Below, piece after piece: positions 1-64,000 of a DNA stretch of 64,000 nucleotides. A program made the translations under genes and the position numbers. The notes under the pieces are model-generated. The model worked only from the letters and a program-made list of their open reading frames with translations. It did no database searches and was not told the DNA's origin. Positions within the stretch are counted from its first letter, which is position 1. Every line of letters begins with the position of its first letter. The stretch is from Bacteroidota bacterium (lineage in GTDB: Bacteria; Bacteroidota; Ignavibacteria; Ignavibacteriales; Melioribacteraceae), in assembly GCA_021801605.1 (NCBI GenBank), contig JAJYXU010000062.1:1-64000 (forward strand). Reading direction: 5' to 3'.

Positions 1-248
1 GTAGCGAGAAGCCGGATAGTAATTGGAAACGAATACTATCTAAGCGGCATGACAAAGTAACCTTTTAGGGTGCAACGCAAAAGACCGGGTTGTAATTTGA
101 ATGAACACAGAGGTAGCCCCGTAAAGACGAACAGAAGTTGGCGAGTCTTTATTTTATAGACCGAGACACTCATCTGAAAGGAGAGAAACAGTCAGGGCTC
201 ACAATGTCTGCACAGCGTTGCGTTCTTGTCCTACTCTACAAAGCGGGA
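1..248 (+). ncRNA. Possible group II intron domain I fragment (structured non-coding RNA-like stretch)
   Basis: No convincing reading frame crosses this stretch. On the + strand it contains a hairpin near 11-50 (GATAGTA ... TACTATC around a GGAAAC loop, enclosed by GCCG/CGGC) followed by purine-rich joining segments such as GAACACAGAGGTAG and CATCTGAAAGGAGAGAAAC. This arrangement resembles the 5' domain I of bacterial group II introns by recollection of their general style, not by alignment. No intron-encoded protein follows: the stop codon of the convergent ygfK gene is reached directly, so this would be a truncated or dying copy, or the piece may continue left of the window. It could instead be another structured RNA. 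Confidence 0.35.
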
Positions 249-3200
249 TCAGTTTGGAAGTAGGAACGAGTAATCCTTACAAATTATTTTTATCCACTGA
301 AGTAAAGTGCTGATTTCTTTCTGTTCGAAGTAAGAAGACTTGATTACCTCTCCGTTCTCGTCAAACGTGATTGATCCACGTTCGTATTTCCAACGAATGA
401 ATGCCGTGGTTTGATTCTTTGACTGCGTAATAAAAAAACCGTTGTTGTGACTGCTGCTGAAATCTTCTTCGTTGCTAAAAAGTGTTGGTTTTTCTTTGTT
501 CGGTTGGTCTTGATAGGGGCAAAAAGTTTCGCAGTTGCCGCACTCGTTGCACAAAGCATCAATATGAAGAATTTGATTTGTATCATTGAACAATAATGAA
601 TCGGTTTTGATTGCAACATTTGCACGGTTAGGACAAACTTCAACACATTTGTTGCAGATAAAATTGCATCCTAAACACCTTCCGGCTTCAACAAAAAGAT
701 CTGAATGATTTTGATTGATAATTGTGCCTTTCCTTTTCCCGATCTCAGAAGAAAGTATTTGATCAACGGTTAAATAATTTTTGACCGGCGGCTGCAAGTG
801 ATCAAGTTTTTCTTTTTTGATAATCGCTTCGGCTGTAATTTTGCCGTCTGCAATGGATTGAACAACTGTTGATGGTCCTCTTAACGCATCGCCCCCGATG
901 AAAACATTTTCGATCATCGTTTCATTAGAGTTAGTAACTTTTGCTTTATTCTTTTCGAGCGGAATTTTATTATTAGCCAAAAATTCCGTGTCAACACTTT
1001 CTCCAATTGCAGAGATAACGGAATCAGCTTGAATTTCTACAAACTCATCATCTACCGGGACAACGATCCTTCTTCCATCGTCTCCGATTTTATCGAGCAG
1101 CATCTTTTGGCAGGTTAGAATACCATTATTGAATTTCACCGGTAAGAGCAATTCTTTTAATTCAACTTCATCTTCCAAAGCAGCATAGAATTCTTCTTTG
1201 TCTGCAGGCATCTCTTCTTTTGTGCGGCGGTAGATAAGATAAACTTTACGAACTCCCTCATGACGTTTTGCAGCGCGGGCGCTATCCATTGCAGAATTGC
1301 CGCCTCCAATTACAGCAACAGATTTCCCAAGTTTACTGATTTGTGAGGTGTTATAATTATGCAAAAATTCTATTGCGCTAAATATATTTGTGTCATCACC
1401 GTCTAACTGAATCTTATTTGATTCTTCCGCGCCTATTGCGATATAGATGTATTTGAATCCTTCTTTCTTTAATTTTTCATTTGAGAAGTTCGGACCTATT
1501 CCAAAGATAAATCTAATTCCATGCTTCTCTATAAATTCAATATCTTTTTCAATAGCTTCTTTTGGTAACCGGAATCTTGGTAAAACATTCTGAACAATTC
1601 CGCCCGCATTCATTTCTTTTTCAAAAATTGTAACATCAAATCCCGCTTTGGCTAAAAAATATGCCGCAGATAATCCCGAAGGACCCGCACCAATTATTGC
1701 CACCTTAATATTATTTTGGCTATTAAGAAATTCCGTTTTGAATTTACTTAGGTAGGATGAGTAACCTTTCTCTGCCGCTTCCTTTTTGAGATCTCTTATT
1801 AACACCGGTTCGTCGTAATCCCAACGAGTGCAATGATACATGCATTGATGATCGCAGATGTAACCGGTTATATGCGGAAGAGGATTTTTTGTAACAATCA
1901 GTTCATATGCTTCCGCATATTTTTTTTGCTCAACCAATTTGATGTATGCGGCTACATCTTGATGAATCGGACAAGCTTCTTGACATGGAGCGATGAAGCA
2001 ATCAAACACCGGCAAACTTTTCGAAATTTTTATAGAGCTTATTTCATGTTTTTCTTTAGAATAATTCCTATCGGAAAGAGAAACTTCAGCTAAAGTTTTT
2101 AGAATTGATAAATTAATTTTATTCCCGCGTCCGATTTTCAGATAATTTTTCTCTGCCGCTTCAGCTATTTGAGTTAAGCGTAAATAACCGCCCGGTTTCA
2201 ATAATTCCGTTGCAAATGTTATTGGTCTTATTCCGGTTTGCAAAATCTCTTGTATATTGTTAAAGTTTGCGCCGCCGGAGTAAGAAATATTTATCTCTCC
2301 TTTGAACTCATCAGCCAATTTGTGCGCAAGATTTATTGTGAGGGGGAAAAGCGATCTGCCCGACATATACATATCATCACCGGGTAAAGTTCGGATTGTA
2401 TTTTTTACTCCAAGCGTATTTGAAAGTTTTATTCCGAACACCCTATTGTTTGCAGATGCAAACGCGCGCAATCTATTTATAATCGGTATTGCATCTTTGT
2501 ATTGCAAATCATGATTGAATGAGCTCTTATCGAGATTGATATATTTGTAGCCGAGTTTATGAAGTGTGTCGTTTACGAAATCATATCCTAAAAGTGTAGG
2601 ATTTAGTTTTGCATAAGTATGTAATCCTTTTTCTTGAATTAGATATTTTGCGATAGACTCAATTTCTTGCGGCGGACAGCCGTGCATGGTAGAAAGAGTA
2701 ACAGAATTAGAAAGGTGTGGCGATATTTTTTCTATCTTTTCAATAACATCTTTATGCTGGTTCTTAGAAAAACCAAATTCTTTTGCAAGTAATTCAATTA
2801 TAGTGCCGCTGCTGAGTAGATTTTTTAATTCTGTCTTATAATCTGTAAATAATTTATTCTTAGAAGCATCTTTCAATTCATCAATGAATCGATCCATTCT
2901 TTCCGTTTTGATTCCGTCTAGATTGTAACCGACGCTCATGTTGAAAACAAATCCTCTTTCAGATTGAGATAGACCAAGAATTTCTTTCAGCAAGTGAATT
3001 AGAAACCAAGCTTTAAGATATTCCGAATAAGATTCATCGAGAGAAAGTTCTTGCGACCATTCAACATTGTATCCTTCGTCAGATGCGTCAATGCATGGTT
3101 TACTAATTTTTAAGTTATCCAGCTTTTGAACGGTCTTAAGCTCAAAGAATCTTCCACCAACCAGATATGCACCGATAATATTTTGCGCCATCTGTGTATG

Positions 3201-3383
3201 CGGTCCAGCAGCCGGACCAATTGGTGTTTCAAGCTCCTCTCCAAAAATCTTTTCATCATTTTTAGTTTTAGGAATGTGAAATTTAATTGAGGGAATTCCG
3301 AATATTATTTTATGGGTTACGTATTCAGAAAGCACCCAATTGATTAATTTATCTAATGGAATTGGTTGCATCTTATCAGACAT
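249..3383 (-). CDS. ygfK: YgfK-type flavin/iron-sulfur oxidoreductase (putative selenate reductase subunit YgfK)
   Basis: A 1044-residue multidomain protein close to the ~1030-residue length of E. coli YgfK. The N-terminal ~430 residues are a dihydroorotate/dihydropyrimidine-dehydrogenase-like barrel ([14 protein letters not shown] near residue 57, [12 protein letters not shown] near 235). A GltD-like module follows with a cysteine-rich 4Fe-4S segment ([11 protein letters not shown] near 460, CDHQCMYHC), an FAD-binding GxGxxG ([11 protein letters not shown] near 560) and an NAD(P)-binding [12 protein letters not shown] near 690. The C-terminus carries two ferredoxin motifs, [13 protein letters not shown] near 905 and [12 protein letters not shown] near 944. 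It probably passes electrons between NAD(P)H, flavin and an oxidised or reduced purine-like substrate. The start MSDKMQPIP and the end resemble the E. coli protein, so the gene appears intact. It is divergent from ygeY, and the ~200 bp between them probably holds both promoters. Confidence 0.93.
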
Positions 3384-3591
3384 AATGATTCCTGAAAGTT
3401 TTCTTATTGGATAGGAATATAAGACACTTCGGTATTAAGTGGTAAAGTAATTTTGTAATTTTAAATAAAAGAAATCTGGTTTTCCGGCTTAAATAAAATC
3501 GGGAAAAGAGTTGCAATAATTTTATTTTGAGATTCCAATCTCGATAAGTTGAAAATGAAATAACACTACAAATAAGATAAATGGAATTAAA

Positions 3592-4800
3592 ATGGAAAAC
3601 AGAGTAAAAGAAAAATTATTCAGTGCTGTTGAATCTGAAAAAGAAAACCTCTTTTCACTGATTCAAAAATTGATTCAGATTAAAAGTTACAGCGGCGATG
3701 AAAAAGAAATTGTTGAGTTTATAGTTGCTAAGATGAAAGAATTCGGTTTTAATGAATCATACCACGATGCATTTGGAAATGCGATTGGAAGAATTGGAAA
3801 CGGACCAATTAAAATTATGTTTGACGCACACATAGATACGGTGAAAGTTACTGAAACGGAAAACTGGGCGCATCCGCCTTTTGCTGGAGAAATTGTTGAA
3901 GGCAAAATTTACGGTCGAGGTGCTGTTGATGAAAAGCCCGCAATGGCCGGATTTATGATAGCGGGAAAAGTTTTGAAACAAATTTACGGCGATAATTTTC
4001 CATTCACACTCTACGTTGTTGGCTCTGTGCTCGAAGAAGATGCTGACGGATACCCGCTTTTTCACATTATCGCTAACGAAGGAATCAAACCGGATTATGT
4101 TGTGCTGGGCGAACCTACCGATCTAAAAGTTTATCGCGGGCAGCGTGGAAGAATGGAATTGAAAATTACAGCAACAGGAAAATCAGCACATGGTGCACAT
4201 AATCAAAAGGGAATCAATGCCATATACAAGATGATGCCGATAGTTGCAGAGATTGAAAAACTCGATAAAAAATTAAAACCGAAAAAACCGCTCGGTAAGG
4301 GCTCGATAACCGTTAGTCAGATTGTATCCAAAGCTCCCTCGGTCTGTTCCGTTTCCGACTACTGCCAGATTCATCTTGATAGAAGAATGACAATTGGTGA
4401 AAACAAAAACTCTGTTATAAAAGAAATGAAAGCGATAATAAAGAAATTTAAAAGTGATGCTAAAGTTTCCATTCCAAACGTTGAAGGAGTTAGCTGGAAG
4501 GGAACTAGTTTTTCACAAGAAGCATATTTTCCTACGTGGGTTTACGACGAAAAACATCCGTTAGTTGATGCTGCAATGAAAACTTCCAATGCTGCTATTG
4601 GAAAAGCAAAAAGCGGTGTCTGGAGTTTCTCTACAAACGGTGTTGCAACAGCGGGACATTTTGGAATTCCTACGATTGGTTTTGCACCGGGTAAAGAGGA
4701 ACTTGCTCATTCATCAAAAGAAGAACTTGTGTTGAACGATCTTTTGAAAGCGGCGAAGTTTTATTCGTTGTTCCCGTTTATGCTAACGGGAAAGCAATGA
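3592..4800 (+). CDS. ygeY: YgeY-family M20 metallohydrolase (ArgE/DapE-like)
   Basis: A 402-residue zinc amidohydrolase of the M20 family. Metal-binding landmarks are MFDAHIDTV (His80, Asp82), GRGAVDEKPA (Asp113), a VGSVLEEDADG segment with the catalytic and metal-binding glutamates near residue 147, and GEPTDLKVYRGQRGR. The variant motifs (LEEDADG, FAPGKEELAHSS) are those of the YgeY 'selenium metabolism hydrolase' subgroup rather than ArgE itself. In E. coli this subgroup lies beside ygeW/ygeX and contributes to late steps of anaerobic purine breakdown, likely hydrolysing an N-acyl or carbamoyl intermediate; the exact substrate here is inferred. It lies downstream of divergent ygfK and ahead of ygeW, separated from ygeW by a dead ORF6N gene. 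Confidence 0.9.
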   Translation: MENRVKEKLFSAVESEKENLFSLIQKLIQIKSYSGDEKEIVEFIVAKMKEFGFNESYHDAFGNAIGRIGNGPIKIMFDAHIDTVKVTETENWAHPPFAGEIVEGKIYGRGAVDEKPAMAGFMIAGKVLKQIYGDNFPFTLYVVGSVLEEDADGYPLFHIIANEGIKPDYVVLGEPTDLKVYRGQRGRMELKITATGKSAHGAHNQKGINAIYKMMPIVAEIEKLDKKLKPKKPLGKGSITVSQIVSKAPSVCSVSDYCQIHLDRRMTIGENKNSVIKEMKAIIKKFKSDAKVSIPNVEGVSWKGTSFSQEAYFPTWVYDEKHPLVDAAMKTSNAAIGKAKSGVWSFSTNGVATAGHFGIPTIGFAPGKEELAHSSKEELVLNDLLKAAKFYSLFPFMLTGKQ

Positions 4801-4870
4801 TGAAGTGCGTAAGATGCAATTAACGATTACTCATGGGAATAAGTTAAAAAAAATGTAAAAGTGAGATCGA

Positions 4871-5365
4871 ATGACCGAGCTAATTAGAAATCGTGTGGTT
4901 TCGCTTATTCGATATTTTCGAGGTTAAAAAGTTATACTTGATAGTGATATTGCTCTACTTTACGGAGTGGAGACGAAACGACTTAAAGAAGCAGTAAGAA
5001 GAAATATTGAAAGGTTTCCACCGGACTTTATGTTTAAACTTAGCAGTGAAGAATACGCTTCTTTAAGGTCGCAAATTGCGTCCTTAAAGAGGGGGCAGCA
5101 TTCGAAATACTTACCATTTGCTTTTACTGAACAGGGTGTCGCTATGCTTTCAAGTGTTCTTAACTCTTCGAAAGCTATAAAAGTAAACATAGAAATCATG
5201 AGAGCTTTTGTAGAGCTTCGAAGGTTGATTGATGCTAATAAAGAACTTATTGTTCGTATTGAACAAATGGAAAAGAAATATGATAAACATTTTCAAATAG
5301 TATTTGAAGCAATAAAAGAATTAATGAGAGAAGATGAAAAACCAAAAAAGAAAATTGGGTTTTGA
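4871..5365 (+). pseudogene. ORF6N-domain (KilA-N type) DNA-binding protein, broken by a nonsense codon
   Basis: Reading from ATG 4871 gives MTELIRNRVVSLIRYFRG, then TAA at 4925-4927, then in the same frame KVILDSDIALLYGVETKRL and a full ORF6N domain (FTEQGVAMLSSVLNSSKA) to 5365. ORF6N proteins usually read RGQKVILDSDLA here, so the TAA sits where CAA (Gln) is expected: a single C-to-T change. The remaining open part could start at GTG 4967, but that would omit the first strand of the domain. ORF6N proteins are phage- or mobile-element-associated DNA-binding proteins of poorly defined function. Its position between ygeY and ygeW suggests a transient insertion into the operon. The rest of the frame is undamaged, so the break is recent. 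Confidence 0.8.
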
Positions 5366-5436
5366 GGTTTTTTACTATTGATAGCGACAGAGTTTTATTT
5401 GTTGTTCCCGTTCGAGTTGGTTGAAAATATTTAGAA

Positions 5437-5517
5437 GAAATAGCACACGGATGACACGGATTCCCGCTGATTGAATCCGTGAATATCAGCGTCATCCGTG
5501 TTATCAGCGTTCTATTA
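5437..5517. repeat. Short palindromic intergenic repeat (CACGGATGACACGGATTC / GAATCCGTG...CATCCGTG family)
   Basis: Between the ORF6N remnant and ygeW lies a near-palindrome: CACACGGATGACACGGATTC is mirrored by GAATCCGTGAATATCAGC and GTCATCCGTG. It ends in ATCAGCGTTCTATTA, a phrase that recurs at 17647-17660 and, in similar form, near 54620-54650. The element ends about 5 bp before the ygeW ribosome-binding site, so a hairpin here could influence ygeW expression. Confidence 0.75.
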
Positions 5518-5535
5518 CATAATAAGGAGCTAAAC

Positions 5536-6546
5536 ATGGAAACAAGATTCAAAGGAAGACATTTTATAACAGAAGACAACTGGACTAAAGAAGAACTTGA
5601 TATAGTTTTTGATATAGCATTCGACTTGAAGAAAAAATTCTACGCTGAAGAACCAACACTTTGGCTTCCTTACAAAACTTTGTTCATGATGTTTTTCGAA
5701 CAATCAACCCGAACAAGAAATTCTATGGAAGCCGGAATGACACAGCTTGGCGGACATGCGCACGATCTTACACCGGATAAAATGCAGATCACTCACGGTG
5801 AAGTTGCAAAAGACACTGCAATTATTCTCAGTCGTATGGGTCACGGCATTGCTTGCAGAAATTGTTTCTATGGAGTTGGTAACAAATATTTAAATGAACT
5901 CGCTCAGTATTCTCGCAAACCTGTTATGTCGCTTCAAGATGATGTATATCATCCGTTTCAAGGACTTGCAGATTTGATGACGATCTTTGAACACATGGGC
6001 AGAAATACGGAAAGATTAAAAGTTACCGTCTCATGGGCATATGCAACAACACACTCCAAGCCACTTAGCGTACCGCAAACACAAATTCTTCTCTTTCCTC
6101 GTTACGGGATTGATGTAACGGTCGCTCATCCGAAAGAATTTCCTCTAAGTAAAAATATTGTTGAGAAGGCACAGACGAATGCAAAGGAGGGCGGAGGAAG
6201 CCTACGTTTCACAAATAATATGGATGAAGCTTTTGAAGGCGCTCATATTGTTATTCCTAAAAATTGGGGTGGGTTCGGTTTCTATAATGAAGAACATTAT
6301 CTCTCCAACGAAGATGAATGCAAAAAAGAGATGAAAGGAAATCTTGAAAAATATAAGAGCTGGATATGCGACGATAAGAGAATTAAATTAGCAGATAAGA
6401 ATGTAAAATTGATGCATGCACTTCCGGCTGACCGCGGGAATGAAGTTACCGATGAGATATTGGATAACCCGAATATCTCAATCGTTTTTGATGAAGCCGA
6501 AAACCGTCTTCACACAGCAAAAGCAATAATGGGATTAACAATGTAA
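5536..6546 (+). CDS. ygeW: YgeW-type carbamoyltransferase (knotted ornithine/aspartate carbamoyltransferase family)
   Basis: The start ATG 5536 is chosen because AAGGAG at 5523-5528 is correctly spaced; the longer frame from 5479 runs into repeat DNA and has no ribosome-binding site. The 336-residue product has the carbamoyl-phosphate-binding motif STRTRNS near residue 58, HPFQGLADLMT near 140 (the HPxQ motif), and HALPADRGNEV near 294 (the HxLP motif). These, plus the KMQITHGEVAKDT stretch, mark the YgeW/knotted subgroup rather than classical ArgF or PyrB. The family catalyses transfer or phosphorolytic removal of a carbamoyl group. In this cluster the likely role is cleaving a ureido intermediate to carbamoyl phosphate, giving ATP downstream. 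That role comes from E. coli-type purine-degradation clusters and is inferred. Confidence 0.9.
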   Translation: METRFKGRHFITEDNWTKEELDIVFDIAFDLKKKFYAEEPTLWLPYKTLFMMFFEQSTRTRNSMEAGMTQLGGHAHDLTPDKMQITHGEVAKDTAIILSRMGHGIACRNCFYGVGNKYLNELAQYSRKPVMSLQDDVYHPFQGLADLMTIFEHMGRNTERLKVTVSWAYATTHSKPLSVPQTQILLFPRYGIDVTVAHPKEFPLSKNIVEKAQTNAKEGGGSLRFTNNMDEAFEGAHIVIPKNWGGFGFYNEEHYLSNEDECKKEMKGNLEKYKSWICDDKRIKLADKNVKLMHALPADRGNEVTDEILDNPNISIVFDEAENRLHTAKAIMGLTM

Positions 6547-6553
6547 AACAAAA

Positions 6554-6638
6554 AATGGAACGCGGATCTTTATGATCGTTTATGATTTTTTAAGATCATA
6601 ATTAATCATAATCATCATAAAAAATCTGCGTGCTATTC
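6554..6638. repeat. Intergenic repeat with internal palindromes (GGAACGCGGATCT...AATCTGCGTGC)
   Basis: This fills the gap between ygeW and the threonine-synthase-like gene. It begins ATGGAACGCGGATCT and ends AAAATCTGCGTGCTATTCC, with an A/T-rich core where TTATGATCGTTTATGATT faces AAGATCATAATTAATCATAA. The outer phrases resemble the GGAACGCTGAT ... ATCAGCGTTCTATT wording of the repeats at 5437-5517 and 54513-54682. It ends about 5 bp before the ATG of the next gene, leaving no clear ribosome-binding site. Confidence 0.6.
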
Positions 6639-6643
6639 CTTAT

Positions 6644-7972
6644 ATGAAAAAATATTATTACAAATGTTTCGATTGCGGAAAGAGTTACGACAAAGATGAG
6701 ATTGAAAAGGATCTGGTCTATCTTTGTCCAGCTTGCCGTAAAGTTGAAAAGAACCAGCCGTTGCGCGGAGTTCTTCTTATCGAGTATGATTATGAATGGA
6801 TTAAAAAAAATCATACAAAAGAGGAATTCCTAAAATTATCACCCGGAAAATTTTGGCAGTATGGTTATTTATGGCCGCTTGAGTTTAAGTCTTGTCATTC
6901 TGAGGAACAGAGTGACGAAGAATCTCATAAAAATAAAGATAGAGATTCTTCATTCGTCCTTTCAGAACTCACTCAGAATGACATGAATAAAATTTCACTT
7001 CCTTCAGATTGTTTTCTGAAATTTACTTTCGAAGGGAATAACTTTTTTGTTCTTGATGATACTCGCAATCCAACCTTATCGTTCAAAGACAGAGCTTCAA
7101 GTTTAGTTGCTCTTAAAGCCTTGCAATTAGGAATAAAAGAAATTGCCGCGGCATCAACCGGCAACGCTGGATCTTCTCTTGCCGGAATCTGTGCAAGGTT
7201 AGGATTGAAGTCGGTAATTTTTGTCCCCAAAAATATTCCTGAAGCAAAAAGGATTCAGATTCAATCTTACGGCGCTGATATCTTTTTGGTTGACGGTGAT
7301 TATGATTTGGCTTTTGATACATGTCTTGAAATCTCAACTCAAAAAAAATGGTACAACAGAAACACTGCTTATAATCCTCTTACTATCGAAGGAAAGAAAT
7401 CCGCAGCTTTCGATCTATTCATTTCAACTAATGGAAAAATGCCAGATATTATTTTTGTGCCAACTGGAGACGGAGTAATTTTAGCTGGACTTTACAAAGG
7501 TTTGTGCGAACTTAAAGAACTTGGATGGATAGAAAAAATCCCTTCATTAATTGCGGTTCAGGCAGAAGGTGGTAATGCGGTTGTTAGATATTTAGCGGAT
7601 CAAAAGTTTGAGTATAAACCGGCAAGCAGTATTGCGGATTCAATCTGCGCGGGCTCTCCAAGATGTTTATATATGGCTTTCGACGCCATAATAAAATCGA
7701 ATGGCAGTGCGATTGAAGTGAGCGACGAAGAGATTCTGGATGCTCAAAAATATGTTGCTCAAAATTATGGAATTTTGTTGGAACCCTCTTCATCGTCAAC
7801 ATTTGCCGCATATAAAAAATTCCTTAACTCAAATAACTTGAATGGAAAAACAGCGCTTTTACTTTTTACCGGTAATGGGTTAAAAGATACATCAGCGCTT
7901 AAATATTGGAATCATTCTGTTGAGGTTTTGACAACAGAGCAGATTTATAAAAAATTTAATTCATCTATCTAA
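6644..7972 (+). CDS. Threonine-synthase-like PLP enzyme with an in-frame repeat insertion
   Basis: A fold-type II pyridoxal-phosphate enzyme of 442 residues. The N-terminus is a zinc ribbon (CFDCGKSYDKDE ... LCPACRKVE, residues 8-38) as in many threonine synthases. The PLP lysine lies in LSFKDRAS near residue 147, the phosphate/substrate loop is ASTGNAGSS near 170, and a glycine-rich VPTGDGVILAGL lies near 275. In E. coli the PLP enzyme of the matching cluster is YgeX (diaminopropionate ammonia-lyase); this protein is more like threonine synthase, so it may do an analogous elimination or simply be ThrC. Residues ~84-113 (HSEEQSDEESHK...) are encoded by a 89-bp palindrome and do not look like enzyme sequence. 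It follows ygeW in the same direction and precedes a MocA-like gene. Confidence 0.85.
   Translation: MKKYYYKCFDCGKSYDKDEIEKDLVYLCPACRKVEKNQPLRGVLLIEYDYEWIKKNHTKEEFLKLSPGKFWQYGYLWPLEFKSCHSEEQSDEESHKNKDRDSSFVLSELTQNDMNKISLPSDCFLKFTFEGNNFFVLDDTRNPTLSFKDRASSLVALKALQLGIKEIAAASTGNAGSSLAGICARLGLKSVIFVPKNIPEAKRIQIQSYGADIFLVDGDYDLAFDTCLEISTQKKWYNRNTAYNPLTIEGKKSAAFDLFISTNGKMPDIIFVPTGDGVILAGLYKGLCELKELGWIEKIPSLIAVQAEGGNAVVRYLADQKFEYKPASSIADSICAGSPRCLYMAFDAIIKSNGSAIEVSDEEILDAQKYVAQNYGILLEPSSSSTFAAYKKFLNSNNLNGKTALLLFTGNGLKDTSALKYWNHSVEVLTTEQIYKKFNSSI
6894..6982. repeat. Palindromic repeat inserted in frame inside a coding sequence
   Basis: GTCATTCTGAG (6894-6904) is perfectly mirrored by CTCAGAATGAC (6972-6982), and an inner pair GAAGAATCTC (6917-6926) / GAGATTCTTC (6942-6951) is also perfect, so the unit folds into a long hairpin. 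A second member of the family (GTCATTC ... AGAGATTCTTCATT ... GAATGAC) lies in intergenic DNA at 36779-36867. Here the element is translated in frame as roughly CHSEEQSDEESHKNK plus a second acidic half. The surrounding enzyme frame is unbroken. Confidence 0.9.
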
Positions 7973-8035
7973 ATAATTTCATTCACAGAATGCAATTTAG
8001 AATTTTCACCTCGTTCGGAGTAACAAAAGAAGTAG

Positions 8036-8641
8036 ATGGATAAACCCAAAATAAACGGTTTGCTTATAGCTGCGGGGTTTTCCAGACGGATGGGTGATTT
8101 TAAGCCGTTGATGGAGTATGATAACGATCCCTACATAGTTGTAATTACTAAAAAACTTTTGAGTGTTTGTGAAACAGTAGTTATTGTAACGGGTCACAAA
8201 AGCATCGAAATTGAATCTACTATTAAATTTGCCTTCATTGAAAATATTTTATTCCCGCGTGTTAAAGTTATTGTTAATCCAAATTTTGAAAAGGGAATGT
8301 TCACATCACTTCAGACCGGTATAAAAGAGCTAATAGATTCTGACTGGATATTGTACCACTTCGTAGATCAGCCGTTTCATAAAGAAAAATTTTATAAAGA
8401 ATTTGTTACTCAGGTTGATGATGAATACGATTGGATCCAACCGGTTTATGATGGAAAAGAAGGTCATCCTGTGATGTTTAAAAAAACTATTTTTGAAAAA
8501 ATTATTACAAGTCCGGAAAATCACATACTTAGATTGATAAGAGATGACGGTTCGACAAAAAAGAAAAAATGGGAGTGCAGTTATCCGCAAATATTAAAAG
8601 ATTTTGACACCCCGGAAGATCTGATTCATTCGAATAAATAA
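8036..8641 (+). CDS. MocA/YgfJ-like molybdenum cofactor nucleotidyltransferase
   Basis: A 201-residue MobA-like NTP transferase. It opens with the nucleotide-binding signature GLLIAAGFSRRMGDFKPLMEY (a GxSxRMG variant) and has the VIVTGHKSIEIE strand, YHFVDQPF (metal-binding Asp) near residue 105, and EGHPVMFKKTIFEK. MocA proteins transfer CMP to molybdopterin for xanthine-dehydrogenase-family hydroxylases; the YgfJ subgroup lies in the E. coli ygf cluster beside ygfK. Position at the end of this cluster fits maturation of a selenium/molybdenum hydroxylase, although no hydroxylase gene lies in the window. Its neighbour downstream is the convergent rlmN, whose stop lies 2 bp away. Confidence 0.8.
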   Translation: MDKPKINGLLIAAGFSRRMGDFKPLMEYDNDPYIVVITKKLLSVCETVVIVTGHKSIEIESTIKFAFIENILFPRVKVIVNPNFEKGMFTSLQTGIKELIDSDWILYHFVDQPFHKEKFYKEFVTQVDDEYDWIQPVYDGKEGHPVMFKKTIFEKIITSPENHILRLIRDDGSTKKKKWECSYPQILKDFDTPEDLIHSNK

Positions 8642-8643
8642 AT

Positions 8644-9708
8644 CTATTTGATTTTCACAGCTAACTGTCCGCATGCCGCGGCAATATCGTCCCCTTGAGT
8701 CTCGCGTATCATTACTGTGATATTATTGTTGCGTAGTTTGTCTGCAAAAAGATGAATATCTGCTATGGAAGTCGGCTCAAGTTCAGAAGAGATACCGCCG
8801 GGATTCATATGTTTGATACTGTTGAAAGGTATGATATTTATTTTAGATGGAAGTGAACTGCAAAGATTGGTTAGTGCTTTCACATCTTTATCACGGTCGT
8901 TTAAATTTTTCAGCATTGTATATTCGAACGTAATGCGTGTCTTAGTTCTTTTGGCGTAATATTTTAACGCTTCAATATTTTCATTCAGAGAATATTTTTT
9001 GTTGATAGGCATTATCAGTGAGCGTACATCCTCGAAAGCTGAGTGAAGAGAAAATGCAAGTTTAACCCGTAAGTTTCTATTTGCCAGATCTCTAATTTTA
9101 TTTGCTATTCCGGCTGTAGAGATAGTTATACGCTTCCGGCTTAGACCTTTTGTTAATTCGTGAGTAAAAATTTCAACCGATTTTAAGGTTGTTTCATAAT
9201 TCAGAAGAGGTTCTCCCATTCCCATATAAACAATGTTAGTTATATTCTTTTTTCCATGCTCTTTTGCAGTCAGTAGATATTGATCTACAACTTCCCCCAC
9301 CGAAAGATTTCTTTTATATCCCATTAATCCTGTTGCACAGAATTTACAATCAAGAGGACAGCCGACTTGAGTTGAAATGCAGAGAGTGTTTCTATCTTTT
9401 TCCGGAATAACTACCGATTCAATCTTCCTGTTATCGAAGGTTGAGAATAAATATTTCTTTGTTCCGCTGGATGATGATCCTTGAGTGGTTACTAAGTTTA
9501 AAGTTTGCAGTTCGCAATTGGCCGTAAGCTTATTACGGAGTTCTTTGGAGATATTCTGCATCTCGGAAAAATCTGTAGATAGATGGTTATACATCCAATT
9601 AAAAACTTGCTGCGCCCGGAATCTTGATTCGTCAATCGAAACAAAGTAATCTTTAAGTTCGGGTAGAGTTAAGCCCTTTAACTGTATCTTTTTTTCTTTT
9701 GTGTTCAT
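8644..9708 (-). CDS. rlmN: Dual-specificity 23S rRNA/tRNA adenine C2-methyltransferase RlmN
   Basis: A 354-residue radical-SAM methyltransferase acting on A2503 of 23S rRNA and A37 of some tRNAs. The radical-SAM cluster CPLDCKFC is at residues 117-124 (CxxxCxxC). Downstream are YMGMGEPLLNY, the SLHSAFEDVRS segment and, near the C-terminus, DIAAACGQLA, whose cysteine (~346) forms the methylation intermediate. The start ATG 9708 gives a normal-length N-terminal domain. The segment around residues 64-77 (NCELQTLNLVTTQG) is encoded by an A/T-rich phrase that looks like repeat wording, but the enzyme is otherwise complete. It is transcribed away from the acyl-CoA dehydrogenase gene. Confidence 0.96.
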   Translation of the reverse strand: MNTKEKKIQLKGLTLPELKDYFVSIDESRFRAQQVFNWMYNHLSTDFSEMQNISKELRNKLTANCELQTLNLVTTQGSSSSGTKKYLFSTFDNRKIESVVIPEKDRNTLCISTQVGCPLDCKFCATGLMGYKRNLSVGEVVDQYLLTAKEHGKKNITNIVYMGMGEPLLNYETTLKSVEIFTHELTKGLSRKRITISTAGIANKIRDLANRNLRVKLAFSLHSAFEDVRSLIMPINKKYSLNENIEALKYYAKRTKTRITFEYTMLKNLNDRDKDVKALTNLCSSLPSKINIIPFNSIKHMNPGGISSELEPTSIADIHLFADKLRNNNITVMIRETQGDDIAAACGQLAVKIK

Positions 9709-9816
9709 CCATTACAAATATAGGCATGAAGTGACTAAAGAGAAAGTTTGAAATTTGGAAAGGCATTCTTTAGTTTGCAATCAAATTAAAAAAATAAATC
9801 AAATTGTGGAGAGATA

Positions 9817-10959
9817 ATGAATTTTGAATTTACAGAAGAACAACTAATGATTCAGCAAACCGCACGCGAGTTCGCTGAAACGGAAATTGCACCATCTCAA
9901 ATTGAACGCGATAAAGAAGCAAAGTTTCCCACAGAAATAGTTAAAAAACTTGGTGAACTTGGATTTATGGGAATGATGGTTTCGCCACAGTATGACGGCG
10001 CTGGAATGGATACGATAAGTTATGTCTTGGCAATGATTGAACTTTCTAAAGTTGATGCGAGTCTCGGCGTAATTATGTCTGTGAACAATTCTCTTGTCTG
10101 TTATGGATTGGAAATGTGGGGAAGTGAGTTCATTAAAGAAAAATATTTGAAACCACTTGCGCGCGGAGAAAAACTTGGAGCGTTTGCCCTCTCTGAACCT
10201 GAAGCCGGAAGCGACGCTACACATCAACAAACTTTTGCGGTTAAAGATGGAGATCATTGGGTAATCAATGGGATGAAAAACTGGATTACCAACGGAACAT
10301 CTGCTGATTATTTCCTTGTTGTTACTCAAACCGATAAAGAGAAAGCACATCACGGTATTACAACTTTTTTAGTTGAAAAAGGAACACCGGGTTTCGGACA
10401 TGGGGTTAAAGAAGATAAACTTGGAATTCGCAGCAGCGATACTTGCTCTTTGACTTTTGAAAATTGCAGAGTATCTGAAGACAATGTTATTTGGGAAGTC
10501 GGTAAAGGATTTAACGTTGCAATGGAAACTCTCAATGGAGGAAGAATTGGTATTGCTTCTCAAGCTGTTGGAATTGCAGAAGGCGCACTTGAAGTATCAA
10601 CAAAATACGCAAAGACCAGGAAAGCATTCGGAACTGAGATTGCTCATCATCAGGCAATTCAATTCAAACTTGCCGATATGTCTACCAAAGTTGAAGCTGC
10701 AAAACTTTTAACTCTTCAAGCCGCTGCGCTTAAAGACGCCGGTAAAAAGTACGTCAAAGAATCTGCTATGGCAAAATTGTATGCATCTAAAATTGCTGTT
10801 GAATGTGCACTTGAAGCTATTCAAATACACGGTGGATACGGTTACGTAAGAGAATATTTAGTTGAAAGATATTTACGTGATGCGAAGATTACAGAGATTT
10901 ATGAAGGAACATCGGAGATCCAGAGAATTGTAATTGCAAGAGAATTATTGAAAGACTAA
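9817..10959 (+). CDS. Short-chain acyl-CoA dehydrogenase
   Basis: A 380-residue FAD-dependent acyl-CoA dehydrogenase that introduces the alpha-beta double bond into an acyl-CoA during fatty-acid or amino-acid catabolism. FAD-binding signatures ALSEPEAGSDA (near residue 126) and WITNGTSAD (near 157) are present. The C-terminal domain has IQIHGGYGYVREY and ends in IYEGTSEIQRIV, whose glutamate (~363) is the catalytic base in the butyryl/short-chain class. A GGAGAG ribosome-binding site at about 9808-9813 precedes ATG 9817. It stands alone; electron-transfer flavoprotein genes are not in the window, so its chain-length preference is an inference from the Glu position. Confidence 0.93.
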   Translation: MNFEFTEEQLMIQQTAREFAETEIAPSQIERDKEAKFPTEIVKKLGELGFMGMMVSPQYDGAGMDTISYVLAMIELSKVDASLGVIMSVNNSLVCYGLEMWGSEFIKEKYLKPLARGEKLGAFALSEPEAGSDATHQQTFAVKDGDHWVINGMKNWITNGTSADYFLVVTQTDKEKAHHGITTFLVEKGTPGFGHGVKEDKLGIRSSDTCSLTFENCRVSEDNVIWEVGKGFNVAMETLNGGRIGIASQAVGIAEGALEVSTKYAKTRKAFGTEIAHHQAIQFKLADMSTKVEAAKLLTLQAAALKDAGKKYVKESAMAKLYASKIAVECALEAIQIHGGYGYVREYLVERYLRDAKITEIYEGTSEIQRIVIARELLKD

Positions 10960-10961
10960 TA

Positions 10962-11018
10962 CTCTGCACCTCTGCGGTTTTCTTTTCTCACCGCAAAGAC
11001 GCTGAGACGCTAAGAAAA
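10962..11018. repeat. Dispersed repeat (CTCTGCGGTTTTC ... CACCGCAAAGACGCTGAGACGC)
   Basis: The gap before the YidD-like gene carries GCACCTCTGCGGTTTTCTTT followed by CTCACCGCAAAGACGC and TGAGACGCTAAGAAAAC. Similar wording (CTTTGCG.. / ..CGCAAAG, CACCGCAGAGACACAGAGG) recurs at 19861-19927, 20696-20776, 21701-21726 and 39592-39655. Partial inverted symmetry (CTGCGGTTTTC / CACCGCA) would allow a weak hairpin. It lies directly against the start of the next gene. Confidence 0.7.
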
Positions 11019-11022
11019 CAAA

Positions 11023-11442
11023 ATGAAGAAATTTTTTTGGATAATGTTTCTGTTGGGTTCATTCTGTTTCGCACAAACTGATTGGGTGAAGTGGGAATCT
11101 CAACAAGTTTCTTATGAGCTTCCCGCTCATCAACATCACGATTATACAATTGATAAATCAGGTTTCGGTTTGTCAATTATCTCTGTTGCTCGTAATGCAT
11201 ATTACTTTTTTGTTTCCGATCTTGATGGCGACAATTGTGCATTCTTACCATCATGCTCAACATTCTATATTCAAGCAATCAAAGAAACAAGTATTTTTAA
11301 AGGAACACTTATGTTTGCCGACCGATTCACACGAGATATAAATTTTTTCAAAGGATTGAGTCATTATCCATTGCTTTCAACAAATAAATTCTTAGACCCG
11401 GCTTATAATTACACTCTACATTCAGCAAAAATAAAATTATAA
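11023..11442 (+). CDS. Secreted YidD-like (DUF37) protein
   Basis: A 139-residue protein with a signal peptide (MKKFFWIMFLLGSFCFA, cleavage predicted after residue ~17). The C-terminal half has the YidD signature in altered form: NCAFLPSCSTFYIQAIKETSIFKG corresponds to the family's CxxxPTCSxYxxxAIxxxGxxKG, followed by DRFTRDINFF and a terminal FLDPAYNY matching the usual YDPxP. Classical YidD is a small cytoplasmic membrane-associated insertion factor beside yidC; here it is fused to an export signal and precedes two TPR/membrane proteins with only 7 bp and 1 bp gaps. The three probably form one operon acting at the envelope. Function is unknown. Confidence 0.7.
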   Translation: MKKFFWIMFLLGSFCFAQTDWVKWESQQVSYELPAHQHHDYTIDKSGFGLSIISVARNAYYFFVSDLDGDNCAFLPSCSTFYIQAIKETSIFKGTLMFADRFTRDINFFKGLSHYPLLSTNKFLDPAYNYTLHSAKIKL

Positions 11443-11449
11443 TCCGACC

Positions 11450-12349
11450 GTGATACTATCAAACACTCAAAAATCATTTGCTGCGAAAAGTAACTCATAC
11501 TTTATCTTACTAATTTTTTTGATAATTCCACTGACAACTAACTACTGTCAACTGACAACTGACAATAACTTTTTCTCTCCATATAACCGGTTAAAATTCG
11601 GCAACTATCTCTATAAAGATAAAGACTACTTGCGCGCCGCTAAAGAGTTCAAAGAGTATCTCAAGGTTTACAGTAATGATACAGTTCAGTTCAAGTTTTC
11701 CAATAGTTTCTTTAAGATTGGCAGATTCACAGAAGCCGCGGATAATTTTAAGGGATTGTTTTTCAGCTCAACGTTATCTGAAGAAGCTCGCTTGATGTTT
11801 TTTGAATCTAACTTTTTTCAAAATGATTTTAATAAATTCCGCAACCTCGCCGATCAAGATGTTTATCTATCTTTAAAGTACCGGAAGGAGATTGAGCGAT
11901 TGAAATTCACCACATACTTTTTTGATATTGCTACGCTTCCCGCTGAAAATATTATTCTTGAACCATTTCCGGATTCTGTTCAATCGCAGATAGCAAAATT
12001 TTACATCCAGAAAAAAATCCCGTTGCATAAGAATCCGACTACTGCTGCAATACTATCCACATTACTGCCGGGTGCAGGAAAAATTTATACCGGAGAAGTT
12101 GGAGATGGAATTACAGCATTAGTCACCACTGCTTTATCGGCGTATCTTGCTTATACAAATTTTAATGCAGGTCATCAATTTAGGGGTTGGTTATTTGCAG
12201 GAATGACAGCATTTTTTTACGGAGGTAATATTTACGGTTCAGCGGCTTCGGCACAAATTTATAATGCACGTATTCGTTTCGACTTTGACAAAGAAGTAAA
12301 ATTTTATTTTGAACAAAGAAATTATTTCTTACCGCAGATAGATCTTTAG
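11450..12349 (+). CDS. Secreted/envelope TPR protein with C-terminal hydrophobic hairpin (paralogue of the next gene)
   Basis: A 299-residue protein starting at GTG 11450, 7 bp after the YidD-like gene. An N-terminal hydrophobic segment (SYFILLIFLIIPL, residues 17-29) acts as signal or anchor. TPR-like helices follow (YLYKDKDYLRAAKEFKEYL; FKIGRFTEAADNFKG). The C-terminal third has two hydrophobic segments around AAILSTLLPGAGKIYTGEVG and ITALVTTALSAYLAY, typical of membrane domains annotated as DUF5683-like. The stretch TTNYCQLTTDN (residues ~29-40) is encoded by a TGACAACT-type repeat also found near 14050-14112. Likely part of an envelope complex with its neighbours; no enzymatic motif is seen. 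Confidence 0.6.
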   Translation: MILSNTQKSFAAKSNSYFILLIFLIIPLTTNYCQLTTDNNFFSPYNRLKFGNYLYKDKDYLRAAKEFKEYLKVYSNDTVQFKFSNSFFKIGRFTEAADNFKGLFFSSTLSEEARLMFFESNFFQNDFNKFRNLADQDVYLSLKYRKEIERLKFTTYFFDIATLPAENIILEPFPDSVQSQIAKFYIQKKIPLHKNPTTAAILSTLLPGAGKIYTGEVGDGITALVTTALSAYLAYTNFNAGHQFRGWLFAGMTAFFYGGNIYGSAASAQIYNARIRFDFDKEVKFYFEQRNYFLPQIDL

Positions 12350-12350
12350 A

Positions 12351-13187
12351 ATGAAAACTCGACTCACCGCCATATTCTTTTGCTTTTTACTCTTTAACAT
12401 TGTTAATGGGCAAGAGAATCTACAAACACAATTAAATTATGCGAACGGGTTTTTCAACAGTAAACAATATTATGATGCTGTCACTGAATACAAACGGCTT
12501 TTATTTTTCGATTCGACTAAAATATATCAGTACGGAGCAAATTTTAAAATTGGAGAAAGTTATAAAGCCGGTGCAAAGTTCGATGACGCCATTAAATATT
12601 TCTCTTTCGCTGAATTAAACGCCCGCAATGATGATGAGATATTCGAAACGAAAACAGAAATTATACGTACAAATATTTTACGGCGGACAACTGAAAGGGC
12701 TCTTCAGTTGTGCGATGATCTGGAAAAAGATGAACGGTTTAATGCTAAAGTCGATACGATTAATTATTGGCGCGGATGGGCATTCATGTTGTCTGATAAC
12801 TGGAAAAGTGCCGCAAGATCGTTTGCAAGAATAAATCCTAATCACGAACTGAAATTATTAGCAGAAAGAACAGACAAAGCCAAAGTTTCTGTAACATTTG
12901 CAAAGGTAATTTCATATATTTTGCCCGGTGCAGGGGCAATATACTCCGGAAATTTTTTATCAGGATTAATGTCTCTAGGATGGAATACTCTTGCCGGATA
13001 TTGGACGATCAATTCCTTCATCGAAAAAAGAGCTTTTGATGGAATTGTTGTTGGAGAACTATTATGGCTGCGCTTTTATAGAGGTGCTATTCAGAATGCA
13101 GAAAATTTTGCAATTGAGAAAAATTTAGAAATATCTAATAAATCTTTACGATTTCTTCAGAACGAATATAAGGGTACTAAACTGTGA
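12351..13187 (+). CDS. Envelope TPR protein with C-terminal hydrophobic segment (paralogue of the preceding gene)
   Basis: A 278-residue protein with signal peptide (MKTRLTAIFFCFLLFNIVNG, cleaved near residue 20). TPR-like repeats follow (GFFNSKQYYDAVTEYKRLL, FKIGESYKAGAKFDDAIKYF). The C-terminus repeats the preceding gene's theme: VISYILPGAGAIYSGNFLSG then SLGWNTLAGYWTI. The shared layout and the shared LLPGAG / ILPGAG phrase show tandem duplication. The start is 1 bp after the previous stop, and the ACT gene overlaps its end by 4 bp, so transcription is probably continuous from 11023 through 13609. Role unknown. Confidence 0.6.
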   Translation: MKTRLTAIFFCFLLFNIVNGQENLQTQLNYANGFFNSKQYYDAVTEYKRLLFFDSTKIYQYGANFKIGESYKAGAKFDDAIKYFSFAELNARNDDEIFETKTEIIRTNILRRTTERALQLCDDLEKDERFNAKVDTINYWRGWAFMLSDNWKSAARSFARINPNHELKLLAERTDKAKVSVTFAKVISYILPGAGAIYSGNFLSGLMSLGWNTLAGYWTINSFIEKRAFDGIVVGELLWLRFYRGAIQNAENFAIEKNLEISNKSLRFLQNEYKGTKL

Positions 13188-13609
13188 AGCTTTCAGAAGA
13201 CGAGATAAGAAAAATTACTTTCGAAGCAATTAATGAATTAGGCGATCAAATTACTCCCGAAGCTGTAAAAGAACTTGTACGTAAACGTGTTGAAGCAATG
13301 GGCGGCGATTACAAGTTCGAGAAGGGCGATGCCTCCTCGGGTCGTGTAATATTAACTTCGTTTGGCTTGAACCATCCCGGAATTGTTGCTGGTGTTACCA
13401 AAGCACTCGGCGACGCCAACTGCGATATTCAAGACTTAAGCCAAAAACTACTTGGTGATTTTTTTACTATGATTATGGTAATTGATATAACTTCATCACA
13501 AAAAGATTTAAAAGAGATTCAGGAAGAGATGAACAAAATTGCCGAATCTTTAAGGGTAAAAATTTATTTACAGCATGAAGATGTGTTTAGGTATATGCAC
13601 AGGATTTGA
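13184..13609 (+). CDS. ACT-domain protein (UPF0237-like) with N-terminal helical extension
   Basis: A 141-residue protein starting at GTG 13184 and overlapping the previous gene by 4 bp. Residues ~1-45 are a charged helical extension (LSEDEIRKITFEAINE). The rest is a single ACT domain: VILTSFGLNHPGIVAGVTKAL, CDIQDLSQKLLGDFFTMIMVI. ACT domains bind amino acids or similar ligands. Small ACT proteins of this sort are regularly found next to UPF0210 (PFL family) genes, and such a gene occurs at 14114, so the two probably work together. The ligand is unknown. Confidence 0.8.
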   Translation: MKLSEDEIRKITFEAINELGDQITPEAVKELVRKRVEAMGGDYKFEKGDASSGRVILTSFGLNHPGIVAGVTKALGDANCDIQDLSQKLLGDFFTMIMVIDITSSQKDLKEIQEEMNKIAESLRVKIYLQHEDVFRYMHRI

Positions 13610-13692
13610 AAATCGTCCGTCGTCCGTTGCCGGTAGTCAGTTGATTAAAAACTAAAAATTGGAACAATGATACGAAAACGAATTTTGAATCT

Positions 13693-14051
13693 TTGCGAGT
13701 TTATAAGTTATCTGAATATCTAGCTGATTTAATTTGGGATATAGTTTTTGATTGGGAAAAATTTGCAAAGAACACTGTCGGTTCTCAAATTGTAAGATCA
13801 GCAGATAGTATTGGTGCGAATATAGCTGAAGGCAACGGAAGAGGAACTTTTAATGAGAATAAAAGATTTGCGAAAATTGCTCGTGGTTCGTTAAATGAAA
13901 CAATTCATTGGTTAAGAAAAGCAGTAAAAGAAATCTTTTAACCAAGGCGCAAATTGAAAAACTGAAACTTATTCTTGATGAACTCAGTCCTAAACTTGGT
14001 GCGGATATTAATTCGATCGGATCTTCGAGACAAAGATCAACTGACGAATAA
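13693..14051 (+). pseudogene. Four-helix-bundle (23S intervening-sequence type) protein with a frameshift
   Basis: From TTG 13693 the frame reads RVYKLSEYLADLIWDIV ... IVRSADSIGANIAEG ... ETIHWLRKAVKEIF and stops at 13941. In the +1-shifted frame the family's usual C-terminus continues: NLLTKAQIEKLKLILDEL, SPKLGADINSIG, stopping at 14051. The expected text at the junction is KAVKRNLLTK, so one A is missing in the run GTAAAAGA near 13923-13932. The N-terminus is also odd: no ATG is in frame before TTG 13693. These small helical proteins occur inside 23S rRNA intervening sequences and scattered in genomes, with unknown function. The copy looks non-functional or truncated to 82 residues. Confidence 0.75.
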
Positions 14052-14112
14052 CAACTGACTACTGACAAAGAGTGATCAACTGACTACTAACAACCAACAA
14101 CTGACAAAATAA
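14050..14112. repeat. Low-complexity ACTGAC/AACTGACTACTGAC word repeat
   Basis: The 62 bp before the UPF0210 gene consist of repeated words: AACAACTGACTACTGACAA, GATCAACTGACTACTAAC and AACCAACAACTGACAAA. The same vocabulary occurs in the coding start of the TPR gene at 11531-11569 and, as TTAACTGTCAACTC, near 15529-15541. It replaces a normal ribosome-binding region upstream of ATG 14114. Confidence 0.7.
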
Positions 14113-14113
14113 T

Positions 14114-15475
14114 ATGCCATACGAATTTGAAGAAATACTCGAAACCATCCGCATGACCGAGATCGAACATTTCGATATCAGAACTGTTACAATGGGAATT
14201 AGTTTGCGCGATTGTCACGACCGCAACATTGAAGTAACAAAACAAAAAATTTATGATAAGATCCTCCGCTACGGAAGCCAACATGTAAAATTAGCTAAGG
14301 AAGTAGAAGCACAATACGGAATTTCGATAGCGAATAAAAGAGTTTCTGTGACTCCAATCTCAATTCCTTTTGATGCATGCAGCATGGAAGAATTTATTGA
14401 GATAGCTAAAACTTTAGATAGAGCTGCCGGAGAGATTGGAATAGATTATATAGCCGGGTATTCTGCCCTGGTGCAGAAAGGAATGACAAACGGCGAGCGT
14501 GAACTTATTAGATCAATTCCTTTCGCGCTATCTCAGACAAAGCGGGTTTGCTCAAGTGTTAATATCGGCTCAACAAAAGCCGGCATTAACATGGATGCAG
14601 TAAATATGATGAGCGAGGTAATTAAACTCACTGCGGAAAAAACGAAGGACAATGATTCAATCGGCTGTGCAAAACTTGTTGTCTTTGCAAATGCGGTTGA
14701 AGACAATCCTTTTGTTGCCGGTGCATTCCACGGAGTAAGTGAACCGGAGATCGTTCTCAATGTTGGAATTAGCGGTCCGGGTGTTGTTCTTGAAGCAATC
14801 CGCGAAGCCGGACATGTTGATTTACAGCAGTTGTCCGAAGTAATTAAAAGGACGATTTTCAAAATCACACGAGCCGGTGAACTCATCGGAAGAAAAGTTG
14901 CAGAGAAAAATGGAATTCCTTTCGGGATAGTTGATATTTCGTTAGCGCCAACTCCTGCTGAGGGGGATAGTATTGGAGATATATTGATTGCAATGGGCGT
15001 TGAAGATGTAGGCGCACCTGGAACAACAGCAGCTCTGGCTATGTTGAATGATTCAGTGAAGAAAGCAGGATTGATGGCAAGTTCGTCCGTTGGCGGAATG
15101 AGTGGTGCTTTTATTCCGGTTAGCGAGGATATGGGGATGATTCGAGCTGTGCAAGCAGGAAATCTTTCTCTGGAAAAATTGGAAGCAATGACAGCAGTTT
15201 GTTCGGTTGGTCTTGATATGATTGCAGTACCGGGCGATACAACCGCTACCACAATTGCAGGCATCATTGCTGATGAAGCCGCAATAGGAATTATCAATGA
15301 TAAAACTACGGCAGTAAGAATTATTCCCGCTTACGGTAAGAAAGTTGGCGATATGGTTGATTATGGCGGATTACTTGGTAAAGCACCTATAATGGAAGTT
15401 AGAACAATTAGCTGTGCCGGTTTTGTCGGACGGGGCGGAAGAATTCCCGCTCCGATGAGAAGTTTAACAAATTAG
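14114..15475 (+). CDS. UPF0210 / PFL-family protein (DUF711)
   Basis: A 453-residue member of the UPF0210 family. The usual start [31 protein letters not shown] is present, as are the conserved glycine-rich stretches [12 protein letters not shown] (near residue 215), [18 protein letters not shown] (near 275), [12 protein letters not shown] (near 325) and, at the C-terminus, [18 protein letters not shown]. The fold is related to glycyl-radical-like barrels, but no glycyl-radical enzyme function is established. It partners with the upstream ACT gene in many genomes; here the two are separated by the frameshifted four-helix-bundle gene and a repeat, which suggests later insertion between them. 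Confidence 0.9.
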
Positions 15476-15566
15476 ATCGGGATAATCAGCTTTCCGTTAT
15501 TAGTTAAAAAATTATTATAATATATTGTTAACTGTCAACTCTATACTTTTCAATAAAGGAGGATAA

Positions 15567-16172
15567 ATGAGCAAAGGTCTAAAGATCGGATTGGGGATTG
15601 CTGGTGGAATCGTCATTATTATTTTCTTACTCGTATCATGGGGAACCGGTAAATACAATAGCTTTGTTGGATTGAATGAAAGTGTTAAATCTGCATGGAG
15701 TCAGGTTGAAAATGTTTATCAACGAAGAGCTGATCTCGTTCCAAATTTGGTTGCTACAGTTAAAGGCGTCGCTAACTTCGAAAAAGAAACTTATACCGCA
15801 GTTACCGAAGCGCGTGCAAAAGTGGGACAGATAAAACTCACTACCGACCAACTTAGCGATCCGGCGGCTATTCAAAGATTTCAACAAGCGCAGGATGGTT
15901 TGGGAAGCGCACTTTCAAGATTGCTTGTTGTTTCGGAAAATTATCCTCAATTAAAAGCTAATGAGAATTTCTTACAGCTTCAAGCACAATTAGAGGGAAC
16001 GGAAAACCGCATTACCGTTGAAAGACAAAAGTATAATCAAGTTGCAACAGAATATAATACTGCAATTAAAAGATTTCCGGGAGTATTCATAGCTAACTTT
16101 GGCGGGTTCAAGGAAAAAGAATATTTCAAAGCTGCTGCAGGTTCAGACCAAACGCCTAAAGTACAGTTTTAA
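15567..16172 (+). CDS. lemA: LemA family membrane protein
   Basis: A 201-residue protein with one N-terminal transmembrane helix (IGLGIAGGIVIIIFLLVSW, residues 7-25) and the LemA core: YNSFVGLNESVKSAWSQVEN, YQRRADLVPNLVATVKG and NRITVERQKYNQVATEYN. The ribosome-binding site AAAGGAGGA lies at 15556-15564, spaced well for ATG 15567. LemA proteins form a helical bundle at the membrane; their function is unclear, but they are commonly followed by a TPM-domain (YgcG) protein, as here. Confidence 0.94.
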   Translation: MSKGLKIGLGIAGGIVIIIFLLVSWGTGKYNSFVGLNESVKSAWSQVENVYQRRADLVPNLVATVKGVANFEKETYTAVTEARAKVGQIKLTTDQLSDPAAIQRFQQAQDGLGSALSRLLVVSENYPQLKANENFLQLQAQLEGTENRITVERQKYNQVATEYNTAIKRFPGVFIANFGGFKEKEYFKAAAGSDQTPKVQF

Positions 16173-16213
16173 TAACGTAGAGTGTAGAGTTTAGAACGTA
16201 AAGTGGACAATTG

Positions 16214-16951
16214 ATGAAAAAAATAATTTTCTTCTTCTTACCAATATTATTTCTGAAAGCTCAGATAGAGTTTCCGATTTTAAAGAATTATGCTACTGAT
16301 TTGACTAACACCTTATCGAGTTCTGAACTCTACACTCTTAATTCTACACTCAAAAGTTTTGATGACTCTACATCCAACCAAATTGTTTTTCTGATGATTT
16401 CAAATCTTAACGGCTATCCGCTCGAAAGCTATACTTATGAGACGGCAGCTAAAAATCAAATCGGGTCTAAGAAAAATAACAACGGTGTTCTTTTCTTCGT
16501 ATCCAAAGATGAACGCAAGATGAGGATTGAAGTCGGTTATGGATTAGAAGGCGTTCTTCCAGATGCTCTTACAAGTTCTATACAACGAAATGAAGTCCGA
16601 CCTTATTTCAAGCAAGGTGATTATTATTCAGGTATTACTGCTGGGATTAATGCCATAATGGCGGCAACACGCGGAGAGTATAAAGGTGATGTAAAAGATA
16701 AGGGAAGTAAAGGGCGTGGCTTTCCATTTATATTCATAATTATGTTAATTATTTTCATTGCATCATTTTTTAAGAAGGGAGGAAAAGGCGGCGGCGGTCT
16801 TTTGCCCTGGATTATTCTTGGTTCGATGGGTGGTGGAGGAAGCCGTGGCGGATGGGGTGGCGGTGGTGGATTTGGCGGAAGTGGCGGTTTTGGCGGTTTT
16901 TCTGGGGGTGGCGGCTCCTTTGGCGGTGGTGGTTCAAGCGGAAGTTGGTAA
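16214..16951 (+). CDS. TPM-domain (YgcG-like) membrane protein with glycine-rich tail
   Basis: About 245 residues. A signal peptide (IIFFFLPILFLKA) is followed by a TPM domain: YATDLTNTLSSSELYTLNST, DSTSNQIVFLMISNLNG, NNGVLFFVSKDERKMRIEVG and GYGLEGVLPDALTSSI. A transmembrane helix (FPFIFIIMLIIFIASFF) then leads to a tail of almost only glycine with serine, phenylalanine and tryptophan. I chose ATG 16214 over TTG 16211. TPM domains are possibly phosphatase-like and are linked to photosystem repair or membrane quality control elsewhere; with LemA the pair is a standard bacterial unit of unclear role. Confidence 0.9.
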   Translation: MKKIIFFFLPILFLKAQIEFPILKNYATDLTNTLSSSELYTLNSTLKSFDDSTSNQIVFLMISNLNGYPLESYTYETAAKNQIGSKKNNNGVLFFVSKDERKMRIEVGYGLEGVLPDALTSSIQRNEVRPYFKQGDYYSGITAGINAIMAATRGEYKGDVKDKGSKGRGFPFIFIIMLIIFIASFFKKGGKGGGGLLPWIILGSMGGGGSRGGWGGGGGFGGSGGFGGFSGGGGSFGGGGSSGSW

Positions 16952-17145
16952 TTTCCTTTCATAAAAGTCTTATTTGTCTTGAAGTTCTAACCTTGTTTTA
17001 GTATTATTTCACCCGCATTGAAAGATATTTCTGAATGAATCATTTAAAAGAAAATTCTTTTACTCAAGATTCAACAAAATTTTGGAATCAAATTCCGAAA
17101 CTCGAGATTATCAGTTAAATTTTTTAATAAATAAGGAGGCCAGCT

Positions 17146-17478
17146 ATGGCAATAATGATAACAGACGAATGTATTAATTGTGGTGCATGTGAACCCGAAT
17201 GCCCTAATACGGCTATTTATGAAGGTGGCGCACAATGGAAATTAGCCGAAAAAAATTATGGCGAAGGTGAGGCAGCCCCCTCCGGCGCTGACGGATTTTT
17301 CTCCAAAGATTTTTTCTATATAGTTCCGGATAAATGTACCGAATGCAAAGGGTTCCATGATGAACCACAATGTGCCGCTGTTTGTCCGGTTGATTGCTGT
17401 ATCCCGGATCCTAAACATGTTGAAGATGAAGAGACTTTGTTAAAAAGAAAAGATTATTTAGATGGATTGGGAAGATAG
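17146..17478 (+). CDS. 2[4Fe-4S] ferredoxin (Chlorobi/Alvin-like)
   Basis: A 110-residue ferredoxin with strong ribosome-binding site AAGGAGG at about 17132-17138. The first cluster motif is [12 protein letters not shown] (residues 9-20). The second is [22 protein letters not shown], with the long spacing between the second and third cysteines seen in the Chlorobium/Allochromatium ferredoxin group. Between the motifs is an unusually long acidic insert ([20 protein letters not shown]). It is a soluble low-potential electron carrier. It is monocistronic: repeat DNA follows and a convergent gene is next. Confidence 0.93.
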
Positions 17479-17518
17479 TTATTTGCAGTTAACTCTGTAG
17501 CGATTGACTTTTAATGTT

Positions 17519-17693
17519 ATAGAGGTTGTCTCAAGTAATTATTCAAATAAAAAATCTGCGAAAATCTGTTTACCCCGTGGAATAATATTTTTACCTTTTG
17601 TAATAAATTTAATTATCAATTATTCCACGGGGTGAATCTGTTTTTATCAGCGTTCTATTATTTAAAAAATTTTACTTATGAGACAACCTCTAT
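17519..17693. mobile_element. MITE-like element with 15-bp terminal inverted repeats and a nested second inverted repeat
   Basis: ATAGAGGTTGTCTCA (17519-17533) is perfectly inverted at 17679-17693, and the match extends into AGTAA with a 2-bp gap. Inside, ACCCCGTGGAATAAT (17572-17586) is perfectly inverted as ATTATTCCACGGGGT (17619-17633). The intervening arms carry AATCTGCGAAAATCTGTTT and ATCAGCGTTCTATTA, wording shared with other repeats in the window. There is no coding frame. The element lies between convergent genes, so it may also act as a terminator in both directions. It looks like one palindrome inserted inside another. Confidence 0.85.
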
Positions 17694-17709
17694 TGTTTTA
17701 GAAAGAATT

Positions 17710-18600
17710 CTACTTTGAAAATTTTATAAGAGCAGTTACCGGAAAATGATCTGAAGGATATTTGCCGTCATAGCTCGTTCTTATAATTTCAGATTGCTTT
17801 ACTTCAAAATGGTTCGATGTAAATATAAAATCAATCTTATCTCCGGTTGTATCTCCTTTAAATGAATTAAACGTTCCTTCATTCGTTTTCTTAACATTAA
17901 GTTTACGGTAGGTATCAATCATTCCTGAATCAAGAATTGTTTTAACTGCCGGGTTTTCATCACCGCAGTTAAAATCCCCTGTTAGAATAACCGGCAAAGT
18001 TTTATCAGAAATTCTTTTTATAAGCAGTAATGTACTTTTTTCGCGTGACGGCTGCGATTCATGATCTAGATGAACATTAAAGATGTAAAACGTTTTACCG
18101 GAAAGTTTATCAAACAAGCGAGCCCAGGTGCAAATACGTGTGATATTATTACCCCAACTTTTTGAAGCAATAATGTTTGGCGTATCCGAAAACCAGAATG
18201 TTCCGGCTGAATCAACATCGAACCTATCTCTTAAGTAAAAGATGGATGAATGTTCTCCTGCGGATTTTCCATCATCTCGCCCAACGCCTAAACAAGAATA
18301 TGCCGGCATTCGTTTAAGAAATTCGTCAATCTGAATTTGAAGCGCTTCCTGCAAACCGAGCAAATCCGGATTAAAATTATTAATTGTCCTCACAACATTT
18401 TCTTTTCTAAACTGCCAGCTATTTTCCCCGTCATTTGCGGTTCCATAACGGATATTAAAAGTCATTACTTTTAATTCTTTTTCCGATTGAGCCAGAGCCG
18501 GATTAACGATTAAACAATTTGACAGTAACGCTGTTGTAATCAGTACAACGGAAATCAAAGTAATTTGGTGAACAAATTCATTAATAGGTTTGTTGTTCAT
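17710..18600 (-). CDS. Secreted endonuclease/exonuclease/phosphatase-family protein
   Basis: Start ATG at 18600 is preferred to 18633 because AAGGA lies upstream at the right distance. The ~296-residue protein has an N-terminal hydrophobic export signal (ITLISVVLITTALLSN) and an EEP (DNase I-like) fold: LKVMTFNIRYGTANDGENSW, LGLQEALQIQIDEF, VHLDHESQPSREKS, VILTGDFNCGDENPAV and the terminal PSDHFPVTALI. The Glu, Asp/Asn and His residues of these motifs make the metal-dependent hydrolase site. Substrate could be a phosphodiester in a nucleic acid, lipid or inositol phosphate; no motif decides this. LLSNC is a poor lipobox, so I expect a soluble periplasmic or secreted form. Confidence 0.88.
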   Translation of the reverse strand: MNNKPINEFVHQITLISVVLITTALLSNCLIVNPALAQSEKELKVMTFNIRYGTANDGENSWQFRKENVVRTINNFNPDLLGLQEALQIQIDEFLKRMPAYSCLGVGRDDGKSAGEHSSIFYLRDRFDVDSAGTFWFSDTPNIIASKSWGNNITRICTWARLFDKLSGKTFYIFNVHLDHESQPSREKSTLLLIKRISDKTLPVILTGDFNCGDENPAVKTILDSGMIDTYRKLNVKKTNEGTFNSFKGDTTGDKIDFIFTSNHFEVKQSEIIRTSYDGKYPSDHFPVTALIKFSK

Positions 18601-18670
18601 AAAAATATCCTTACTTATTTGTAACTTTAACACAAAGATATCATTTTCAAAATAATCATAAAGTTAAAAG

Positions 18671-19519
18671 ATGAAAATTGGCAAATATGAATTACATGTT
18701 ATTGAAACCGGCTCGTTTGGGCTGGATGGCGGCGCTATGTTTGGAATCATACCTAAACCGCTATGGAATAAATTTAATCCGGCAGACGATCTTAATCGTG
18801 TAACATTGAACGCCCGGAACCTTTTGCTGGTTAACGGCTCTCGCAAAATTATGATAGACACCGGCATCGGAACAGATTGGGATGAGAAATTTGTGAAGAT
18901 ATACAGGTTGGATCAGACCGAAAACACATTAATCAAATCGTTTGATAAACTTGGAATTAAACCTGATGAAATTACCGATGTACTTTTAACGCATCTTCAT
19001 TTCGATCATACCGGCGGTTCTACAATTCTGGAAGATGAAAACTGGATACCGGCATTTCCAAACGCAAAGTATTATGTACAGAAAAAACATTTTGAGTGGG
19101 CAATAAATCCAACCGAGCGCGACCGTGGAAGTTTTATACAAAACCGTTTTATGCCGCTGCACAAAGAAGGTTTGCTTCACTTTGTTGACGGAGATGTTCC
19201 ATTTGATGATGAAATTGATTTTCTAACTGTTAACGGGCATACATCTTTTCAGCAGATGGTCAAAATTCATGATTCCTCTAATACAGTTCTCTACTGCGGA
19301 GATCTATTCCCGTTTACCTCGCACATTCCAATTCCTTATGTGATGGGATATGATTTGCAGCCGCTCGTCACTGTTCAAGAGAAGAAAAAAATTCTTCCTC
19401 AAGCTATTGAAGGTAATTGGAAATTATTTTTTGAACATGACCCTGAAGTTATAATGGCTACCGTTGCTGAATCCAATAAAAGATTTTCTGTTGATGAAGT
19501 TTATACAGAGATGATTTAA
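18671..19519 (+). CDS. Metallo-beta-lactamase-fold hydrolase
   Basis: A 282-residue MBL-fold protein with the metal motif LTHLHFDHTGG (HxHxDH) near residue 107, a downstream VNGHTSFQQM histidine near 190, and YCGDLFPFTSHI near 212. No signal peptide. The domain order and N-terminal GSFGLDGGAMFGIIPK resemble quinoprotein-relay/AHL-lactonase-like members, but the substrate cannot be assigned. The Rieske gene starts within its stop codon (1-bp overlap), so the two are co-translated and probably functionally linked. Confidence 0.88.
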   Translation: MKIGKYELHVIETGSFGLDGGAMFGIIPKPLWNKFNPADDLNRVTLNARNLLLVNGSRKIMIDTGIGTDWDEKFVKIYRLDQTENTLIKSFDKLGIKPDEITDVLLTHLHFDHTGGSTILEDENWIPAFPNAKYYVQKKHFEWAINPTERDRGSFIQNRFMPLHKEGLLHFVDGDVPFDDEIDFLTVNGHTSFQQMVKIHDSSNTVLYCGDLFPFTSHIPIPYVMGYDLQPLVTVQEKKKILPQAIEGNWKLFFEHDPEVIMATVAESNKRFSVDEVYTEMI

Positions 19520-19854
19520 TGAATGAACTTGACGGTTTCTTCAAGGTTTGCAAGTACTCAGATCTGAAAGAAAAGATAGGTAAAAGATTTTTTGTCAATG
19601 ATGTTGATATAGCTGTTTTCAAAGTTGATGGAGAAGTTTACGCTCTGAGCAATATGTGCATTCATCAAAAAGCGGCAATCATTTACGATGGTTTTATTGA
19701 AGATGGAAAAGTTGAATGCCCCGCGCATGGCTGGCAGTTCGAACTGAGCACCGGTAGAGTTCCAAATGGAATAGCGGGATTGGATTGTTACGAGGTGCAA
19801 ATTATTGATGATGATGTCTATCTAAAAGTATTTAAGAAAAAAATGAGATGGTAA
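19519..19854 (+). CDS. Rieske [2Fe-2S] ferredoxin
   Basis: A 111-residue single-domain Rieske protein. The cluster ligands are in CIHQKAAI (Cys-X-His, near residue 53) and CPAHGWQFELSTG (Cys-X2-His, near 74). No transmembrane helix or signal peptide, so it is a soluble electron carrier of the NirD / dioxygenase-ferredoxin kind. The sequence VDIAVFKVDGEVYALSNMC is the normal lead-in. Its 1-bp overlap with the upstream MBL gene suggests it serves that protein or a partner oxygenase or reductase not seen nearby. Confidence 0.92.
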   Translation: MNELDGFFKVCKYSDLKEKIGKRFFVNDVDIAVFKVDGEVYALSNMCIHQKAAIIYDGFIEDGKVECPAHGWQFELSTGRVPNGIAGLDCYEVQIIDDDVYLKVFKKKMRW

Positions 19855-19860
19855 TTGATC

Positions 19861-19927
19861 CTTTACCTCCTTTGCGAAATCCTTTGCGTTCTTAGCGCTT
19901 AAAAGCTTAAACGTAAAGAGCGCAAAG
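19861..19927. repeat. Dispersed palindromic repeat (CTTTGCGTTCTTAGCGCTTAA / ...CGCAAAG)
   Basis: CCTTTGCGTTCTTAGCGCTT is followed after a short loop by AAGCTTAAACGTAAAGAGCG and CAAAG, so the unit is an imperfect palindrome. It shares its wording with repeats at 10962-11018 and 20696-20776. It sits between the Rieske gene and the toxin-antitoxin pair. Confidence 0.75.
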
Positions 19928-20001
19928 TTTATGCTTGAAAATGAAGGGAAAGTTGGGGAAATTGAAATAGGTTTTTATGAAATGATTTATTAGGTGATTA
20001 T

Positions 20002-20292
20002 ATGAGTAAATCAGAATTGATCAATACATTAACAGAGTTAAACAAAGAAACCAGAACAAAATATAAAAGCAGAATTATCGGTCTGTTCGGTTCCCATGCA
20101 CGCGGAGAGGAGAACGACAAAAGCGATATTGATCTGCTGATCGAAAAAGAAAGCGGAATTACAATCTTTGATCTTGCAGCAATGAAAATTTTTCTCGAAG
20201 AAAAGCTTAATGCTTCTGTTGATATCGTAACAACATCCGCTTTGAGAGAAGAAATCAAACCTTATGTTATGAATGATCTGATTTATATATGA
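20002..20292 (+). CDS. mntA: MNT-type nucleotidyltransferase, antitoxin of a HEPN/MNT module (MntA-like)
   Basis: A 96-residue minimal nucleotidyltransferase. The signature is GLFGSHARGEENDKSDIDLLIE (GS...x(9)D.D) near residues 27-48. In HEPN/MNT modules this protein neutralises HepT by adding nucleotides (AMPylation) to a tyrosine next to the HEPN active site. Its stop codon overlaps the HEPN gene by 4 bp, the standard arrangement. Flanking repeats on both sides (19861-19927, 20696-20776) suggest the module arrived as a cassette. Confidence 0.9.
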   Translation: MSKSELINTLTELNKETRTKYKSRIIGLFGSHARGEENDKSDIDLLIEKESGITIFDLAAMKIFLEEKLNASVDIVTTSALREEIKPYVMNDLIYI

Positions 20293-20630
20293 GAGATCAA
20301 AAACTTTTTCTTAAAGATATTCTAAATGCTTCTGTTGCCATACAAAAATTTACAGAAGGATTTAACTACGAAAGCTTTTGCGATGATGATAAAACTGTAA
20401 GCGCTGTCATCAAAAAATTAGAGATTATTGGAGAAGCTTCCAAAAAAATACCGTCGGAAATAACCTATGCAAATCCGCAAGTACCATGGAAAGAAATGGC
20501 AGGGATGAGAGATATTTTGATTCACTCCTACTTCGGTACAGAATTGGAAGCTGTCTGGAACGCAGTACAGATTTCTATTCCTACTCTTATAAATCAAATT
20601 GATACTATAATAAAAAGATTAGAAAATTAA
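20289..20630 (+). CDS. hepT: HEPN-domain toxin (HepT-like, DUF86)
   Basis: A 113-residue DUF86 protein. The RNase motif R-x4-H is present in MRDILIHSYFGTE, residues ~72-84, along with the family's opening IEKLEIIGEASKKIP-like stretch (VIKKLEIIGEASKKIPSE). HepT proteins cleave RNA, often tRNA, when free of their partner MNT protein. It overlaps that partner by 4 bp. The pair looks intact and is likely an active type VII-like toxin-antitoxin system. Confidence 0.9.
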   Translation: MRDQKLFLKDILNASVAIQKFTEGFNYESFCDDDKTVSAVIKKLEIIGEASKKIPSEITYANPQVPWKEMAGMRDILIHSYFGTELEAVWNAVQISIPTLINQIDTIIKRLEN

Positions 20631-20695
20631 TTTCTTTTCTCTTTTAGAACGTGAAATCGTTCGAACTGTTGAGATGTGATTTGTATTGTTCTGTG

Positions 20696-20776
20696 TTCTT
20701 AGCGAAATCTTTGCGTTTCTTTTGCGTGCTTTGCGAGAAACAATTCCACGCAAAGACTTCGCCAAGACCGCAAAGG
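20696..20776. repeat. Dispersed palindromic repeat (TTCTTAGCGAAATCTTTGCG / CGCAAAGACTTCGCCAAGA)
   Basis: GTTCTTAGCGAAATCTTTGC and its imperfect complement GCAAAGACTTCGCCAAGAC enclose TTTCTTTTGCGTGCTTTGCG. The end CGCAAAGG touches the start of queG (ATG 20781), so the apparent ribosome-binding site AAAGGA is part of the repeat. Same family as 10962-11018 and 19861-19927. Confidence 0.78.
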
Positions 20777-20780
20777 ATTT

Positions 20781-21755
20781 ATGAAAATATCTAACCAAAT
20801 AGTAATTGAAAAAGCGAAAGAACTTGGATTTGATCTTGTCGGTTTTACATCTGCGCAAACTCTCCCAAATGAAACAGAACATTTGAAAGAATGGCTTGCC
20901 AAAGGTTATCACGCTTCAATGGATTACATGACACGCAACATTGAAAAACGATTCGATATTAAAGACATTTTACCTAACGCACGCAGTGTAATTTCTCTTG
21001 CAATGAATTACTACACCGACCATCATCACACAATTGAATCAAACATATCAGACGGATATGGAAAAGTATCAAGATATGCGTGGGGAAAAGATTATCATAT
21101 TATTATTTGGGAAAAACTTGCGCTGTTTGAAACAGAACTGCGAAAAATCGATCCGGCTTTTGAATGTTTGACTTATGTGGATACCGGTCCCGTTATGGAT
21201 AAAGTCTGGGCAGAACGTGCGGGAATTGGCTGGCTTGGAAAACACACAAACATAATTACACGCGCTATGGGGAGTTGGGTTTTCCTTTCAACGGTTATTA
21301 CTAATTATGAATTTGAATACAACAAACCAGTGGCAGACTACTGCGGCTCTTGTATAGCTTGTATTGATGCTTGCCCGACAAAAGCTATTGTGAATGAATA
21401 TCTTGTTGATGCAAACAAATGTATTTCATTCTTGACGATTGAGAATAAAGGAGAGATCCCGGCAGCGTTCAAAAATCAATTTGATGATTGGATCTTCGGT
21501 TGCGATATATGTCAGGATGTTTGTCCTTGGAATAAAAAATTTTCTATTCAAACAGACAAAAAAGAATTTGAACCGGCAGGCAATAAAGAAATTTCTCTAA
21601 ATGAGGTTAAGGAAATGACTCCGGAAATATTCAAGCAAAGATTTGAAACGAGTCCTATCAAACGGGCAAAGTTGTGGGGATTGAAAAGAAATGCGAACTT
21701 TCTTTCACCGCAGAGACACAGAGGCGTGAATCCAATAGACAATAATCCCATCTAA
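20781..21755 (+). CDS. queG: Epoxyqueuosine reductase QueG, with a repeat-derived C-terminus
   Basis: A 324-residue cobalamin- and 4Fe-4S-dependent enzyme that reduces epoxyqueuosine to queuosine in tRNA. Landmarks are YARNIEKR-like MDYMTRNIEKRFD, YVDTGPVMDKVWAERAGIGWLGKHTN (near residue 132) and two ferredoxin motifs, CGSCIACIDACPTKAI (near 191) and CDICQDVCPWNKK (near 241). The usual end is GLKRNA plus a short helix. Here, after GLKRNANF, the text LSPQRHRGVNPIDN is encoded by the CACCGCAGAGACACAGAGG repeat (21701-21726), so the native C-terminus has been replaced. The catalytic part is complete. Confidence 0.93.
   Translation: MKISNQIVIEKAKELGFDLVGFTSAQTLPNETEHLKEWLAKGYHASMDYMTRNIEKRFDIKDILPNARSVISLAMNYYTDHHHTIESNISDGYGKVSRYAWGKDYHIIIWEKLALFETELRKIDPAFECLTYVDTGPVMDKVWAERAGIGWLGKHTNIITRAMGSWVFLSTVITNYEFEYNKPVADYCGSCIACIDACPTKAIVNEYLVDANKCISFLTIENKGEIPAAFKNQFDDWIFGCDICQDVCPWNKKFSIQTDKKEFEPAGNKEISLNEVKEMTPEIFKQRFETSPIKRAKLWGLKRNANFLSPQRHRGVNPIDNNPI
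21701..21726. repeat. Repeat fragment forming the 3' end of queG
   Basis: TCTTTCACCGCAGAGACACA plus GAGGCG lies inside the last codons of queG. The complementary wording (TCTGTGTCTCTGCGGTGAAA) is at about 39600-39620, and related phrases occur at 10990-11010. It is translated as LSPQRHRG. Confidence 0.8.
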
Positions 21756-21816
21756 TAATTATCATAATTCATGTTGTTTAGGTAATTTTGTTCAGAAAAA
21801 TTTTGGAGATAAATTA

Positions 21817-22767
21817 ATGTCTGACAATCATCACAAAGTAATTATTATTGGTTCTGGACCGGCAGGTTTAACCGCCGCACTATATACATCCCGTGCAAAT
21901 CTTAATCCGGTTGTATTTGAAGGAATGCAGCCCGGCGGACAATTAACTATTACAACAGAAGTAGAAAACTTTCCCGGTTTCGAGCATGGAATTCAAGGTC
22001 CGGAATTGATGGATATTATGCGAAAACAGGTTCAGCGGTTTGGTGCACAATGCTTTTTCAAAAATGTAACCGAGGTTGATTTTTCGAAACGTCCGTTTGT
22101 TGTTAAAGCAGAAAATGAAATTTATACAGCAGATTCTGTGATCATTTCAACCGGTGCTTCTGCAAAACTTCTTAACATAGAAAGTGAGAAGAAATTTATG
22201 GGTTACGGCGTATCTGCGTGCGCTACTTGCGACGGTTTTTTCTTCAAAGGTTTGAAAGTGCTTGTAGTCGGCGGCGGAGATACAGCATTCGAAGAAGCAT
22301 CTTATCTAACAAAGTTTGCTTCGGAAGTTACGCTTATTCATCGCCGTGAAGAATTCCGCGCTTCAAAAATTATGATTGAACGCGCTCAGAAAAATCCTAA
22401 AGTAAAATTTATTACCAATGCAGTAATAAAAGAAGTCTTGGGTAAAGAAGAGAACGGTAAAAAATTTGTTACAGGCGCTCTTCTTCAAAATACAAAAGAC
22501 GGTTCAACCCGGGAAGTTCCGGCAGATGGAATCTTCATAGCAATTGGTCATCAACCAAACACTTCATTGTTCAAAGGGGCTTTGGACATGGACGAAACTG
22601 GTTACTTGATGGTAAAGCCGGGAACGACTAAAACAAATATTGAAGGTGTCTTTGCTGCGGGAGACGTTGCTGATAAAACTTATCGTCAAGCAATTACTGC
22701 TGCCGGAAGCGGTTGTATGGCGGCTATTGATTCACAACATTGGCTTGAAGAACACGAACTTGCTTAA
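21817..22767 (+). CDS. trxB: Thioredoxin reductase
   Basis: A 316-residue flavoprotein that reduces thioredoxin with NADPH. FAD-binding IIIGSGPAGLTAALYTSRA (residues 8-26), the redox disulfide CATCDG (near residue 140), NAD(P)-binding VVGGGDTAFEEASYL (near 155) and the C-terminal FAD motif VFAAGDVADKTYRQAITAAG (near 285) are all present. The start ATG 21817 follows TTTGGAGATAAATTA, with GGAG about 9 bp away. It is monocistronic and flanked by repeats. Confidence 0.96.
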   Translation: MSDNHHKVIIIGSGPAGLTAALYTSRANLNPVVFEGMQPGGQLTITTEVENFPGFEHGIQGPELMDIMRKQVQRFGAQCFFKNVTEVDFSKRPFVVKAENEIYTADSVIISTGASAKLLNIESEKKFMGYGVSACATCDGFFFKGLKVLVVGGGDTAFEEASYLTKFASEVTLIHRREEFRASKIMIERAQKNPKVKFITNAVIKEVLGKEENGKKFVTGALLQNTKDGSTREVPADGIFIAIGHQPNTSLFKGALDMDETGYLMVKPGTTKTNIEGVFAAGDVADKTYRQAITAAGSGCMAAIDSQHWLEEHELA

Positions 22768-22826
22768 AATATTTTTGAATCTCATAAAAACTTTACTAAG
22801 AAGTTGAACAGCATGTCGCATTAATA

Positions 22827-22921
22827 TTTGTAGAGACTTCATTATTTGTAGAGACTTCATTTATGAAGTCTCGCTTTTTAGTGAGACTCGATAAATCGAG
22901 TCTCTACAATCGAGTCTCTAC
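22827..22921. repeat. Palindromic repeat of GTAGAGACTTCATTTATGAAGTCTC / GAGACTCGATAAATCGAGTCTCTAC words
   Basis: TTTGTAGAGACTTCATTATT is repeated directly, then ACTTCATTTATGAAGTCTC forms a hairpin, then GAGACTCGATAAATCGAGTC forms a second one, and CGAGTCTCTAC is repeated once more. The whole block is a set of direct and inverted copies of GTAGAGACT / AGTCTCTAC. It lies 66 bp ahead of era and could form alternative hairpins in a leader transcript. Confidence 0.88.
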
Positions 22922-22987
22922 GTGTTCCTTCAATTAGCGTATCAGCCATACTTTCGATATTTTGCATCCACAATAAAAAAGAAAAAC

Positions 22988-23896
22988 ATGTCACATAAAT
23001 CGGGCTTTGTTTCAATCGTAGGTAAACCAAACGTTGGTAAATCAACATTGATGAACGCACTTATCGGAGAAAGACTTTCTATAATTACAAGCAAACCTCA
23101 AACAACACGTAAAAAAATTCTTGGAATTCTTTCTACAGAGAATTACCAAATTATCTTTCAAGATACACCGGGCATTCTTAATCCGGAATACCTTTTGCAA
23201 GAGAGAATGCTTGAATATGTTTATCAATCTGTAAAAGATTCCGAATTAATTTTGTTCATAATAGATATAAGCGCAGATCCAACTGGTGCTCAAACTCTTT
23301 CCGATGAACGGGTTGCAAAAATTTTTGAGAATACTCAGTTAAAAAAGATTTTGCTGATTAATAAAATTGATCTGTCGAATCAAAATGTTGTTGAAAGTTT
23401 GATAAAAGATCTATCGGCAAAAGGAATTTTCGAGAAGATAATTCCGATTTCTGCTTCCGAAGGATTTAATCTTTCTTCGGTTACAGAATCAATTCTTGAG
23501 TTCCTTCCTGAACATCCTAAATATTATCCCGATGATCAGTTGAGCGATGAAAACGAACGGTTCTTTGTCTCCGAAATCATTCGTGAAAAAGTTTTTGAAA
23601 GATACCGAGATGAAATTCCTTACAGCACGGAAGTTACTATTGCCGAATATAAAGAACGCGAGAATGCTAAAGATTTTATAAGTGCGGAAATTATCGTAGA
23701 GAAAGAAACTCAGAAACCGATTATTATTGGCAATAAGGGGGAAGCAATAAAAATTTTAGGTCAAGAAGCCCGCGAAGCAATTGAAAAATTCTTACATCAC
23801 GAAGTTTATCTTGAACTGCGCGTAAAAGTACGTGAGAAGTGGCGTTCAAATCCGAATATGTTAAAAAGTTTTGGTTATAAAGCGGATGATAAATAA
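22988..23896 (+). CDS. era: GTPase Era
   Basis: A 302-residue 16S-rRNA-processing GTPase. ATG 22988 is chosen because the protein then begins MSHKSGFVSIVGKPNVGKST, the usual Era start; the longer frame from 22922 runs through repeat DNA. G motifs: GKPNVGKST (P-loop), QTTRKK (switch I), DTPGIL (DxxG), NKID (NKxD). The C-terminal KH domain includes VEKETQKPIIIGNKGEAIKILG. The next gene overlaps its 3' end by 11 bp, starting a long run of overlapping genes. Confidence 0.96.
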   Translation: MSHKSGFVSIVGKPNVGKSTLMNALIGERLSIITSKPQTTRKKILGILSTENYQIIFQDTPGILNPEYLLQERMLEYVYQSVKDSELILFIIDISADPTGAQTLSDERVAKIFENTQLKKILLINKIDLSNQNVVESLIKDLSAKGIFEKIIPISASEGFNLSSVTESILEFLPEHPKYYPDDQLSDENERFFVSEIIREKVFERYRDEIPYSTEVTIAEYKERENAKDFISAEIIVEKETQKPIIIGNKGEAIKILGQEAREAIEKFLHHEVYLELRVKVREKWRSNPNMLKSFGYKADDK

Positions 23897-24839
23897 CCCC
23901 ACTCAAAAAACTTCCAGTAAATATTTTGGCGAGGGTGCTCTTCTTTTAATGACGATTCTCTGGGGCGGAACATTCGTAATCGTTAAAGAATCTCTTAACG
24001 ATATCTCCATGATGCTTTTCATTGCTTTCCGATTTGGAATTGCTGCTTCAATTCTGGCTATAATTATAACCATTAGAAAAACTAAAATTGATTTAAAATC
24101 TATTTTGCCGGGAATGTTTCTCGGTTTATTTCTTTTTCTCGGATTCTTTACACAAACCATCGGACTCAAACATACATCAGCCACCAAATCCGGATTTCTG
24201 ACCGGATCTTTAGTTGTAATGGTTCCGATATTTCAAATGATTATCGAGAAAAAACTTCCATCAAAAGGTTCGATGATTGGAACTCTTTTAGTCTTTTTAG
24301 GAATAGTTTTTTTATCAAGCGGCGGAACATCAATAAAAGATTTTCTTAGCGAGCTTGGAGCTAACTTTAATTTTGGAGATGGGCTAACAATAGTCTGTGC
24401 TGCTTTTTTCGCAGTCCATGTTGTTTATATTGATGTCATCTCACTGAAAAATCATTATTGGACAATTCTTCTTATGCAGATTTCCACCGTCTCTATTCTT
24501 AGTTTTATCGCCGCATTTCTCTTCTCTGGAATTTCTATTGAGTCGCTTCACGTCTCTTTTACAAAATATTTGATTTTCGGATTGCTCTATACTTCACTGC
24601 TTGCAACACTTTTCAACATCGGACTTCAAACAAAATTCCAGAAAGTAGTAAGTCCTACAAAAGCAGGAATCATTTATTCATTCGAACCGATATTTGCTGC
24701 AATCTTTGCATTCTTTTTACTCAGTGAGAAAATTAGTAACTTTAGTTTGGTAGGAAGTGTACTGATTTTTTTCGGTTTAATTGTTTCTGAAGTGTTTGAT
24801 TCATTCTTCGAAAAGAAAACAAAAAATGAAACGGGCTGA
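23886..24839 (+). CDS. EamA-family drug/metabolite transporter
   Basis: A ~317-residue membrane protein with ten predicted hydrophobic helices in two EamA repeats. The first repeat is marked by ALLLMTILWGGTFVIVKESL and TSATKSGFLTGSLVVMVP; the second by FQKVVSPTKAGIIYSFEPIF and AIFAFFLLSEKIS. Likely an inner-membrane exporter of small metabolites; substrate unknown. ATG 23886 lies inside the last codons of era, so translation is coupled. Confidence 0.9.
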   Translation: MINNPTQKTSSKYFGEGALLLMTILWGGTFVIVKESLNDISMMLFIAFRFGIAASILAIIITIRKTKIDLKSILPGMFLGLFLFLGFFTQTIGLKHTSATKSGFLTGSLVVMVPIFQMIIEKKLPSKGSMIGTLLVFLGIVFLSSGGTSIKDFLSELGANFNFGDGLTIVCAAFFAVHVVYIDVISLKNHYWTILLMQISTVSILSFIAAFLFSGISIESLHVSFTKYLIFGLLYTSLLATLFNIGLQTKFQKVVSPTKAGIIYSFEPIFAAIFAFFLLSEKISNFSLVGSVLIFFGLIVSEVFDSFFEKKTKNETG

Positions 24840-25098
24840 AATTTTAGTAAACGGTCTTGTGCAAGGAGTTGGATTCAGATATTTTGTGGTTAGACTTGCT
24901 GAGGAATTTGGATTGAAAGGTTATACAAAAAATTTATTCAGCGGAGAAGTTTATACCGTTGTAGAAGGTGAAGATGCAATGATCGAAGAATTTTTCAATA
25001 AAATAAAGATTGGTCCTTCACATGCACATATAAAAAATACATCAATAAAGTGGAGCGATTCAAAAAATGAGTTCACTAAATTTGAGGTTCGGTATTGA
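24826..25098 (+). CDS. acyP: Acylphosphatase
   Basis: A 90-residue acylphosphatase. The phosphate-binding loop VQGVGFRYFVVR (residues 12-23) contains the catalytic Arg, and GYTKNLFSGEVYTVVEGED carries the catalytic Asn. ATG 24826 lies within the end of the EamA gene (14-bp overlap). It hydrolyses acyl phosphates such as carbamoyl phosphate or acetyl phosphate in the cytoplasm. Confidence 0.95.
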   Translation: MKRAEILVNGLVQGVGFRYFVVRLAEEFGLKGYTKNLFSGEVYTVVEGEDAMIEEFFNKIKIGPSHAHIKNTSIKWSDSKNEFTKFEVRY

Positions 25099-25586
25099 GC
25101 GCACAATTTAAAATTGGTTTTGGTTACGATGTCCATTCATTTTCACCCGACCGTAAATTAATTCTTGGCGGAGTTGAAATTCCTTCCGATAAAGGATTAC
25201 TTGGACATTCCGACGCCGATGTTCTTCTTCATGCAGTATGCGACGCCATTCTTGGCGCTCTTGCGCTCGGCGATATTGGTAAGCATTTTCCTAATACCGA
25301 TCCGAAATATAAAGATGCCGACAGTAAACAATTGTTGAACCATGTATTTTATTTGATGAATGATTTTCATTACGAAATCGGGAATGTTGATTCTACTGTT
25401 CTTCTTGAAGAACCAAAACTTTCTATCTTTATCCCTGAGATGAGAAAAGTTATAGCTAACATTTTAAATGTAGATGTTGATCATATCTCGATCAAAGCAA
25501 CTACGGCAGAAAAATTAGGTTTTGTTGGTCGTCAAGAAGGTTGTGCCGCCCATGCAGTTGTTCTTCTAACTAAAAAAGATAAATAA
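25095..25586 (+). CDS. ispF: 2-C-methyl-D-erythritol 2,4-cyclodiphosphate synthase
   Basis: A 163-residue MEP-pathway enzyme. The metal and substrate motifs GYDVHSF (residues 9-15), GHSDADVLLHAVCDAILGAL (near 35-54) and the GDIGKHFPNTDP loop are present, as is the C-terminal KATTAEKLGFVGRQEGCAAHA. The start is TTG 25095, overlapping the acyP stop. It makes the cyclic precursor of isoprenoids from CDP-ME-2-phosphate. The other MEP genes are elsewhere. Confidence 0.96.
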   Translation: MSAQFKIGFGYDVHSFSPDRKLILGGVEIPSDKGLLGHSDADVLLHAVCDAILGALALGDIGKHFPNTDPKYKDADSKQLLNHVFYLMNDFHYEIGNVDSTVLLEEPKLSIFIPEMRKVIANILNVDVDHISIKATTAEKLGFVGRQEGCAAHAVVLLTKKDK

Positions 25587-26203
25587 TGCTTCACGAAATA
25601 ATTTCTTATATCGGCTCTCTCGATCCGGCGTTAATCTATCTTGTTCTTTTCATTTTTGCGTTCATCGAAAATATTTTTCCCCCTTCACCAAGCGATTTTA
25701 TTGTGCTTTTCGGCGCTACTTTAATTGCAAATTCAACTCTTGGTTTCATCCCGATATTATTATTGACAAGTATCGGCAGCGGACTTGGCTTTATTGTAAT
25801 GTATCTAATAGGTGAATTTTTTGGTGAAAAAATTCTTCGAAAAGGGAAATTCAAATTCATCAAAAAAGAATATTTGAATAAAGCCGATCTCTTTTTTCAT
25901 AAATACGGTTATAATATAATTTTAATTAATAGATTTCTTCCAGGCACACGTGCGGTGGTCAGTTTTTTCTGTGGCGTTCATCGTCTTAAACCGATGCGCA
26001 CATTTATCTATGCGTGGGTTAGTTCCTTTATTTGGAATGCGCTGCTGATTTTTCTCGGAATTAAATTGGGTGAAAATCTACAACTTATAGATTCTTACTT
26101 ATCCAAATATTCACAGATTATTTTATCACTTACAGTTTTAGTAATTGTTTTTCTTTTAATTAGATTTTGGCTGAAAAGAAAAAAGACAAATGAAATTTCT
26201 TGA
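25586..26203 (+). CDS. DedA/VTT-family membrane protein
   Basis: A 205-residue polytopic membrane protein of the DedA (SNARE-associated/VTT) family. Landmarks are the amphipathic re-entrant FAFIENIFPPSPSDFIVLFG near residue 27, and INRFLPGTRAVVSFFCGVHR near 113 (the conserved RFxPGxR). DedA proteins flip undecaprenyl phosphate or phospholipids across the membrane. It starts within the ispF stop codon and overlaps lnt by 14 bp. Confidence 0.92.
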   Translation: MLHEIISYIGSLDPALIYLVLFIFAFIENIFPPSPSDFIVLFGATLIANSTLGFIPILLLTSIGSGLGFIVMYLIGEFFGEKILRKGKFKFIKKEYLNKADLFFHKYGYNIILINRFLPGTRAVVSFFCGVHRLKPMRTFIYAWVSSFIWNALLIFLGIKLGENLQLIDSYLSKYSQIILSLTVLVIVFLLIRFWLKRKKTNEIS

Positions 26204-27845
26204 GAAGTATAGAATAGTTTTAACACCGGAACAGAAGAAGGAACGAAAGAAAAATTTATTGTTCGGGTTATTGAGCGGCGTAATGCTTGGTATATCTTAT
26301 CCGCCAATTCCTTTGCCATTTCTAAGTTTCTTTGCGTTTGTTCCGTTTTTCTATGTAATTGAAAAAAAGGAAACACTCGCATCGCTAAACCGCTTTACCT
26401 ACTTCACTCTTTTCTTTTTTAATCTGATAACTTTATACTGGGTTGGAAGCTGGACAAAAGAAGCGGACACATTTTTGATGATCTCCGGCACAGCGCTCTT
26501 GTTTTTTAATCCTTTCTTCTATTTAATTATTCCTACGCTCTATTATTTTTCAAAGAAATCATTCGGTAAAAAAACTGCACTTTTTCTTTTTCCTTTATAC
26601 TGGGTTACATTTGAATATCTTTATAGTTTAACCGATGCACGCTTTCCATGGCTTACGTTGGGAAATTGTTTGCCTTACTTCAATACCTTTATTCAAATTG
26701 CGGACATAGTCGGTGTCTATGGTCTTTCTTTAATCATTCTCTTTATAAATATTTTCATCTATCTCTCAATCAAAGATTTGAAAAGAAAAAAGAAGATTGA
26801 TAACAAATTTGCACTAACAACGGCTGCACTTTTTTTTGTTGTGTTGATCTACGGAATAGTCCGGATAAATAATTTTAAAATTGCAGATAAAAAAATAAAA
26901 GTTGGATTGATTCAGCCCAATTTGAATCCTTGGGATAAATGGAAAGCCGGCAGTATTGATGATCAGCTTAATCAATATTTGGAGTTGTCGGAGAGGGCAA
27001 TTAATAAAGGCGCTAAACTTATTATTTGGCCCGAATCTGCTTTGCCGGTTTATCTACTATCCGGAAATTATGAAATGGAAGTTGAGCGTATTCATCAGTT
27101 TGTCAGCACAAAAAACATTTTACTGATGACGGGGATGCCGGATAAAAATTTTTATTTTAACAAAAATGAAGCTCCAAAGGATGCTAAAGAAACTAAGAGC
27201 GGTGTTCTATATACATCATACAATTCAATTTTGCTCTTTACACCTTACTCTCTTAATGTTCAAAAATATGGAAAAATAAAACTCGTCCCTTTTGGAGAGC
27301 ATGTTCCATTTGTAGAAGAATTACCATTCTTAGGTGATTTTATTAAATGGGAAGTTGGTATTTCAAGCTGGAATGTGGGACAGCATCAAACGGTATTTGA
27401 TCTAAATGAATCGAAAAATATCCCTCTTAAAGTTGGCGGTGTTATTTGTATTGAATCAATTTATCCGGATTTCGTTGCGGGTTTTGTCCAACGCGGTGCA
27501 AACTTACTTGTGGTTGTTACAAATGACAGTTGGTATGGAAATTCGAGCGGTCCATATCAGCATAAAGAAATTTCTGTTCTACGTGCTGTGGAAAATCGGA
27601 AGACTCTCGTTCGTGCGGCTAATGGAGGAGTGACTTGTATAATAGATCCGATTGGAAGAACAATTGCATCAACAAAACTTTTTACCCGCGATATTCTTGT
27701 CGGAGATGCAGCAATTGAAGATGGTGTAACAATTTATTCCCGTTATCCATCGGTGGTGCCGTTGTTTTCTTCTTTCATTTCAATTGTAACGATATTGTTT
27801 TTTGTTTATAAAAAATTCTCAACTAAACTGAAGAAAAGATCATGA
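26190..27845 (+). CDS. lnt: Apolipoprotein N-acyltransferase
   Basis: A 551-residue enzyme that completes lipoprotein maturation by N-acylating the lipid-modified cysteine. The N-terminal ~230 residues hold several transmembrane helices (GVMLGISYPPIPLPFLSFFA). The periplasmic nitrilase domain has the catalytic triad: Glu in IIWPESALP (near 280), Lys in KLVPFGEHVPF (near 364) and Cys in GVICIESIYPD (near 419). A C-terminal helix (VVPLFSSFISIVTILFFVY) follows. It overlaps DedA by 14 bp and the aldolase gene by 4 bp. Its presence supports a Gram-negative envelope. Confidence 0.95.
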   Translation: MKFLEKYRIVLTPEQKKERKKNLLFGLLSGVMLGISYPPIPLPFLSFFAFVPFFYVIEKKETLASLNRFTYFTLFFFNLITLYWVGSWTKEADTFLMISGTALLFFNPFFYLIIPTLYYFSKKSFGKKTALFLFPLYWVTFEYLYSLTDARFPWLTLGNCLPYFNTFIQIADIVGVYGLSLIILFINIFIYLSIKDLKRKKKIDNKFALTTAALFFVVLIYGIVRINNFKIADKKIKVGLIQPNLNPWDKWKAGSIDDQLNQYLELSERAINKGAKLIIWPESALPVYLLSGNYEMEVERIHQFVSTKNILLMTGMPDKNFYFNKNEAPKDAKETKSGVLYTSYNSILLFTPYSLNVQKYGKIKLVPFGEHVPFVEELPFLGDFIKWEVGISSWNVGQHQTVFDLNESKNIPLKVGGVICIESIYPDFVAGFVQRGANLLVVVTNDSWYGNSSGPYQHKEISVLRAVENRKTLVRAANGGVTCIIDPIGRTIASTKLFTRDILVGDAAIEDGVTIYSRYPSVVPLFSSFISIVTILFFVYKKFSTKLKKRS

Positions 27846-28876
27846 AAAAAATTATTGATTTAAGAAGCGACACAATTACAAAACCATCTCAAGAAATGCG
27901 CAAAGCAATGTATGATGCAGAAGTAGGCGATGATGTTTACAAAGAAGATCCAACAGCAAACGAACTAGAAAAATATGCTGCCGAACTTCTCGGTAAAGAA
28001 GCGACGCTTTTTGTTCCAAGCGGAGTGATGGGAAACCAAATTTGTTTGAATGTATTAACTCAACCTGGCGATGAAGTTATCTGCGAAAAGGACGCCCACA
28101 TTTTTCAATACGAATCCGGTTCACCTGCTGCATTAAGCGGAATTCAGTTAAGCTTGGTTGACGGTGGACTACCAGGAATTTTTACTGCTAAGCAAATCGA
28201 ACCGCTTATTCGTCCCGAGAGCGCATACTATATGGCTCGCACAAAAGTTATTGAGATAGAGAACACACATAATCGTGCTGGCGGAACAATTAATTCAATT
28301 GAAAACATTAAGTCACTCTCCAATTTGGCTAAGAAGTATAATCTTTCGTTTCATCTGGATGGTGCACGAATTTGGAACGCTTCTGTTGAAACTGGAATTT
28401 CACCTGCAGAATATGCAAAACATTTTGATACTATTTCCTGTTGTCTTTCAAAAGGGTTGGGAGCGCCAATTGGTTCTATTATTGCCGGTACTAAAGATTT
28501 CATTAAAGAAGCTTACCGAGTGCGTAAAGCTTGGGGCGGTGGAATGCGACAGGTAGGCATTCTTGCAGCCGCAGGATTATATGCCTTGAAAAATAATATA
28601 CCCCGATTGAAAGAAGACCACGAGAAAGCAACGCTTCTTGCTGATAGACTTTCTCTTATACCTGGCATTATCATTATTAAAGAACTCGTTCAAACAAATA
28701 TTGTAATGTTCTCCTCACTTAAAATATCTGTTGATGATTTCCTGAATAGATGTAAAGAAAACGGTTTGTTGTTCGGGACAGGAAAAGTTGGCGTGATTCG
28801 GGCTGTAACTCATATGGATGTTTCACTGGAAGATATTGACCAAGCAGTAAAAATAATTGAAAAAATTATGTTGTAA
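27842..28876 (+). CDS. ltaE: Low-specificity L-threonine aldolase
   Basis: A 344-residue PLP enzyme that cleaves threonine (or allo-threonine) to glycine and acetaldehyde. The start is characteristic, IIDLRSDTITKPSQEMRKAM. Other landmarks are FVPSGVMGNQICL, the active-site HLDGARIWNA (near 168) and the PLP lysine in CCLSKGLGAPIGS (near 205). It overlaps lnt by 4 bp and ends the overlapping era-to-ltaE run. A hairpin-forming repeat follows immediately. Confidence 0.95.
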   Translation: MKKIIDLRSDTITKPSQEMRKAMYDAEVGDDVYKEDPTANELEKYAAELLGKEATLFVPSGVMGNQICLNVLTQPGDEVICEKDAHIFQYESGSPAALSGIQLSLVDGGLPGIFTAKQIEPLIRPESAYYMARTKVIEIENTHNRAGGTINSIENIKSLSNLAKKYNLSFHLDGARIWNASVETGISPAEYAKHFDTISCCLSKGLGAPIGSIIAGTKDFIKEAYRVRKAWGGGMRQVGILAAAGLYALKNNIPRLKEDHEKATLLADRLSLIPGIIIIKELVQTNIVMFSSLKISVDDFLNRCKENGLLFGTGKVGVIRAVTHMDVSLEDIDQAVKIIEKIML

Positions 28877-28884
28877 TGTTTCTT

Positions 28885-28960
28885 CTTCTTGCTCATGCTC
28901 TTGATCTTGACCATAATCTTTTTAATAGAGCAAGATTAAGAATAAGATCATGAGCAAGAG
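28885..28960. repeat. Inverted repeat of CTTGCTCATG ... CATGAGCAAG words
   Basis: CTTGCTCATG (28888-28897) is perfectly inverted at 28949-28958, and the flanking text (CTCTTGATCTTGACC / TTAAGAATAAGATC) is also roughly complementary. Fragments of the same vocabulary (AATAAGATCAAGAGCAAG, ATGAGCAAGATCAAGAGCA) occur at 36661-36681 and 44555-44574. It lies 3' of ltaE and may stop transcription of the long upstream run. Confidence 0.8.
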
Positions 28961-28979
28961 ATAAACTAATTGGTGCCAA

Positions 28980-29432
28980 ATGGAAATTAAAAACTACAAA
29001 CACAAAATCATTGAAATTGTTCGTTTCCATGAAGTAGATATTCTTGGTGTTTGCAACAATGCGGTTTACTTTAACTACTTTGAAGACGCCCGCATTAAAT
29101 ATCTTCAAGATATCAAGAAACTTTTTACTATGAAGGAATTTTTGGAAGGCGATTCGTTCTTTATAATGGTTCACAACGAAAGCGATTATATTGAATCCAC
29201 ACATCTTGACGACGAATTAAATATTTATACAAGAATAGAATTTATTAAGAACTCAAGTTTTGGATTTAGACATCTTGTGGAAAAGAATAACACCAGAAAA
29301 GTTATCGCTCGCGGTGGAGGCGTTGTAGTTCACATTAACCGCATTACTAAGAAGTCAATTCCAATACCAAATGAATTTTATGAAGCAGTTCTAAAATTTG
29401 AAAAACATGTCGAAATTATTAGATCAACTTAA
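28980..29432 (+). CDS. Hotdog-fold acyl-CoA thioesterase (4HBT family)
   Basis: A 150-residue 4-hydroxybenzoyl-CoA-thioesterase-like protein. The active-site region reads FHEVDILGVCNNAVYFNYFEDARIKYL, where the usual Asp-X-X-Gly-Hxx-(N)NxxYxxYFExxR motif is recognisable with D20 and N27. The rest, including EFIKNSSFGFRHLV and ARGGGVVVHINRITKKSIPIP, fits the family. Substrate unknown. Its 3' end overlaps the convergent DUF1624 gene by 4 bp. Confidence 0.85.
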   Translation: MEIKNYKHKIIEIVRFHEVDILGVCNNAVYFNYFEDARIKYLQDIKKLFTMKEFLEGDSFFIMVHNESDYIESTHLDDELNIYTRIEFIKNSSFGFRHLVEKNNTRKVIARGGGVVVHINRITKKSIPIPNEFYEAVLKFEKHVEIIRST

Positions 29433-30559
29433 CGCAAAATAAGAATTACCGTTCCAATACAAAGTACCGCCACAGTGACCCAGCGGGAATAAGCCGGGTA
29501 TCTGCTTTTTAAATTGCCCCATACTTTTGCAAGTGCAAGCATAAGTACAATCAAAACCGCTGTTACAATTAGGCATTGCAGTAAATTGTAATTCTGCTCT
29601 GATATTTGTATTAAACTTTTTCCCCAGAATATTTCCCGGTAAATTAATTGAAGATGTACCCAATAAATTAAAAGTGATTCACGGCTAACATCCAGGATAA
29701 GTGATTTATAATTCTCTTTATTCTGTAGATAAAACCAGAAGGTCCCGAGTGAAAAAAGTATGACTCCAAACCTTTCAAAAAAGAAAAATAGGTTGGGTCG
29801 AATGTTAGCCAACTGTGCTGGAAATAAAATATACAGAACAACAACACTAATAAGATAAAATGCTGCCCCTATAATAATCAGTCTTTTTGCAAACTCTTTT
29901 TCTGTTTTTCCCTGCTTGGCTTTGATATAATATTTTGCAACATAGGCACCGCTAAAAACAAAAGCCCACCATGGAAATCCCGGAAAGAGCGAGCCATGCA
30001 TTTTATTAAAATAATTTGCAAAGAATAGTGGCATGTATTGTGTAAAATCTATATTCCATGTTAGCGGACTTACAATTAATACAATTGCAGTTACAATCAG
30101 AGAGAAATTGTAAAAACGGTTTTCTGATTTTATAAAGATTCGAGCCAGCAGTAGAAATATAAGTCCGGTCGAAATTAATTGAAGAATATCAACAGTGTAT
30201 AAACTTTCTAGATTCGATTGTGTCGGGTTGGCTAAAATTTTTGTTAATGAGTAATAGGGAATATGGAGAGAATACCCGACAAAAAAGATTAGTCCTATTC
30301 TTGATACTTTACGCCAAAACTCTTTTCCAAACATTCTTAGCTGTTCAATTCCTTTCTGCAGAGAAAGAACGAAAACCAATCCCGAAGCGAAACTAAATGA
30401 AGGTGCTACTAATCCGTTAATAAAATTCAAATAGGTGAACCACCAAGTCTCTCGGAGTGCCGGGGTTAATAATGTATTCACTACATGCACCTCAATCATA
30501 ATTATTAATGCCAGCCCTTTTAATAGATCAATAAATAATGCCCGGTTCTTTAGACTCAT
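29429..30559 (-). CDS. DUF1624 / HGSNAT-like membrane acyltransferase
   Basis: A 376-residue polytopic membrane protein. The N-terminus RALFIDLLKGLALIIMIEVH is the typical opening of DUF1624 and heparan-alpha-glucosaminide acetyltransferase proteins, with the histidine in the first helix, followed by APSFSFASGLVFVL. About ten hydrophobic segments follow, including a late LLIYWVHLQLIYR. Such proteins acetylate surface sugars. It is convergent with the thioesterase and divergent from the exonuclease gene; ~150 bp of A/T-rich DNA upstream probably holds both promoters. Confidence 0.85.
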   Translation of the reverse strand: MSLKNRALFIDLLKGLALIIMIEVHVVNTLLTPALRETWWFTYLNFINGLVAPSFSFASGLVFVLSLQKGIEQLRMFGKEFWRKVSRIGLIFFVGYSLHIPYYSLTKILANPTQSNLESLYTVDILQLISTGLIFLLLARIFIKSENRFYNFSLIVTAIVLIVSPLTWNIDFTQYMPLFFANYFNKMHGSLFPGFPWWAFVFSGAYVAKYYIKAKQGKTEKEFAKRLIIIGAAFYLISVVVLYILFPAQLANIRPNLFFFFERFGVILFSLGTFWFYLQNKENYKSLILDVSRESLLIYWVHLQLIYREIFWGKSLIQISEQNYNLLQCLIVTAVLIVLMLALAKVWGNLKSRYPAYSRWVTVAVLCIGTVILILR

Positions 30560-30705
30560 TGTCCGCTCGAAAAATTTTGTGTTAAGATAATAAATTTAAA
30601 ATGTTTTCAATAATGCAATCGGATAAATCTTAACATTTTATATTGTATCATCTCTGGCGAAAATTTATTAATTTATAACTAGAACAAGTAAATAAATGGG
30701 GCTTT

Positions 30706-31395
30706 ATGAATCTTGTTTTTGATATTGAAACCGTCAGCGTTGGTTTTGAAACGCTTTCCGAATCCCAGCAGGAATTCCTGCTGCGTTATACAGAATCCGA
30801 AAAAGATCATCAGAAAAAAACTGAATTGATCGAAGAAACCATCCGTTATCTCAGTCTGTATCCTTACACTGCTAAAATTATTGCGCTTGGGTTGTTCAAT
30901 ACTGAAAAGGGAAAAGCTATGGTTTTTTATGAAGGCGGTGAAGATGATGAGTGGGTTGCCGAAGAGAAAATTACTAAGTACAAAGGTGTAGATGAAAAAC
31001 AAATGCTTTCATATTTCTGGAAATATGCTGATAAGGCGGAAAAATTAATTTCATTTAACGGTAGAAATTTTGATCTCCCTTTTATAATGATTCGTTCTGC
31101 AATAAACAAAATCAAGCCAACCAAAAATTATTTAAAGAATCGTTACGACTCATCTCACCATATAGATTTGCTTGAACAGTTTACATTCTACGGTCTCACT
31201 AAGAAATTTAATCTTGATTTCTATTGTCATGCTTTCGGCATCGAATCGCCAAAATCCAAAGGCATTACCGGTATGGATGTTAAAGAACTATACCGTGCCG
31301 GAAGGATGAAAGATATTGCAATTTACTGCGGTTTGGATGTAAGGGCAACATTCGAGCTTTTTCAAATTTGGAACGAATACCTTAATATTTCCTGA
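30706..31395 (+). CDS. PolB-exonuclease-like 3'-5' exonuclease (PF10108 type)
   Basis: A 229-residue DEDDy-type exonuclease domain standing alone. Motif Exo I is LVFDIETVSV (residues 3-12); Exo II is LISFNGRNFDLPFIMIRS (near 108); Exo III is DIAIYCGLDVRATFELF (near 204), with the tyrosine of DEDDy proteins. Such proteins are predicted single-stranded DNA exonucleases of the DNA-polymerase-B group found without a polymerase. ATG 30706 has no obvious ribosome-binding site. It is divergent from the DUF1624 gene. Confidence 0.88.
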   Translation: MNLVFDIETVSVGFETLSESQQEFLLRYTESEKDHQKKTELIEETIRYLSLYPYTAKIIALGLFNTEKGKAMVFYEGGEDDEWVAEEKITKYKGVDEKQMLSYFWKYADKAEKLISFNGRNFDLPFIMIRSAINKIKPTKNYLKNRYDSSHHIDLLEQFTFYGLTKKFNLDFYCHAFGIESPKSKGITGMDVKELYRAGRMKDIAIYCGLDVRATFELFQIWNEYLNIS

Positions 31396-31428
31396 CTAAA
31401 AATAGAATCCCAAAGTTTTAAGGCATCA

Positions 31429-31531
31429 ATGAGTCTTCTCTAAAAAGGTAATTTCATTATGGAAAAATTTTGAATTCGGTTTATTTTCACAATCCAAAAT
31501 AATGGAATAGACCTTTTTAGATACGCCTCAT
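31429..31531. repeat. Inverted-repeat element (ATGAG...TCTAAAAAGGT / ACCTTTTTAGA...CTCAT)
   Basis: TCTAAAAAGGT (31439-31449) is perfectly inverted at 31511-31521, and ATGAG (31429-31433) with CTCAT (31527-31531) forms an outer pair at equal spacing. The arm wording resembles the CTCTAAAAACT ends of the element at 38109-38208. The ~60-bp interior is A/T-rich with CATTATGGAA facing AATAATGG. No frame crosses it. It lies between the exonuclease and a small membrane-protein gene. Confidence 0.7.
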
Positions 31532-31600
31532 AAATCATTTTTCAGAAATATGTCCCTGTTCCGGTTAAACAACAACATCAATAACTAATTGGAGTTTTAT

Positions 31601-32014
31601 ATGAACACAAAAAAAATGATTATCGCAGTCATCGCTGTTTTTATTCTTCTGGAAGCCACAAACTTCCTCATACACGGCCTATTTCTCTCCAAGACTTATG
31701 AGGGTCTGACAGATGTTTTCCGTCCTATGGAAGAAATGAGCAGTATGATGTGGAGGATGTGGATCGCAGATCTCGTCTGGTCTTTCTTCTTTGTATTTAT
31801 TTTTATTAAAGGATACCAGAACAAAGGAATTTTGGAAGGAGTCCGCTACGGAGTTTATATTGCATTGTTCATGAACTTTGTGGCAGCTGTTGCACAAAAT
31901 GCAGTTTACCCAATTCCCGATACGTTAGCTCTGCAATGGTTTATTTATGGATCCATACAATCAATACTGCTCGGAGTAGTCACGGCATTGATTTATAAAC
32001 CAAAAGCAGCGTAA
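31601..32014 (+). CDS. Small four-helix membrane protein of unknown function
   Basis: A 137-residue protein starting at ATG 31601, after GGAG at 31591-31594. Hydrophobic helices are at residues ~5-25 (MIIAVIAVFILLEATNFLIH), ~55-75 (IADLVWSFFFVFIFIKGY), ~83-100 (VRYGVYIALFMNFVAAVA) and ~112-133 (LQWFIYGSIQSILLGVVTAL). The loop after the first helix is methionine-rich (MEEMSSMMWRMW). I do not recognise the family with confidence. It is monocistronic with its own terminator just downstream. Confidence 0.75.
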   Translation: MNTKKMIIAVIAVFILLEATNFLIHGLFLSKTYEGLTDVFRPMEEMSSMMWRMWIADLVWSFFFVFIFIKGYQNKGILEGVRYGVYIALFMNFVAAVAQNAVYPIPDTLALQWFIYGSIQSILLGVVTALIYKPKAA

Positions 32015-32042
32015 TACACGATAAAATAACACTTTTTATAAA

Positions 32043-32069
32043 AGGGGCGCCGCTGACGCGCCTCTTTTT
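32043..32069 (+). terminator. Rho-independent terminator
   Basis: AGGGGCGC (32043-32050), a 7-base loop CGCTGAC and GCGCCTCT (32058-32065) form an 8-bp GC-rich stem with one G-U pair, followed directly by TTTT. It stands 28 bp after the small membrane-protein gene. It is one of few clear intrinsic terminators in the window. Confidence 0.85.
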
Positions 32070-32135
32070 CTGTAAATAAATTTTGTTTTAAAAAATCTTA
32101 CCCCTTATCTTCAGCTGCACTATTTGAGCAATTGA

Positions 32136-32762
32136 TTGAAAGAAAAATATTCCGATGCAACGGGAATAATCCTCTCGGGTGGTTTGAGCAGCCGGATGGG
32201 CACTGATAAAGCTTTACTTAGGATTGGTAACCAAACTATTATAGAAAGAATATGTGTTGTAATGTCGAAGGTCTTTAAAAATATTTTAATCAGCACAAAT
32301 GATTTTGAAAGCTACAGGTTTCTTGGTTTACCAATGGCTGCAGATGTTTACAAAGGTTATGGTCCCCTTTCTGGAATTCATGCAACTCTTGTTATATCAA
32401 AAACAGTTAGAAATTTTATCCTTTCATGCGATTTACCATTAATGTCGGAAGAAATGATTCGTTTCATTACCGAATATAAAACTGCAAGATCTATTTCCAT
32501 TTCATCGGCTGGCGGTAGGGATCAGCATTTATGCGGGATTTATAATAAATCATTAATTCCCGTCATCGAAGATATTCTGCGCAGTTCGAATAATTCTGAA
32601 AATAAAAATGGAAAAAGTTCTTCAAGCGTAAAAAATTTGATACTAAATACCGGTACTGAAATAATTGAGGCAGATATTCTTCCTTTCTATAAGGAAGATA
32701 TTTATTTCAACATGAACACCATAGATGACTTTGAGTTTATCAAAAAGAAAATTTTAGAATGA
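32136..32762 (+). CDS. mobA: Molybdenum cofactor guanylyltransferase (MobA)
   Basis: A 208-residue protein with the MobA signature at the N-terminus, GIILSGGLSSRMGTDKALLRIG (residues 10-31), followed by DVYKGYGPLSGIHATL (near 72) and ILSCDLPLMS (near 97). It attaches GMP to molybdopterin for DMSO-reductase-family enzymes. The start is TTG 32136 with no good ribosome-binding site. It overlaps the monoheme gene by 4 bp, linking molybdoenzyme maturation to the sulfur module that follows. The molybdoenzyme itself is not in the window. Confidence 0.88.
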   Translation: MKEKYSDATGIILSGGLSSRMGTDKALLRIGNQTIIERICVVMSKVFKNILISTNDFESYRFLGLPMAADVYKGYGPLSGIHATLVISKTVRNFILSCDLPLMSEEMIRFITEYKTARSISISSAGGRDQHLCGIYNKSLIPVIEDILRSSNNSENKNGKSSSSVKNLILNTGTEIIEADILPFYKEDIYFNMNTIDDFEFIKKKILE

Positions 32763-33031
32763 GAAAAACGCTAAGACTAAATATCAAGTTTCTTTTAACA
32801 GCTTATTTTTTTGTTCTTCTTACAGCGGGATTCTTCATCTATGGCGTGTATTGGTATATAAATGTTCCGGTTGACGAAAAAGTGGAAAAATATCGCGTTG
32901 AACAATTGAAGAAACAAACAGTTGCAGATGAATCAGCTTTCACTGATCTGCCTCTCATACCAGATAGTAGAGAAGGTTGTGTAACCTGCCATTCAGAAGT
33001 TAAAGGAAATGATTTCTCGAGAGCAAAATAA
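32759..33031 (+). CDS. Membrane-anchored monoheme c-type cytochrome-like protein
   Basis: A 90-residue protein with one N-terminal transmembrane helix (FLLTAYFFVLLTAGFFIYGVYW, residues 11-32) and a single heme-binding motif CVTCH near residue 78, very close to the C-terminus. No second ligand motif is obvious. It overlaps mobA by 4 bp. It could shuttle electrons between a periplasmic molybdoenzyme and the quinone pool, or be a remnant of a larger cytochrome. Confidence 0.7.
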   Translation: MRKTLRLNIKFLLTAYFFVLLTAGFFIYGVYWYINVPVDEKVEKYRVEQLKKQTVADESAFTDLPLIPDSREGCVTCHSEVKGNDFSRAK

Positions 33032-33035
33032 TATA

Positions 33036-33170
33036 ATGGACACTATGAACGGAGTTGTGAGTGTTGATAAATGGGTCTTTGGTTAAGCTGATTCTCCGCC
33101 TTCATTGCCAAAACTTTCAACTCCTGCCGTTGGCGGAAAAGCTGCAAAGAAAAAGAAAGAAGGATGCTGA
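33036..33170 (+). pseudogene. Small 45-codon frame interrupted by TAA, ending in a lysine-rich Cys tail
   Basis: From ATG 33036 the frame reads MDTMNGVVSVDKWVFG, TAA at 33084-33086, then ADSPPSLPKLSTPAVGG and KAAKKKKEGC to a TGA at 33168-33170. The part after the TAA has the bias of a real tail: proline-rich, then lysine-rich, then a C-terminal cysteine. It begins 4 bp after the monoheme gene. The break could be a nonsense mutation (for example from AAA or CAA) or the two halves may not belong together. I do not recognise the family. The remainder of the gap to 33381 holds no gene I can support. Confidence 0.35.
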
Positions 33171-33381
33171 TTTATCATCAATATTCAACTATCCGGCGCG
33201 TGATTTCCACATATAGCGCCGGATTTACCTGCCTAAATTTATTCAAGACAACATAGCCGTTATCTCATTTTTTAGAAGTTATTGTATTCTTTTTCTTACA
33301 AATAGGAAGAAAAAAAGTAACAATGCTGAAAATTTTGAAAAAAAACCTTACATTATCTATTGGCAGTAAAGTTGATACTCA

Positions 33382-33412
33382 TTGATATCAACAATTAGGA
33401 TATTGATCAATA
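33382..33412. promoter_or_regulatory. Two palindromes just upstream of the MerR-type gene, candidate operator
   Basis: TTGATATCAA (33382-33391) and TATTGATCAATA (33401-33412) are both perfect palindromes, 9 bp apart, sharing the TTGAT half-site, and a further GTTGATAC lies at 33371-33378. They end 3 bp before ATG 33416. MerR-family regulators bind inverted repeats between promoter elements, so an autoregulatory site is plausible. This is read from the sequence only. Confidence 0.5.
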
Positions 33413-33415
33413 ATT

Positions 33416-33856
33416 ATGTTAGCACAAAACGTCTCCGATAATCCGGTTTATACCATAAGCACTGCCGCAAGCTTACTGAATATTTCAGTCCATACCCTAA
33501 GAATGTATGAAAGAGAAGGATTAATCCTTCCCTATAAAAAAGAGAGCCACCAAAGATTGTATTCCGATAAAGATCTCGAACGGATGCGATGCATTAGAAA
33601 AACAATATCGGAAGATAAGATTGGAATTGAAGGGATTCGTAGAATCCTTTCGTTGATACCATGCTGGGGTATTTTAAATTGTTCAAAAAAAGATAGACTA
33701 AATTGCCACGCTTACAGTGAGTATACTAAACCTTGCTGGATGCTTAATCACAAAGATAATTATTGTGCTTCACGAGATTGCCGTACTTGCCAGGTGTATT
33801 CATCTTTTGGAAACTGTAAGAGCATCAAAGACAAACTAAAAGAAATCATTTTATAA
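33416..33856 (+). CDS. MerR-family regulator with a cysteine-rich C-terminal domain
   Basis: A 146-residue protein. The MerR winged helix is complete: YTISTAASLLNISVHTLRMYEREGL, residues 11-35, then ERMRCIRKTISEDKIGIEGI. The C-terminal ~65 residues contain eight cysteines in the pattern C-x6-C-x7-C-x9-C...C-x4-C-x2-C-x9-C (PCWGILNC, NCHAY, PCWML, YCASRDCRTC, NCKS). This would suit an iron-sulfur cluster, zinc, or persulfide-sensing site. It sits immediately ahead of the SQR-like operon and behind two palindromes, so it probably controls that operon in response to sulfur, metal or redox state. Confidence 0.85.
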   Translation: MLAQNVSDNPVYTISTAASLLNISVHTLRMYEREGLILPYKKESHQRLYSDKDLERMRCIRKTISEDKIGIEGIRRILSLIPCWGILNCSKKDRLNCHAYSEYTKPCWMLNHKDNYCASRDCRTCQVYSSFGNCKSIKDKLKEIIL

Positions 33857-33882
33857 CTCTAAATTAAAATTAAGGAAAAACT

Positions 33883-35112
33883 ATGAAGAAATTATTGATA
33901 CTCGGGGCTGGAACAGCGGGGACTATGATGCTGAATAAATTAAGCAATGTCTTAGATAAAAATGAATGGCAGATCACCATCGTAGATCAGCATGAAACAC
34001 ATTATTACCAACCCGGGTTCTTGTTCATTCCGTTCGGTATCTACAAAAGAAAAGATGTCATCAAGCCAAAAAGGGATTTCTTTCCATCGGAGGCGAATGT
34101 AATTGTTTCGGAAATTGAAAAGATCGAACCCAAAGAAAACCGGGTGATACTTAAGGATAGCAAAGTTCTTTCGTACGATATTTTGATAATAGCAACCGGC
34201 GCGCAGATAAAACCCGAGGAGACTGAAGGATTGAAAGGAGAACTTTGGCACAAAAATGTTTTTGACTTCTATACAATTGAAGGTGCGTGCGCATTATCTA
34301 ATTTCTTTAAGCATTGGGAAGGCGGAAAACTTGTTCTGAACATTACAGAAATGCCGATTAAATGTCCTGTGGCGCCGCTTGAATTTGTTTTTCTTGCCGA
34401 TTCATATTTCACTGAAAGGGGAATGAGAGATAAAGTTGAAATTCATTTTGTAACCCCTCTTCCCGGTGCTTTTACAAAACCAAAAGCATCGTCAATCCTT
34501 GGTGATTTTCTCGATAAGAAAAACATAAAACTAACTACCGACTTCAGCATAGCGAGAGTGGATAACGAGCAGAAAAAAATTATTTCGTGGGACGAACGTG
34601 AAGTGGATTTCGATGTGTTAGTTACCATTCCTACAAACATGGGAAATGAAGTCATGGCAAGGAGTGGGATGGGTAATGAACTGAATTTTGTTCCCACCGA
34701 TAAACAAACGCTTAGGTCTCTCGAATATGAAAATATTTTTGTGATTGGCGATGCAACGGATTTGCCAAGCTCAAAAGCAGGATCAGTCGCTCACTTTCAA
34801 GCAGAGATTCTTTTCGAAAATATTTTAAGTGTTATAGAGGGAAGAGAACCAAAGGAAAAATTTGACGGTCATGCCAACTGTTTTATCGAATCCGGTTTTG
34901 GCAAAGGAATTTTGATTGATTTCAATTATGATACAGAACCACTCCCGGGAAAATTTCCACTGCCGGGTATTGGTCCATTTTCTCTGCTGGAAGAAACAAA
35001 AATGAATCACTACGGTAAGGTGATGTTCCGATGGATGTATTGGAATTTCTTATTGAAAGGAATTGAATTACCGATTGAATCTCAGATGTCAATGGCTGGA
35101 AAGAGGATGTAA
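33883..35112 (+). CDS. Sulfide:quinone-oxidoreductase-like flavoprotein
   Basis: A 409-residue FAD/NAD(P)-type oxidoreductase of the SQR/FCSD group. Landmarks: LLILGAGTAGTMMLNKL (residues 4-20, FAD), YYQPGFLFIPFGIY (near 44), IIATGAQIKPEETEGL (near 104), the cysteine in PIKCPVAPLEFVFL (near 162), and NIFVIGDATDLPSSKAGSVA (near 285). The second redox cysteine of classical SQR is not obvious, so the disulfide mechanism may differ, or the substrate may be a protein- or DsrC-bound persulfide. The C-terminal WMYWNFLLKGIELP looks amphipathic and membrane-binding. It heads a tight run with DUF1641, DsrC-like and DsrE-like genes. Confidence 0.88.
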   Translation: MKKLLILGAGTAGTMMLNKLSNVLDKNEWQITIVDQHETHYYQPGFLFIPFGIYKRKDVIKPKRDFFPSEANVIVSEIEKIEPKENRVILKDSKVLSYDILIIATGAQIKPEETEGLKGELWHKNVFDFYTIEGACALSNFFKHWEGGKLVLNITEMPIKCPVAPLEFVFLADSYFTERGMRDKVEIHFVTPLPGAFTKPKASSILGDFLDKKNIKLTTDFSIARVDNEQKKIISWDEREVDFDVLVTIPTNMGNEVMARSGMGNELNFVPTDKQTLRSLEYENIFVIGDATDLPSSKAGSVAHFQAEILFENILSVIEGREPKEKFDGHANCFIESGFGKGILIDFNYDTEPLPGKFPLPGIGPFSLLEETKMNHYGKVMFRWMYWNFLLKGIELPIESQMSMAGKRM

Positions 35113-35113
35113 A

Positions 35114-35821
35114 ATGGAAGAAATTAAAACACAAAAGCAAATCGATGAAATAAATAGAAAGTTAGATATTATCCTTGAAGAGATTGAACTTCAGAGAAAA
35201 CATCGTCGTGAAATGGATGATCTAAAAGATGATCTGATGCGTGTTGGTAAGGATTTTTACGATACTGCCGTTGTTGAACTAGAAGCTGTTCATGATCATG
35301 TAAATACCAAGGACATACTGCACCTCGGAAAATACCTTCTGAGAAATGTAAACACCATCAATCGAAGTATTGAACAATTGGAGAGCTTGAAAGATTTTCT
35401 TGTGGATGTTTCGCCTCTTGTGAGAGAATCCATCTTAGATTTTATGAAAACACTGGATGAGATTGATAGAAAAGGTTATTTCGAATTCGCTAAGGAGCTT
35501 ACAAACATTGCAGATAATATAGTTACATCCTTCAGTAAAGAAGAGGTAAGAAGTCTCGGCGATAACATCGTTACAATTCTCAACACAGTAAAAAATCTTA
35601 CACAACCGGATATGCTTCATACGATCAATAATGCTCTTAATATGTATAAGCAGCTTGATATTGTTGTGAAGAAAGATGTATCGCTCTTTGGAATAATGAA
35701 AGAGTTAAACACACCGGAAGCGAAAAGAGGTTTAACATTTGCACTTGAGTTCTTGAAAAATCTTGCAAGTCCACAAAACGGTAAAGAAATCATTGAAATA
35801 GATTCAACAAAAAATAAATAA
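35114..35821 (+). CDS. DUF1641 protein
   Basis: A 235-residue protein starting at ATG 35114, one base after the SQR stop; the longer frame from 35063 lies inside the SQR gene. The N-terminal ~60 residues are charged and helical, probably coiled coil (KQIDEINRKLDIILEEIELQ). The DUF1641 core is at residues ~175-235 (LFGIMKELNTPEAKRGLTF, LEFLKNLA). DUF1641 proteins are repeatedly found beside SQR-like flavoproteins and formate dehydrogenases; they are thought to be accessory or complex-forming, but no activity is known. Confidence 0.85.
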   Translation: MEEIKTQKQIDEINRKLDIILEEIELQRKHRREMDDLKDDLMRVGKDFYDTAVVELEAVHDHVNTKDILHLGKYLLRNVNTINRSIEQLESLKDFLVDVSPLVRESILDFMKTLDEIDRKGYFEFAKELTNIADNIVTSFSKEEVRSLGDNIVTILNTVKNLTQPDMLHTINNALNMYKQLDIVVKKDVSLFGIMKELNTPEAKRGLTFALEFLKNLASPQNGKEIIEIDSTKNK

Positions 35822-35834
35822 AGGAGAGATAAAA

Positions 35835-36152
35835 ATGGCAGTAAAAGAATATGCAGGCAAAATGGTAGAACTTGATGCCGATGGTAATTTAGCAAAACGA
35901 ACGGACTGGAATGAAGATGTAGCTAAAGCATTGGCTGTTGAAGAAGGTATTCCTGAGCTTAATGATAGGCGTTGGCTCGTAATCAATTACATGAGAAAAG
36001 AATTCGAAGCCAAAGGAGATGCACCATCGATTAGAAAACTAACCAAAGAAAGCGGTGTTGATACAAAAGAATTGTATACACTCTTTCCGGGTGGACCGGC
36101 TAAAAAAGCTGCACGCATTGCAGGATTACCAAAACCAAAAGGATGTATTTAA
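35835..36152 (+). CDS. DsrC/TusE-family sulfur carrier lacking the second conserved cysteine
   Basis: A 105-residue DsrC-fold protein with a good AAGGAGAG ribosome-binding site. The family core includes FDADGNL-like LDADGNLAKRTDWNEDVAKAL, RRWLVINYMRKEFE and TKELYTLFPGGPAKKAARIAGLPKPKGCI at the C-terminus. The penultimate cysteine (Cys-A) is kept. The other one (Cys-B) in true DsrC, ten residues upstream (C-KIAGLPKPTGC), is alanine here (A-RIAGLPKPKGC). That makes it TusE/RspA-like, able to carry one persulfide but not to form the intramolecular trisulfide. It probably receives sulfur from the DsrE-like protein next door. Confidence 0.9.
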   Translation: MAVKEYAGKMVELDADGNLAKRTDWNEDVAKALAVEEGIPELNDRRWLVINYMRKEFEAKGDAPSIRKLTKESGVDTKELYTLFPGGPAKKAARIAGLPKPKGCI

Positions 36153-36169
36153 TTAGAGGAGAAATGAAA

Positions 36170-36661
36170 ATGGCAGAACCAATCAAAAAAGTTTCGATCG
36201 TTATTTCAAGAGGATCACTTGAAGGAGTATATCCCGGATTAATTATGGCTAACGGTGCAAGAATGGAAGGAATTGAAGCCACAATATTTTTTACATTCTT
36301 CGGATTACACGCCGTTATTGAAAAAAAGATGGATAAGCTCAAAGTAGCTACAGTCGGCAATCCGGCAATGTGTGTTCCTTCGGCAATGGGACCGGGTTTA
36401 CCTACATGGATGGGCGCCGTTCCCGGAATGTCATGGTTCGCTACGGGAATGATGAAAAAAGAAATTGAAAAATTGGATATTCCACCTGTAAGAGAATTTA
36501 TTGAAATGATTCATGATACGGGCTGCGAAATTTACGGCTGTAAAGCGACCGTTGAGATGTTTCATTTAACAAAAAAAGACTTCTGTCCGCAAGTTGATGA
36601 TATTATCTCTGTCGGTCAATTCTATGAAAAATCGGCTGGTTCACAGATAATCTTTACTTAA
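36170..36661 (+). CDS. DsrE-family (DsrE2/peroxiredoxin-like) sulfurtransferase
   Basis: A ~163-residue protein; ATG 36170 fits GAGGAG at 36156-36161 better than 36164. The fold opens VSIVISRGSLEGVYPGLIMANGA, with TIFFTFFGLHAVIEKK (a hydrophobic segment) and MCVPSAMGPGLPTWMGAVPGM, then HDTGCEIYGCKATVEMF. The GCEIYGC cysteine pair matches the catalytic region of DsrE2 proteins, which bind and pass persulfide. It directly follows the DsrC/TusE-like gene and ends the tight run. Confidence 0.87.
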   Translation: MAEPIKKVSIVISRGSLEGVYPGLIMANGARMEGIEATIFFTFFGLHAVIEKKMDKLKVATVGNPAMCVPSAMGPGLPTWMGAVPGMSWFATGMMKKEIEKLDIPPVREFIEMIHDTGCEIYGCKATVEMFHLTKKDFCPQVDDIISVGQFYEKSAGSQIIFT

Positions 36662-36695
36662 GAATAAGATCAAGAGCAAGAAATTATTTATAAAG

Positions 36696-36926
36696 GCGGG
36701 TTCTAAAAAACTATCTTTTGTAAAAATTTAACGCAGAGAACCTACCTGCCGGTAGAGTCTGTTGCAGAACTCGAGTATGTCATTCACACTTAAATTTAGA
36801 ATTAGTGCGATTATTAGCATAGAGATTCTTCATTTCTCCGGCTAATGCCGGATTCATTCAGAATGACAAGTTCTGCAACACGCTCGGTAGGCAGGCGCAG
36901 AGAATATTGAGGTTTTTAGAACCACC
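36696..36926. mobile_element. Nested inverted-repeat element (at least four palindromes inside each other)
   Basis: The outermost pair is GGTTCTAAAAA (36699-36709) / TTTTTAGAACC (36913-36923). Inside, the 9-bp CGCAGAGAA occurs directly repeated at 36732-36740 and 36896-36904, flanking a block that opens CCTACCTGCCGGTAG and closes CGGTAGGCAGG. Inside that lies GTTGCAGAACT (36761-36771) / AGTTCTGCAAC (36869-36879), then GTCATTC (36779-36785) / GAATGAC (36861-36867), then the hairpin CCGGC-TAAT-GCCGG (36838-36851). The outer element has an apparently simpler copy at 50235-50339, and the GTCATTC layer matches the repeat at 6894-6982. No gene is encoded. Confidence 0.88.
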
Positions 36927-37002
36927 CTAAAGTAAAAAAAGTTTTGTTTTTAATCTTACTCTTACCCATAATCTTTTTATTAACAACTAACCGGTGAGAG
37001 TT

Positions 37003-38109
37003 ATGATGAAAAAAATAGCGCTGCTTCTTACAATAGTACTGTTTTCAAATGTTTTTGCTTCTAACCATGGCATTTATTTGCTGACGGTTGCTAATGTAAA
37101 AGGGGATATCAACAAAGTTGGAGATGAACTAAAAACTAAATTAAAAAATGCCGGTTACAACATTCTCAATTACATAGAGATTGCTTCACCGGATATCGTT
37201 AGACAAAAGAAAGATGATCAGTGCGGTTTCAAATCAAAGTTGATCTTACTCGGCTCAAACGAATTCACAAAAATGATAACAGCGCACGGTAACAAATATT
37301 TGATTGCTGCATTTCTGAGAGTAGGGCTATATGAAACACCTGATGGAATTCAAATTATTATTGCCGATCCGGAGACAATTAACCGGATTGTCTTTAACGA
37401 TTTCTGGGAAAACGGAAAAGAAAACGATTACAATCAAGTTGTTGCAAAGACAAAAGAATTCAAAGCCAATCTTGTAAAAACAATTCATTCGATCAGCGTA
37501 GGAACTAAAATTGAAAAAGCGCTTGAACCGATACGCAGCGATGAAGATTTGCGCGAATCTTCCCGCGATATGTTTATGATGGTTGGCAAAATGACCTTCT
37601 TCAACGATGAAGATCAATTCCCAATGATTTATTCACGTAAGAACAGTGAAGGAAAAAAAGGTCTGGAAAAATTGATCAGCGAAATGGAAAGCAATATTAA
37701 AAACTTCAAACCGGCAAAAGATGATGTTGATTACCGTTACGTTGCATCACCGGAAGTTTTGAAATGGAGAATCATTGGTCATGTTTATTCACCGGATTCT
37801 TCCTCTGTTCTGCTTGGTATTACAAGACCACAGACAGAAGGATTATCATTTCAAATTGCCGGCTCGAGCCGCGAAACCAAAGAAAACAAATGCCCGGGTA
37901 TAGATCACGTTGTTGCGTATCCAATTGAAGTTTTGATCACTCAAAAAGATGGTCAGTTGCAAGTATCCACCGCGCGAGAAATGTTTAGAATGGATATGTA
38001 CTTCTGGGATGCCGGTAAGATGGCTTTTATGAATCACATGAGCATGCCGTCGGTGTTGGATGAATCAATAGGCAAAGCTTTGCTTGGTAAAGATTATACT
38101 AAAGATTAA
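37003..38109 (+). CDS. Secreted protein of unknown function, possible DUF302-like N-terminal domain
   Basis: A ~368-residue protein with a clear signal peptide (KKIALLLTIVLFSNVFA, cleavage near residue 20). Start ATG 37003 is favoured by GGTGAG a few bases upstream. Residues ~25-150 follow the alpha/beta pattern of DUF302 (KVGDELKTKLKNAGYNIL ... GLYETPDGIQIIIADPETI); this is a weak resemblance. The C-terminal half contains no motif I recognise; it has a single NKCPGIDH cysteine and an aromatic, methionine-rich patch (MDMYFWDAGKMAFMNHMSM). It lies between the sulfur run and the FadL-type porin, so a periplasmic role in sulfur or hydrophobic-substrate handling is possible. Confidence 0.75.
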   Translation: MMKKIALLLTIVLFSNVFASNHGIYLLTVANVKGDINKVGDELKTKLKNAGYNILNYIEIASPDIVRQKKDDQCGFKSKLILLGSNEFTKMITAHGNKYLIAAFLRVGLYETPDGIQIIIADPETINRIVFNDFWENGKENDYNQVVAKTKEFKANLVKTIHSISVGTKIEKALEPIRSDEDLRESSRDMFMMVGKMTFFNDEDQFPMIYSRKNSEGKKGLEKLISEMESNIKNFKPAKDDVDYRYVASPEVLKWRIIGHVYSPDSSSVLLGITRPQTEGLSFQIAGSSRETKENKCPGIDHVVAYPIEVLITQKDGQLQVSTAREMFRMDMYFWDAGKMAFMNHMSMPSVLDESIGKALLGKDYTKD

Positions 38110-38208
38110 GGGTATCTCTAAAAACTATTTTTTCAGAAATAGAACACAGATAAAACGGATAAAAACAGATTTTCACAGATTAGCTTTTGAAGTTATTAGA
38201 GATGCCCT
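38109..38208. repeat. Inverted-repeat element (AGGGTATCTCTAAAAACT / AGTTATTAGAGATGCCCT)
   Basis: The arms (38109-38126 and 38191-38208) are 18 bp with two mismatches. The left arm begins in the stop codon of the preceding gene. The interior carries AGAACACAGATAAAACGGAT and AACAGATTTTCACAGATTAG, wording shared with other repeats. The ATCTCTAAAAACTAT end resembles the GGTTCTAAAAACTAT end of elements at 36696 and 50235, implying related elements with diverged termini. The rest of the gap to the porin gene (to 38320) shows no gene. Confidence 0.82.
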
Positions 38209-38320
38209 AAAATTTATTCTGGATAAGCAATACAAACAAAATGAATGTGAAAAATATGCTTCATGCAGTATGAGAGAAAATACAAAACAATCACAAATTA
38301 ATTCACAAAGAGGTTCATTT

Positions 38321-39586
38321 ATGAAAAATCATTTCAAACTAATTCTCGTTCTTGGATTATTCATTTTTATGTCTCAAAGTATCTTTGCAACGGATGGTTA
38401 TTTTCGTCATGGTTACGGAATAAAATATTCCGCGCTTGCCGGTGCAGGCTCTGCACTATCATTAAGTTCTATTGGCGCTGCAACAAATCCGGCAAGTCTT
38501 GCAACACTTGGTAATCGTTTTGATTTTGATCTTGCTATCTTCAGCCCCGCCCGTCAATTCACTGTTACAGGTAATCCATCAGGATTTCCCGGAACCTTTG
38601 GAATGATGCCCGGGACAGTAGAAAGTGAATCAAATTATTTCCCGATGCCAACGCTTGGCGCCAGCTATCAATTAAATAATGATATGGTTATTGGTTTAGT
38701 TCTTTACGGCAACGGCGGGATGAACACAGATTATCCTAAACAAATATTTGGAGATCCAACATCACCCGGTACCGGTGTTAACTTGGAACAGCTCTTCACC
38801 GGTTTAACTTACGCTGTAAAGGTTGGCGAGAATCAATCACTTGGTGTAACCGGATTATTCGGTTTCCAAAGATTTTCTGCAAAAGGTTTGGTTGCATTCT
38901 CAATGTTTTCGAGTGATGCGAAAAGCTTAACAGGTAACAGAGTAAGCACATCAACAGGTTTCGGAGTACGTTTAGGTTATCAAGGAACGTTTGCAAAACA
39001 CTTAATGGTTGGCGCATCATATCAAACAAAAATGAGCATGAGCGAGTTTGATGGCTATAAAGGATTATTTGCCGAGAAAGGCGATTTTGATGTTCCTGCA
39101 AACTGGGTTGTTGGAGTTGCAACAGATGTTGTAAAAGATTTCACATTCGCATTAGATGTACAACAAATTCTTTATAGCGGAGTTAAATCAATTAGCAATC
39201 CAATGATGCCAAATATGATGATAGCTTCTCTTGGAGCGGATAACGGTGCCGGTTTTGGCTGGAAGGATATGACAATCGTAAAATTTGGCGTGATGTATAC
39301 AGGCGTTCAAGACTGGACATTTATGGGCGGTTTCTCATACGGTAAGCAGCCAATTGGCGAAACAGAAGTTATGTTTAATATTCTTGCACCCGGCGTAATT
39401 GAGAGCCACATTACATTTGGTGTTTCAAAGATGGTTACAAAAACAAATGAATTGAACTTAGCATTCATGTATGCTTTACCGAAAGAAGTCACCGGTGCAA
39501 ATCCTTTGGAAGCTCCGGGACGTCAGACAATAGGTTTAAAGATGAGCCAATGGCAATTAGAAGTCGGTTACGCATTTAGTTTCTAA
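38321..39586 (+). CDS. FadL/TodX-family outer-membrane transport protein
   Basis: A 421-residue protein. Start ATG 38321 is chosen because MKNHFKLILVLGLFIFMSQ is a normal signal peptide and AAAGAGG precedes it; the upstream open frame runs through repeat DNA. After cleavage the mature protein begins TDGYFRHGYGIKYSALAGAGSAL, and TNPASLATLG is the FadL-type hatch signature (NPA). The rest is beta-rich, ending in WQLEVGYAFSF with a terminal Phe as in outer-membrane barrels. It imports hydrophobic compounds such as fatty acids or aromatics. Confidence 0.9.
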   Translation: MKNHFKLILVLGLFIFMSQSIFATDGYFRHGYGIKYSALAGAGSALSLSSIGAATNPASLATLGNRFDFDLAIFSPARQFTVTGNPSGFPGTFGMMPGTVESESNYFPMPTLGASYQLNNDMVIGLVLYGNGGMNTDYPKQIFGDPTSPGTGVNLEQLFTGLTYAVKVGENQSLGVTGLFGFQRFSAKGLVAFSMFSSDAKSLTGNRVSTSTGFGVRLGYQGTFAKHLMVGASYQTKMSMSEFDGYKGLFAEKGDFDVPANWVVGVATDVVKDFTFALDVQQILYSGVKSISNPMMPNMMIASLGADNGAGFGWKDMTIVKFGVMYTGVQDWTFMGGFSYGKQPIGETEVMFNILAPGVIESHITFGVSKMVTKTNELNLAFMYALPKEVTGANPLEAPGRQTIGLKMSQWQLEVGYAFSF

Positions 39587-39591
39587 AATTT

Positions 39592-39655
39592 TCTTTGTGT
39601 CTCTGTGTCTCTGCGGTGAAAAAGTAAACCACAGAGGCGCAGAGTCACAGAGGAA
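39592..39655. repeat. Palindromic repeat between convergent genes (GTCTCTGTGTCTCTGCGGTG / CACAGAGGCGCAGAGTCACAGAG)
   Basis: TGTGTCTCTGTGTCTCTGCG and the imperfect complement ACAGAGGCGCAGAGTCACAG are separated by GGTGAAAAAGTAAACC. It would form a long hairpin in both transcripts and may act as a shared terminator. The right end contributes the last codons and stop of the convergent NTPase gene. Same family as the queG tail at 21701-21726. Confidence 0.82.
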
Positions 39656-40124
39656 ACTCAAACATCTCGAATCTTCCTTTCAAACCATACTGCTCAACAA
39701 ACTTTTCGAGCATTGAATCGCGCACTACACACAAAATCTTTCCGCTGAACTTTTCATTCTCCTCAAAAATTTTAGTTATGATTGGTTCAAGTCCGTTACC
39801 ATCAAATTCCAGTGGACCGATTTCATCAATGATCAGCCAATCTAAGCTTTTATCTAAGGAATTAAGCAAAACATTTTGAGCCCAGATAAAAACATCTTTA
39901 CTAAAACGGTAAGTTCCGATTTTAATTACGTTCTCATCTGTGGCATTCGGCGGGACTTCCAGCATTTTGAGAGAGCGTGAAGCGATATGATATATAAATC
40001 GTTTTTCATCAATGACGGGTTGAAAAATTCCATCGATATTTTTTTGTGAAGCCGCCCAATGCATCAAGCGTGTTGTCTTGCCCGTGTGAACTGGTCCGGT
40101 AAGTATGAAAATCTTTTTAGTCAA
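39645..40124 (-). CDS. THEP1-family nucleoside-triphosphatase
   Basis: A 159-residue P-loop NTPase. Walker A is TGPVHTGKTTRLMHW (residues 9-23) and Walker B is WLIIDEIGPLEFDG (near 96-109), the characteristic THEP1 DEIGxxE/L signature. A late LCVVRDS matches the family's VxHR-like arginine position. Activity is broad NTP hydrolysis in vitro; physiological role is unknown. Start overlaps the end of the upstream membrane-protein gene by 8 bp, so the two are co-translated and probably work together. The 3' end is trimmed by a repeat. Confidence 0.88.
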   Translation of the reverse strand: MTKKIFILTGPVHTGKTTRLMHWAASQKNIDGIFQPVIDEKRFIYHIASRSLKMLEVPPNATDENVIKIGTYRFSKDVFIWAQNVLLNSLDKSLDWLIIDEIGPLEFDGNGLEPIITKIFEENEKFSGKILCVVRDSMLEKFVEQYGLKGRFEMFEFPL

Positions 40125-41214
40125 TTTTAATTTCTGCTAAAAGTAAAAGTGCAAGTGAATCTGCTAAAAATTTTCTAATTCTTTTGGTTCCTTTCTCAAG
40201 AGAAGACATTCTCCAGCAGAAATTTATTATCCGCTTAAAACTGGGGAATAAGACAGTAATTTGATTCATCTCCGAAGCATGCTTAAAATTATTCCTTTCA
40301 AGAAATTTCTTGAAATGTTTAAGAACAAAAGGAGAAATAATAGAAAACCAGAAAAATGTTATTACAATTGCACGAGCCAAAGTAAACATAATTTCGTAAG
40401 CACGGTTTTTGCCAAGCTGTGGAGAGTAAAATGAAAGAATCATCAGAACAATTAAAAATAAAAAGATTCCTGATGATCTTTTCCACCAGCTTTTCTTCTT
40501 TTTTGTTTTTTTGAAATAATCTTGATCTTCCTCAAAGTCAATTATCATTCTCCCAAATGATTTCGATTTCGATATAAGCCATTTTGGAATTAGCGCAGCT
40601 TTTATGCCAATATATATTCCGGCTAAAATATGAATGCCGGTATAAATTGAAACCATTACAATACTAAAGCTGAAAGTCGGCGATTGCTTTATGATAGGAA
40701 TTTGTGAAAATACAAAATCAACAAATAAGTCAATGGATTTCCATAATCCGGTTCCGAATATTAGCGAGAGAAGAATTAATTTTTGCAGAGCCGAAAAAAG
40801 TAAAGAAAAAAGTCCAAGCAACAACGCTGCCGCACGTTCATACTTGATTAGTGAAAAAAATAAATAACCAAGAGCTCCTTGAAGTGCTACGGCAAAATAT
40901 GCTGTTATGGGAGAGTAAGGACTAACAAATGCTTTTACTAATATGACGATTAGCGTAGCTCTCAGAATTGATAACTTATCATTTGAATAGTGAGCAATTA
41001 GAGTAATAAAAATTACCGCCGCTCCGCCGAGAAACAATCCGGTAAGAGGAATTTTTAATGCATGAAGTATTCCGCCGAATGCAGCTTCACTGAATCCCCA
41101 AAGAGCAACTATGCGTTGAATTTTTAAGGGAATAGTTTCATTAAAATTCTTTCTAAGCTCCACTAAAGGTTTTTCGGTCTGCAAAATATTTTTATTTGCC
41201 TTTCTTCTTATCAA
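40117..41214 (-). CDS. Polytopic membrane protein with ECF-S-like N-terminal half (unassigned family)
   Basis: A 365-residue membrane protein. The N-terminal half has five to six hydrophobic helices (ALWGFSEAAFGGILHALKI, PLTGLFLGGAAVIFITLIAH, LRATLIVILVKAFVSPYSPI, AYFAVALQGALGYLFFSLI, AAALLLGLFSLLFSALQKLI), an arrangement like substrate-binding S components of ECF vitamin transporters. A positively charged loop (KKTKKKKSWWKRSS) separates a C-terminal half with two more helices and a cytoplasmic tail, loosely like a T component. This domain reading is an impression, not a match. It overlaps an NTPase gene (8 bp) and a CMD-like gene (23 bp), forming one unit. Confidence 0.6.
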   Translation of the reverse strand: MIRRKANKNILQTEKPLVELRKNFNETIPLKIQRIVALWGFSEAAFGGILHALKIPLTGLFLGGAAVIFITLIAHYSNDKLSILRATLIVILVKAFVSPYSPITAYFAVALQGALGYLFFSLIKYERAAALLLGLFSLLFSALQKLILLSLIFGTGLWKSIDLFVDFVFSQIPIIKQSPTFSFSIVMVSIYTGIHILAGIYIGIKAALIPKWLISKSKSFGRMIIDFEEDQDYFKKTKKKKSWWKRSSGIFLFLIVLMILSFYSPQLGKNRAYEIMFTLARAIVITFFWFSIISPFVLKHFKKFLERNNFKHASEMNQITVLFPSFKRIINFCWRMSSLEKGTKRIRKFLADSLALLLLAEIKID

Positions 41215-41515
41215 GAATATCGTCCATCCAGCTCATCACAGCCATCGAAGCTGGAAAGCCGATTGTTGGAATAGAAAGAAGTGCAACTTGGCGTATCTCT
41301 TTCTTTGTAAGTTTAGCTTTTAATGCTTTTCTAACCTGTGCGTGAACAGCGCCTTCCATCTTAGCTCCGGCTGAAATTGCAAGTTTAACTAACGCGCGTT
41401 CTTTTTCAGTCAGAGATCCTTCTTTATGAATTGCATCGCCAAGTGTTTCGTAAGCAACTGCAATCTCCGGATATTCTTTTAGAAATCTTTCAAATCTTTT
41501 TGGAAGAGTTGACAT
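41192..41515 (-). CDS. Carboxymuconolactone-decarboxylase (AhpD-like) family protein lacking the CxxC
   Basis: A 107-residue alpha-helical protein. The family core is ALVKLAISAGAKMEGAVHAQVRKALKAKLT, ending in LLSIPTIGFPASMAVMSWMDD. Redox-active CMD proteins have CxxC-x-x-H here; this one has A and E at the cysteine positions but keeps the His (GAVHAQ), so peroxidase-type disulfide chemistry is not expected. Possible roles are structural or lactone-type catalysis. It is the first gene of the minus-strand unit with the membrane protein and THEP1 NTPase. Confidence 0.8.
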   Translation of the reverse strand: MSTLPKRFERFLKEYPEIAVAYETLGDAIHKEGSLTEKERALVKLAISAGAKMEGAVHAQVRKALKAKLTKKEIRQVALLSIPTIGFPASMAVMSWMDDILDKKKGK

Positions 41516-41653
41516 GCAGACCTCATTGTAATTATTGATTGCAAATTAATCCAAAAATGTTGTTTCTGCAATTTGATTATGAAGAGGAATAATCAATCAC
41601 TCTAAATGAAAAGTTTTTGTATTTTTAAATTAATAAAATGCATTGAGGAATTA

Positions 41654-42628
41654 TTGAAAGTTTTAGTTACAGGCGGTGCCGGTTATATCGGTTCGCATTT
41701 TGTTAAGTTGCTTATTGATAAAGGGCATCAATCGCTTGTCATTGATAATTTGTCGCGCGGACATAAAGAAGCTGTTCCTCAAAATGTTCTATTTGAAGAT
41801 GTTGACATTCTAGACACAGAAGCTCTTTCTTACACAATTAGAACTTATTTGCCGGATGCAGTGGTTCATTTTGCAGCATTTGCTTATGTGGGAGAGTCAG
41901 TTGAAAATCCGGGAATTTATTATCAGAACAATGTTGCCGGGAGTTTGAATTTGATCCGGCTTTGTGCTGAGAACGGCGTTAAAAATTTTATCTTCTCTTC
42001 TACATGTTCAATCTACGGTAATCCTACTAAAATTCCGATATCAGAAGAGCAGCCGTCAAATCCAATCAATCCATATGCAAACACAAAATTGATAATTGAA
42101 ATGATGCTGAAAGATTTTGAAACCGCAAGCGGAATGAAACATGTTGCGTTACGTTATTTTAATGCTGCCGGGGCTGATCCATCCGGTTCAATTGGAGAAA
42201 GCCACAATCCGGAACCCCATTTAATCCCGATAATATTAAAAGCTGCATTGGGAGAAAGAAAAAAAGTTTCCGTTTTTGGAAATGATTATGAAACAACCGA
42301 CGGAACATGTATACGTGATTATATACATGTGAATGATTTGGCTGATGCACATTTGAAAGCAATTGATTACTTGATTAACGGGAACGAATCAACTATAATT
42401 AATTTAGGAACGGGAAAAGGAAATTCTGTTCTTGAAATAATTGCAAAAGCAAAAACAATTACTAATAAAGAAATTCCATTTGAAATTGCTGAAAGACGCG
42501 CCGGAGATCCGGCAGTGCTTGTAGCTGATAATAAAAAAGCTAAAGAAGTTTTAGATTGGACGCCGAAAAATTCAATTGAAAAAATTATAGAAACAGCGTG
42601 GCGCTGGCATCAAAATCCAAAATACTGA
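41654..42628 (+). CDS. galE: UDP-glucose 4-epimerase
   Basis: A 324-residue NAD-dependent epimerase. TTG 41654 is chosen as start since GAGGA precedes it and the protein then begins LKVLVTGGAGYIGSHFVKLL; the longer frame from 41606 adds a non-homologous tail. The Rossmann GGAGYIG, catalytic SSTCSIYG and Y-x3-K (YANTKLIIE, near residue 149), and FNAAGADPSG are as in GalE. It interconverts UDP-glucose and UDP-galactose for surface polysaccharide. It is followed by rfbC and ugd in the same direction. Confidence 0.93.
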   Translation: MKVLVTGGAGYIGSHFVKLLIDKGHQSLVIDNLSRGHKEAVPQNVLFEDVDILDTEALSYTIRTYLPDAVVHFAAFAYVGESVENPGIYYQNNVAGSLNLIRLCAENGVKNFIFSSTCSIYGNPTKIPISEEQPSNPINPYANTKLIIEMMLKDFETASGMKHVALRYFNAAGADPSGSIGESHNPEPHLIPIILKAALGERKKVSVFGNDYETTDGTCIRDYIHVNDLADAHLKAIDYLINGNESTIINLGTGKGNSVLEIIAKAKTITNKEIPFEIAERRAGDPAVLVADNKKAKEVLDWTPKNSIEKIIETAWRWHQNPKY

Positions 42629-42636
42629 GGTATAGA

Positions 42637-43185
42637 TTGCAATTCGAAAAAACTTTTATAGACGGGTTGATTGTAATTACACCCGATATTTTTTATGATG
42701 AACGCGGTTACTTTTTTGAATCATTCAACCGAAAAAAATTTGCAGATGGCGGAATTGATAAAACATTTGTCCAGGATAACATTTCTAAATCTGTGAAAGG
42801 AACAGTCCGCGGTTTGCATTATCAAATTGGTGAATATGCTCAAGGTAAATTATGCAGCGTTATAGTTGGAAAAGTTTTAGATGTTGCCGTTGATATCCGT
42901 TTCGGCTCACCAACATTTGGAAAATATTTTTCAGTTGAATTAAATGATGAAACAAAAAATCAATTGTGGATTCCACCGGGATTTGCTCACGGTTTTTCTG
43001 TCCTTTCCGATTCAGCGGTTTTTAGTTACAAATGTTCGGCTCTTTATAACAAACAATCTGAACGTGCAATTCTATTCAACGATTCTGAACTGATGATTGA
43101 TTGGAAAGTTGATAAGCCGATCGTTTCGGAAAAAGATTTACAAGCAAAACTTTTTAAGGAAATTGAAAAAGATTTTCTCTACTAA
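42637..43185 (+). CDS. rfbC: dTDP-4-dehydrorhamnose 3,5-epimerase
   Basis: A 182-residue RmlC-fold epimerase starting at TTG 42637, 8 bp after galE. The family signatures are DERGYFFESFNRKKF, VRGLHYQIGEYAQGKLCSVI (the catalytic His in RGLHYQ), LDVAVDIRFGSPTFGKY and IPPGFAHGFSVLSD. It produces the dTDP-4-keto-L-rhamnose intermediate. Its pathway partner rfbD is at 46682; rfbA and rfbB are not in the window. Confidence 0.94.
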   Translation: MQFEKTFIDGLIVITPDIFYDERGYFFESFNRKKFADGGIDKTFVQDNISKSVKGTVRGLHYQIGEYAQGKLCSVIVGKVLDVAVDIRFGSPTFGKYFSVELNDETKNQLWIPPGFAHGFSVLSDSAVFSYKCSALYNKQSERAILFNDSELMIDWKVDKPIVSEKDLQAKLFKEIEKDFLY

Positions 43186-43202
43186 TATTCACGGGGTCAA
43201 AA

Positions 43203-44531
43203 ATGAATATATCGGTAATTGGAACTGGTTATGTCGGTCTCGTAAGCGGAACGTGCTTTGCCGAGATGGGTAACCAGGTTATTTGTGTTGATAACAATCA
43301 AGAAAAATTGAAGAAGCTTAAAGCCGGTGTAATTACAATTTATGAACCCGGTTTGGAAATGTTGTTCAAAAGAAATATTGAGAAGAAAAGGATAATCTTC
43401 ACCGACGATTTAAAAAAAGCTGTACTTGAATCTGAGATGATATTTCTTTGTCTTCCAACTCCGCAGGATGAGAATGGTTCTGCCGAACTGAAATATGTTT
43501 TTGGAGTTGTTGAAGAGATAGGAAATATTCTGAAAGCTGCCGTAACTAAGGATTTTAAGATTATCGTAAATAAAAGCACGGTGCCTGTTGGAACTTCTGC
43601 CGAATTGACAAGAATTATTGAGAAGCATGGAATCAAAAATTTTGAGGTTGTTTCTAATCCGGAATTTTTACGTGAAGGGTTTGCTGTAGATGATTTTATG
43701 AAACCCGATAGAATTGTTGTTGGTTCGCGCACTCAAAAAGTATTTGAAAAAATGTGCACTCTTTATGAACCGTTTGTTCGTCAAGGTAATCCGATATTGG
43801 AAATGGATCCGGAAAGTTCCGAAGTAACAAAGTATGCCGCTAACTCATACCTTGCAATGCGCATAACTTACATGAATGAGCTTGCAAATTTTTGCGAGTC
43901 GGTTGGTGCAAATGTTGATCTGGTTAGGAAAGGGATTGGTGCCGATACTCGAATTGGAAAAAGATTTCTCTTCCCGGGCATTGGTTACGGAGGATCGTGT
44001 TTTCCTAAAGATGTGAATGCACTCATTAAAACTTCAGAAGAACACAATTCACCAATTCGATTGCTCAAAGTTGTTGATGAAGTTAACAAGCTTCAAAAAC
44101 TAATTCTTGTAAAAAAAGTTTTGAAACATTTCGATCGTGATATAAAAGGTAAGAAGTTTGCTGTCTGGGGATTGGCTTTCAAGCCGAATACAGATGATAT
44201 GCGGGAAGCACCGTCTATCACAATCATTAAAGAACTTGTGCGTCTTGGCGCTAAAGTATCTGCTTACGATCCGGCTGCAATGGATAACGCTAAATATTAT
44301 TTAGATGATATTCTTGAGTACTCTCAAGATCAGTATGAGGTTCTTAAAAATGCGGATGCACTTTTAACTTTGACCGAATGGAATGAATTTCGTAACCCGG
44401 ATTTTGATCGTATCAAATCCGAATTAAAGTTACCTATAATATTTGACGGACGAAATATTTATGATGCAAAGAAGATGGAGGAAATGGGATTTACGTATTA
44501 CAGTATTGGAAGAAAAGCGGTAGGTATTTAA
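43203..44531 (+). CDS. ugd: UDP-glucose 6-dehydrogenase
   Basis: A 442-residue enzyme making UDP-glucuronate from UDP-glucose with two NAD+. Landmarks: NISVIGTGYVGLVSGTCFAEMG (N-terminal Rossmann), STVPVGTSAEL, EFLREGFAVDDF (near 155), and the catalytic cysteine in GIGYGGSCFPKDVNAL (near 264). The C-terminal domain has VWGLAFKPNTDDMREAP. It completes a galE-rfbC-ugd nucleotide-sugar set. Confidence 0.95.
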   Translation: MNISVIGTGYVGLVSGTCFAEMGNQVICVDNNQEKLKKLKAGVITIYEPGLEMLFKRNIEKKRIIFTDDLKKAVLESEMIFLCLPTPQDENGSAELKYVFGVVEEIGNILKAAVTKDFKIIVNKSTVPVGTSAELTRIIEKHGIKNFEVVSNPEFLREGFAVDDFMKPDRIVVGSRTQKVFEKMCTLYEPFVRQGNPILEMDPESSEVTKYAANSYLAMRITYMNELANFCESVGANVDLVRKGIGADTRIGKRFLFPGIGYGGSCFPKDVNALIKTSEEHNSPIRLLKVVDEVNKLQKLILVKKVLKHFDRDIKGKKFAVWGLAFKPNTDDMREAPSITIIKELVRLGAKVSAYDPAAMDNAKYYLDDILEYSQDQYEVLKNADALLTLTEWNEFRNPDFDRIKSELKLPIIFDGRNIYDAKKMEEMGFTYYSIGRKAVGI

Positions 44532-44540
44532 TACACTCAA

Positions 44541-44580
44541 TCATGCCCATGATCATGAGCAAGATCAAGAGCATGAAGGA
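44541..44580. repeat. Short repeat of CATGATCATGAGCAAGATCAAGAGCATG words
   Basis: TCATGCCCATGATCATGAGC plus AAGATCAAGAGCATGAAGG lies between convergent ugd and bshA. The vocabulary matches the repeat at 28885-28960 and the fragment at 36661-36681. It contains the palindrome CATGATCATG and may serve as a bidirectional transcription stop. Confidence 0.7.
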
Positions 44581-44590
44581 TGTTCGCAAA

Positions 44591-45718
44591 CTATGTATTC
44601 AAAATCTTCTCATAATACTCAACGTACTTTGGTACAATCAAGTTCTTGTCAAAATTATTAACTGCACGGTCGTGCGAATTTTTAGAAAACGCTTTATATC
44701 TCTTTTCGTTAGTGAATAATTCAATTGCATATTTCGCCATCCGGTCAATATCACCGATTTCGGCAATATAACCGGTCTCGTTGTGAATATTTAATTCCGG
44801 CAGTCCGCCAACGGATGTACTAACTACCGGAATTCCGCACGCCATTGCCTCGAGTGCAGATAGACCAAAACTTTCTGATTGTGACGGCATTAGAAATAGA
44901 TCTGACGCATTCAAAATTTCAACAAGACCATCTTGCTTGCCGAGAAATATAACATCCTTCTGTAAATCAAGATCGCGCGCAAGATGTTCACAATCCGATC
45001 TTTCCGGACCATCGCCAACAAGAACTAATTTTGTAGGAACTTCTTTTTTCACTTTTTCAAGAACTCGAATTGTATCGGCAACTCTTTTAACTTGCCGAAA
45101 ATTTGAAGTATGAACCAAAACTTTTTCGCCACCGGGCGCTATATGTCTGCGGAAAATTTCACTGTCTTGTTTTCTATATTTATCAATATCAATGAAGTTA
45201 TAAATAACCTCAATTTCCTTTTCGATATTGTAATTAGTCAGTGTTTTTTCTTTTAAAAAACGGGAAACGGCAGTAACGCCATTGCTCTCTTCAATGCTGA
45301 ATTTTACAAGAGGCATAAATGATGGTTCAAGACCAACAAGAGTAATATCGGTTCCATGCAGCGTTGTGATGAATTTTAAGTTTTTATTTGATTTGCGCAA
45401 AACTTGCTGGGCAAGATAAGCGCTGACGGCGTGCGGTATTGCATAATGTACATGCATTAAATCCAGGTCTTCAAACTCAAATACTTCCAACATTTTGCTC
45501 GTCAGTGCCAGATCATAGAGAGAATGTTCAAATAATGGATAAGTGCTAAGTTCTACCTCGTGAAAAAAAACATTTTCATAAAATCCGGTTAGTCTATGGG
45601 GAATGGCGTAGCTGATAAAATGAACTTGATGCCCGAGTGATGCCAATGCCAAGCCCAGTTCTGTAGCAACAACACCGCTGCCGCCGTATGTAGGATAACA
45701 TGTAATTCCAATTTTCAT
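44591..45718 (-). CDS. bshA: N-acetyl-alpha-D-glucosaminyl L-malate synthase (bacillithiol synthesis)
   Basis: A 375-residue family 4 glycosyltransferase. The opening MKIGITCYPTYGGSGVVATELGLAL is diagnostic of BshA, with YAIPHRL and HVHYAIPHAVSAYL (near residue 95). The donor-binding end has PSQSESFGLSALEAMACGIPVV (near 280) including the EX7E motif. It joins GlcNAc to malate in the first step of bacillithiol synthesis. BshB and BshC are not in the window. It lies on the opposite strand between two sugar-metabolism blocks. Confidence 0.95.
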   Translation of the reverse strand: MKIGITCYPTYGGSGVVATELGLALASLGHQVHFISYAIPHRLTGFYENVFFHEVELSTYPLFEHSLYDLALTSKMLEVFEFEDLDLMHVHYAIPHAVSAYLAQQVLRKSNKNLKFITTLHGTDITLVGLEPSFMPLVKFSIEESNGVTAVSRFLKEKTLTNYNIEKEIEVIYNFIDIDKYRKQDSEIFRRHIAPGGEKVLVHTSNFRQVKRVADTIRVLEKVKKEVPTKLVLVGDGPERSDCEHLARDLDLQKDVIFLGKQDGLVEILNASDLFLMPSQSESFGLSALEAMACGIPVVSTSVGGLPELNIHNETGYIAEIGDIDRMAKYAIELFTNEKRYKAFSKNSHDRAVNNFDKNLIVPKYVEYYEKILNT

Positions 45719-45816
45719 TTTGTCTTTCTATTTTTTACGATGAAGTTCTAATTCACTATCTTAGTAATAAACAATAACCTTATTAACTACGTTCAAAATA
45801 CGTCTTTTTTAATTCA

Positions 45817-46689
45817 ATGAAAATTTTACTGATCGGACACTCGATTATTGATCATTTTGACGAATCTGGAAATGAAATTTCCAAACCTGGCGGAATATTT
45901 TATTCTGCACTTGGAATTTTATCTTTAGCCGGAGCTGAAGATGAGATCTATCTTCTTACATGCCGGAATGAAAAATCATTTCATCTGTTTAAGAAATTGT
46001 ATTCAAAAGCTAATCTGACATTCATTAACGAAGTTGAAAAGATGCCGGAGGTGCTTCTTAAAATATCCGGGTTTGGTGAACGAGAAGAAACATATAAAAA
46101 CTTGTCTTCGCAACTTTCAATAGACAAAGTAAAAGACTGGAATCAGTTTAACGGCATCTTAATTAACATGATAACCGGTTTCGATATTTCGCTCGATCAA
46201 TTAAAAACTACCCGGAAAAATTTCAACGGTACAATTTATTTTGATGTTCATACGCTTTCACGCGGAGTAGGTGCAAATATGGAGCGGGAATTCCGCCCGA
46301 TTCCACAAATAAGAGAATGGTTGTCTAATATAGATATTCTTCAATGCAATGAGAACGAACTCAAAACAATTGTTCAAGACAAAGATGAATTTAATTGTGC
46401 AAAAGAAATTTTTCAATTTGGACCTCAAATAATAATTATTACAAAAGGAGAGAAAGGAGTACAAACTTTTTTTCTTGAAAACAGAGAAATTAAATCGCTC
46501 TTTCTTAAAGCCGAACAAGTTGATGCTACAAATAAAATTGGCTGCGGAGATATTTTTGGGGCGGTCTTCTTTTATTCATATATTTCTACAAGAGATGTTA
46601 ACAAATCGCTTAGGTACGCAAATAAAGCGGGGGCTATGGCGGCGGCAAAAAACTTAACAACGAAAAGAGAAATCAGATTGAATGATTAG
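45817..46689 (+). CDS. PfkB-family carbohydrate kinase
   Basis: A 290-residue ribokinase-fold protein. The C-terminal ATP/anion-hole motif is NKIGCGDIFGAVFFYSYI (GxGD, Asp near residue 247), and the KPGGIFYSALGILSLAG segment near 24 is the N-terminal family motif. Substrate is not predictable; in this place between bshA and rfbD a nucleoside or sugar of the envelope pathway is possible. It overlaps rfbD by 8 bp. Confidence 0.85.
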   Translation: MKILLIGHSIIDHFDESGNEISKPGGIFYSALGILSLAGAEDEIYLLTCRNEKSFHLFKKLYSKANLTFINEVEKMPEVLLKISGFGEREETYKNLSSQLSIDKVKDWNQFNGILINMITGFDISLDQLKTTRKNFNGTIYFDVHTLSRGVGANMEREFRPIPQIREWLSNIDILQCNENELKTIVQDKDEFNCAKEIFQFGPQIIIITKGEKGVQTFFLENREIKSLFLKAEQVDATNKIGCGDIFGAVFFYSYISTRDVNKSLRYANKAGAMAAAKNLTTKREIRLND

Positions 46690-47596
46690 CGGTGATTTAA
46701 TAAAAAAGAGAATTTTGATTATTGGTTCTAATGGAATGCTTGGACAGCGACTCGCAGAATTTTTTCGCTCTAACGATAAAATTGAACTCCTTTGCACTTC
46801 GGTAGAAAATGAATCTCTCATTCCGGAAATTAATTATAAGCAATTGGATATCACGCAAAAAAATAAAGTTCGTGAAATCATTCTTGGTTTCTTCCCAGAT
46901 TTTGTGATTAACACTGCGGCTTTTACTAATGTTGATAATTCCGAAATTGAAAAAGAAACTGCATGGAAAATTAATGTTAACGGTCCGGAAAATATTGCAC
47001 ACTATTGCTGGACTATTGACGCACATTTAATTCATATCTCTACAGATTATATTTTTGATGGTAAGAATGGGCCATACACCGAAGAAGACAAACCATGTCC
47101 CATTGGTTATTACGGAAGAACAAAACTTGCAAGTGAAAATTCTATCCGGGCAAGCGGTGCACGCTTTACAGTTGTACGTACAAATATTTTATACGGTACT
47201 GCTAAATATAGCCGTGCGGATTTTGTAAAATGGGTAATAACTTCATTACGTTCTCAACAAATAATCCGTATTGTTACAGATCAGATTGGCAACCCAACGT
47301 ATATTGATGATATAGTGTCTGCCATCAATAAAGTGATTGAATTAAAGAAAGAAGGGATCTATAACATCGGCGGAATTGAAATGTTATCCAGATTTGATTT
47401 CACTATGCGCATAGCCAAATATTTTGGTCTGGATGAAAAATTAATCTTCCCAATTCTCACAAAAGATTTAAACCAGCCCGCACATCGTCCTCTAAAATCC
47501 GGGCTCATCACACTCAAGGCAGAAACTGAACTGGATTATAAGCCACATTCAATAGAGGAAACGTTTGAGCTTATTAAAAAAGGACTCAATTTGTAA
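46682..47596 (+). CDS. rfbD: dTDP-4-dehydrorhamnose reductase
   Basis: A 304-residue NAD(P)-dependent reductase. The dinucleotide-binding start IIGSNGMLGQRLAEFF (residues 14-29), the region VINTAAFTNVDNSEIEKE, HISTDYIFDGKNGPYTEED and the catalytic Y-x3-K in YYGRTKLASE (near 140) match RfbD. It makes dTDP-L-rhamnose. It overlaps the upstream kinase gene by 8 bp. Confidence 0.92.
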   Translation: MISGDLIKKRILIIGSNGMLGQRLAEFFRSNDKIELLCTSVENESLIPEINYKQLDITQKNKVREIILGFFPDFVINTAAFTNVDNSEIEKETAWKINVNGPENIAHYCWTIDAHLIHISTDYIFDGKNGPYTEEDKPCPIGYYGRTKLASENSIRASGARFTVVRTNILYGTAKYSRADFVKWVITSLRSQQIIRIVTDQIGNPTYIDDIVSAINKVIELKKEGIYNIGGIEMLSRFDFTMRIAKYFGLDEKLIFPILTKDLNQPAHRPLKSGLITLKAETELDYKPHSIEETFELIKKGLNL

Positions 47597-47706
47597 CTCT
47601 TCCTTCTTATTCTTCGATTTACAATCTTATATAAACGGAATCATTTTTCCCCTTTCGCTTTTTATCTTTATTGATTAGTTTTCAGTAGAAAGAAAATAGA
47701 GTAGTT

Positions 47707-50232
47707 ATGAAAAAGATAATTACAAAATCAATCTTTTTTGTATTCTTCTCTACATTTGTTTTCGCACAAACTTCGTTGTTCAATTTGAACGAATACAAAA
47801 CCTTTCTGAATTCTCATCAGAATATGAGCAGACAAGAATTGCTTTCGATGTACGACGCGGGCAAGTTTGAAAAGAGTGTAAAGAATTTTCCTTCAAATAT
47901 TTCGTACCTCGATTCGATCGAACTAAAACTTCAACTTACAGATTACGAGAAGAAGTTATTAAATCAAAACGGATTCTTCGTAACGGAAAGAGTATCGAAC
48001 GACGATGTGATACAAATGCTTCAGAGAATTTATCACCTTGATCTTCCGCTGTTTATATCAACCGATATTATTCTCAAAGCATTTCACCAGTCATACGATA
48101 GAATTCTGAAAGGAGTGGAAATTTCTTTTCTCATTCCAAAACTGGAACAATTGCTATCTGGACTTCAAGACAATTTTAGTATACTAAATCAAAAATATTC
48201 TTCCGATTCCCAGTTGATAAAAATGCTGAAGGATGTTGATCTTTACATCAGTGTTGCGAGAAAACTTCTTACTTCAAATGCACAACCGTTTTACTCAGAT
48301 AATCTATCAAATATCGATCACATATTGAACAATATTGAATCTCTACGTTTGATTGAAGAACCTCTCTTTAGTGAAACGGAGAGAAAAGTTGATTACAGTC
48401 AATTCAAACCAAGGGGGCATTACACCGACGAGAATTTCCCTCAACTTGCGCTCTATTTCAAGACGATGATTTGGCTTGGAAGAACAGAACTTTATCTTAT
48501 CAAACCGGTTTCTGGTGATATATCCCCGTCCGGTCAAGATATTCAAAGACAGGTAATAGATTCATATCTAATTTTCGAGGCGATAAAAACATCAACTGTA
48601 AAACCGATATTTGACGAAATGGAAAAGGTGATCGCTTCTTTTGTTGGAGAGCAAGATAATGTTACTCTCGATCAGTTTAATTCCATAAGTGAAGCTGTTA
48701 ATATTAGCAGCGCTAAAGATTTCCTAAGTATGGAAACCGTTAAAAGATTTCAGGATACCTTAAGCACAAAACCTTTCTCCGGGCAAAAAATTCTTTCACA
48801 GGTGTTATCCTCCGATCCGATTAGTGTCTCTCAAATTAAACCCGCCTCGGCATTTTTACTTTTCGGTCAACGATTCGTAATCGATTCCTACATTACCGGA
48901 AATGTTGTGTTTGATAGAACGAAAAGTAGGAGAATGCTTCCATCTACTCTTGATATTTTGTTTGCTCTTGGCAACTCAGCAGCAGCGCAACTTCTAACTT
49001 CTGAGATAGATAAATTTCAATACGCAACAAATTTAGCAGCACTCCGGTACTTGATAGACTCTTATGACAGTAATTTTTGGAACAGTGCCATCTACAATCT
49101 ATGGTTGAATTCAATTCGCTCCCTCAATCCTCCTGCACAGAGAGAAACGTTACCTCCTTTCATGCAGACCGGCGCTTGGTGGCAGCAGAAAATTAACACT
49201 CAGTTAGCTTCATGGACTGAGTTACGGCATGATAATCTTTTGTATGCAAAACAATCGTATTCCGGATTTCCTATCTGTTCTTTCCCTTTCAGTTATGTTG
49301 AACCTATTCCTGCTTTTTATAAATCAATGAAGGAACTGGCAAATCAAACGATCGAAAAATTTAATAATCTCTCAATAAGCCTTGATCAACAGAAAATTTA
49401 CTTTAATGGTTTTGCACTCGTGATGGATACACTTGAAACAATTGCCCAAAAAGAATTGGATAAGGTTCAGTTGACAGATAAAGAGAATAAATTTTTAAGA
49501 GGCATTTTATACGAAACGCCCGGTTGTGTGCCGGTGATCAATGGATGGTATTCCAACAAGCTTATCTATCAGAATTGGGCTTCTTCGAGAGTCGATCATG
49601 TTGTTGCTGATTTTCACACTTCGCCGGCTGATGAATTTGAAAATATGGTCGGTTGGGTAAAACATGCCGGAACGGGTCTTTTAAATTTGTGCGCCGTTGT
49701 TGCAAATTTACCCGGTTCAGGTGATGTTGCTTTTGTAGGTCCGGTTTCAAGTTATTATGAATACACAACAACAAATTTCTTGCGGTTGACTGATGAGGAA
49801 TGGCAAAAAACTTTTTTGAAACAATCGCTGCGACCGGATTGGGTAAATATTTATCTGGCGGATAGCAAAGGCGAATCGCGCGGAACAGGCGCACAATTAA
49901 TAACCGGAATTAAAGAAGAGAATGTAAATCATTCTCCAATCCCAACTAAAAATATTATTGTTCAAAACTATCCTAATCCATTCAACTCGGAAACAATAAT
50001 TCGCGTTACCGTCCCATCACGTTATGCAAATTCAAATTCTTCGTTAACAGTATACAATTTGCAAGCTGAAGTTGTTAAAAAACTATTTGTCGGAGAACTT
50101 CAAGCAGGGAATTATTTGATAAAGTGGAACGGCAGAAACGAATTTGATCAACTTGTCTCAAGCGGAATTTATTTTTACGAGTTTAAAATTGCAGGTGCAA
50201 AAGCTGTTGGCAAAATGAATTTACTGAAATGA
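47707..50232 (+). CDS. Large secreted DUF3160 protein with type IX secretion C-terminal domain
   Basis: An 841-residue protein. Residues 1-20 form a signal peptide (IITKSIFFVFFSTFVFA). The central body matches the DUF3160 type: YEKKLLNQNGFFVTERVSND, PLFISTDIILKAFHQSYDRIL, and QTGAWWQQKINTQLASWTELRHDNLLYAKQ (split across one conserved block near 490), then HVVADFHTSPADEFENMVGW. The last ~85 residues are a T9SS type A sorting domain: NYPNPFNSETIIRV, LTVYNLQAEVVKKL, GIYFYEFKIAGAKAVGKMNLLK. It should be exported across the outer membrane and anchored or released. Its biochemical role is unknown. Confidence 0.9.
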   Translation: MKKIITKSIFFVFFSTFVFAQTSLFNLNEYKTFLNSHQNMSRQELLSMYDAGKFEKSVKNFPSNISYLDSIELKLQLTDYEKKLLNQNGFFVTERVSNDDVIQMLQRIYHLDLPLFISTDIILKAFHQSYDRILKGVEISFLIPKLEQLLSGLQDNFSILNQKYSSDSQLIKMLKDVDLYISVARKLLTSNAQPFYSDNLSNIDHILNNIESLRLIEEPLFSETERKVDYSQFKPRGHYTDENFPQLALYFKTMIWLGRTELYLIKPVSGDISPSGQDIQRQVIDSYLIFEAIKTSTVKPIFDEMEKVIASFVGEQDNVTLDQFNSISEAVNISSAKDFLSMETVKRFQDTLSTKPFSGQKILSQVLSSDPISVSQIKPASAFLLFGQRFVIDSYITGNVVFDRTKSRRMLPSTLDILFALGNSAAAQLLTSEIDKFQYATNLAALRYLIDSYDSNFWNSAIYNLWLNSIRSLNPPAQRETLPPFMQTGAWWQQKINTQLASWTELRHDNLLYAKQSYSGFPICSFPFSYVEPIPAFYKSMKELANQTIEKFNNLSISLDQQKIYFNGFALVMDTLETIAQKELDKVQLTDKENKFLRGILYETPGCVPVINGWYSNKLIYQNWASSRVDHVVADFHTSPADEFENMVGWVKHAGTGLLNLCAVVANLPGSGDVAFVGPVSSYYEYTTTNFLRLTDEEWQKTFLKQSLRPDWVNIYLADSKGESRGTGAQLITGIKEENVNHSPIPTKNIIVQNYPNPFNSETIIRVTVPSRYANSNSSLTVYNLQAEVVKKLFVGELQAGNYLIKWNGRNEFDQLVSSGIYFYEFKIAGAKAVGKMNLLK

Positions 50233-50234
50233 TT

Positions 50235-50339
50235 TTAAGGGTGGTTCTAAAAACTATCTTTTGTAAAAATTTAACGCAGAGAACGCAAAGAATATGCAAA
50301 GTCCGCAGAAAATATTGAAGTTTTTAGAACCAGACTTAA
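50235..50339. repeat. Inverted-repeat element, apparently simple copy (TTAAG...GGTTCTAAAAACT / AGTTTTTAGAACC...CTTAA)
   Basis: GGTTCTAAAAACT (50243-50255) is perfectly inverted at 50319-50331, with TTAAG/CTTAA as an outer pair. The interior reads TATCTTTTGTAAAAATTTAA then CGCAGAGAACGCAAAGAATA. The first ~45 bp match the left end of the element at 36696-36740 almost base for base, and the last ~25 bp match its right end, but the palindromic inserts of that copy are absent. It begins 3 bp after the T9SS protein's stop and may affect mRNA 3' ends. The remaining gap to mgtE holds no gene. Confidence 0.88.
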
Positions 50340-50509
50340 GTTGTTATTTTGTAAAAGGGGGTGAAAGTTTTTTATTATCCTTCATAACAAACCGAAAATA
50401 ATTCATGCCTACCTAAAGTTTCTTATCGGATATTTAACTATTCTGTTTTAGATTGCTGCTGCAAAATTCGAAATTATTTTTCTCAACCCGTCAACTACCG
50501 GAGGTTGGT

Positions 50510-51877
50510 ATGCTTTCACAGCTACTCAAACCCGAAATAACAGATTTAATTCAAAATAGACAGTTCACCGCGCTAAAAGAAATCTTAGTTGATTGGATGC
50601 CGATTGACATAGCAGATCTTTTTCTTTCATTACCCGAGAACGAACAAGCAATATTTTTCCGACTCCTGCCTAAAGATCTTGCAGCAGATGTTTTTGAATA
50701 TTTTGATGTTGATGCACAATTAAGTTTGATTCAACTTCTAAGTAAAGAAGATGTTGCATCAATTCTAAATGAAATGGCAGATGATGATAGAACTGCTTTA
50801 TTTGAAGAGGTGCCGCCGAACGTTGTAAAACAGATGCTCACTTATCTATCACCCGAACAAAGAAAAATTTCTCAGCAGCTTCTCGGCTATCCGGAGAATA
50901 GTATTGGTCGTTTAATGACACCCGATTACATTGCGGCTCATCAGCATTGGACGGTGCAAGAAACACTTAATTACATCCGGATATATGGAAAAAACAGCGA
51001 GACTCTTAACGAGGTTTACGTTGTAAATGAAAAAGGAATTTTGATAGACGATATCAATATACGTGAATTTCTTCTTTCACCTTTGGAAGAAAAAGTTAAC
51101 GATTTAATGGATTTCAATTTTGTTTCATTAAAAGTGAACGATGACCAGGAAACCGCTGTAGATGTATTTAAAAAATATGATAGAACCGCTTTGCCGGTCA
51201 CAGATTCCAGCGGTGTTCTTGTTGGAATTATTACTGTAGATGACGTTTTGGATATTGCGGAAGAAGAAGCAACGGAAGATATTCAAAAAATTGCGGCAGT
51301 TGAAGCTTTGGATGAACCATACCCCGATATTTCTCTTTTAAGCATGATTAAAAAAAGAGCAGGATGGTTGAGCATCTTATTTCTTGGAGAGATGTTGACC
51401 GCAACCGCAATGGGCTTTTTTGAACATGAAATTGAGAAAGCTATTGTGCTTGCCCTCTTTGTTCCGTTAATAATCTCGAGCGGTGGAAACTCCGGTTCCC
51501 AGGCTGCAACTTTGGTTATTCGTGCCCTTGCTTTAAGGGAAGTATCTCTAAAAAATTGGTTCTTCATTTTTAAAAGAGAAGTTACAACCGGCTTGGCTCT
51601 CGGCGCAATTCTTTCTTTGATTGGTTTTTTAAGAATCACACTTTGGCAATCGGTAGGACATATATATGGTGACCAATGGTTTTTGCTTGCGCTCACTGTA
51701 AGTGTTTCTTTAATTGGAGTAGTTACGTGGGGAACATTAATGGGCTCGATGCTTCCTTTGGTTATTAAGAAACTTGGATTTGACCCGGCAACCTCTTCTG
51801 CTCCGTTTGTTGCAACTCTTGTTGACGTTACCGGATTGATAATTTATTTTTCTGTTGCGTTGGTTATTTTATTATAG
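50510..51877 (+). CDS. mgtE: Magnesium transporter MgtE
   Basis: A 455-residue Mg2+ channel. ATG 50510 follows GGAGG at about 50500-50504. Domains in order: the N domain (LFLSLPENEQAIFFRLLPKD, LNEMADDDRTALFEEVPP), two CBS domains (residues ~135-265, ending DDVLDIAEEEATEDIQK) and five membrane helices with the pore signature SGGNSGSQAATLVIRALAL (near 345) and FDPATSSAPFVATLVDVTG (near 425). Intracellular Mg2+ closes the channel through the CBS and N domains. It is followed by an unassigned gene in the same direction. Confidence 0.95.
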   Translation: MLSQLLKPEITDLIQNRQFTALKEILVDWMPIDIADLFLSLPENEQAIFFRLLPKDLAADVFEYFDVDAQLSLIQLLSKEDVASILNEMADDDRTALFEEVPPNVVKQMLTYLSPEQRKISQQLLGYPENSIGRLMTPDYIAAHQHWTVQETLNYIRIYGKNSETLNEVYVVNEKGILIDDINIREFLLSPLEEKVNDLMDFNFVSLKVNDDQETAVDVFKKYDRTALPVTDSSGVLVGIITVDDVLDIAEEEATEDIQKIAAVEALDEPYPDISLLSMIKKRAGWLSILFLGEMLTATAMGFFEHEIEKAIVLALFVPLIISSGGNSGSQAATLVIRALALREVSLKNWFFIFKREVTTGLALGAILSLIGFLRITLWQSVGHIYGDQWFLLALTVSVSLIGVVTWGTLMGSMLPLVIKKLGFDPATSSAPFVATLVDVTGLIIYFSVALVILL

Positions 51878-51905
51878 TTGATTTCATTAAAAATTAGAGA
51901 TTAAC

Positions 51906-52595
51906 ATGGCTTCAGAACAATTTGAACTATTTGTTATTCTTCTCAAACTTAAATCCTATTTAATAAGTTTGATGGACGATCCTTCTCTGGAGTATAATAG
52001 CTTTGATTTTACTGAAGAATATTTACTAAGAAAATATCCCGGGCGTAAAGAGGAAGTTCTGGAATTGCTTGTAGCCAATAAAATTGAGAGTGATGCTCAG
52101 ATTGCTTTCAATGAAAATATACAGCACAAGTTCAAGGAGATGGTTATAGGGCTGGATTCTCATCATAAGCTTTCGGAAATTTTGGATAAATTCCAAATTG
52201 CTGCAATCAACGATACGCTTAAAGAAAAAACGCTCGATAATATAAAACTGTATCGCGAACAAAAGTTGAAAGAGATAGTTTCGGTTTTACTTCAACTTGC
52301 AAGAATTTGGACAAAGCGGAATGAAATTGAAAATAATATTGAAGATTTCTCACTGTTAGATGAAGAAAAGGTAATTCGCCCCGAAGAATTGGAAGAATTG
52401 GGACAACTCGATTTTGAAACGTCGGTTTCATATAAAACAATATCTAAGCTTACAGAAATTTATTTAGAACAGTTGGCAGAATACTATTTCAAATTTGGCG
52501 GAGATATCTCTTTAGTTAAACTCTTAGACAGTGTGGATGAATTTAAGCAGATGGTCTCTTCTAAATATCGGAACCTATTTAATAACATAGACTAG
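51906..52595 (+). CDS. Hypothetical cytoplasmic helical protein
   Basis: A 229-residue protein, acidic, with no signal peptide or membrane segment and high predicted helix content (LSEILDKFQIAAINDTLKEK, YREQKLKEIVSVLLQLARIW). I do not recognise it. It starts at ATG 51906, 28 bp after mgtE, so co-transcription with the Mg2+ channel is likely. No catalytic motif is visible. Confidence 0.65.
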   Translation: MASEQFELFVILLKLKSYLISLMDDPSLEYNSFDFTEEYLLRKYPGRKEEVLELLVANKIESDAQIAFNENIQHKFKEMVIGLDSHHKLSEILDKFQIAAINDTLKEKTLDNIKLYREQKLKEIVSVLLQLARIWTKRNEIENNIEDFSLLDEEKVIRPEELEELGQLDFETSVSYKTISKLTEIYLEQLAEYYFKFGGDISLVKLLDSVDEFKQMVSSKYRNLFNNID

Positions 52596-52687
52596 ATCCC
52601 AACAAATTTCAATAAAATTATTCATAAAGTTATTTAATAAAAAATTATAGATTAACCATTCGCATCAATAGTTTGTCATTCTAAAAT

Positions 52688-52963
52688 CTAGTCGAAACTT
52701 TTACGCCAGCTTCTCATTAAAAAACCGGTAATCAATAAAGCGCTCCCTATGAGAGCAACTTTAATGTATTGATCTGAATAATAATAATATCCGCCTATTG
52801 CTACCGGAATATTCTGCATTTCAAAAGGAGTAAGTCCTTCACCGCGGACAATCTCAACTTTGTAACTTATATGAAGAAGAGCATACGCTAAAATTACACC
52901 TCCTTGAAGAAAACAGACTATATCAACAAGAGCAAATACTATAACAGACATTATTTTTTTCAT
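52688..52963 (-). CDS. Small two-helix membrane protein
   Basis: A 91-residue protein with hydrophobic helices at residues ~4-30 (MSVIVFALVDIVCFLQGGVILAY) and ~68-84 (VALIGSALLITGFLMR), and a ~35-residue loop between them. A short charged end follows. No family recognised. It reads away from the tRNA gene, starting 29 bp from it. Confidence 0.6.
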   Translation of the reverse strand: MKKIMSVIVFALVDIVCFLQGGVILAYALLHISYKVEIVRGEGLTPFEMQNIPVAIGGYYYYSDQYIKVALIGSALLITGFLMRSWRKSFD

Positions 52964-52991
52964 TTGTGCCTCGTAAATTAAATAATGTATG

Positions 52992-53065
52992 TACCCCGGA
53001 GAGGAATCGAACCTCCGACCAACAGTTTAGGAAACTGCTGCTCTATCCTTCTGAGCTACCGGGGC
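52992..53065 (-). tRNA. tRNA-Arg (anticodon CCT)
   Basis: On the minus strand the cloverleaf is complete: acceptor GCCCCGG pairs with CCGGGGT (one G-U at the end), D arm TAGCTCAGAAGGATAGAGCA, anticodon arm GCAGT-TTCCTAA-ACTGT with anticodon CCT reading AGG, and T arm CGGAGGTTCGATTCCTCTCC. The 3' CCA is not encoded. It is the only tRNA I find in the window. Confidence 0.95.
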
Positions 53066-53152
53066 AGAAATCTACAGCCAAAATATAATCAAAAGAATCT
53101 ATCTCTCTAATAGTGAGGAATCAAAATTGAATTTCCTTCTCTTTTTTAATAA

Positions 53153-54490
<1,338 letters not shown>

Positions 54491-54512
54491 GTTTTAGGGA
54501 ATTAAATAATGA

Positions 54513-54682
54513 ATCCCCGCTTTAGGGGCAATGCTGTCAGGTTAAGGGAGCGAATAAAGAAAAATGGTAAACAATGGAACGCTGATAACGCAGATCGAGC
54601 GGATTTTCGCAGATTGATCAGCGTTAAATCAGCGTCATCTGTGTTCTATTTAATCTTAGGGTGACAGCATTGCGCTTTAGGC
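54513..54682. repeat. Inverted-repeat element (GCAATGCTGTCA / TGACAGCATTGC) with nested ATCAGCGTT core
   Basis: GCAATGCTGTCA (54528-54539) is perfectly inverted at 54662-54673; the flanks CCCCGCTTTAGG and GCTTTAGGCGGG extend the similarity. Inside, AACGCTGATAACGCAGATCG and ATTGATCAGCGTTAAATCAG form a second inverted pair, followed by GTCATCTGTGTTCTATTT as in other repeats. This fills the gap between enolase and the glutamine synthetase gene and holds no gene. Confidence 0.85.
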
Positions 54683-54737
54683 GGGAGTTTTTGTCTATAT
54701 AGATACTTCACAACACAATATTCCTATTGAGGTAATG

Positions 54738-56120
54738 ATGCCTAAGTATACAATCAAAACAATTAATGAGTTAATTAAAAAAAACAAAATTGAATTTATT
54801 GATTTAAAATCTATTGACCTTTCGGGACGGCTTCATCACATCTCACTTCCGGTATTTGATAACATAATTGCCAAACTTACAACCGAGGGAGTAGGATTTG
54901 ATGGATCCAGTTTTGGTTTTCGCAAAGTTGAAAACAGCGATATGATAATGATTCCCGATTTGGATACAGCTGTGATCGATTTATTCCGTGATGCGCCGAC
55001 TTTAAGTTTTTATTCCAACATTGTTTTAACCGATGAAAAACATTCACGTTTTTCTCAAGATGGAAGATATTTGGCAAAACAAGCGGAATCGCTTCTAAAA
55101 AAATTAACCGGCGCTGATAAATCCTGGTGGGGACCCGAATTTGAATTTTATATATTCTCCAAAGTTGAATACGATACACGCACTGCCACATCATATTATA
55201 AAGTTGAACATGCAGAAGAATTTTATAAACGTGCTTATCATGCGGCAAATCCATTTGATATTTATGATGATTTCCGAGACGAGGCATCAAAACTTCTTCA
55301 AAAGTTCGGAATAAAAATTAAATATCATCATCATGAAACAGGAGAACGCGGTCAGCAGGAGATTGAAACTTATTTCAGCGATCTATTAACCACGGCAGAT
55401 AATATTATAACTGCAAAATATGTTCTGTTCAATCTTGCAAAACGGAAAGATCTTTCTCTTACTTTTATGCCTAAGCCAATGTATCAACAGCCTGGCAATG
55501 GTTTGCATTTACATCTCTATCTTACTAAAAATGGGAAGAATGCTTTCTATAAAAAAGGTGAATATGGAAATATGAATAAGCTTGGCAGATTTTTTATCGG
55601 CGGAATGTTGAAACATGGTCCGGCTCTATCCGCATTTACAAATCCAAGCACAAATTCTTATAAGCGGTTAGTGCCCGGTTTCGAAGCTCCGGTTGCACTA
55701 ACTTATGGGCGCGGTAATAGGGCTTCGGCTATAAGAATTCCAAAATATGTTTCTAATCATGATGAGACACGTTTCGAATACCGTCCGCCTGATGCAACGA
55801 TCAATCCATATTTATGTTTAACAGCAATGCTTCTTGCCGGAATTGATGGCGTAGTAAATAAAATTGATCCGGTTAAGGAAGGATTTGGTCCTTACGATAA
55901 AAATTTTCTTGATGAAGAGCATAAAAAAAAGATTCATTTTTTGCCGCGGAACTTAAATGAGGCGCTCGATGCTTTGCAGGCAGACAATGACTTTTTGAAA
56001 AGAGGAAATATTTTTGACGATGAATTGCTTCAGCAGTGGATTAATTTGAAAGAAGATGAGATTCATGCAATCGGTACAATGCCTCATCCGTTTGAATACA
56101 AAATGTATTTCACGCTTTAA
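54738..56120 (+). CDS. glnA: Glutamine synthetase (type I, likely not adenylylated)
   Basis: A ~460-residue enzyme joining ammonia to glutamate with ATP. Landmarks: VGFDGSSFGF (near 53), WWGPEFEFYIF (near 133), YHHHETGERGQQEIE (near 198), NGLHLHLYLTKNGKNAF (near 255) and RNRASAIRIPKY-like RGNRASAIRIPKY (near 327). At the position of the adenylylation tyrosine (NLYDLP) the protein has KKIHFLPRNL, so control by adenylylation is unlikely. ATG 54738 is preferred to 54735 because GAGG at 54729-54732 then has better spacing. Confidence 0.93.
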   Translation: MPKYTIKTINELIKKNKIEFIDLKSIDLSGRLHHISLPVFDNIIAKLTTEGVGFDGSSFGFRKVENSDMIMIPDLDTAVIDLFRDAPTLSFYSNIVLTDEKHSRFSQDGRYLAKQAESLLKKLTGADKSWWGPEFEFYIFSKVEYDTRTATSYYKVEHAEEFYKRAYHAANPFDIYDDFRDEASKLLQKFGIKIKYHHHETGERGQQEIETYFSDLLTTADNIITAKYVLFNLAKRKDLSLTFMPKPMYQQPGNGLHLHLYLTKNGKNAFYKKGEYGNMNKLGRFFIGGMLKHGPALSAFTNPSTNSYKRLVPGFEAPVALTYGRGNRASAIRIPKYVSNHDETRFEYRPPDATINPYLCLTAMLLAGIDGVVNKIDPVKEGFGPYDKNFLDEEHKKKIHFLPRNLNEALDALQADNDFLKRGNIFDDELLQQWINLKEDEIHAIGTMPHPFEYKMYFTL

Positions 56121-56184
56121 AATTAATATTAGATTCAGCTTATTATGAACGGATTTTAGAAAACTATAAAAACTAATTTCATTT

Positions 56185-57189
56185 GTGAAAATTCTTGTTA
56201 TTAATACAAAATTTCTTGGAGATTTGATTGTCTCAACGCCGGGACTTAAGGCATTAAGAGAAAAAAATCCCAGTTCAGAAATAGTATTGATTGCAAGGAA
56301 AGGTTATGAAGATACATTAAGGAATAATCCGAATATCAGCCGGATTATTTCTTTCGACTTTGGAGTAAAGAAGAAAAATATTTTCAGCAGGATTTCTGCT
56401 GAGATCAAATTTATCCGTCAAATCCGTAAAGAAAAATTTGACGTTATTATATCACTCCACCCCGGAGATCGAATTGCATTTTTAGCCTGGTTCAGTGGAT
56501 CCAAAATTCGAATTGCACCCCGTAAACAGCCGTTTAATTTTCTGTTTAATGTTCTGGTTGATGTTGAAGAAGATTCAATCAGTTATCTGGATTACTACAA
56601 CAAACTCATTTCAGCTTTCACCAATGAATGTGTTGATTATAAGACAGAATTTTTTGTCCCTAATGAAAACGAACAATGGGCGGAAGAATTCCTAAGAACA
56701 AATAAACTGAAAGAAGATGATATGTTATTAGTAATTCATCCAGGAGCTAGCGAGCCGACAAAAATATGGCAATCTAAAAATTATGCTGAGTTGATCGGGA
56801 AAATTTCAAACGAAATTTTTTTTAAGGTTTTGATTATCACTGGACCAAAAGAAGAAAAAATTGCTGAAGAGATTTTAGAAAAAGTTAAAAATATAAATGT
56901 TCTGCTCTACAATTCTAAAGATATAAACCTCACGGCTGCATTGATTAAAAAAGCCAAGCTATTCATTTCTAACGATACGGGAACCAGACATTTAGCCGTT
57001 GCCTTAAAAATTCCAGTAATTGCATTGATGCCGAATGATAATATGAAATGCTGGAATTTTTATGATGACGCAGATAATCATTTTGTGCTAACAGGCAAAA
57101 GATCCTTCCCGGAAAACGGAATACCATTTCTTGGTTCTATTACTGTTGATGAAGTTTTTAACAAAGTAAATGAAGTCCTGAAAAAATGA
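56185..57189 (+). CDS. Family 9 glycosyltransferase (heptosyltransferase-like)
   Basis: A 334-residue GT-B protein starting at GTG 56185. N-terminal ILVINTKFLGDLIVSTPGLKAL is the GT9 motif (D near residue 13), VIISLHPGDRIAFLAW follows, and the C-terminal donor domain has VIHPGASEPTKIWQSKNYAELI and LFISNDTGTRHLAVAL (near 265). Such enzymes add heptose or a related sugar to lipid A core. It overlaps the next GT9 gene by 4 bp, so both probably act on the same acceptor. Confidence 0.92.
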   Translation: MKILVINTKFLGDLIVSTPGLKALREKNPSSEIVLIARKGYEDTLRNNPNISRIISFDFGVKKKNIFSRISAEIKFIRQIRKEKFDVIISLHPGDRIAFLAWFSGSKIRIAPRKQPFNFLFNVLVDVEEDSISYLDYYNKLISAFTNECVDYKTEFFVPNENEQWAEEFLRTNKLKEDDMLLVIHPGASEPTKIWQSKNYAELIGKISNEIFFKVLIITGPKEEKIAEEILEKVKNINVLLYNSKDINLTAALIKKAKLFISNDTGTRHLAVALKIPVIALMPNDNMKCWNFYDDADNHFVLTGKRSFPENGIPFLGSITVDEVFNKVNEVLKK

Positions 57190-58220
57190 AATTAGTGCCT
57201 GCTGAAAATATTCTTATTATTAAGTGGGGAGCCCTAGGCGATCTAATAATGGCAACTTCTGCGATTAAAGCTGTACGCGATAATTATCCCAATGCTAAGA
57301 TTACTATGCTTTCCAATTTGATAATGAAAGAACTATTACCGGAAGGTTATATTATTGATGAATATATTTTTCTTAGTAGAGGTGGCAGACATGTTAATGA
57401 ATCATTTCTCAATCAGCTTTGGATGTTAAGAGAATTAAGAAAAAGAAAGTTCGATCTGGCAATTAACCTGAAATGGAAATCTGAAAGGGCAAGTGTATTA
57501 ACCTTTCTCAGCGGTGCCAAGGAAAGAATTGGTTATCATCAAAAATATTTCTCCTTTTGTTATACACACCAAATTGTGCATCCAGAGGGACGTTATCAGG
57601 AAGTAGATCGAAATTTAGATATTGTGAAAAGTTTTGGCATTAAGGTCAACGATGCTACTCCTATAATTTTTATTTCCGATGAAGATAAAAAATTTGCAGA
57701 TGATTTTTTTCTAAGCGGTTCGCTTCAAAAAGAAAATACAATATGTATTCATCCCGGCGCAAGTAAAGCTAGCCGAGCATGGTTGCCGGAAAGATATGTA
57801 GAGTTATCAAAAAAAATGATTTCTGAATTCGGCGTTAAAATTTTAGTTACATGGGGAATTAATGAATTAAACCTTGCAAATGGTATTGTTGAATCAATCG
57901 GCAGCAATGCAATTCTTTCCTCAAAAACAAAATCAATTGCAGAACTTGGAGCCATGATTGCACATTGCAAGTTGTTCATTTCAGTTTGTACGGGACCAAT
58001 GAATGTAGCAAACGCAGTCGGCACTCCAATAATTGCTTTGTTAGGTTCAACAGATCCATTGGATTGGTCGCCCGTAGGAGAAATACATCGGACAATTAAA
58101 TCGCCACTTGTACTTGAACATTATACCGATGAAGATGAGCGAAAAGCGCTGGATGATATCTCTGTCCAAAATGTTCTGAATGTAGCAGAAGAAAAGTGGA
58201 ACGAGTTTAGAAAACTATGA
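57186..58220 (+). CDS. Family 9 glycosyltransferase (heptosyltransferase-like), second copy
   Basis: A 344-residue GT-B protein. Motifs: NILIIKWGALGDLIMATSAI (near 8-27), LAINLKWKSERASVLTFL, ICIHPGASKASRAWLPERYVEL (near 181) and CKLFISVCTGPMNVANAVGTP (near 262). It overlaps the preceding GT9 by 4 bp. The order suggests two successive sugar additions in LPS core. Confidence 0.92.
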   Translation: MKLVPAENILIIKWGALGDLIMATSAIKAVRDNYPNAKITMLSNLIMKELLPEGYIIDEYIFLSRGGRHVNESFLNQLWMLRELRKRKFDLAINLKWKSERASVLTFLSGAKERIGYHQKYFSFCYTHQIVHPEGRYQEVDRNLDIVKSFGIKVNDATPIIFISDEDKKFADDFFLSGSLQKENTICIHPGASKASRAWLPERYVELSKKMISEFGVKILVTWGINELNLANGIVESIGSNAILSSKTKSIAELGAMIAHCKLFISVCTGPMNVANAVGTPIIALLGSTDPLDWSPVGEIHRTIKSPLVLEHYTDEDERKALDDISVQNVLNVAEEKWNEFRKL

Positions 58221-58324
58221 ATGGTGATTTAATAATTTTTGCTAAATCTATCCAAAATTTTCCCATAAAATCTTTTGTGAAATGTTAACGTTAATTTTAC
58301 AATCTATTAAAAGGTAACTCGCTT

Positions 58325-59209
58325 TTGCTTGGTGAAATAGCTGCATTAATAACTGCTTTATTATGGTCGGGCACTTCTATTGCGTTTACAGAAGCTTCAA
58401 TAAGAGTTGGACCTATCTACGTCAATGTAACGCGTATGTTCATGGCTCTTCTTTATCTATCCATAACTCTGCTGATAATAAATGTGAAAATTGATCTATC
58501 AATTCATCAGATATGGAATTTAGTAATAAGCGGTTTTGCCGGATTAGTAGTGGGAGATACTTTTTTATTCAAAGCATATAGAAGTATAGGCGCAAGAATA
58601 AGTATGCTTGTTATGGCTGCGGTTCCGCCGATTTCTGCTTTGTTAGCATTCTTTTTCCTTGGTGAACGAATATCTTTTTATGGGATAATAGGAATTGTAG
58701 TAACTGTTTCAGGTATTGCGGTTGTAGTTTTGAAAAGAGAGGAGAAACCTACTTCGAATTACAAAATTGATTACACTGGAATTTTTTATGCGTTGATTGG
58801 AGCTACCGGTCAAGCTGTTGGACTGATCTTTGCAAAACATGCTTTCAATGAAGGAGAAATCAGCGGCTTTCTTGCAAGCTTTGTCCGCATCATTTCTGCA
58901 GTCATAATAATTTATCCACTTGCGGTGCTAACGAGGCGGTATAAAAATCCTGTTCAAGTTTTTATGAAGGATAAAAAAGCTCTTCTTTACACAGCAATTG
59001 GATCCATAATTGGTCCTTTCCTTGGGATTACATTCAGCATGATCTCAATCTCTCATTCAAAAGTTGGAATTGCTTCCACGCTTATGGCTACCGTGCCAAT
59101 TATTATGCTGCCGTTAGTTCGTTATTATTACAAAGAAAAATTGTCATGGATCTCAATCTTTGGTGCAGTGGTAGCGGTGAGCGGGATAGCCATTCTATTC
59201 ATGTCTTAG
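58325..59209 (+). CDS. EamA-family transporter
   Basis: A 294-residue ten-helix membrane protein starting at TTG 58325. The two EamA repeats are marked by ITALLWSGTSIAFTEASI, GLVVGDTFLFKAYRSIGA and AVPPISALLAFFFLGERISF, then by ISISHSKVGIASTLMATVPI. Probably exports a metabolite; substrate unknown. It follows the GT9 pair with 104 bp between. Confidence 0.88.
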   Translation: MLGEIAALITALLWSGTSIAFTEASIRVGPIYVNVTRMFMALLYLSITLLIINVKIDLSIHQIWNLVISGFAGLVVGDTFLFKAYRSIGARISMLVMAAVPPISALLAFFFLGERISFYGIIGIVVTVSGIAVVVLKREEKPTSNYKIDYTGIFYALIGATGQAVGLIFAKHAFNEGEISGFLASFVRIISAVIIIYPLAVLTRRYKNPVQVFMKDKKALLYTAIGSIIGPFLGITFSMISISHSKVGIASTLMATVPIIMLPLVRYYYKEKLSWISIFGAVVAVSGIAILFMS

Positions 59210-59254
59210 ATGATTATTACAACTGCTTGCAATTATTTAGCAAAATCTAGATAA

Positions 59255-59770
59255 TCAGAAGTATTGCTCGGCTATCTTAATAAAACTCAAGAAATCCTTT
59301 GAAGAAAAAAACACAAAGAATACTTTTTCCATGGTCAATTCATTTTTTAAGAACTCGTTTGTTACGTTACATGCAATTCTTGAAGCACGCTCAAATGGAA
59401 ATGAATACGCACCTGTGCTGATGGCAGGAAATGCAATAGAGTGAACTCCGTTCTCTAAGGCAACTCGAAAAGAATTTTTATAACAGCTTGATAGCAATTC
59501 ATCTTCATTTAAATTACCCCCTTGCCATACGGGACCAACCGTATGAATCACATATTTTGCGTATAAATTATAACCTTTTGTGATTTTTGCTTCTCCCGTT
59601 TTGCATCCTTTCAGAGTGCGGCATTCCTCCAACAGTTTTGGTCCTGCCGCTCTGTGAATTGCACCATCTACACCGCCACCTTCAAGGAGAGAGCTGTTTG
59701 CTGCATTTACTATTGCATCAACATGAAGTTTTGTGATATCATTTTCTACTATTTCGATTTGTTTATTCAT
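59255..59770 (-). CDS. Macro-domain protein (O-acetyl-ADP-ribose deacetylase-like)
   Basis: A 171-residue single macro domain; ATG 59770 is preferred to the upstream TTG. Ligand-binding motifs are [22 protein letters not shown] (near residue 19-40, with the Asn and Asp of active MacroD-type enzymes) and [18 protein letters not shown] (near 118). It removes ADP-ribose-based modifications. It follows a DUF985 gene on the same strand 5 bp upstream. Confidence 0.93.
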
Positions 59771-59775
59771 GATTG

Positions 59776-60279
59776 TCAATCTTTCGTGAATCTTCTTATA
59801 AGTTCGGAATAGCCGGGAAATATTTTATTCAATTCATCTTTGCATGCAATCTCAAAATCTGCAAAATCGAATCCCGGTGCTACGGTACAGCCAATAAGGG
59901 AGTAGGAATTTTTGTCAACAACTTCTGCAGCAAACCAAGTTCCCGCATGAATTACAAATTGTGGAAGTTGATCGAACTCAACCTGATCTCCAATTTTTAT
60001 CTGGAAATATTTATTCTTTTCAAAACAATGAAGAAGAACTACCGAACCTCTATAGTGGTGCCACACTTCGTCGGATTTTAATCGATGGAAAAGAGAAACT
60101 TGGTTGCTTTCGAGCAAATAATATATTGATGTTGAAAAGTTCCTGTCACTTTTATAACGCTGTGGTAGAGATGATTGTGAAATTATTTCATCGGAACGGT
60201 AAACCTCCTTAAAATAACCGCCTTCCGGGTGAGATATTAATTGAAGTTTTTCGATTATGTTTTTTGCTTCGTTTACCAT
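59776..60279 (-). CDS. DUF985 cupin protein
   Basis: A 167-residue cupin with the DUF985 signature [18 protein letters not shown] (residues 14-31), [28 protein letters not shown] (near 52) and [16 protein letters not shown] near the end. No activity is established; a sugar or small-molecule binding role is possible. It is co-directional with the macro-domain gene (5-bp gap), so they are likely one transcript. Confidence 0.88.
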
Positions 60280-60505
60280 GCGCTAAATGTCTCTATTCTT
60301 GTTCTGTAACATCTGGAAATCATTTATATCCGTCAAGTTTTTTGTCCGACAATATAATTTGCATATTTATTGTACAAAAAGATGTCTTAAAATAATTTCT
60401 ATTCTCAACATGGAACGCCATACTTTTTTCAATATTACGAATATAACCTATAAAACAAGCGAACCTATGGCACTTTAGTTGAATCAATTCTCCATCAAAA
60501 TTTAA

Positions 60506-60931
60506 ATGACTATGGAATTAATAGAAATAATTTCCGATATATTAATATTTGGCGGAGTGTTGCTGATTTTAGTCGTGCTTATATCATTTTTTCTTTCTAA
60601 AGCAAAGCAAGAAGATGAGAGGACCAACATTCATAGAACATTACCGAATGTATCCACGTCATTCAGTGCGCAGCCGAGAATGAACAAAGAACAGCAAGTT
60701 TTTAGGAAAAATCAAACGGCGGCTTATCCACAAATTTTCCAACTCAATAATTACATGTCTAAAGAATTAAAGATCGTTAGAAAACGAACGGTTGATACGA
60801 GAGATGCACAAGAAAGAATAATGTCTGATGATAGACATCTCAAAGCTACTAACGGAAGTGGAACCCGGTACACAATCGTAAATGAAGAGATAAAAAAATC
60901 GAGTATTAAGGCAGCCAACTTCTACCTCTGA
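60506..60931 (+). CDS. Hypothetical membrane-anchored protein
   Basis: A ~141-residue protein with one N-terminal helix (ILIFGGVLLILVVLISFFL, residues 12-30) and a charged, polar C-terminal part with many Arg, Lys and Gln. No family recognised. The start could be ATG 60506 or 60512. It lies alone between the DUF985 gene and another orphan; the DNA on both sides is A/T-rich and has no other convincing gene. Confidence 0.5.
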   Translation: MTMELIEIISDILIFGGVLLILVVLISFFLSKAKQEDERTNIHRTLPNVSTSFSAQPRMNKEQQVFRKNQTAAYPQIFQLNNYMSKELKIVRKRTVDTRDAQERIMSDDRHLKATNGSGTRYTIVNEEIKKSSIKAANFYL

Positions 60932-61062
60932 TTTCTACTTTTAACAGCACATATTAACAATCCTTTCAATTGCGACTAACTAAAAACTAAACTTCTCTAT
61001 TCTAATAACATTAGTCCTACTACTAAACTTTTTCGTCAAAAATGCCCAAAAATGTCAAAAGT

Positions 61063-61080
61063 ATTAGTACCTGTACTAAT
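61063..61080. promoter_or_regulatory. Perfect inverted repeat ATTAGTAC-CT-GTACTAAT, candidate operator
   Basis: ATTAGTAC and GTACTAAT are perfect complements with a 2-base spacer, 57 bp before ATG 61137. A similar pair TTAGTCCTACTACTAA lies upstream near 61011-61026. Two matching sites before one gene suggests a regulator binding site. It is not part of a repeat found elsewhere in the window. Confidence 0.5.
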
Positions 61081-61136
61081 GTTTTATCCTCAAATACTTA
61101 ATAAATTTAGACCGAATTTATGGGATATAATGAGGC

Positions 61137-61739
61137 ATGGACTCGGATTCAAAAAGGAAAATAACCGCGGCTTTTATGATTGGATATTTTACTTCTCTTT
61201 TGAAGAACGAAATGATAGAAGATGGAACGCAATCTAATCATGACCAAAATTTTTTGATGATGGCACTGAATGCACAAATCTTGTCTACTATTTCAGATCT
61301 TCACAAAGACATTTTTGGAGAATCGTTCCCAAACATAAATTTTATAAAAAGTATGGACGATCTTAAAGTAACTCTTTATGATCTTAGTAAGATGATTTCA
61401 GAAAAGATTCAGAGGGGGGGTGAATCTTTTCTGGAAATTTCATTTTTATGCGGTGGTTTTCTGGGTCTGTCAGAAAATATTGATCCCCTCCCTTCAGAAA
61501 AACAAAAGTTGGAAATTATAATTTATCATTTGCTCAATGCACTTGAAATGAATCTGTGCTGGAATGATCTGGATAAAATCATAAATGATTTAACATCTAG
61601 TAAAATTTTTCTACGCCGGAATTCACGCGATCAATTGTTCTCTATGATATGCAGCAGTCATATCAAGCATCAAACTATTTATGAAATTCAAAGCTTGTTT
61701 GAAACAAACATATACCTCCAAAATTCTGCTTTCGCCTAA
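61137..61739 (+). CDS. Hypothetical cytoplasmic protein
   Basis: A 200-residue protein, helical and mixed-charge, without signal peptide or membrane segment. The C-terminal ~90 residues (LEIIIYHLLNALEMNLCWND, LRRNSRDQLFSMICSS) contain two cysteines but no metal-binding pattern. No family recognised. It follows the ATTAGTAC palindrome and is monocistronic. Confidence 0.55.
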   Translation: MDSDSKRKITAAFMIGYFTSLLKNEMIEDGTQSNHDQNFLMMALNAQILSTISDLHKDIFGESFPNINFIKSMDDLKVTLYDLSKMISEKIQRGGESFLEISFLCGGFLGLSENIDPLPSEKQKLEIIIYHLLNALEMNLCWNDLDKIINDLTSSKIFLRRNSRDQLFSMICSSHIKHQTIYEIQSLFETNIYLQNSAFA

Positions 61740-61839
61740 ATTATTCTACTAAATACCGAATATTATATACACACTATAATGAGAATTATATCTATAGACT
61801 TGAAATTTGACTAAGTTTGTTGTAACCGTAAGGAACAGA

Positions 61840-62877
61840 ATGAAGATACTTGTAACCGGAGGTGCCGGATTTCTCGGAATTAACTTGATTCGTTATCTCG
61901 TTGAGCGAAATCATGATATAATTTCTCTGGACATTGCTGATTTTGATTACCCCGATATTAAAGACAAGATCAAAATCATCAAGGGAGATATACGCAATTA
62001 TGTTATCGTAGAACGCGCGATGAAAGAGATAGATGTAATTGTTCATACTGCCGCTGCTCTTCCATTATATACTCCGGAAGAAATTTATTCTACAGATGTA
62101 AAAGGAACACGTCTTCTTCTTCACGAAGCATTCATGAAAAAAATTGACCGCTTCATTCACATCTCATCTACTGCTGTTTATGGTATTCCGGATCATCATC
62201 CCCTTTATGAAAATGATAATCTCGATGGCGTTGGTCCTTATGGCAAAGCAAAAATAGAAGCTGAAAATCTTTGTCTCGAATTTCGTGATAAAAAAATGTG
62301 TGTGCCGGTGATAAGACCGAAATCTTTTGTAGGTCCGGAACGGCTCGGTGTGTTTGCACTATTTTACGATTGGGCAAAGGACGGCAAAAATTTTCCTATG
62401 ATTGGCAGCGGAAATAACAGATACCAGCTTCTTGATGTTGAAGATCTGTGCGATTCAATTTACAGCTGTATTACTCTTCCAAAAAAAATTGTGAATGATA
62501 CATTCAATATTGGTGCTAAAGAATTCACAACTATGAAAGAAGACTATCAAGCGGTTCTTGATTATGCCGGCTTCGGTAAAAAAATTATAGGTCTTCCGGC
62601 TGCGCCGATAATACTCACTCTAAAATTTCTTGAAGCGTTAAAACTTTCTCCGCTTTACAAATGGGTTTATGAAACTGCTTCCAAAGATTCATTTATATCA
62701 ATAGAGAAAGCAGAAAAAGTTTTAGGATTTTCTCCAAAGTATTCAAACAAAAGCGCGTTAGTTAGAAATTACAAATGGTATCTGGAAAATCTTGAATCAT
62801 TCAAAAATCAATCCGGAATCAGTCACCGCTTTCCATGGAATCAGGGAATTCTTTCCATCGCAAAATGGTTTTTTTAA
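61840..62877 (+). CDS. NAD-dependent nucleotide-sugar epimerase/dehydratase
   Basis: A 345-residue extended SDR. ATG 61840 follows AAGGA and gives MKILVTGGAGFLGINLIRYL. The catalytic SSTAVYGIPDHHPL and YGKAKIEAE (Y-x3-K, near 144) and IRPKSFVGPERLG (near 161) are present. The C-terminus (APIILTLKFLEALKLSPLYKWV) is more hydrophobic than in GalE, so it may act on a lipid-linked or modified sugar. It is ahead of the deoxyhypusine-synthase-like gene but separated by ~130 bp of A/T-rich DNA. Confidence 0.88.
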   Translation: MKILVTGGAGFLGINLIRYLVERNHDIISLDIADFDYPDIKDKIKIIKGDIRNYVIVERAMKEIDVIVHTAAALPLYTPEEIYSTDVKGTRLLLHEAFMKKIDRFIHISSTAVYGIPDHHPLYENDNLDGVGPYGKAKIEAENLCLEFRDKKMCVPVIRPKSFVGPERLGVFALFYDWAKDGKNFPMIGSGNNRYQLLDVEDLCDSIYSCITLPKKIVNDTFNIGAKEFTTMKEDYQAVLDYAGFGKKIIGLPAAPIILTLKFLEALKLSPLYKWVYETASKDSFISIEKAEKVLGFSPKYSNKSALVRNYKWYLENLESFKNQSGISHRFPWNQGILSIAKWFF

Positions 62878-63011
62878 ACGAGTGAAGAACAAGAGTGATG
62901 ATTGCAAAATTTAGTTCGTTCTGCATTCTTCATTCTACACTCTAAGTTCTACACTTTTCACTCTTTTTCTTATATTTGCACCCAGAAAAACAAAACAGAA
63001 AGAGGAATAAA

Positions 63012-64000
63012 ATGCCGAACAAAAAAGATTTTTTGAAAGATACTATTCAGCACTTCGATATAAAAGAGCACAATGTTGTTAAGCTTGTTGATTCAATGGA
63101 GAAGATGGCTTTTAGCGCGCGCGACTTGAACCGCGCTGCACAAATTTATGATAGAATGTTAAGCGACAAAGATTGTGCTGTAATCCTAACACTTGCCGGA
63201 AGTTTATTCAGCGCCGGCTTGAAACGTGTTGTCTATGATTTGATCTCGAATAATATGATTGACGCTATCGTATCAACCGGCGCAATTATGGTTGATCAAG
63301 ATTTCTTTGAAGCGCTTGGATTCAAACATTACATAGGTACTCCTTTTGTTGATGATAATGTAATGCGCGATCTTCACATCGATAGAATTTACGATACGTT
63401 TATTGATGAAGATGAACTGCGTGTTTGCGACGACACAACTGCAAAAATTTTCGATTCGCTCGAACCGCGTCCTTACTCATCAAGAGAAATTTTATGGAAC
63501 TTTGGAAAATATCTTGATGAAAACGGCGGACCAAAAGTTGAAGATAGCGTAATTTATGCAGCATACAAACATAGTGTTCCTATTTTCGTTCCTGCATTCT
63601 CCGATTGCTCTGCGGGATTCGGAATCATCGTACATCAAACAAATCACCCGGATAAACATGTATCGTTCGATTCGGGAAAAGATTTTCTTGAACTCACACA
63701 AATTAAAATGAACAGCAAAGAGACGGGTATTTTTATGATAGGCGGCGGTGTTCCTAAAAACTTTACTCAAGATATAGTTGTAGCCGCAGACATTCTTGCG
63801 GAAAATGCGCCGATGCACAAATATGCCGTTCAAATTACTGTTGCAGATGTACGTGACGGCGCTCTTTCAAGTTCTACACTTAAAGAAGCAAGTTCATGGG
63901 GAAAAGTTGAAACAACTTTTGAACAGATGGTTTATTCAGAAGCTACACTTGCTATGCCTTTGATTGCCGGTTATGCATATCACAAAGGCGCCTGGAGAAA
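63012..64000 (+). CDS. Deoxyhypusine-synthase-family protein (5' part; runs off the window)
   Basis: About 329 residues are visible from ATG 63012, preceded by AAGAGGAA. The DHS fold is evident: SARDLNRAAQIYDRML, VILTLAGSLFSAGLKRVVYD, DAIVSTGAIMVDQDFFEAL, and FMIGGGVPKNFTQD, where Lys is the residue that forms the enzyme-spermidine-derived imine in DHS. Bacterial members generally make homospermidine or other polyamines, since no eIF5A exists. The C-terminus is beyond the window. Confidence 0.9.
   Translation, partial: MPNKKDFLKDTIQHFDIKEHNVVKLVDSMEKMAFSARDLNRAAQIYDRMLSDKDCAVILTLAGSLFSAGLKRVVYDLISNNMIDAIVSTGAIMVDQDFFEALGFKHYIGTPFVDDNVMRDLHIDRIYDTFIDEDELRVCDDTTAKIFDSLEPRPYSSREILWNFGKYLDENGGPKVEDSVIYAAYKHSVPIFVPAFSDCSAGFGIIVHQTNHPDKHVSFDSGKDFLELTQIKMNSKETGIFMIGGGVPKNFTQDIVVAADILAENAPMHKYAVQITVADVRDGALSSSTLKEASSWGKVETTFEQMVYSEATLAMPLIAGYAYHKGAWR

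Follow-up and report, generated by a model that had tools for sequence, protein, structure and literature searches.

The window, a 64,000-nucleotide stretch of Ignavibacteriales DNA, carries two repeats with common ends, one of them simple and the other with further inverted repeats lying inside one another, which raises the question of how such a nest is built. The sequence-only reading of this DNA had suggested successive insertions of different small elements into one another. Target duplications, copies of each layer in this genome and its relatives, and the orthologous site of a sister species have been analyzed, and we consider it quite likely that the locus is a stepwise nest of small non-autonomous elements, made by transposases, in which one layer (C) was targeted to a palindrome.

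Results

Layout of the composite locus

The genome (G000) is a 3.24-Mb assembly of 189 contigs, and many of its relatives are fragmented too. Stretches of about 770 kb of this genome and about 650 kb of G006, a sister species of the same genus, were examined, with whole-genome searches added; apart from those of A and C, the layer counts are partial. Misassembly is a risk in repeats rich in hairpins and may account for apparent flips (L204/L205) and unequal flanks (L010).

Both loci proved to be copies of one element, A, as their common ends had indicated. The simple copy of MITE A occupies 97 bp at 50,239–50,335 (+ strand), between TTAA at 50,235–50,238 and TTAA at 50,336–50,339. The composite (36,695–36,927, + strand, as are all its layers) consists of MITE A, of which 78 bp are left, and a nested insert of 155 bp. 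Its terminal inverted repeats lie at 36,695–36,712 (left, GGCGGGTTCTAAAAAACT) and 36,910–36,927 (right), flanked by the 4-bp target site duplication (TSD) of A, TAAA, at 36,691–36,694 and 36,928–36,931. Inward from the left end, an internal tandem unit of A, CGCAGAGAA (36,732–36,740), adjoins the left part of layer B (36,741–36,754), a CCTACCTGCCGGTA/GGCAGG 20-bp palindrome, and this part ends in four bases, GGTA, that form the TSD on the left of layer C. The 131-bp element C (36,755–36,885) has the ends GAGTCTGTTGCAGAACT and AGTTCTGCAACACGCTC and is followed by its right TSD, GGTA (36,886–36,889), the right remainder of B, GGCAGG (36,890–36,895), and a second CGCAGAGAA unit of A (36,896–36,904). 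The innermost layer, D, is a GTCATTC...GAATGAC palindrome within C (36,779–36,867), with an imperfect palindrome, CACTTAAATTTAGAATTAGTG, in its loop (36,787–36,807) and a perfect hairpin, TCCGGC-TAAT-GCCGGA, in its right arm (36,837–36,852).

The extra inverted repeats of the 36.7-kb copy are nested, as previously described, but they are not all perfect: the long arms are imperfect (78% complementary for the 27-nt arms, 84% for the 19-nt arms), and only the short ones, GTCATTC/GAATGAC and TCCGGC-TAAT-GCCGGA, are perfect. The single-strand fold of the composite is much better than that of 200 shuffles (z = -5.8), and its centroid places the arms of A, B, C and D within one long nested hairpin, which is there because of the layering and is no evidence of function. 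The Rfam and ARAGORN scan of the window detected tRNA only, with no structured-RNA family matching the element. The copy has decayed, with a 20-bp deletion in A and a 27-bp deletion in the left stem of D relative to other C copies. A 29-bp stretch adjoining the CACTTAAATTTAGAATTAGTG palindrome occurs 19 times in the genome. A palindrome similar in kind to layer D, GTCATTCTGAGGA...TCAGAATGAC, stands alone at 6,893–6,983 of the window and differs in length from its counterpart in G006.

The outer element A is a MITE

The ends of A follow the pattern GGGT[AG]GTTC[TC]AAAAACT, and about 65–70 copies were detected in this genome, 97–98 bp long with 17-bp ends (92.6% paired cells over 34 distinct copies). 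With up to 2 mismatches allowed, the genome (3.24 Mb) contains 139 matches to the end pattern, whereas the reversed-pattern control gave 5 and 2; the pattern is rare in other genomes of the genus, and the public genome collection returned only two matches, a groundwater Ignavibacteriales MAG and a Bacteroidetes MAG. An exact 4-bp TSD at AT-rich 4-bp insertion sites was found in 50 of 69 rows from this genome and its relatives (mean 9.7 and maximum 17 in 1000 trials with randomly re-paired right flanks), and since these rows include a few spurious regex pairs (e.g., L173, L105, L020), the true fraction is somewhat higher. A therefore has terminal inverted repeats and a TSD of constant length, and is dispersed as 97-bp copies that are too short for a transposase gene of their own, as is typical of a MITE. 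The layered structure is far beyond chance.

The direct repeat CGCAGAGAA had been read as a 9-bp target duplication, and this reading has to be given up. The repeat belongs to the A body, as a degenerate tandem unit (CGCARAGAA) that is present in dozens of insert-free copies, which read ...TTTAACGCAGAGAACGCAAAGAATACGCAAAGTCCGCAGAGAATATTG..., and the nested insert lies between two such units. Compared with other copies, the one at 36.7 kb lacks 20 bp of its A body on the right of the insert, and this loss brought an identical CGCAGAGAA unit to the other side. The real duplications at the locus are TAAA around A and GGTA around C.

We also observed an A copy within the signal-peptide region of a TPR-like gene (contig C35, L177:12235–13010) in which the reading frame is kept. 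This copy is 98 bp long and adds 102 bp with its 4-bp duplication, while the 97 bp of most copies would shift the frame; the gene is present in G006 without the A insert.

The composite is absent from the orthologous site of a sister species

The precise empty site that the sequence-only reading proposed to look for was detected in G006, whose sequence at the orthologous interval, ATTTA-TAAAGTAAA, contains a single TAAA; the whole composite is cleanly missing, and the flanks are near-identical to those of the window except for a 12-bp flank repeat. Another A copy (C35:12260) is cleanly absent from G006 as well. For the 50.2-kb copy no clean empty site was found, only the downstream gene being common to G006 and others. 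Insertion of the composite, or of a still uninvaded A, would have followed the split of the lineages; alternatively, the element was lost tracelessly in G006, but the single target copy there fits insertion better.

Layer B enters A at one position

B is a 20-bp palindrome without a loop, CCTACCTGCCGGTAGGCAGG. It enters a fixed sequence within the unpaired middle of A, with no evident target duplication, and the same nucleotide carries B in six A copies, five of which carry C too. The sixth (C148, L023) holds unsplit B alone, CCTACCTGCCGGTAAGCAGG. Outside A, B was detected in G006 and other genomes (G006 contig C92, L078, L101, L195 and L206), being unsplit in few places, and in L206 it exactly occupies the centre of the palindrome TTGTAGGGGACGAA...TTCGTCCCCTACAA. 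The halves of the A copies in L003, L004 and L023 best match uninserted members of their own A subfamily (1.0 for the left and 0.96 for the right half in L003), suggesting that the insert reached several A subfamilies.

Insertion sites of layer C are enriched in palindromes

The ends of C are GAGYSTGTTGCASAAC, its length is 107–176 bp in most copies, and at least six different interiors were found; the end gave 40 matches in this genome and none for the control. In the window, C splits B at GGTA, which stands on both sides. Of the C sites with both flanks available, 34 in all, 18 had exact 4–5-bp TSDs (1000 shuffled trials gave a mean of 3.2 and a maximum of 9) and 16 had none; related hosts and an orthologous pair (L011, L120) are among them, so the independent events number fewer than 34. 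Like A, C thus combines terminal inverted repeats with a short target duplication, as expected of a MITE, and the duplications show that the insertion of both elements is of the transposase type. The duplications flanking C are direct (TACC/TACC, TGTC/TGTC, CGTCC/CGTCC) rather than inverted, and so are unlikely to belong to the C ends.

Most C hosts have the form CCTGCC-N4-GGCAGG, with N4 duplicated beside the centre; in a 17-bp variant host, CCTGCCGGACGGGCAGG, it is the 5-nt loop that is duplicated (L016, L068), and other C copies lie in palindromes unrelated to B (L011 with its G006 orthologue L205, and L219). When the empty sites were reconstructed, a palindromy score of at least 7 of 8 was found in 47%, compared with 3.3% for sites drawn at random from that DNA. 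Of 294 genomes of the class, 20 contain exact C ends, in a patchy distribution; a single genome has as many as 50 matches, the control almost none, and the host context there is the same. The best reading of these sites, in this and in other species, is that C prefers palindromes as targets, so the proposed targeting of palindrome centres holds for C (beside the B centre, or in the 5-nt loop) but not for A or B. Since many C sites share the same CCTGCC/GGCAGG, recognition of the sequence and of the hairpin are inseparable in these data.

The C tree is star-like, radiating from one master sequence, and the A-hosted C copies form no clade in it, which argues for repeated arrival. The L006 copy of C, in an A host, pairs in its variant with the L017 copy, in a non-A host, and the TCCGGC-TAAT-GCCGGA hairpin of D is replaced in both. 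At the locus that G000 contig C11 (L204) and G006 contig C14 (L205) have in common, with the same TGAA duplication, the C interior is oppositely oriented, a difference that may reflect either a true inversion or the assembly.

Search for autonomous parents

Paired A or C ends 0.6–4 kb apart in the first stretches of this genome revealed no autonomous element, and a search of about 1.4 Mb, taken from this genome and from G006, for paired GGGT/GAG ends accompanied by a 4-bp TSD and an ORF found none either. No A or C ends surrounded the genus's genes of DDE_Tnp_1 (PF01609), the one family searched, and inspection by eye of the ORFs beside single C ends at 11 loci detected no transposase. These empty searches are tempered by the tendency of short-read assemblies to end at insertion sequences present in many copies, and by the position of several A and C copies at contig ends.

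Other small elements nearby and in relatives

The orthologous A copy at about 1190–1305 of L205 (G006 C14) contains three extra 21–22-bp inserts with no target duplication, each consisting of a pair of small hairpins (such as TCACAAAGTGATGGCTATGCCA), and related inserts were seen in L129, L142 and L143. Such 20–22-bp inserts differ between G000 and G006 orthologues. They were considered as bacterial double-hairpin elements, but this architecture showed no excess over dinucleotide shuffles in G000 intergenic DNA, and the inserts are noted here as a side observation.

In the window, a MITE with ends AGAGGTTGTCTCA at 17,518–17,700 contains a nested ACCCCGTGGAAT...ATTCCACGGGGT palindrome, which a copy at about 9111 of L148 does not have, and an insertion of about 146 bp with ends GCAATGCTGTCA...TGACAGCATTGC at 54,526–54,672 is missing in G006. 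A family of 24–34-bp near-perfect loopless palindromes (GTAGAGAC...GTCTCTAC) occurs at L165:8660–8816, L178:8159–8188 and G006 C92:17233–18374. A sister MITE family with ends GGGTATCTCTAAAAACT was found in L124–L127, L129 and L134, several of its copies holding nested palindromes.

Discussion

The layers of the 36.7-kb locus occur apart from one another (A alone in dozens of copies, A with B but without C in L023, B alone, and C elsewhere with its own TSDs), as expected from successive insertion of different small elements. The empty site and the TSD suggest that MITE A would first have entered a 4-bp AT-rich site, duplicating TAAA. B would then have inserted into the middle of A between two CGCARAGAA-type units, as the observed junctions suggest, with no evident duplication. 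Finally, judging from the TSD statistics and from unsplit B, MITE C with its palindromic cargo D would have landed beside the centre of B, duplicating GGTA; this step was probably targeted, with C recognising palindromes of the CCTGCC...GGCAGG type by their sequence or as an extruded hairpin. We infer that A and C were moved in trans by two different DDE-type transposases of unseen parents. The composite may also have moved as one unit, the second and third steps being carried in with A.

The finding of B at the same nucleotide in several A subfamilies, with C variants that do not follow their host, favours recurrent targeting of A by B and C. The alternative that deserves most attention, possible and in our view unlikely, is that B and C spread between A copies by gene conversion (e.g., in break repair after hairpin cleavage) and not by repeated insertion. 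It would explain the identical junction in every A host and could use the flanking homology common to all A copies, and the C interior flipped between the sister species suggests that recombination in such palindromes may occur; however, this homology is just about 45–52 bp per side, and the variant shared by the L006 copy with the non-A-hosted L017 copy, like the lack of an A-hosted C clade, speaks against it.

A more general proposal is that in these bacteria ultra-small (20–22 bp), TSD-less mobile palindromes serve as landing pads for hairpin-recognising MITEs, so that nesting would be directed by structure and not by chance; we regard it as speculative and rather doubtful.

Two further explanations are improbable. 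B and C might form one unit with longer ends (CCTGCCTACC...GGTAGGCAGG), inserting between CGCARAGAA and CGCAAAG with no pad B involved, as the occupation of the same nucleotide in several A copies and the CCTGCC/GGCAGG arms on many C copies outside A would suggest. This reading is already largely refuted by the existence of unsplit B (L023, G006 C92, L078, L101, L195, L206), by C in unrelated palindromes (L011/L205, L219) and by the direct orientation of the 4–5 bp adjoining C. Similarly, a hairpin-driven replication error (template switching) in place of transposition could produce nested palindromes; B and the 20–22-bp G006 inserts without target duplication, and a C interior that can flip, agree with it, but the exact-length duplications of A and C are well above shuffled pairing, and near-identical copies of both are dispersed at unrelated loci. 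Descent of the simple A copies by deletion from an ancestral A+B+C composite is highly improbable: shared descent could explain the same insertion point across A subfamilies and palindromes are prone to deletion, but dozens of simple copies are intact and uniform across the insertion point and would require repeated scarless loss, the junction offers a direct repeat of just 1 bp to guide slippage, composites nest inside several subfamilies of simple A, C variants are independent of these subfamilies, the inner layers do have independent copies, and no alignment was found in which the 36.7-kb copy is ancestral and the 50.2-kb copy a deletion. Stepwise insertion remains the preferred explanation.

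The insertion sequences IS1397 and ISKpn1 target REP palindromes, as do ISPsy8, ISPa11, ISPpu9, ISPpu10, ISRm19 and ISRm22. For the latter six this has been described by Tobes and Pareja (2006, PMC1525189), and C resembles these IS in its strong preference for a small dispersed palindrome, but differs in being itself a tiny non-autonomous palindrome whose target palindrome lies inside a third mobile element. These two features set the present case apart, IS insertion into REPs being already established. A and C resemble prokaryotic MITEs (PMC10969869) in being short and non-coding, with terminal inverted repeats, exact short duplications and many dispersed copies, some copies lying inside coding sequence in both cases; in contrast, no parent transposase was found here, and the layers are up to four deep. 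An IS1111 inserted in the REP of the MITE QMITE2 is described in the same review (PMC10969869), in which the word 'nested' does not occur.

The tiny palindromes of yeast mitochondrial GC clusters (PMC4478555) and of fungal mitochondrial double-hairpin elements likewise merge into larger composites, but in organelles and not in bacteria, and GC clusters have AG or ACT duplications (PMC4478555), whereas B has none. REP/REPIN elements with RAYT (PMC3116915, PMC3733652) are short dispersed hairpins and mostly intergenic, as are the elements here; this assignment was rejected for A and C, whose ends are long and symmetric and are flanked by target duplications.

The products of a single-strand (Y1) transposase would be expected to have neither target duplications nor long symmetric ends. 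The small dispersed repeats of cyanobacteria, reportedly described by Elhai et al. in 2008, are like B and the 20–22-bp G006 inserts in size and apparent mobility, a likeness by description only, and their host phylum differs.

Taken together, the layers have the character of selfish DNA that shelters in repeats already present, and no host function need be invoked. The order of insertion at this locus is readable from solo copies, one intermediate (A with B) and an empty site in the sister species, and C represents a non-autonomous element with a target preference for palindromes in several species of one order. With this locus, experiments can ask whether it is the sequence or the extruded hairpin that the transposase recognises, and by what route TSD-less 20-bp palindromes spread.
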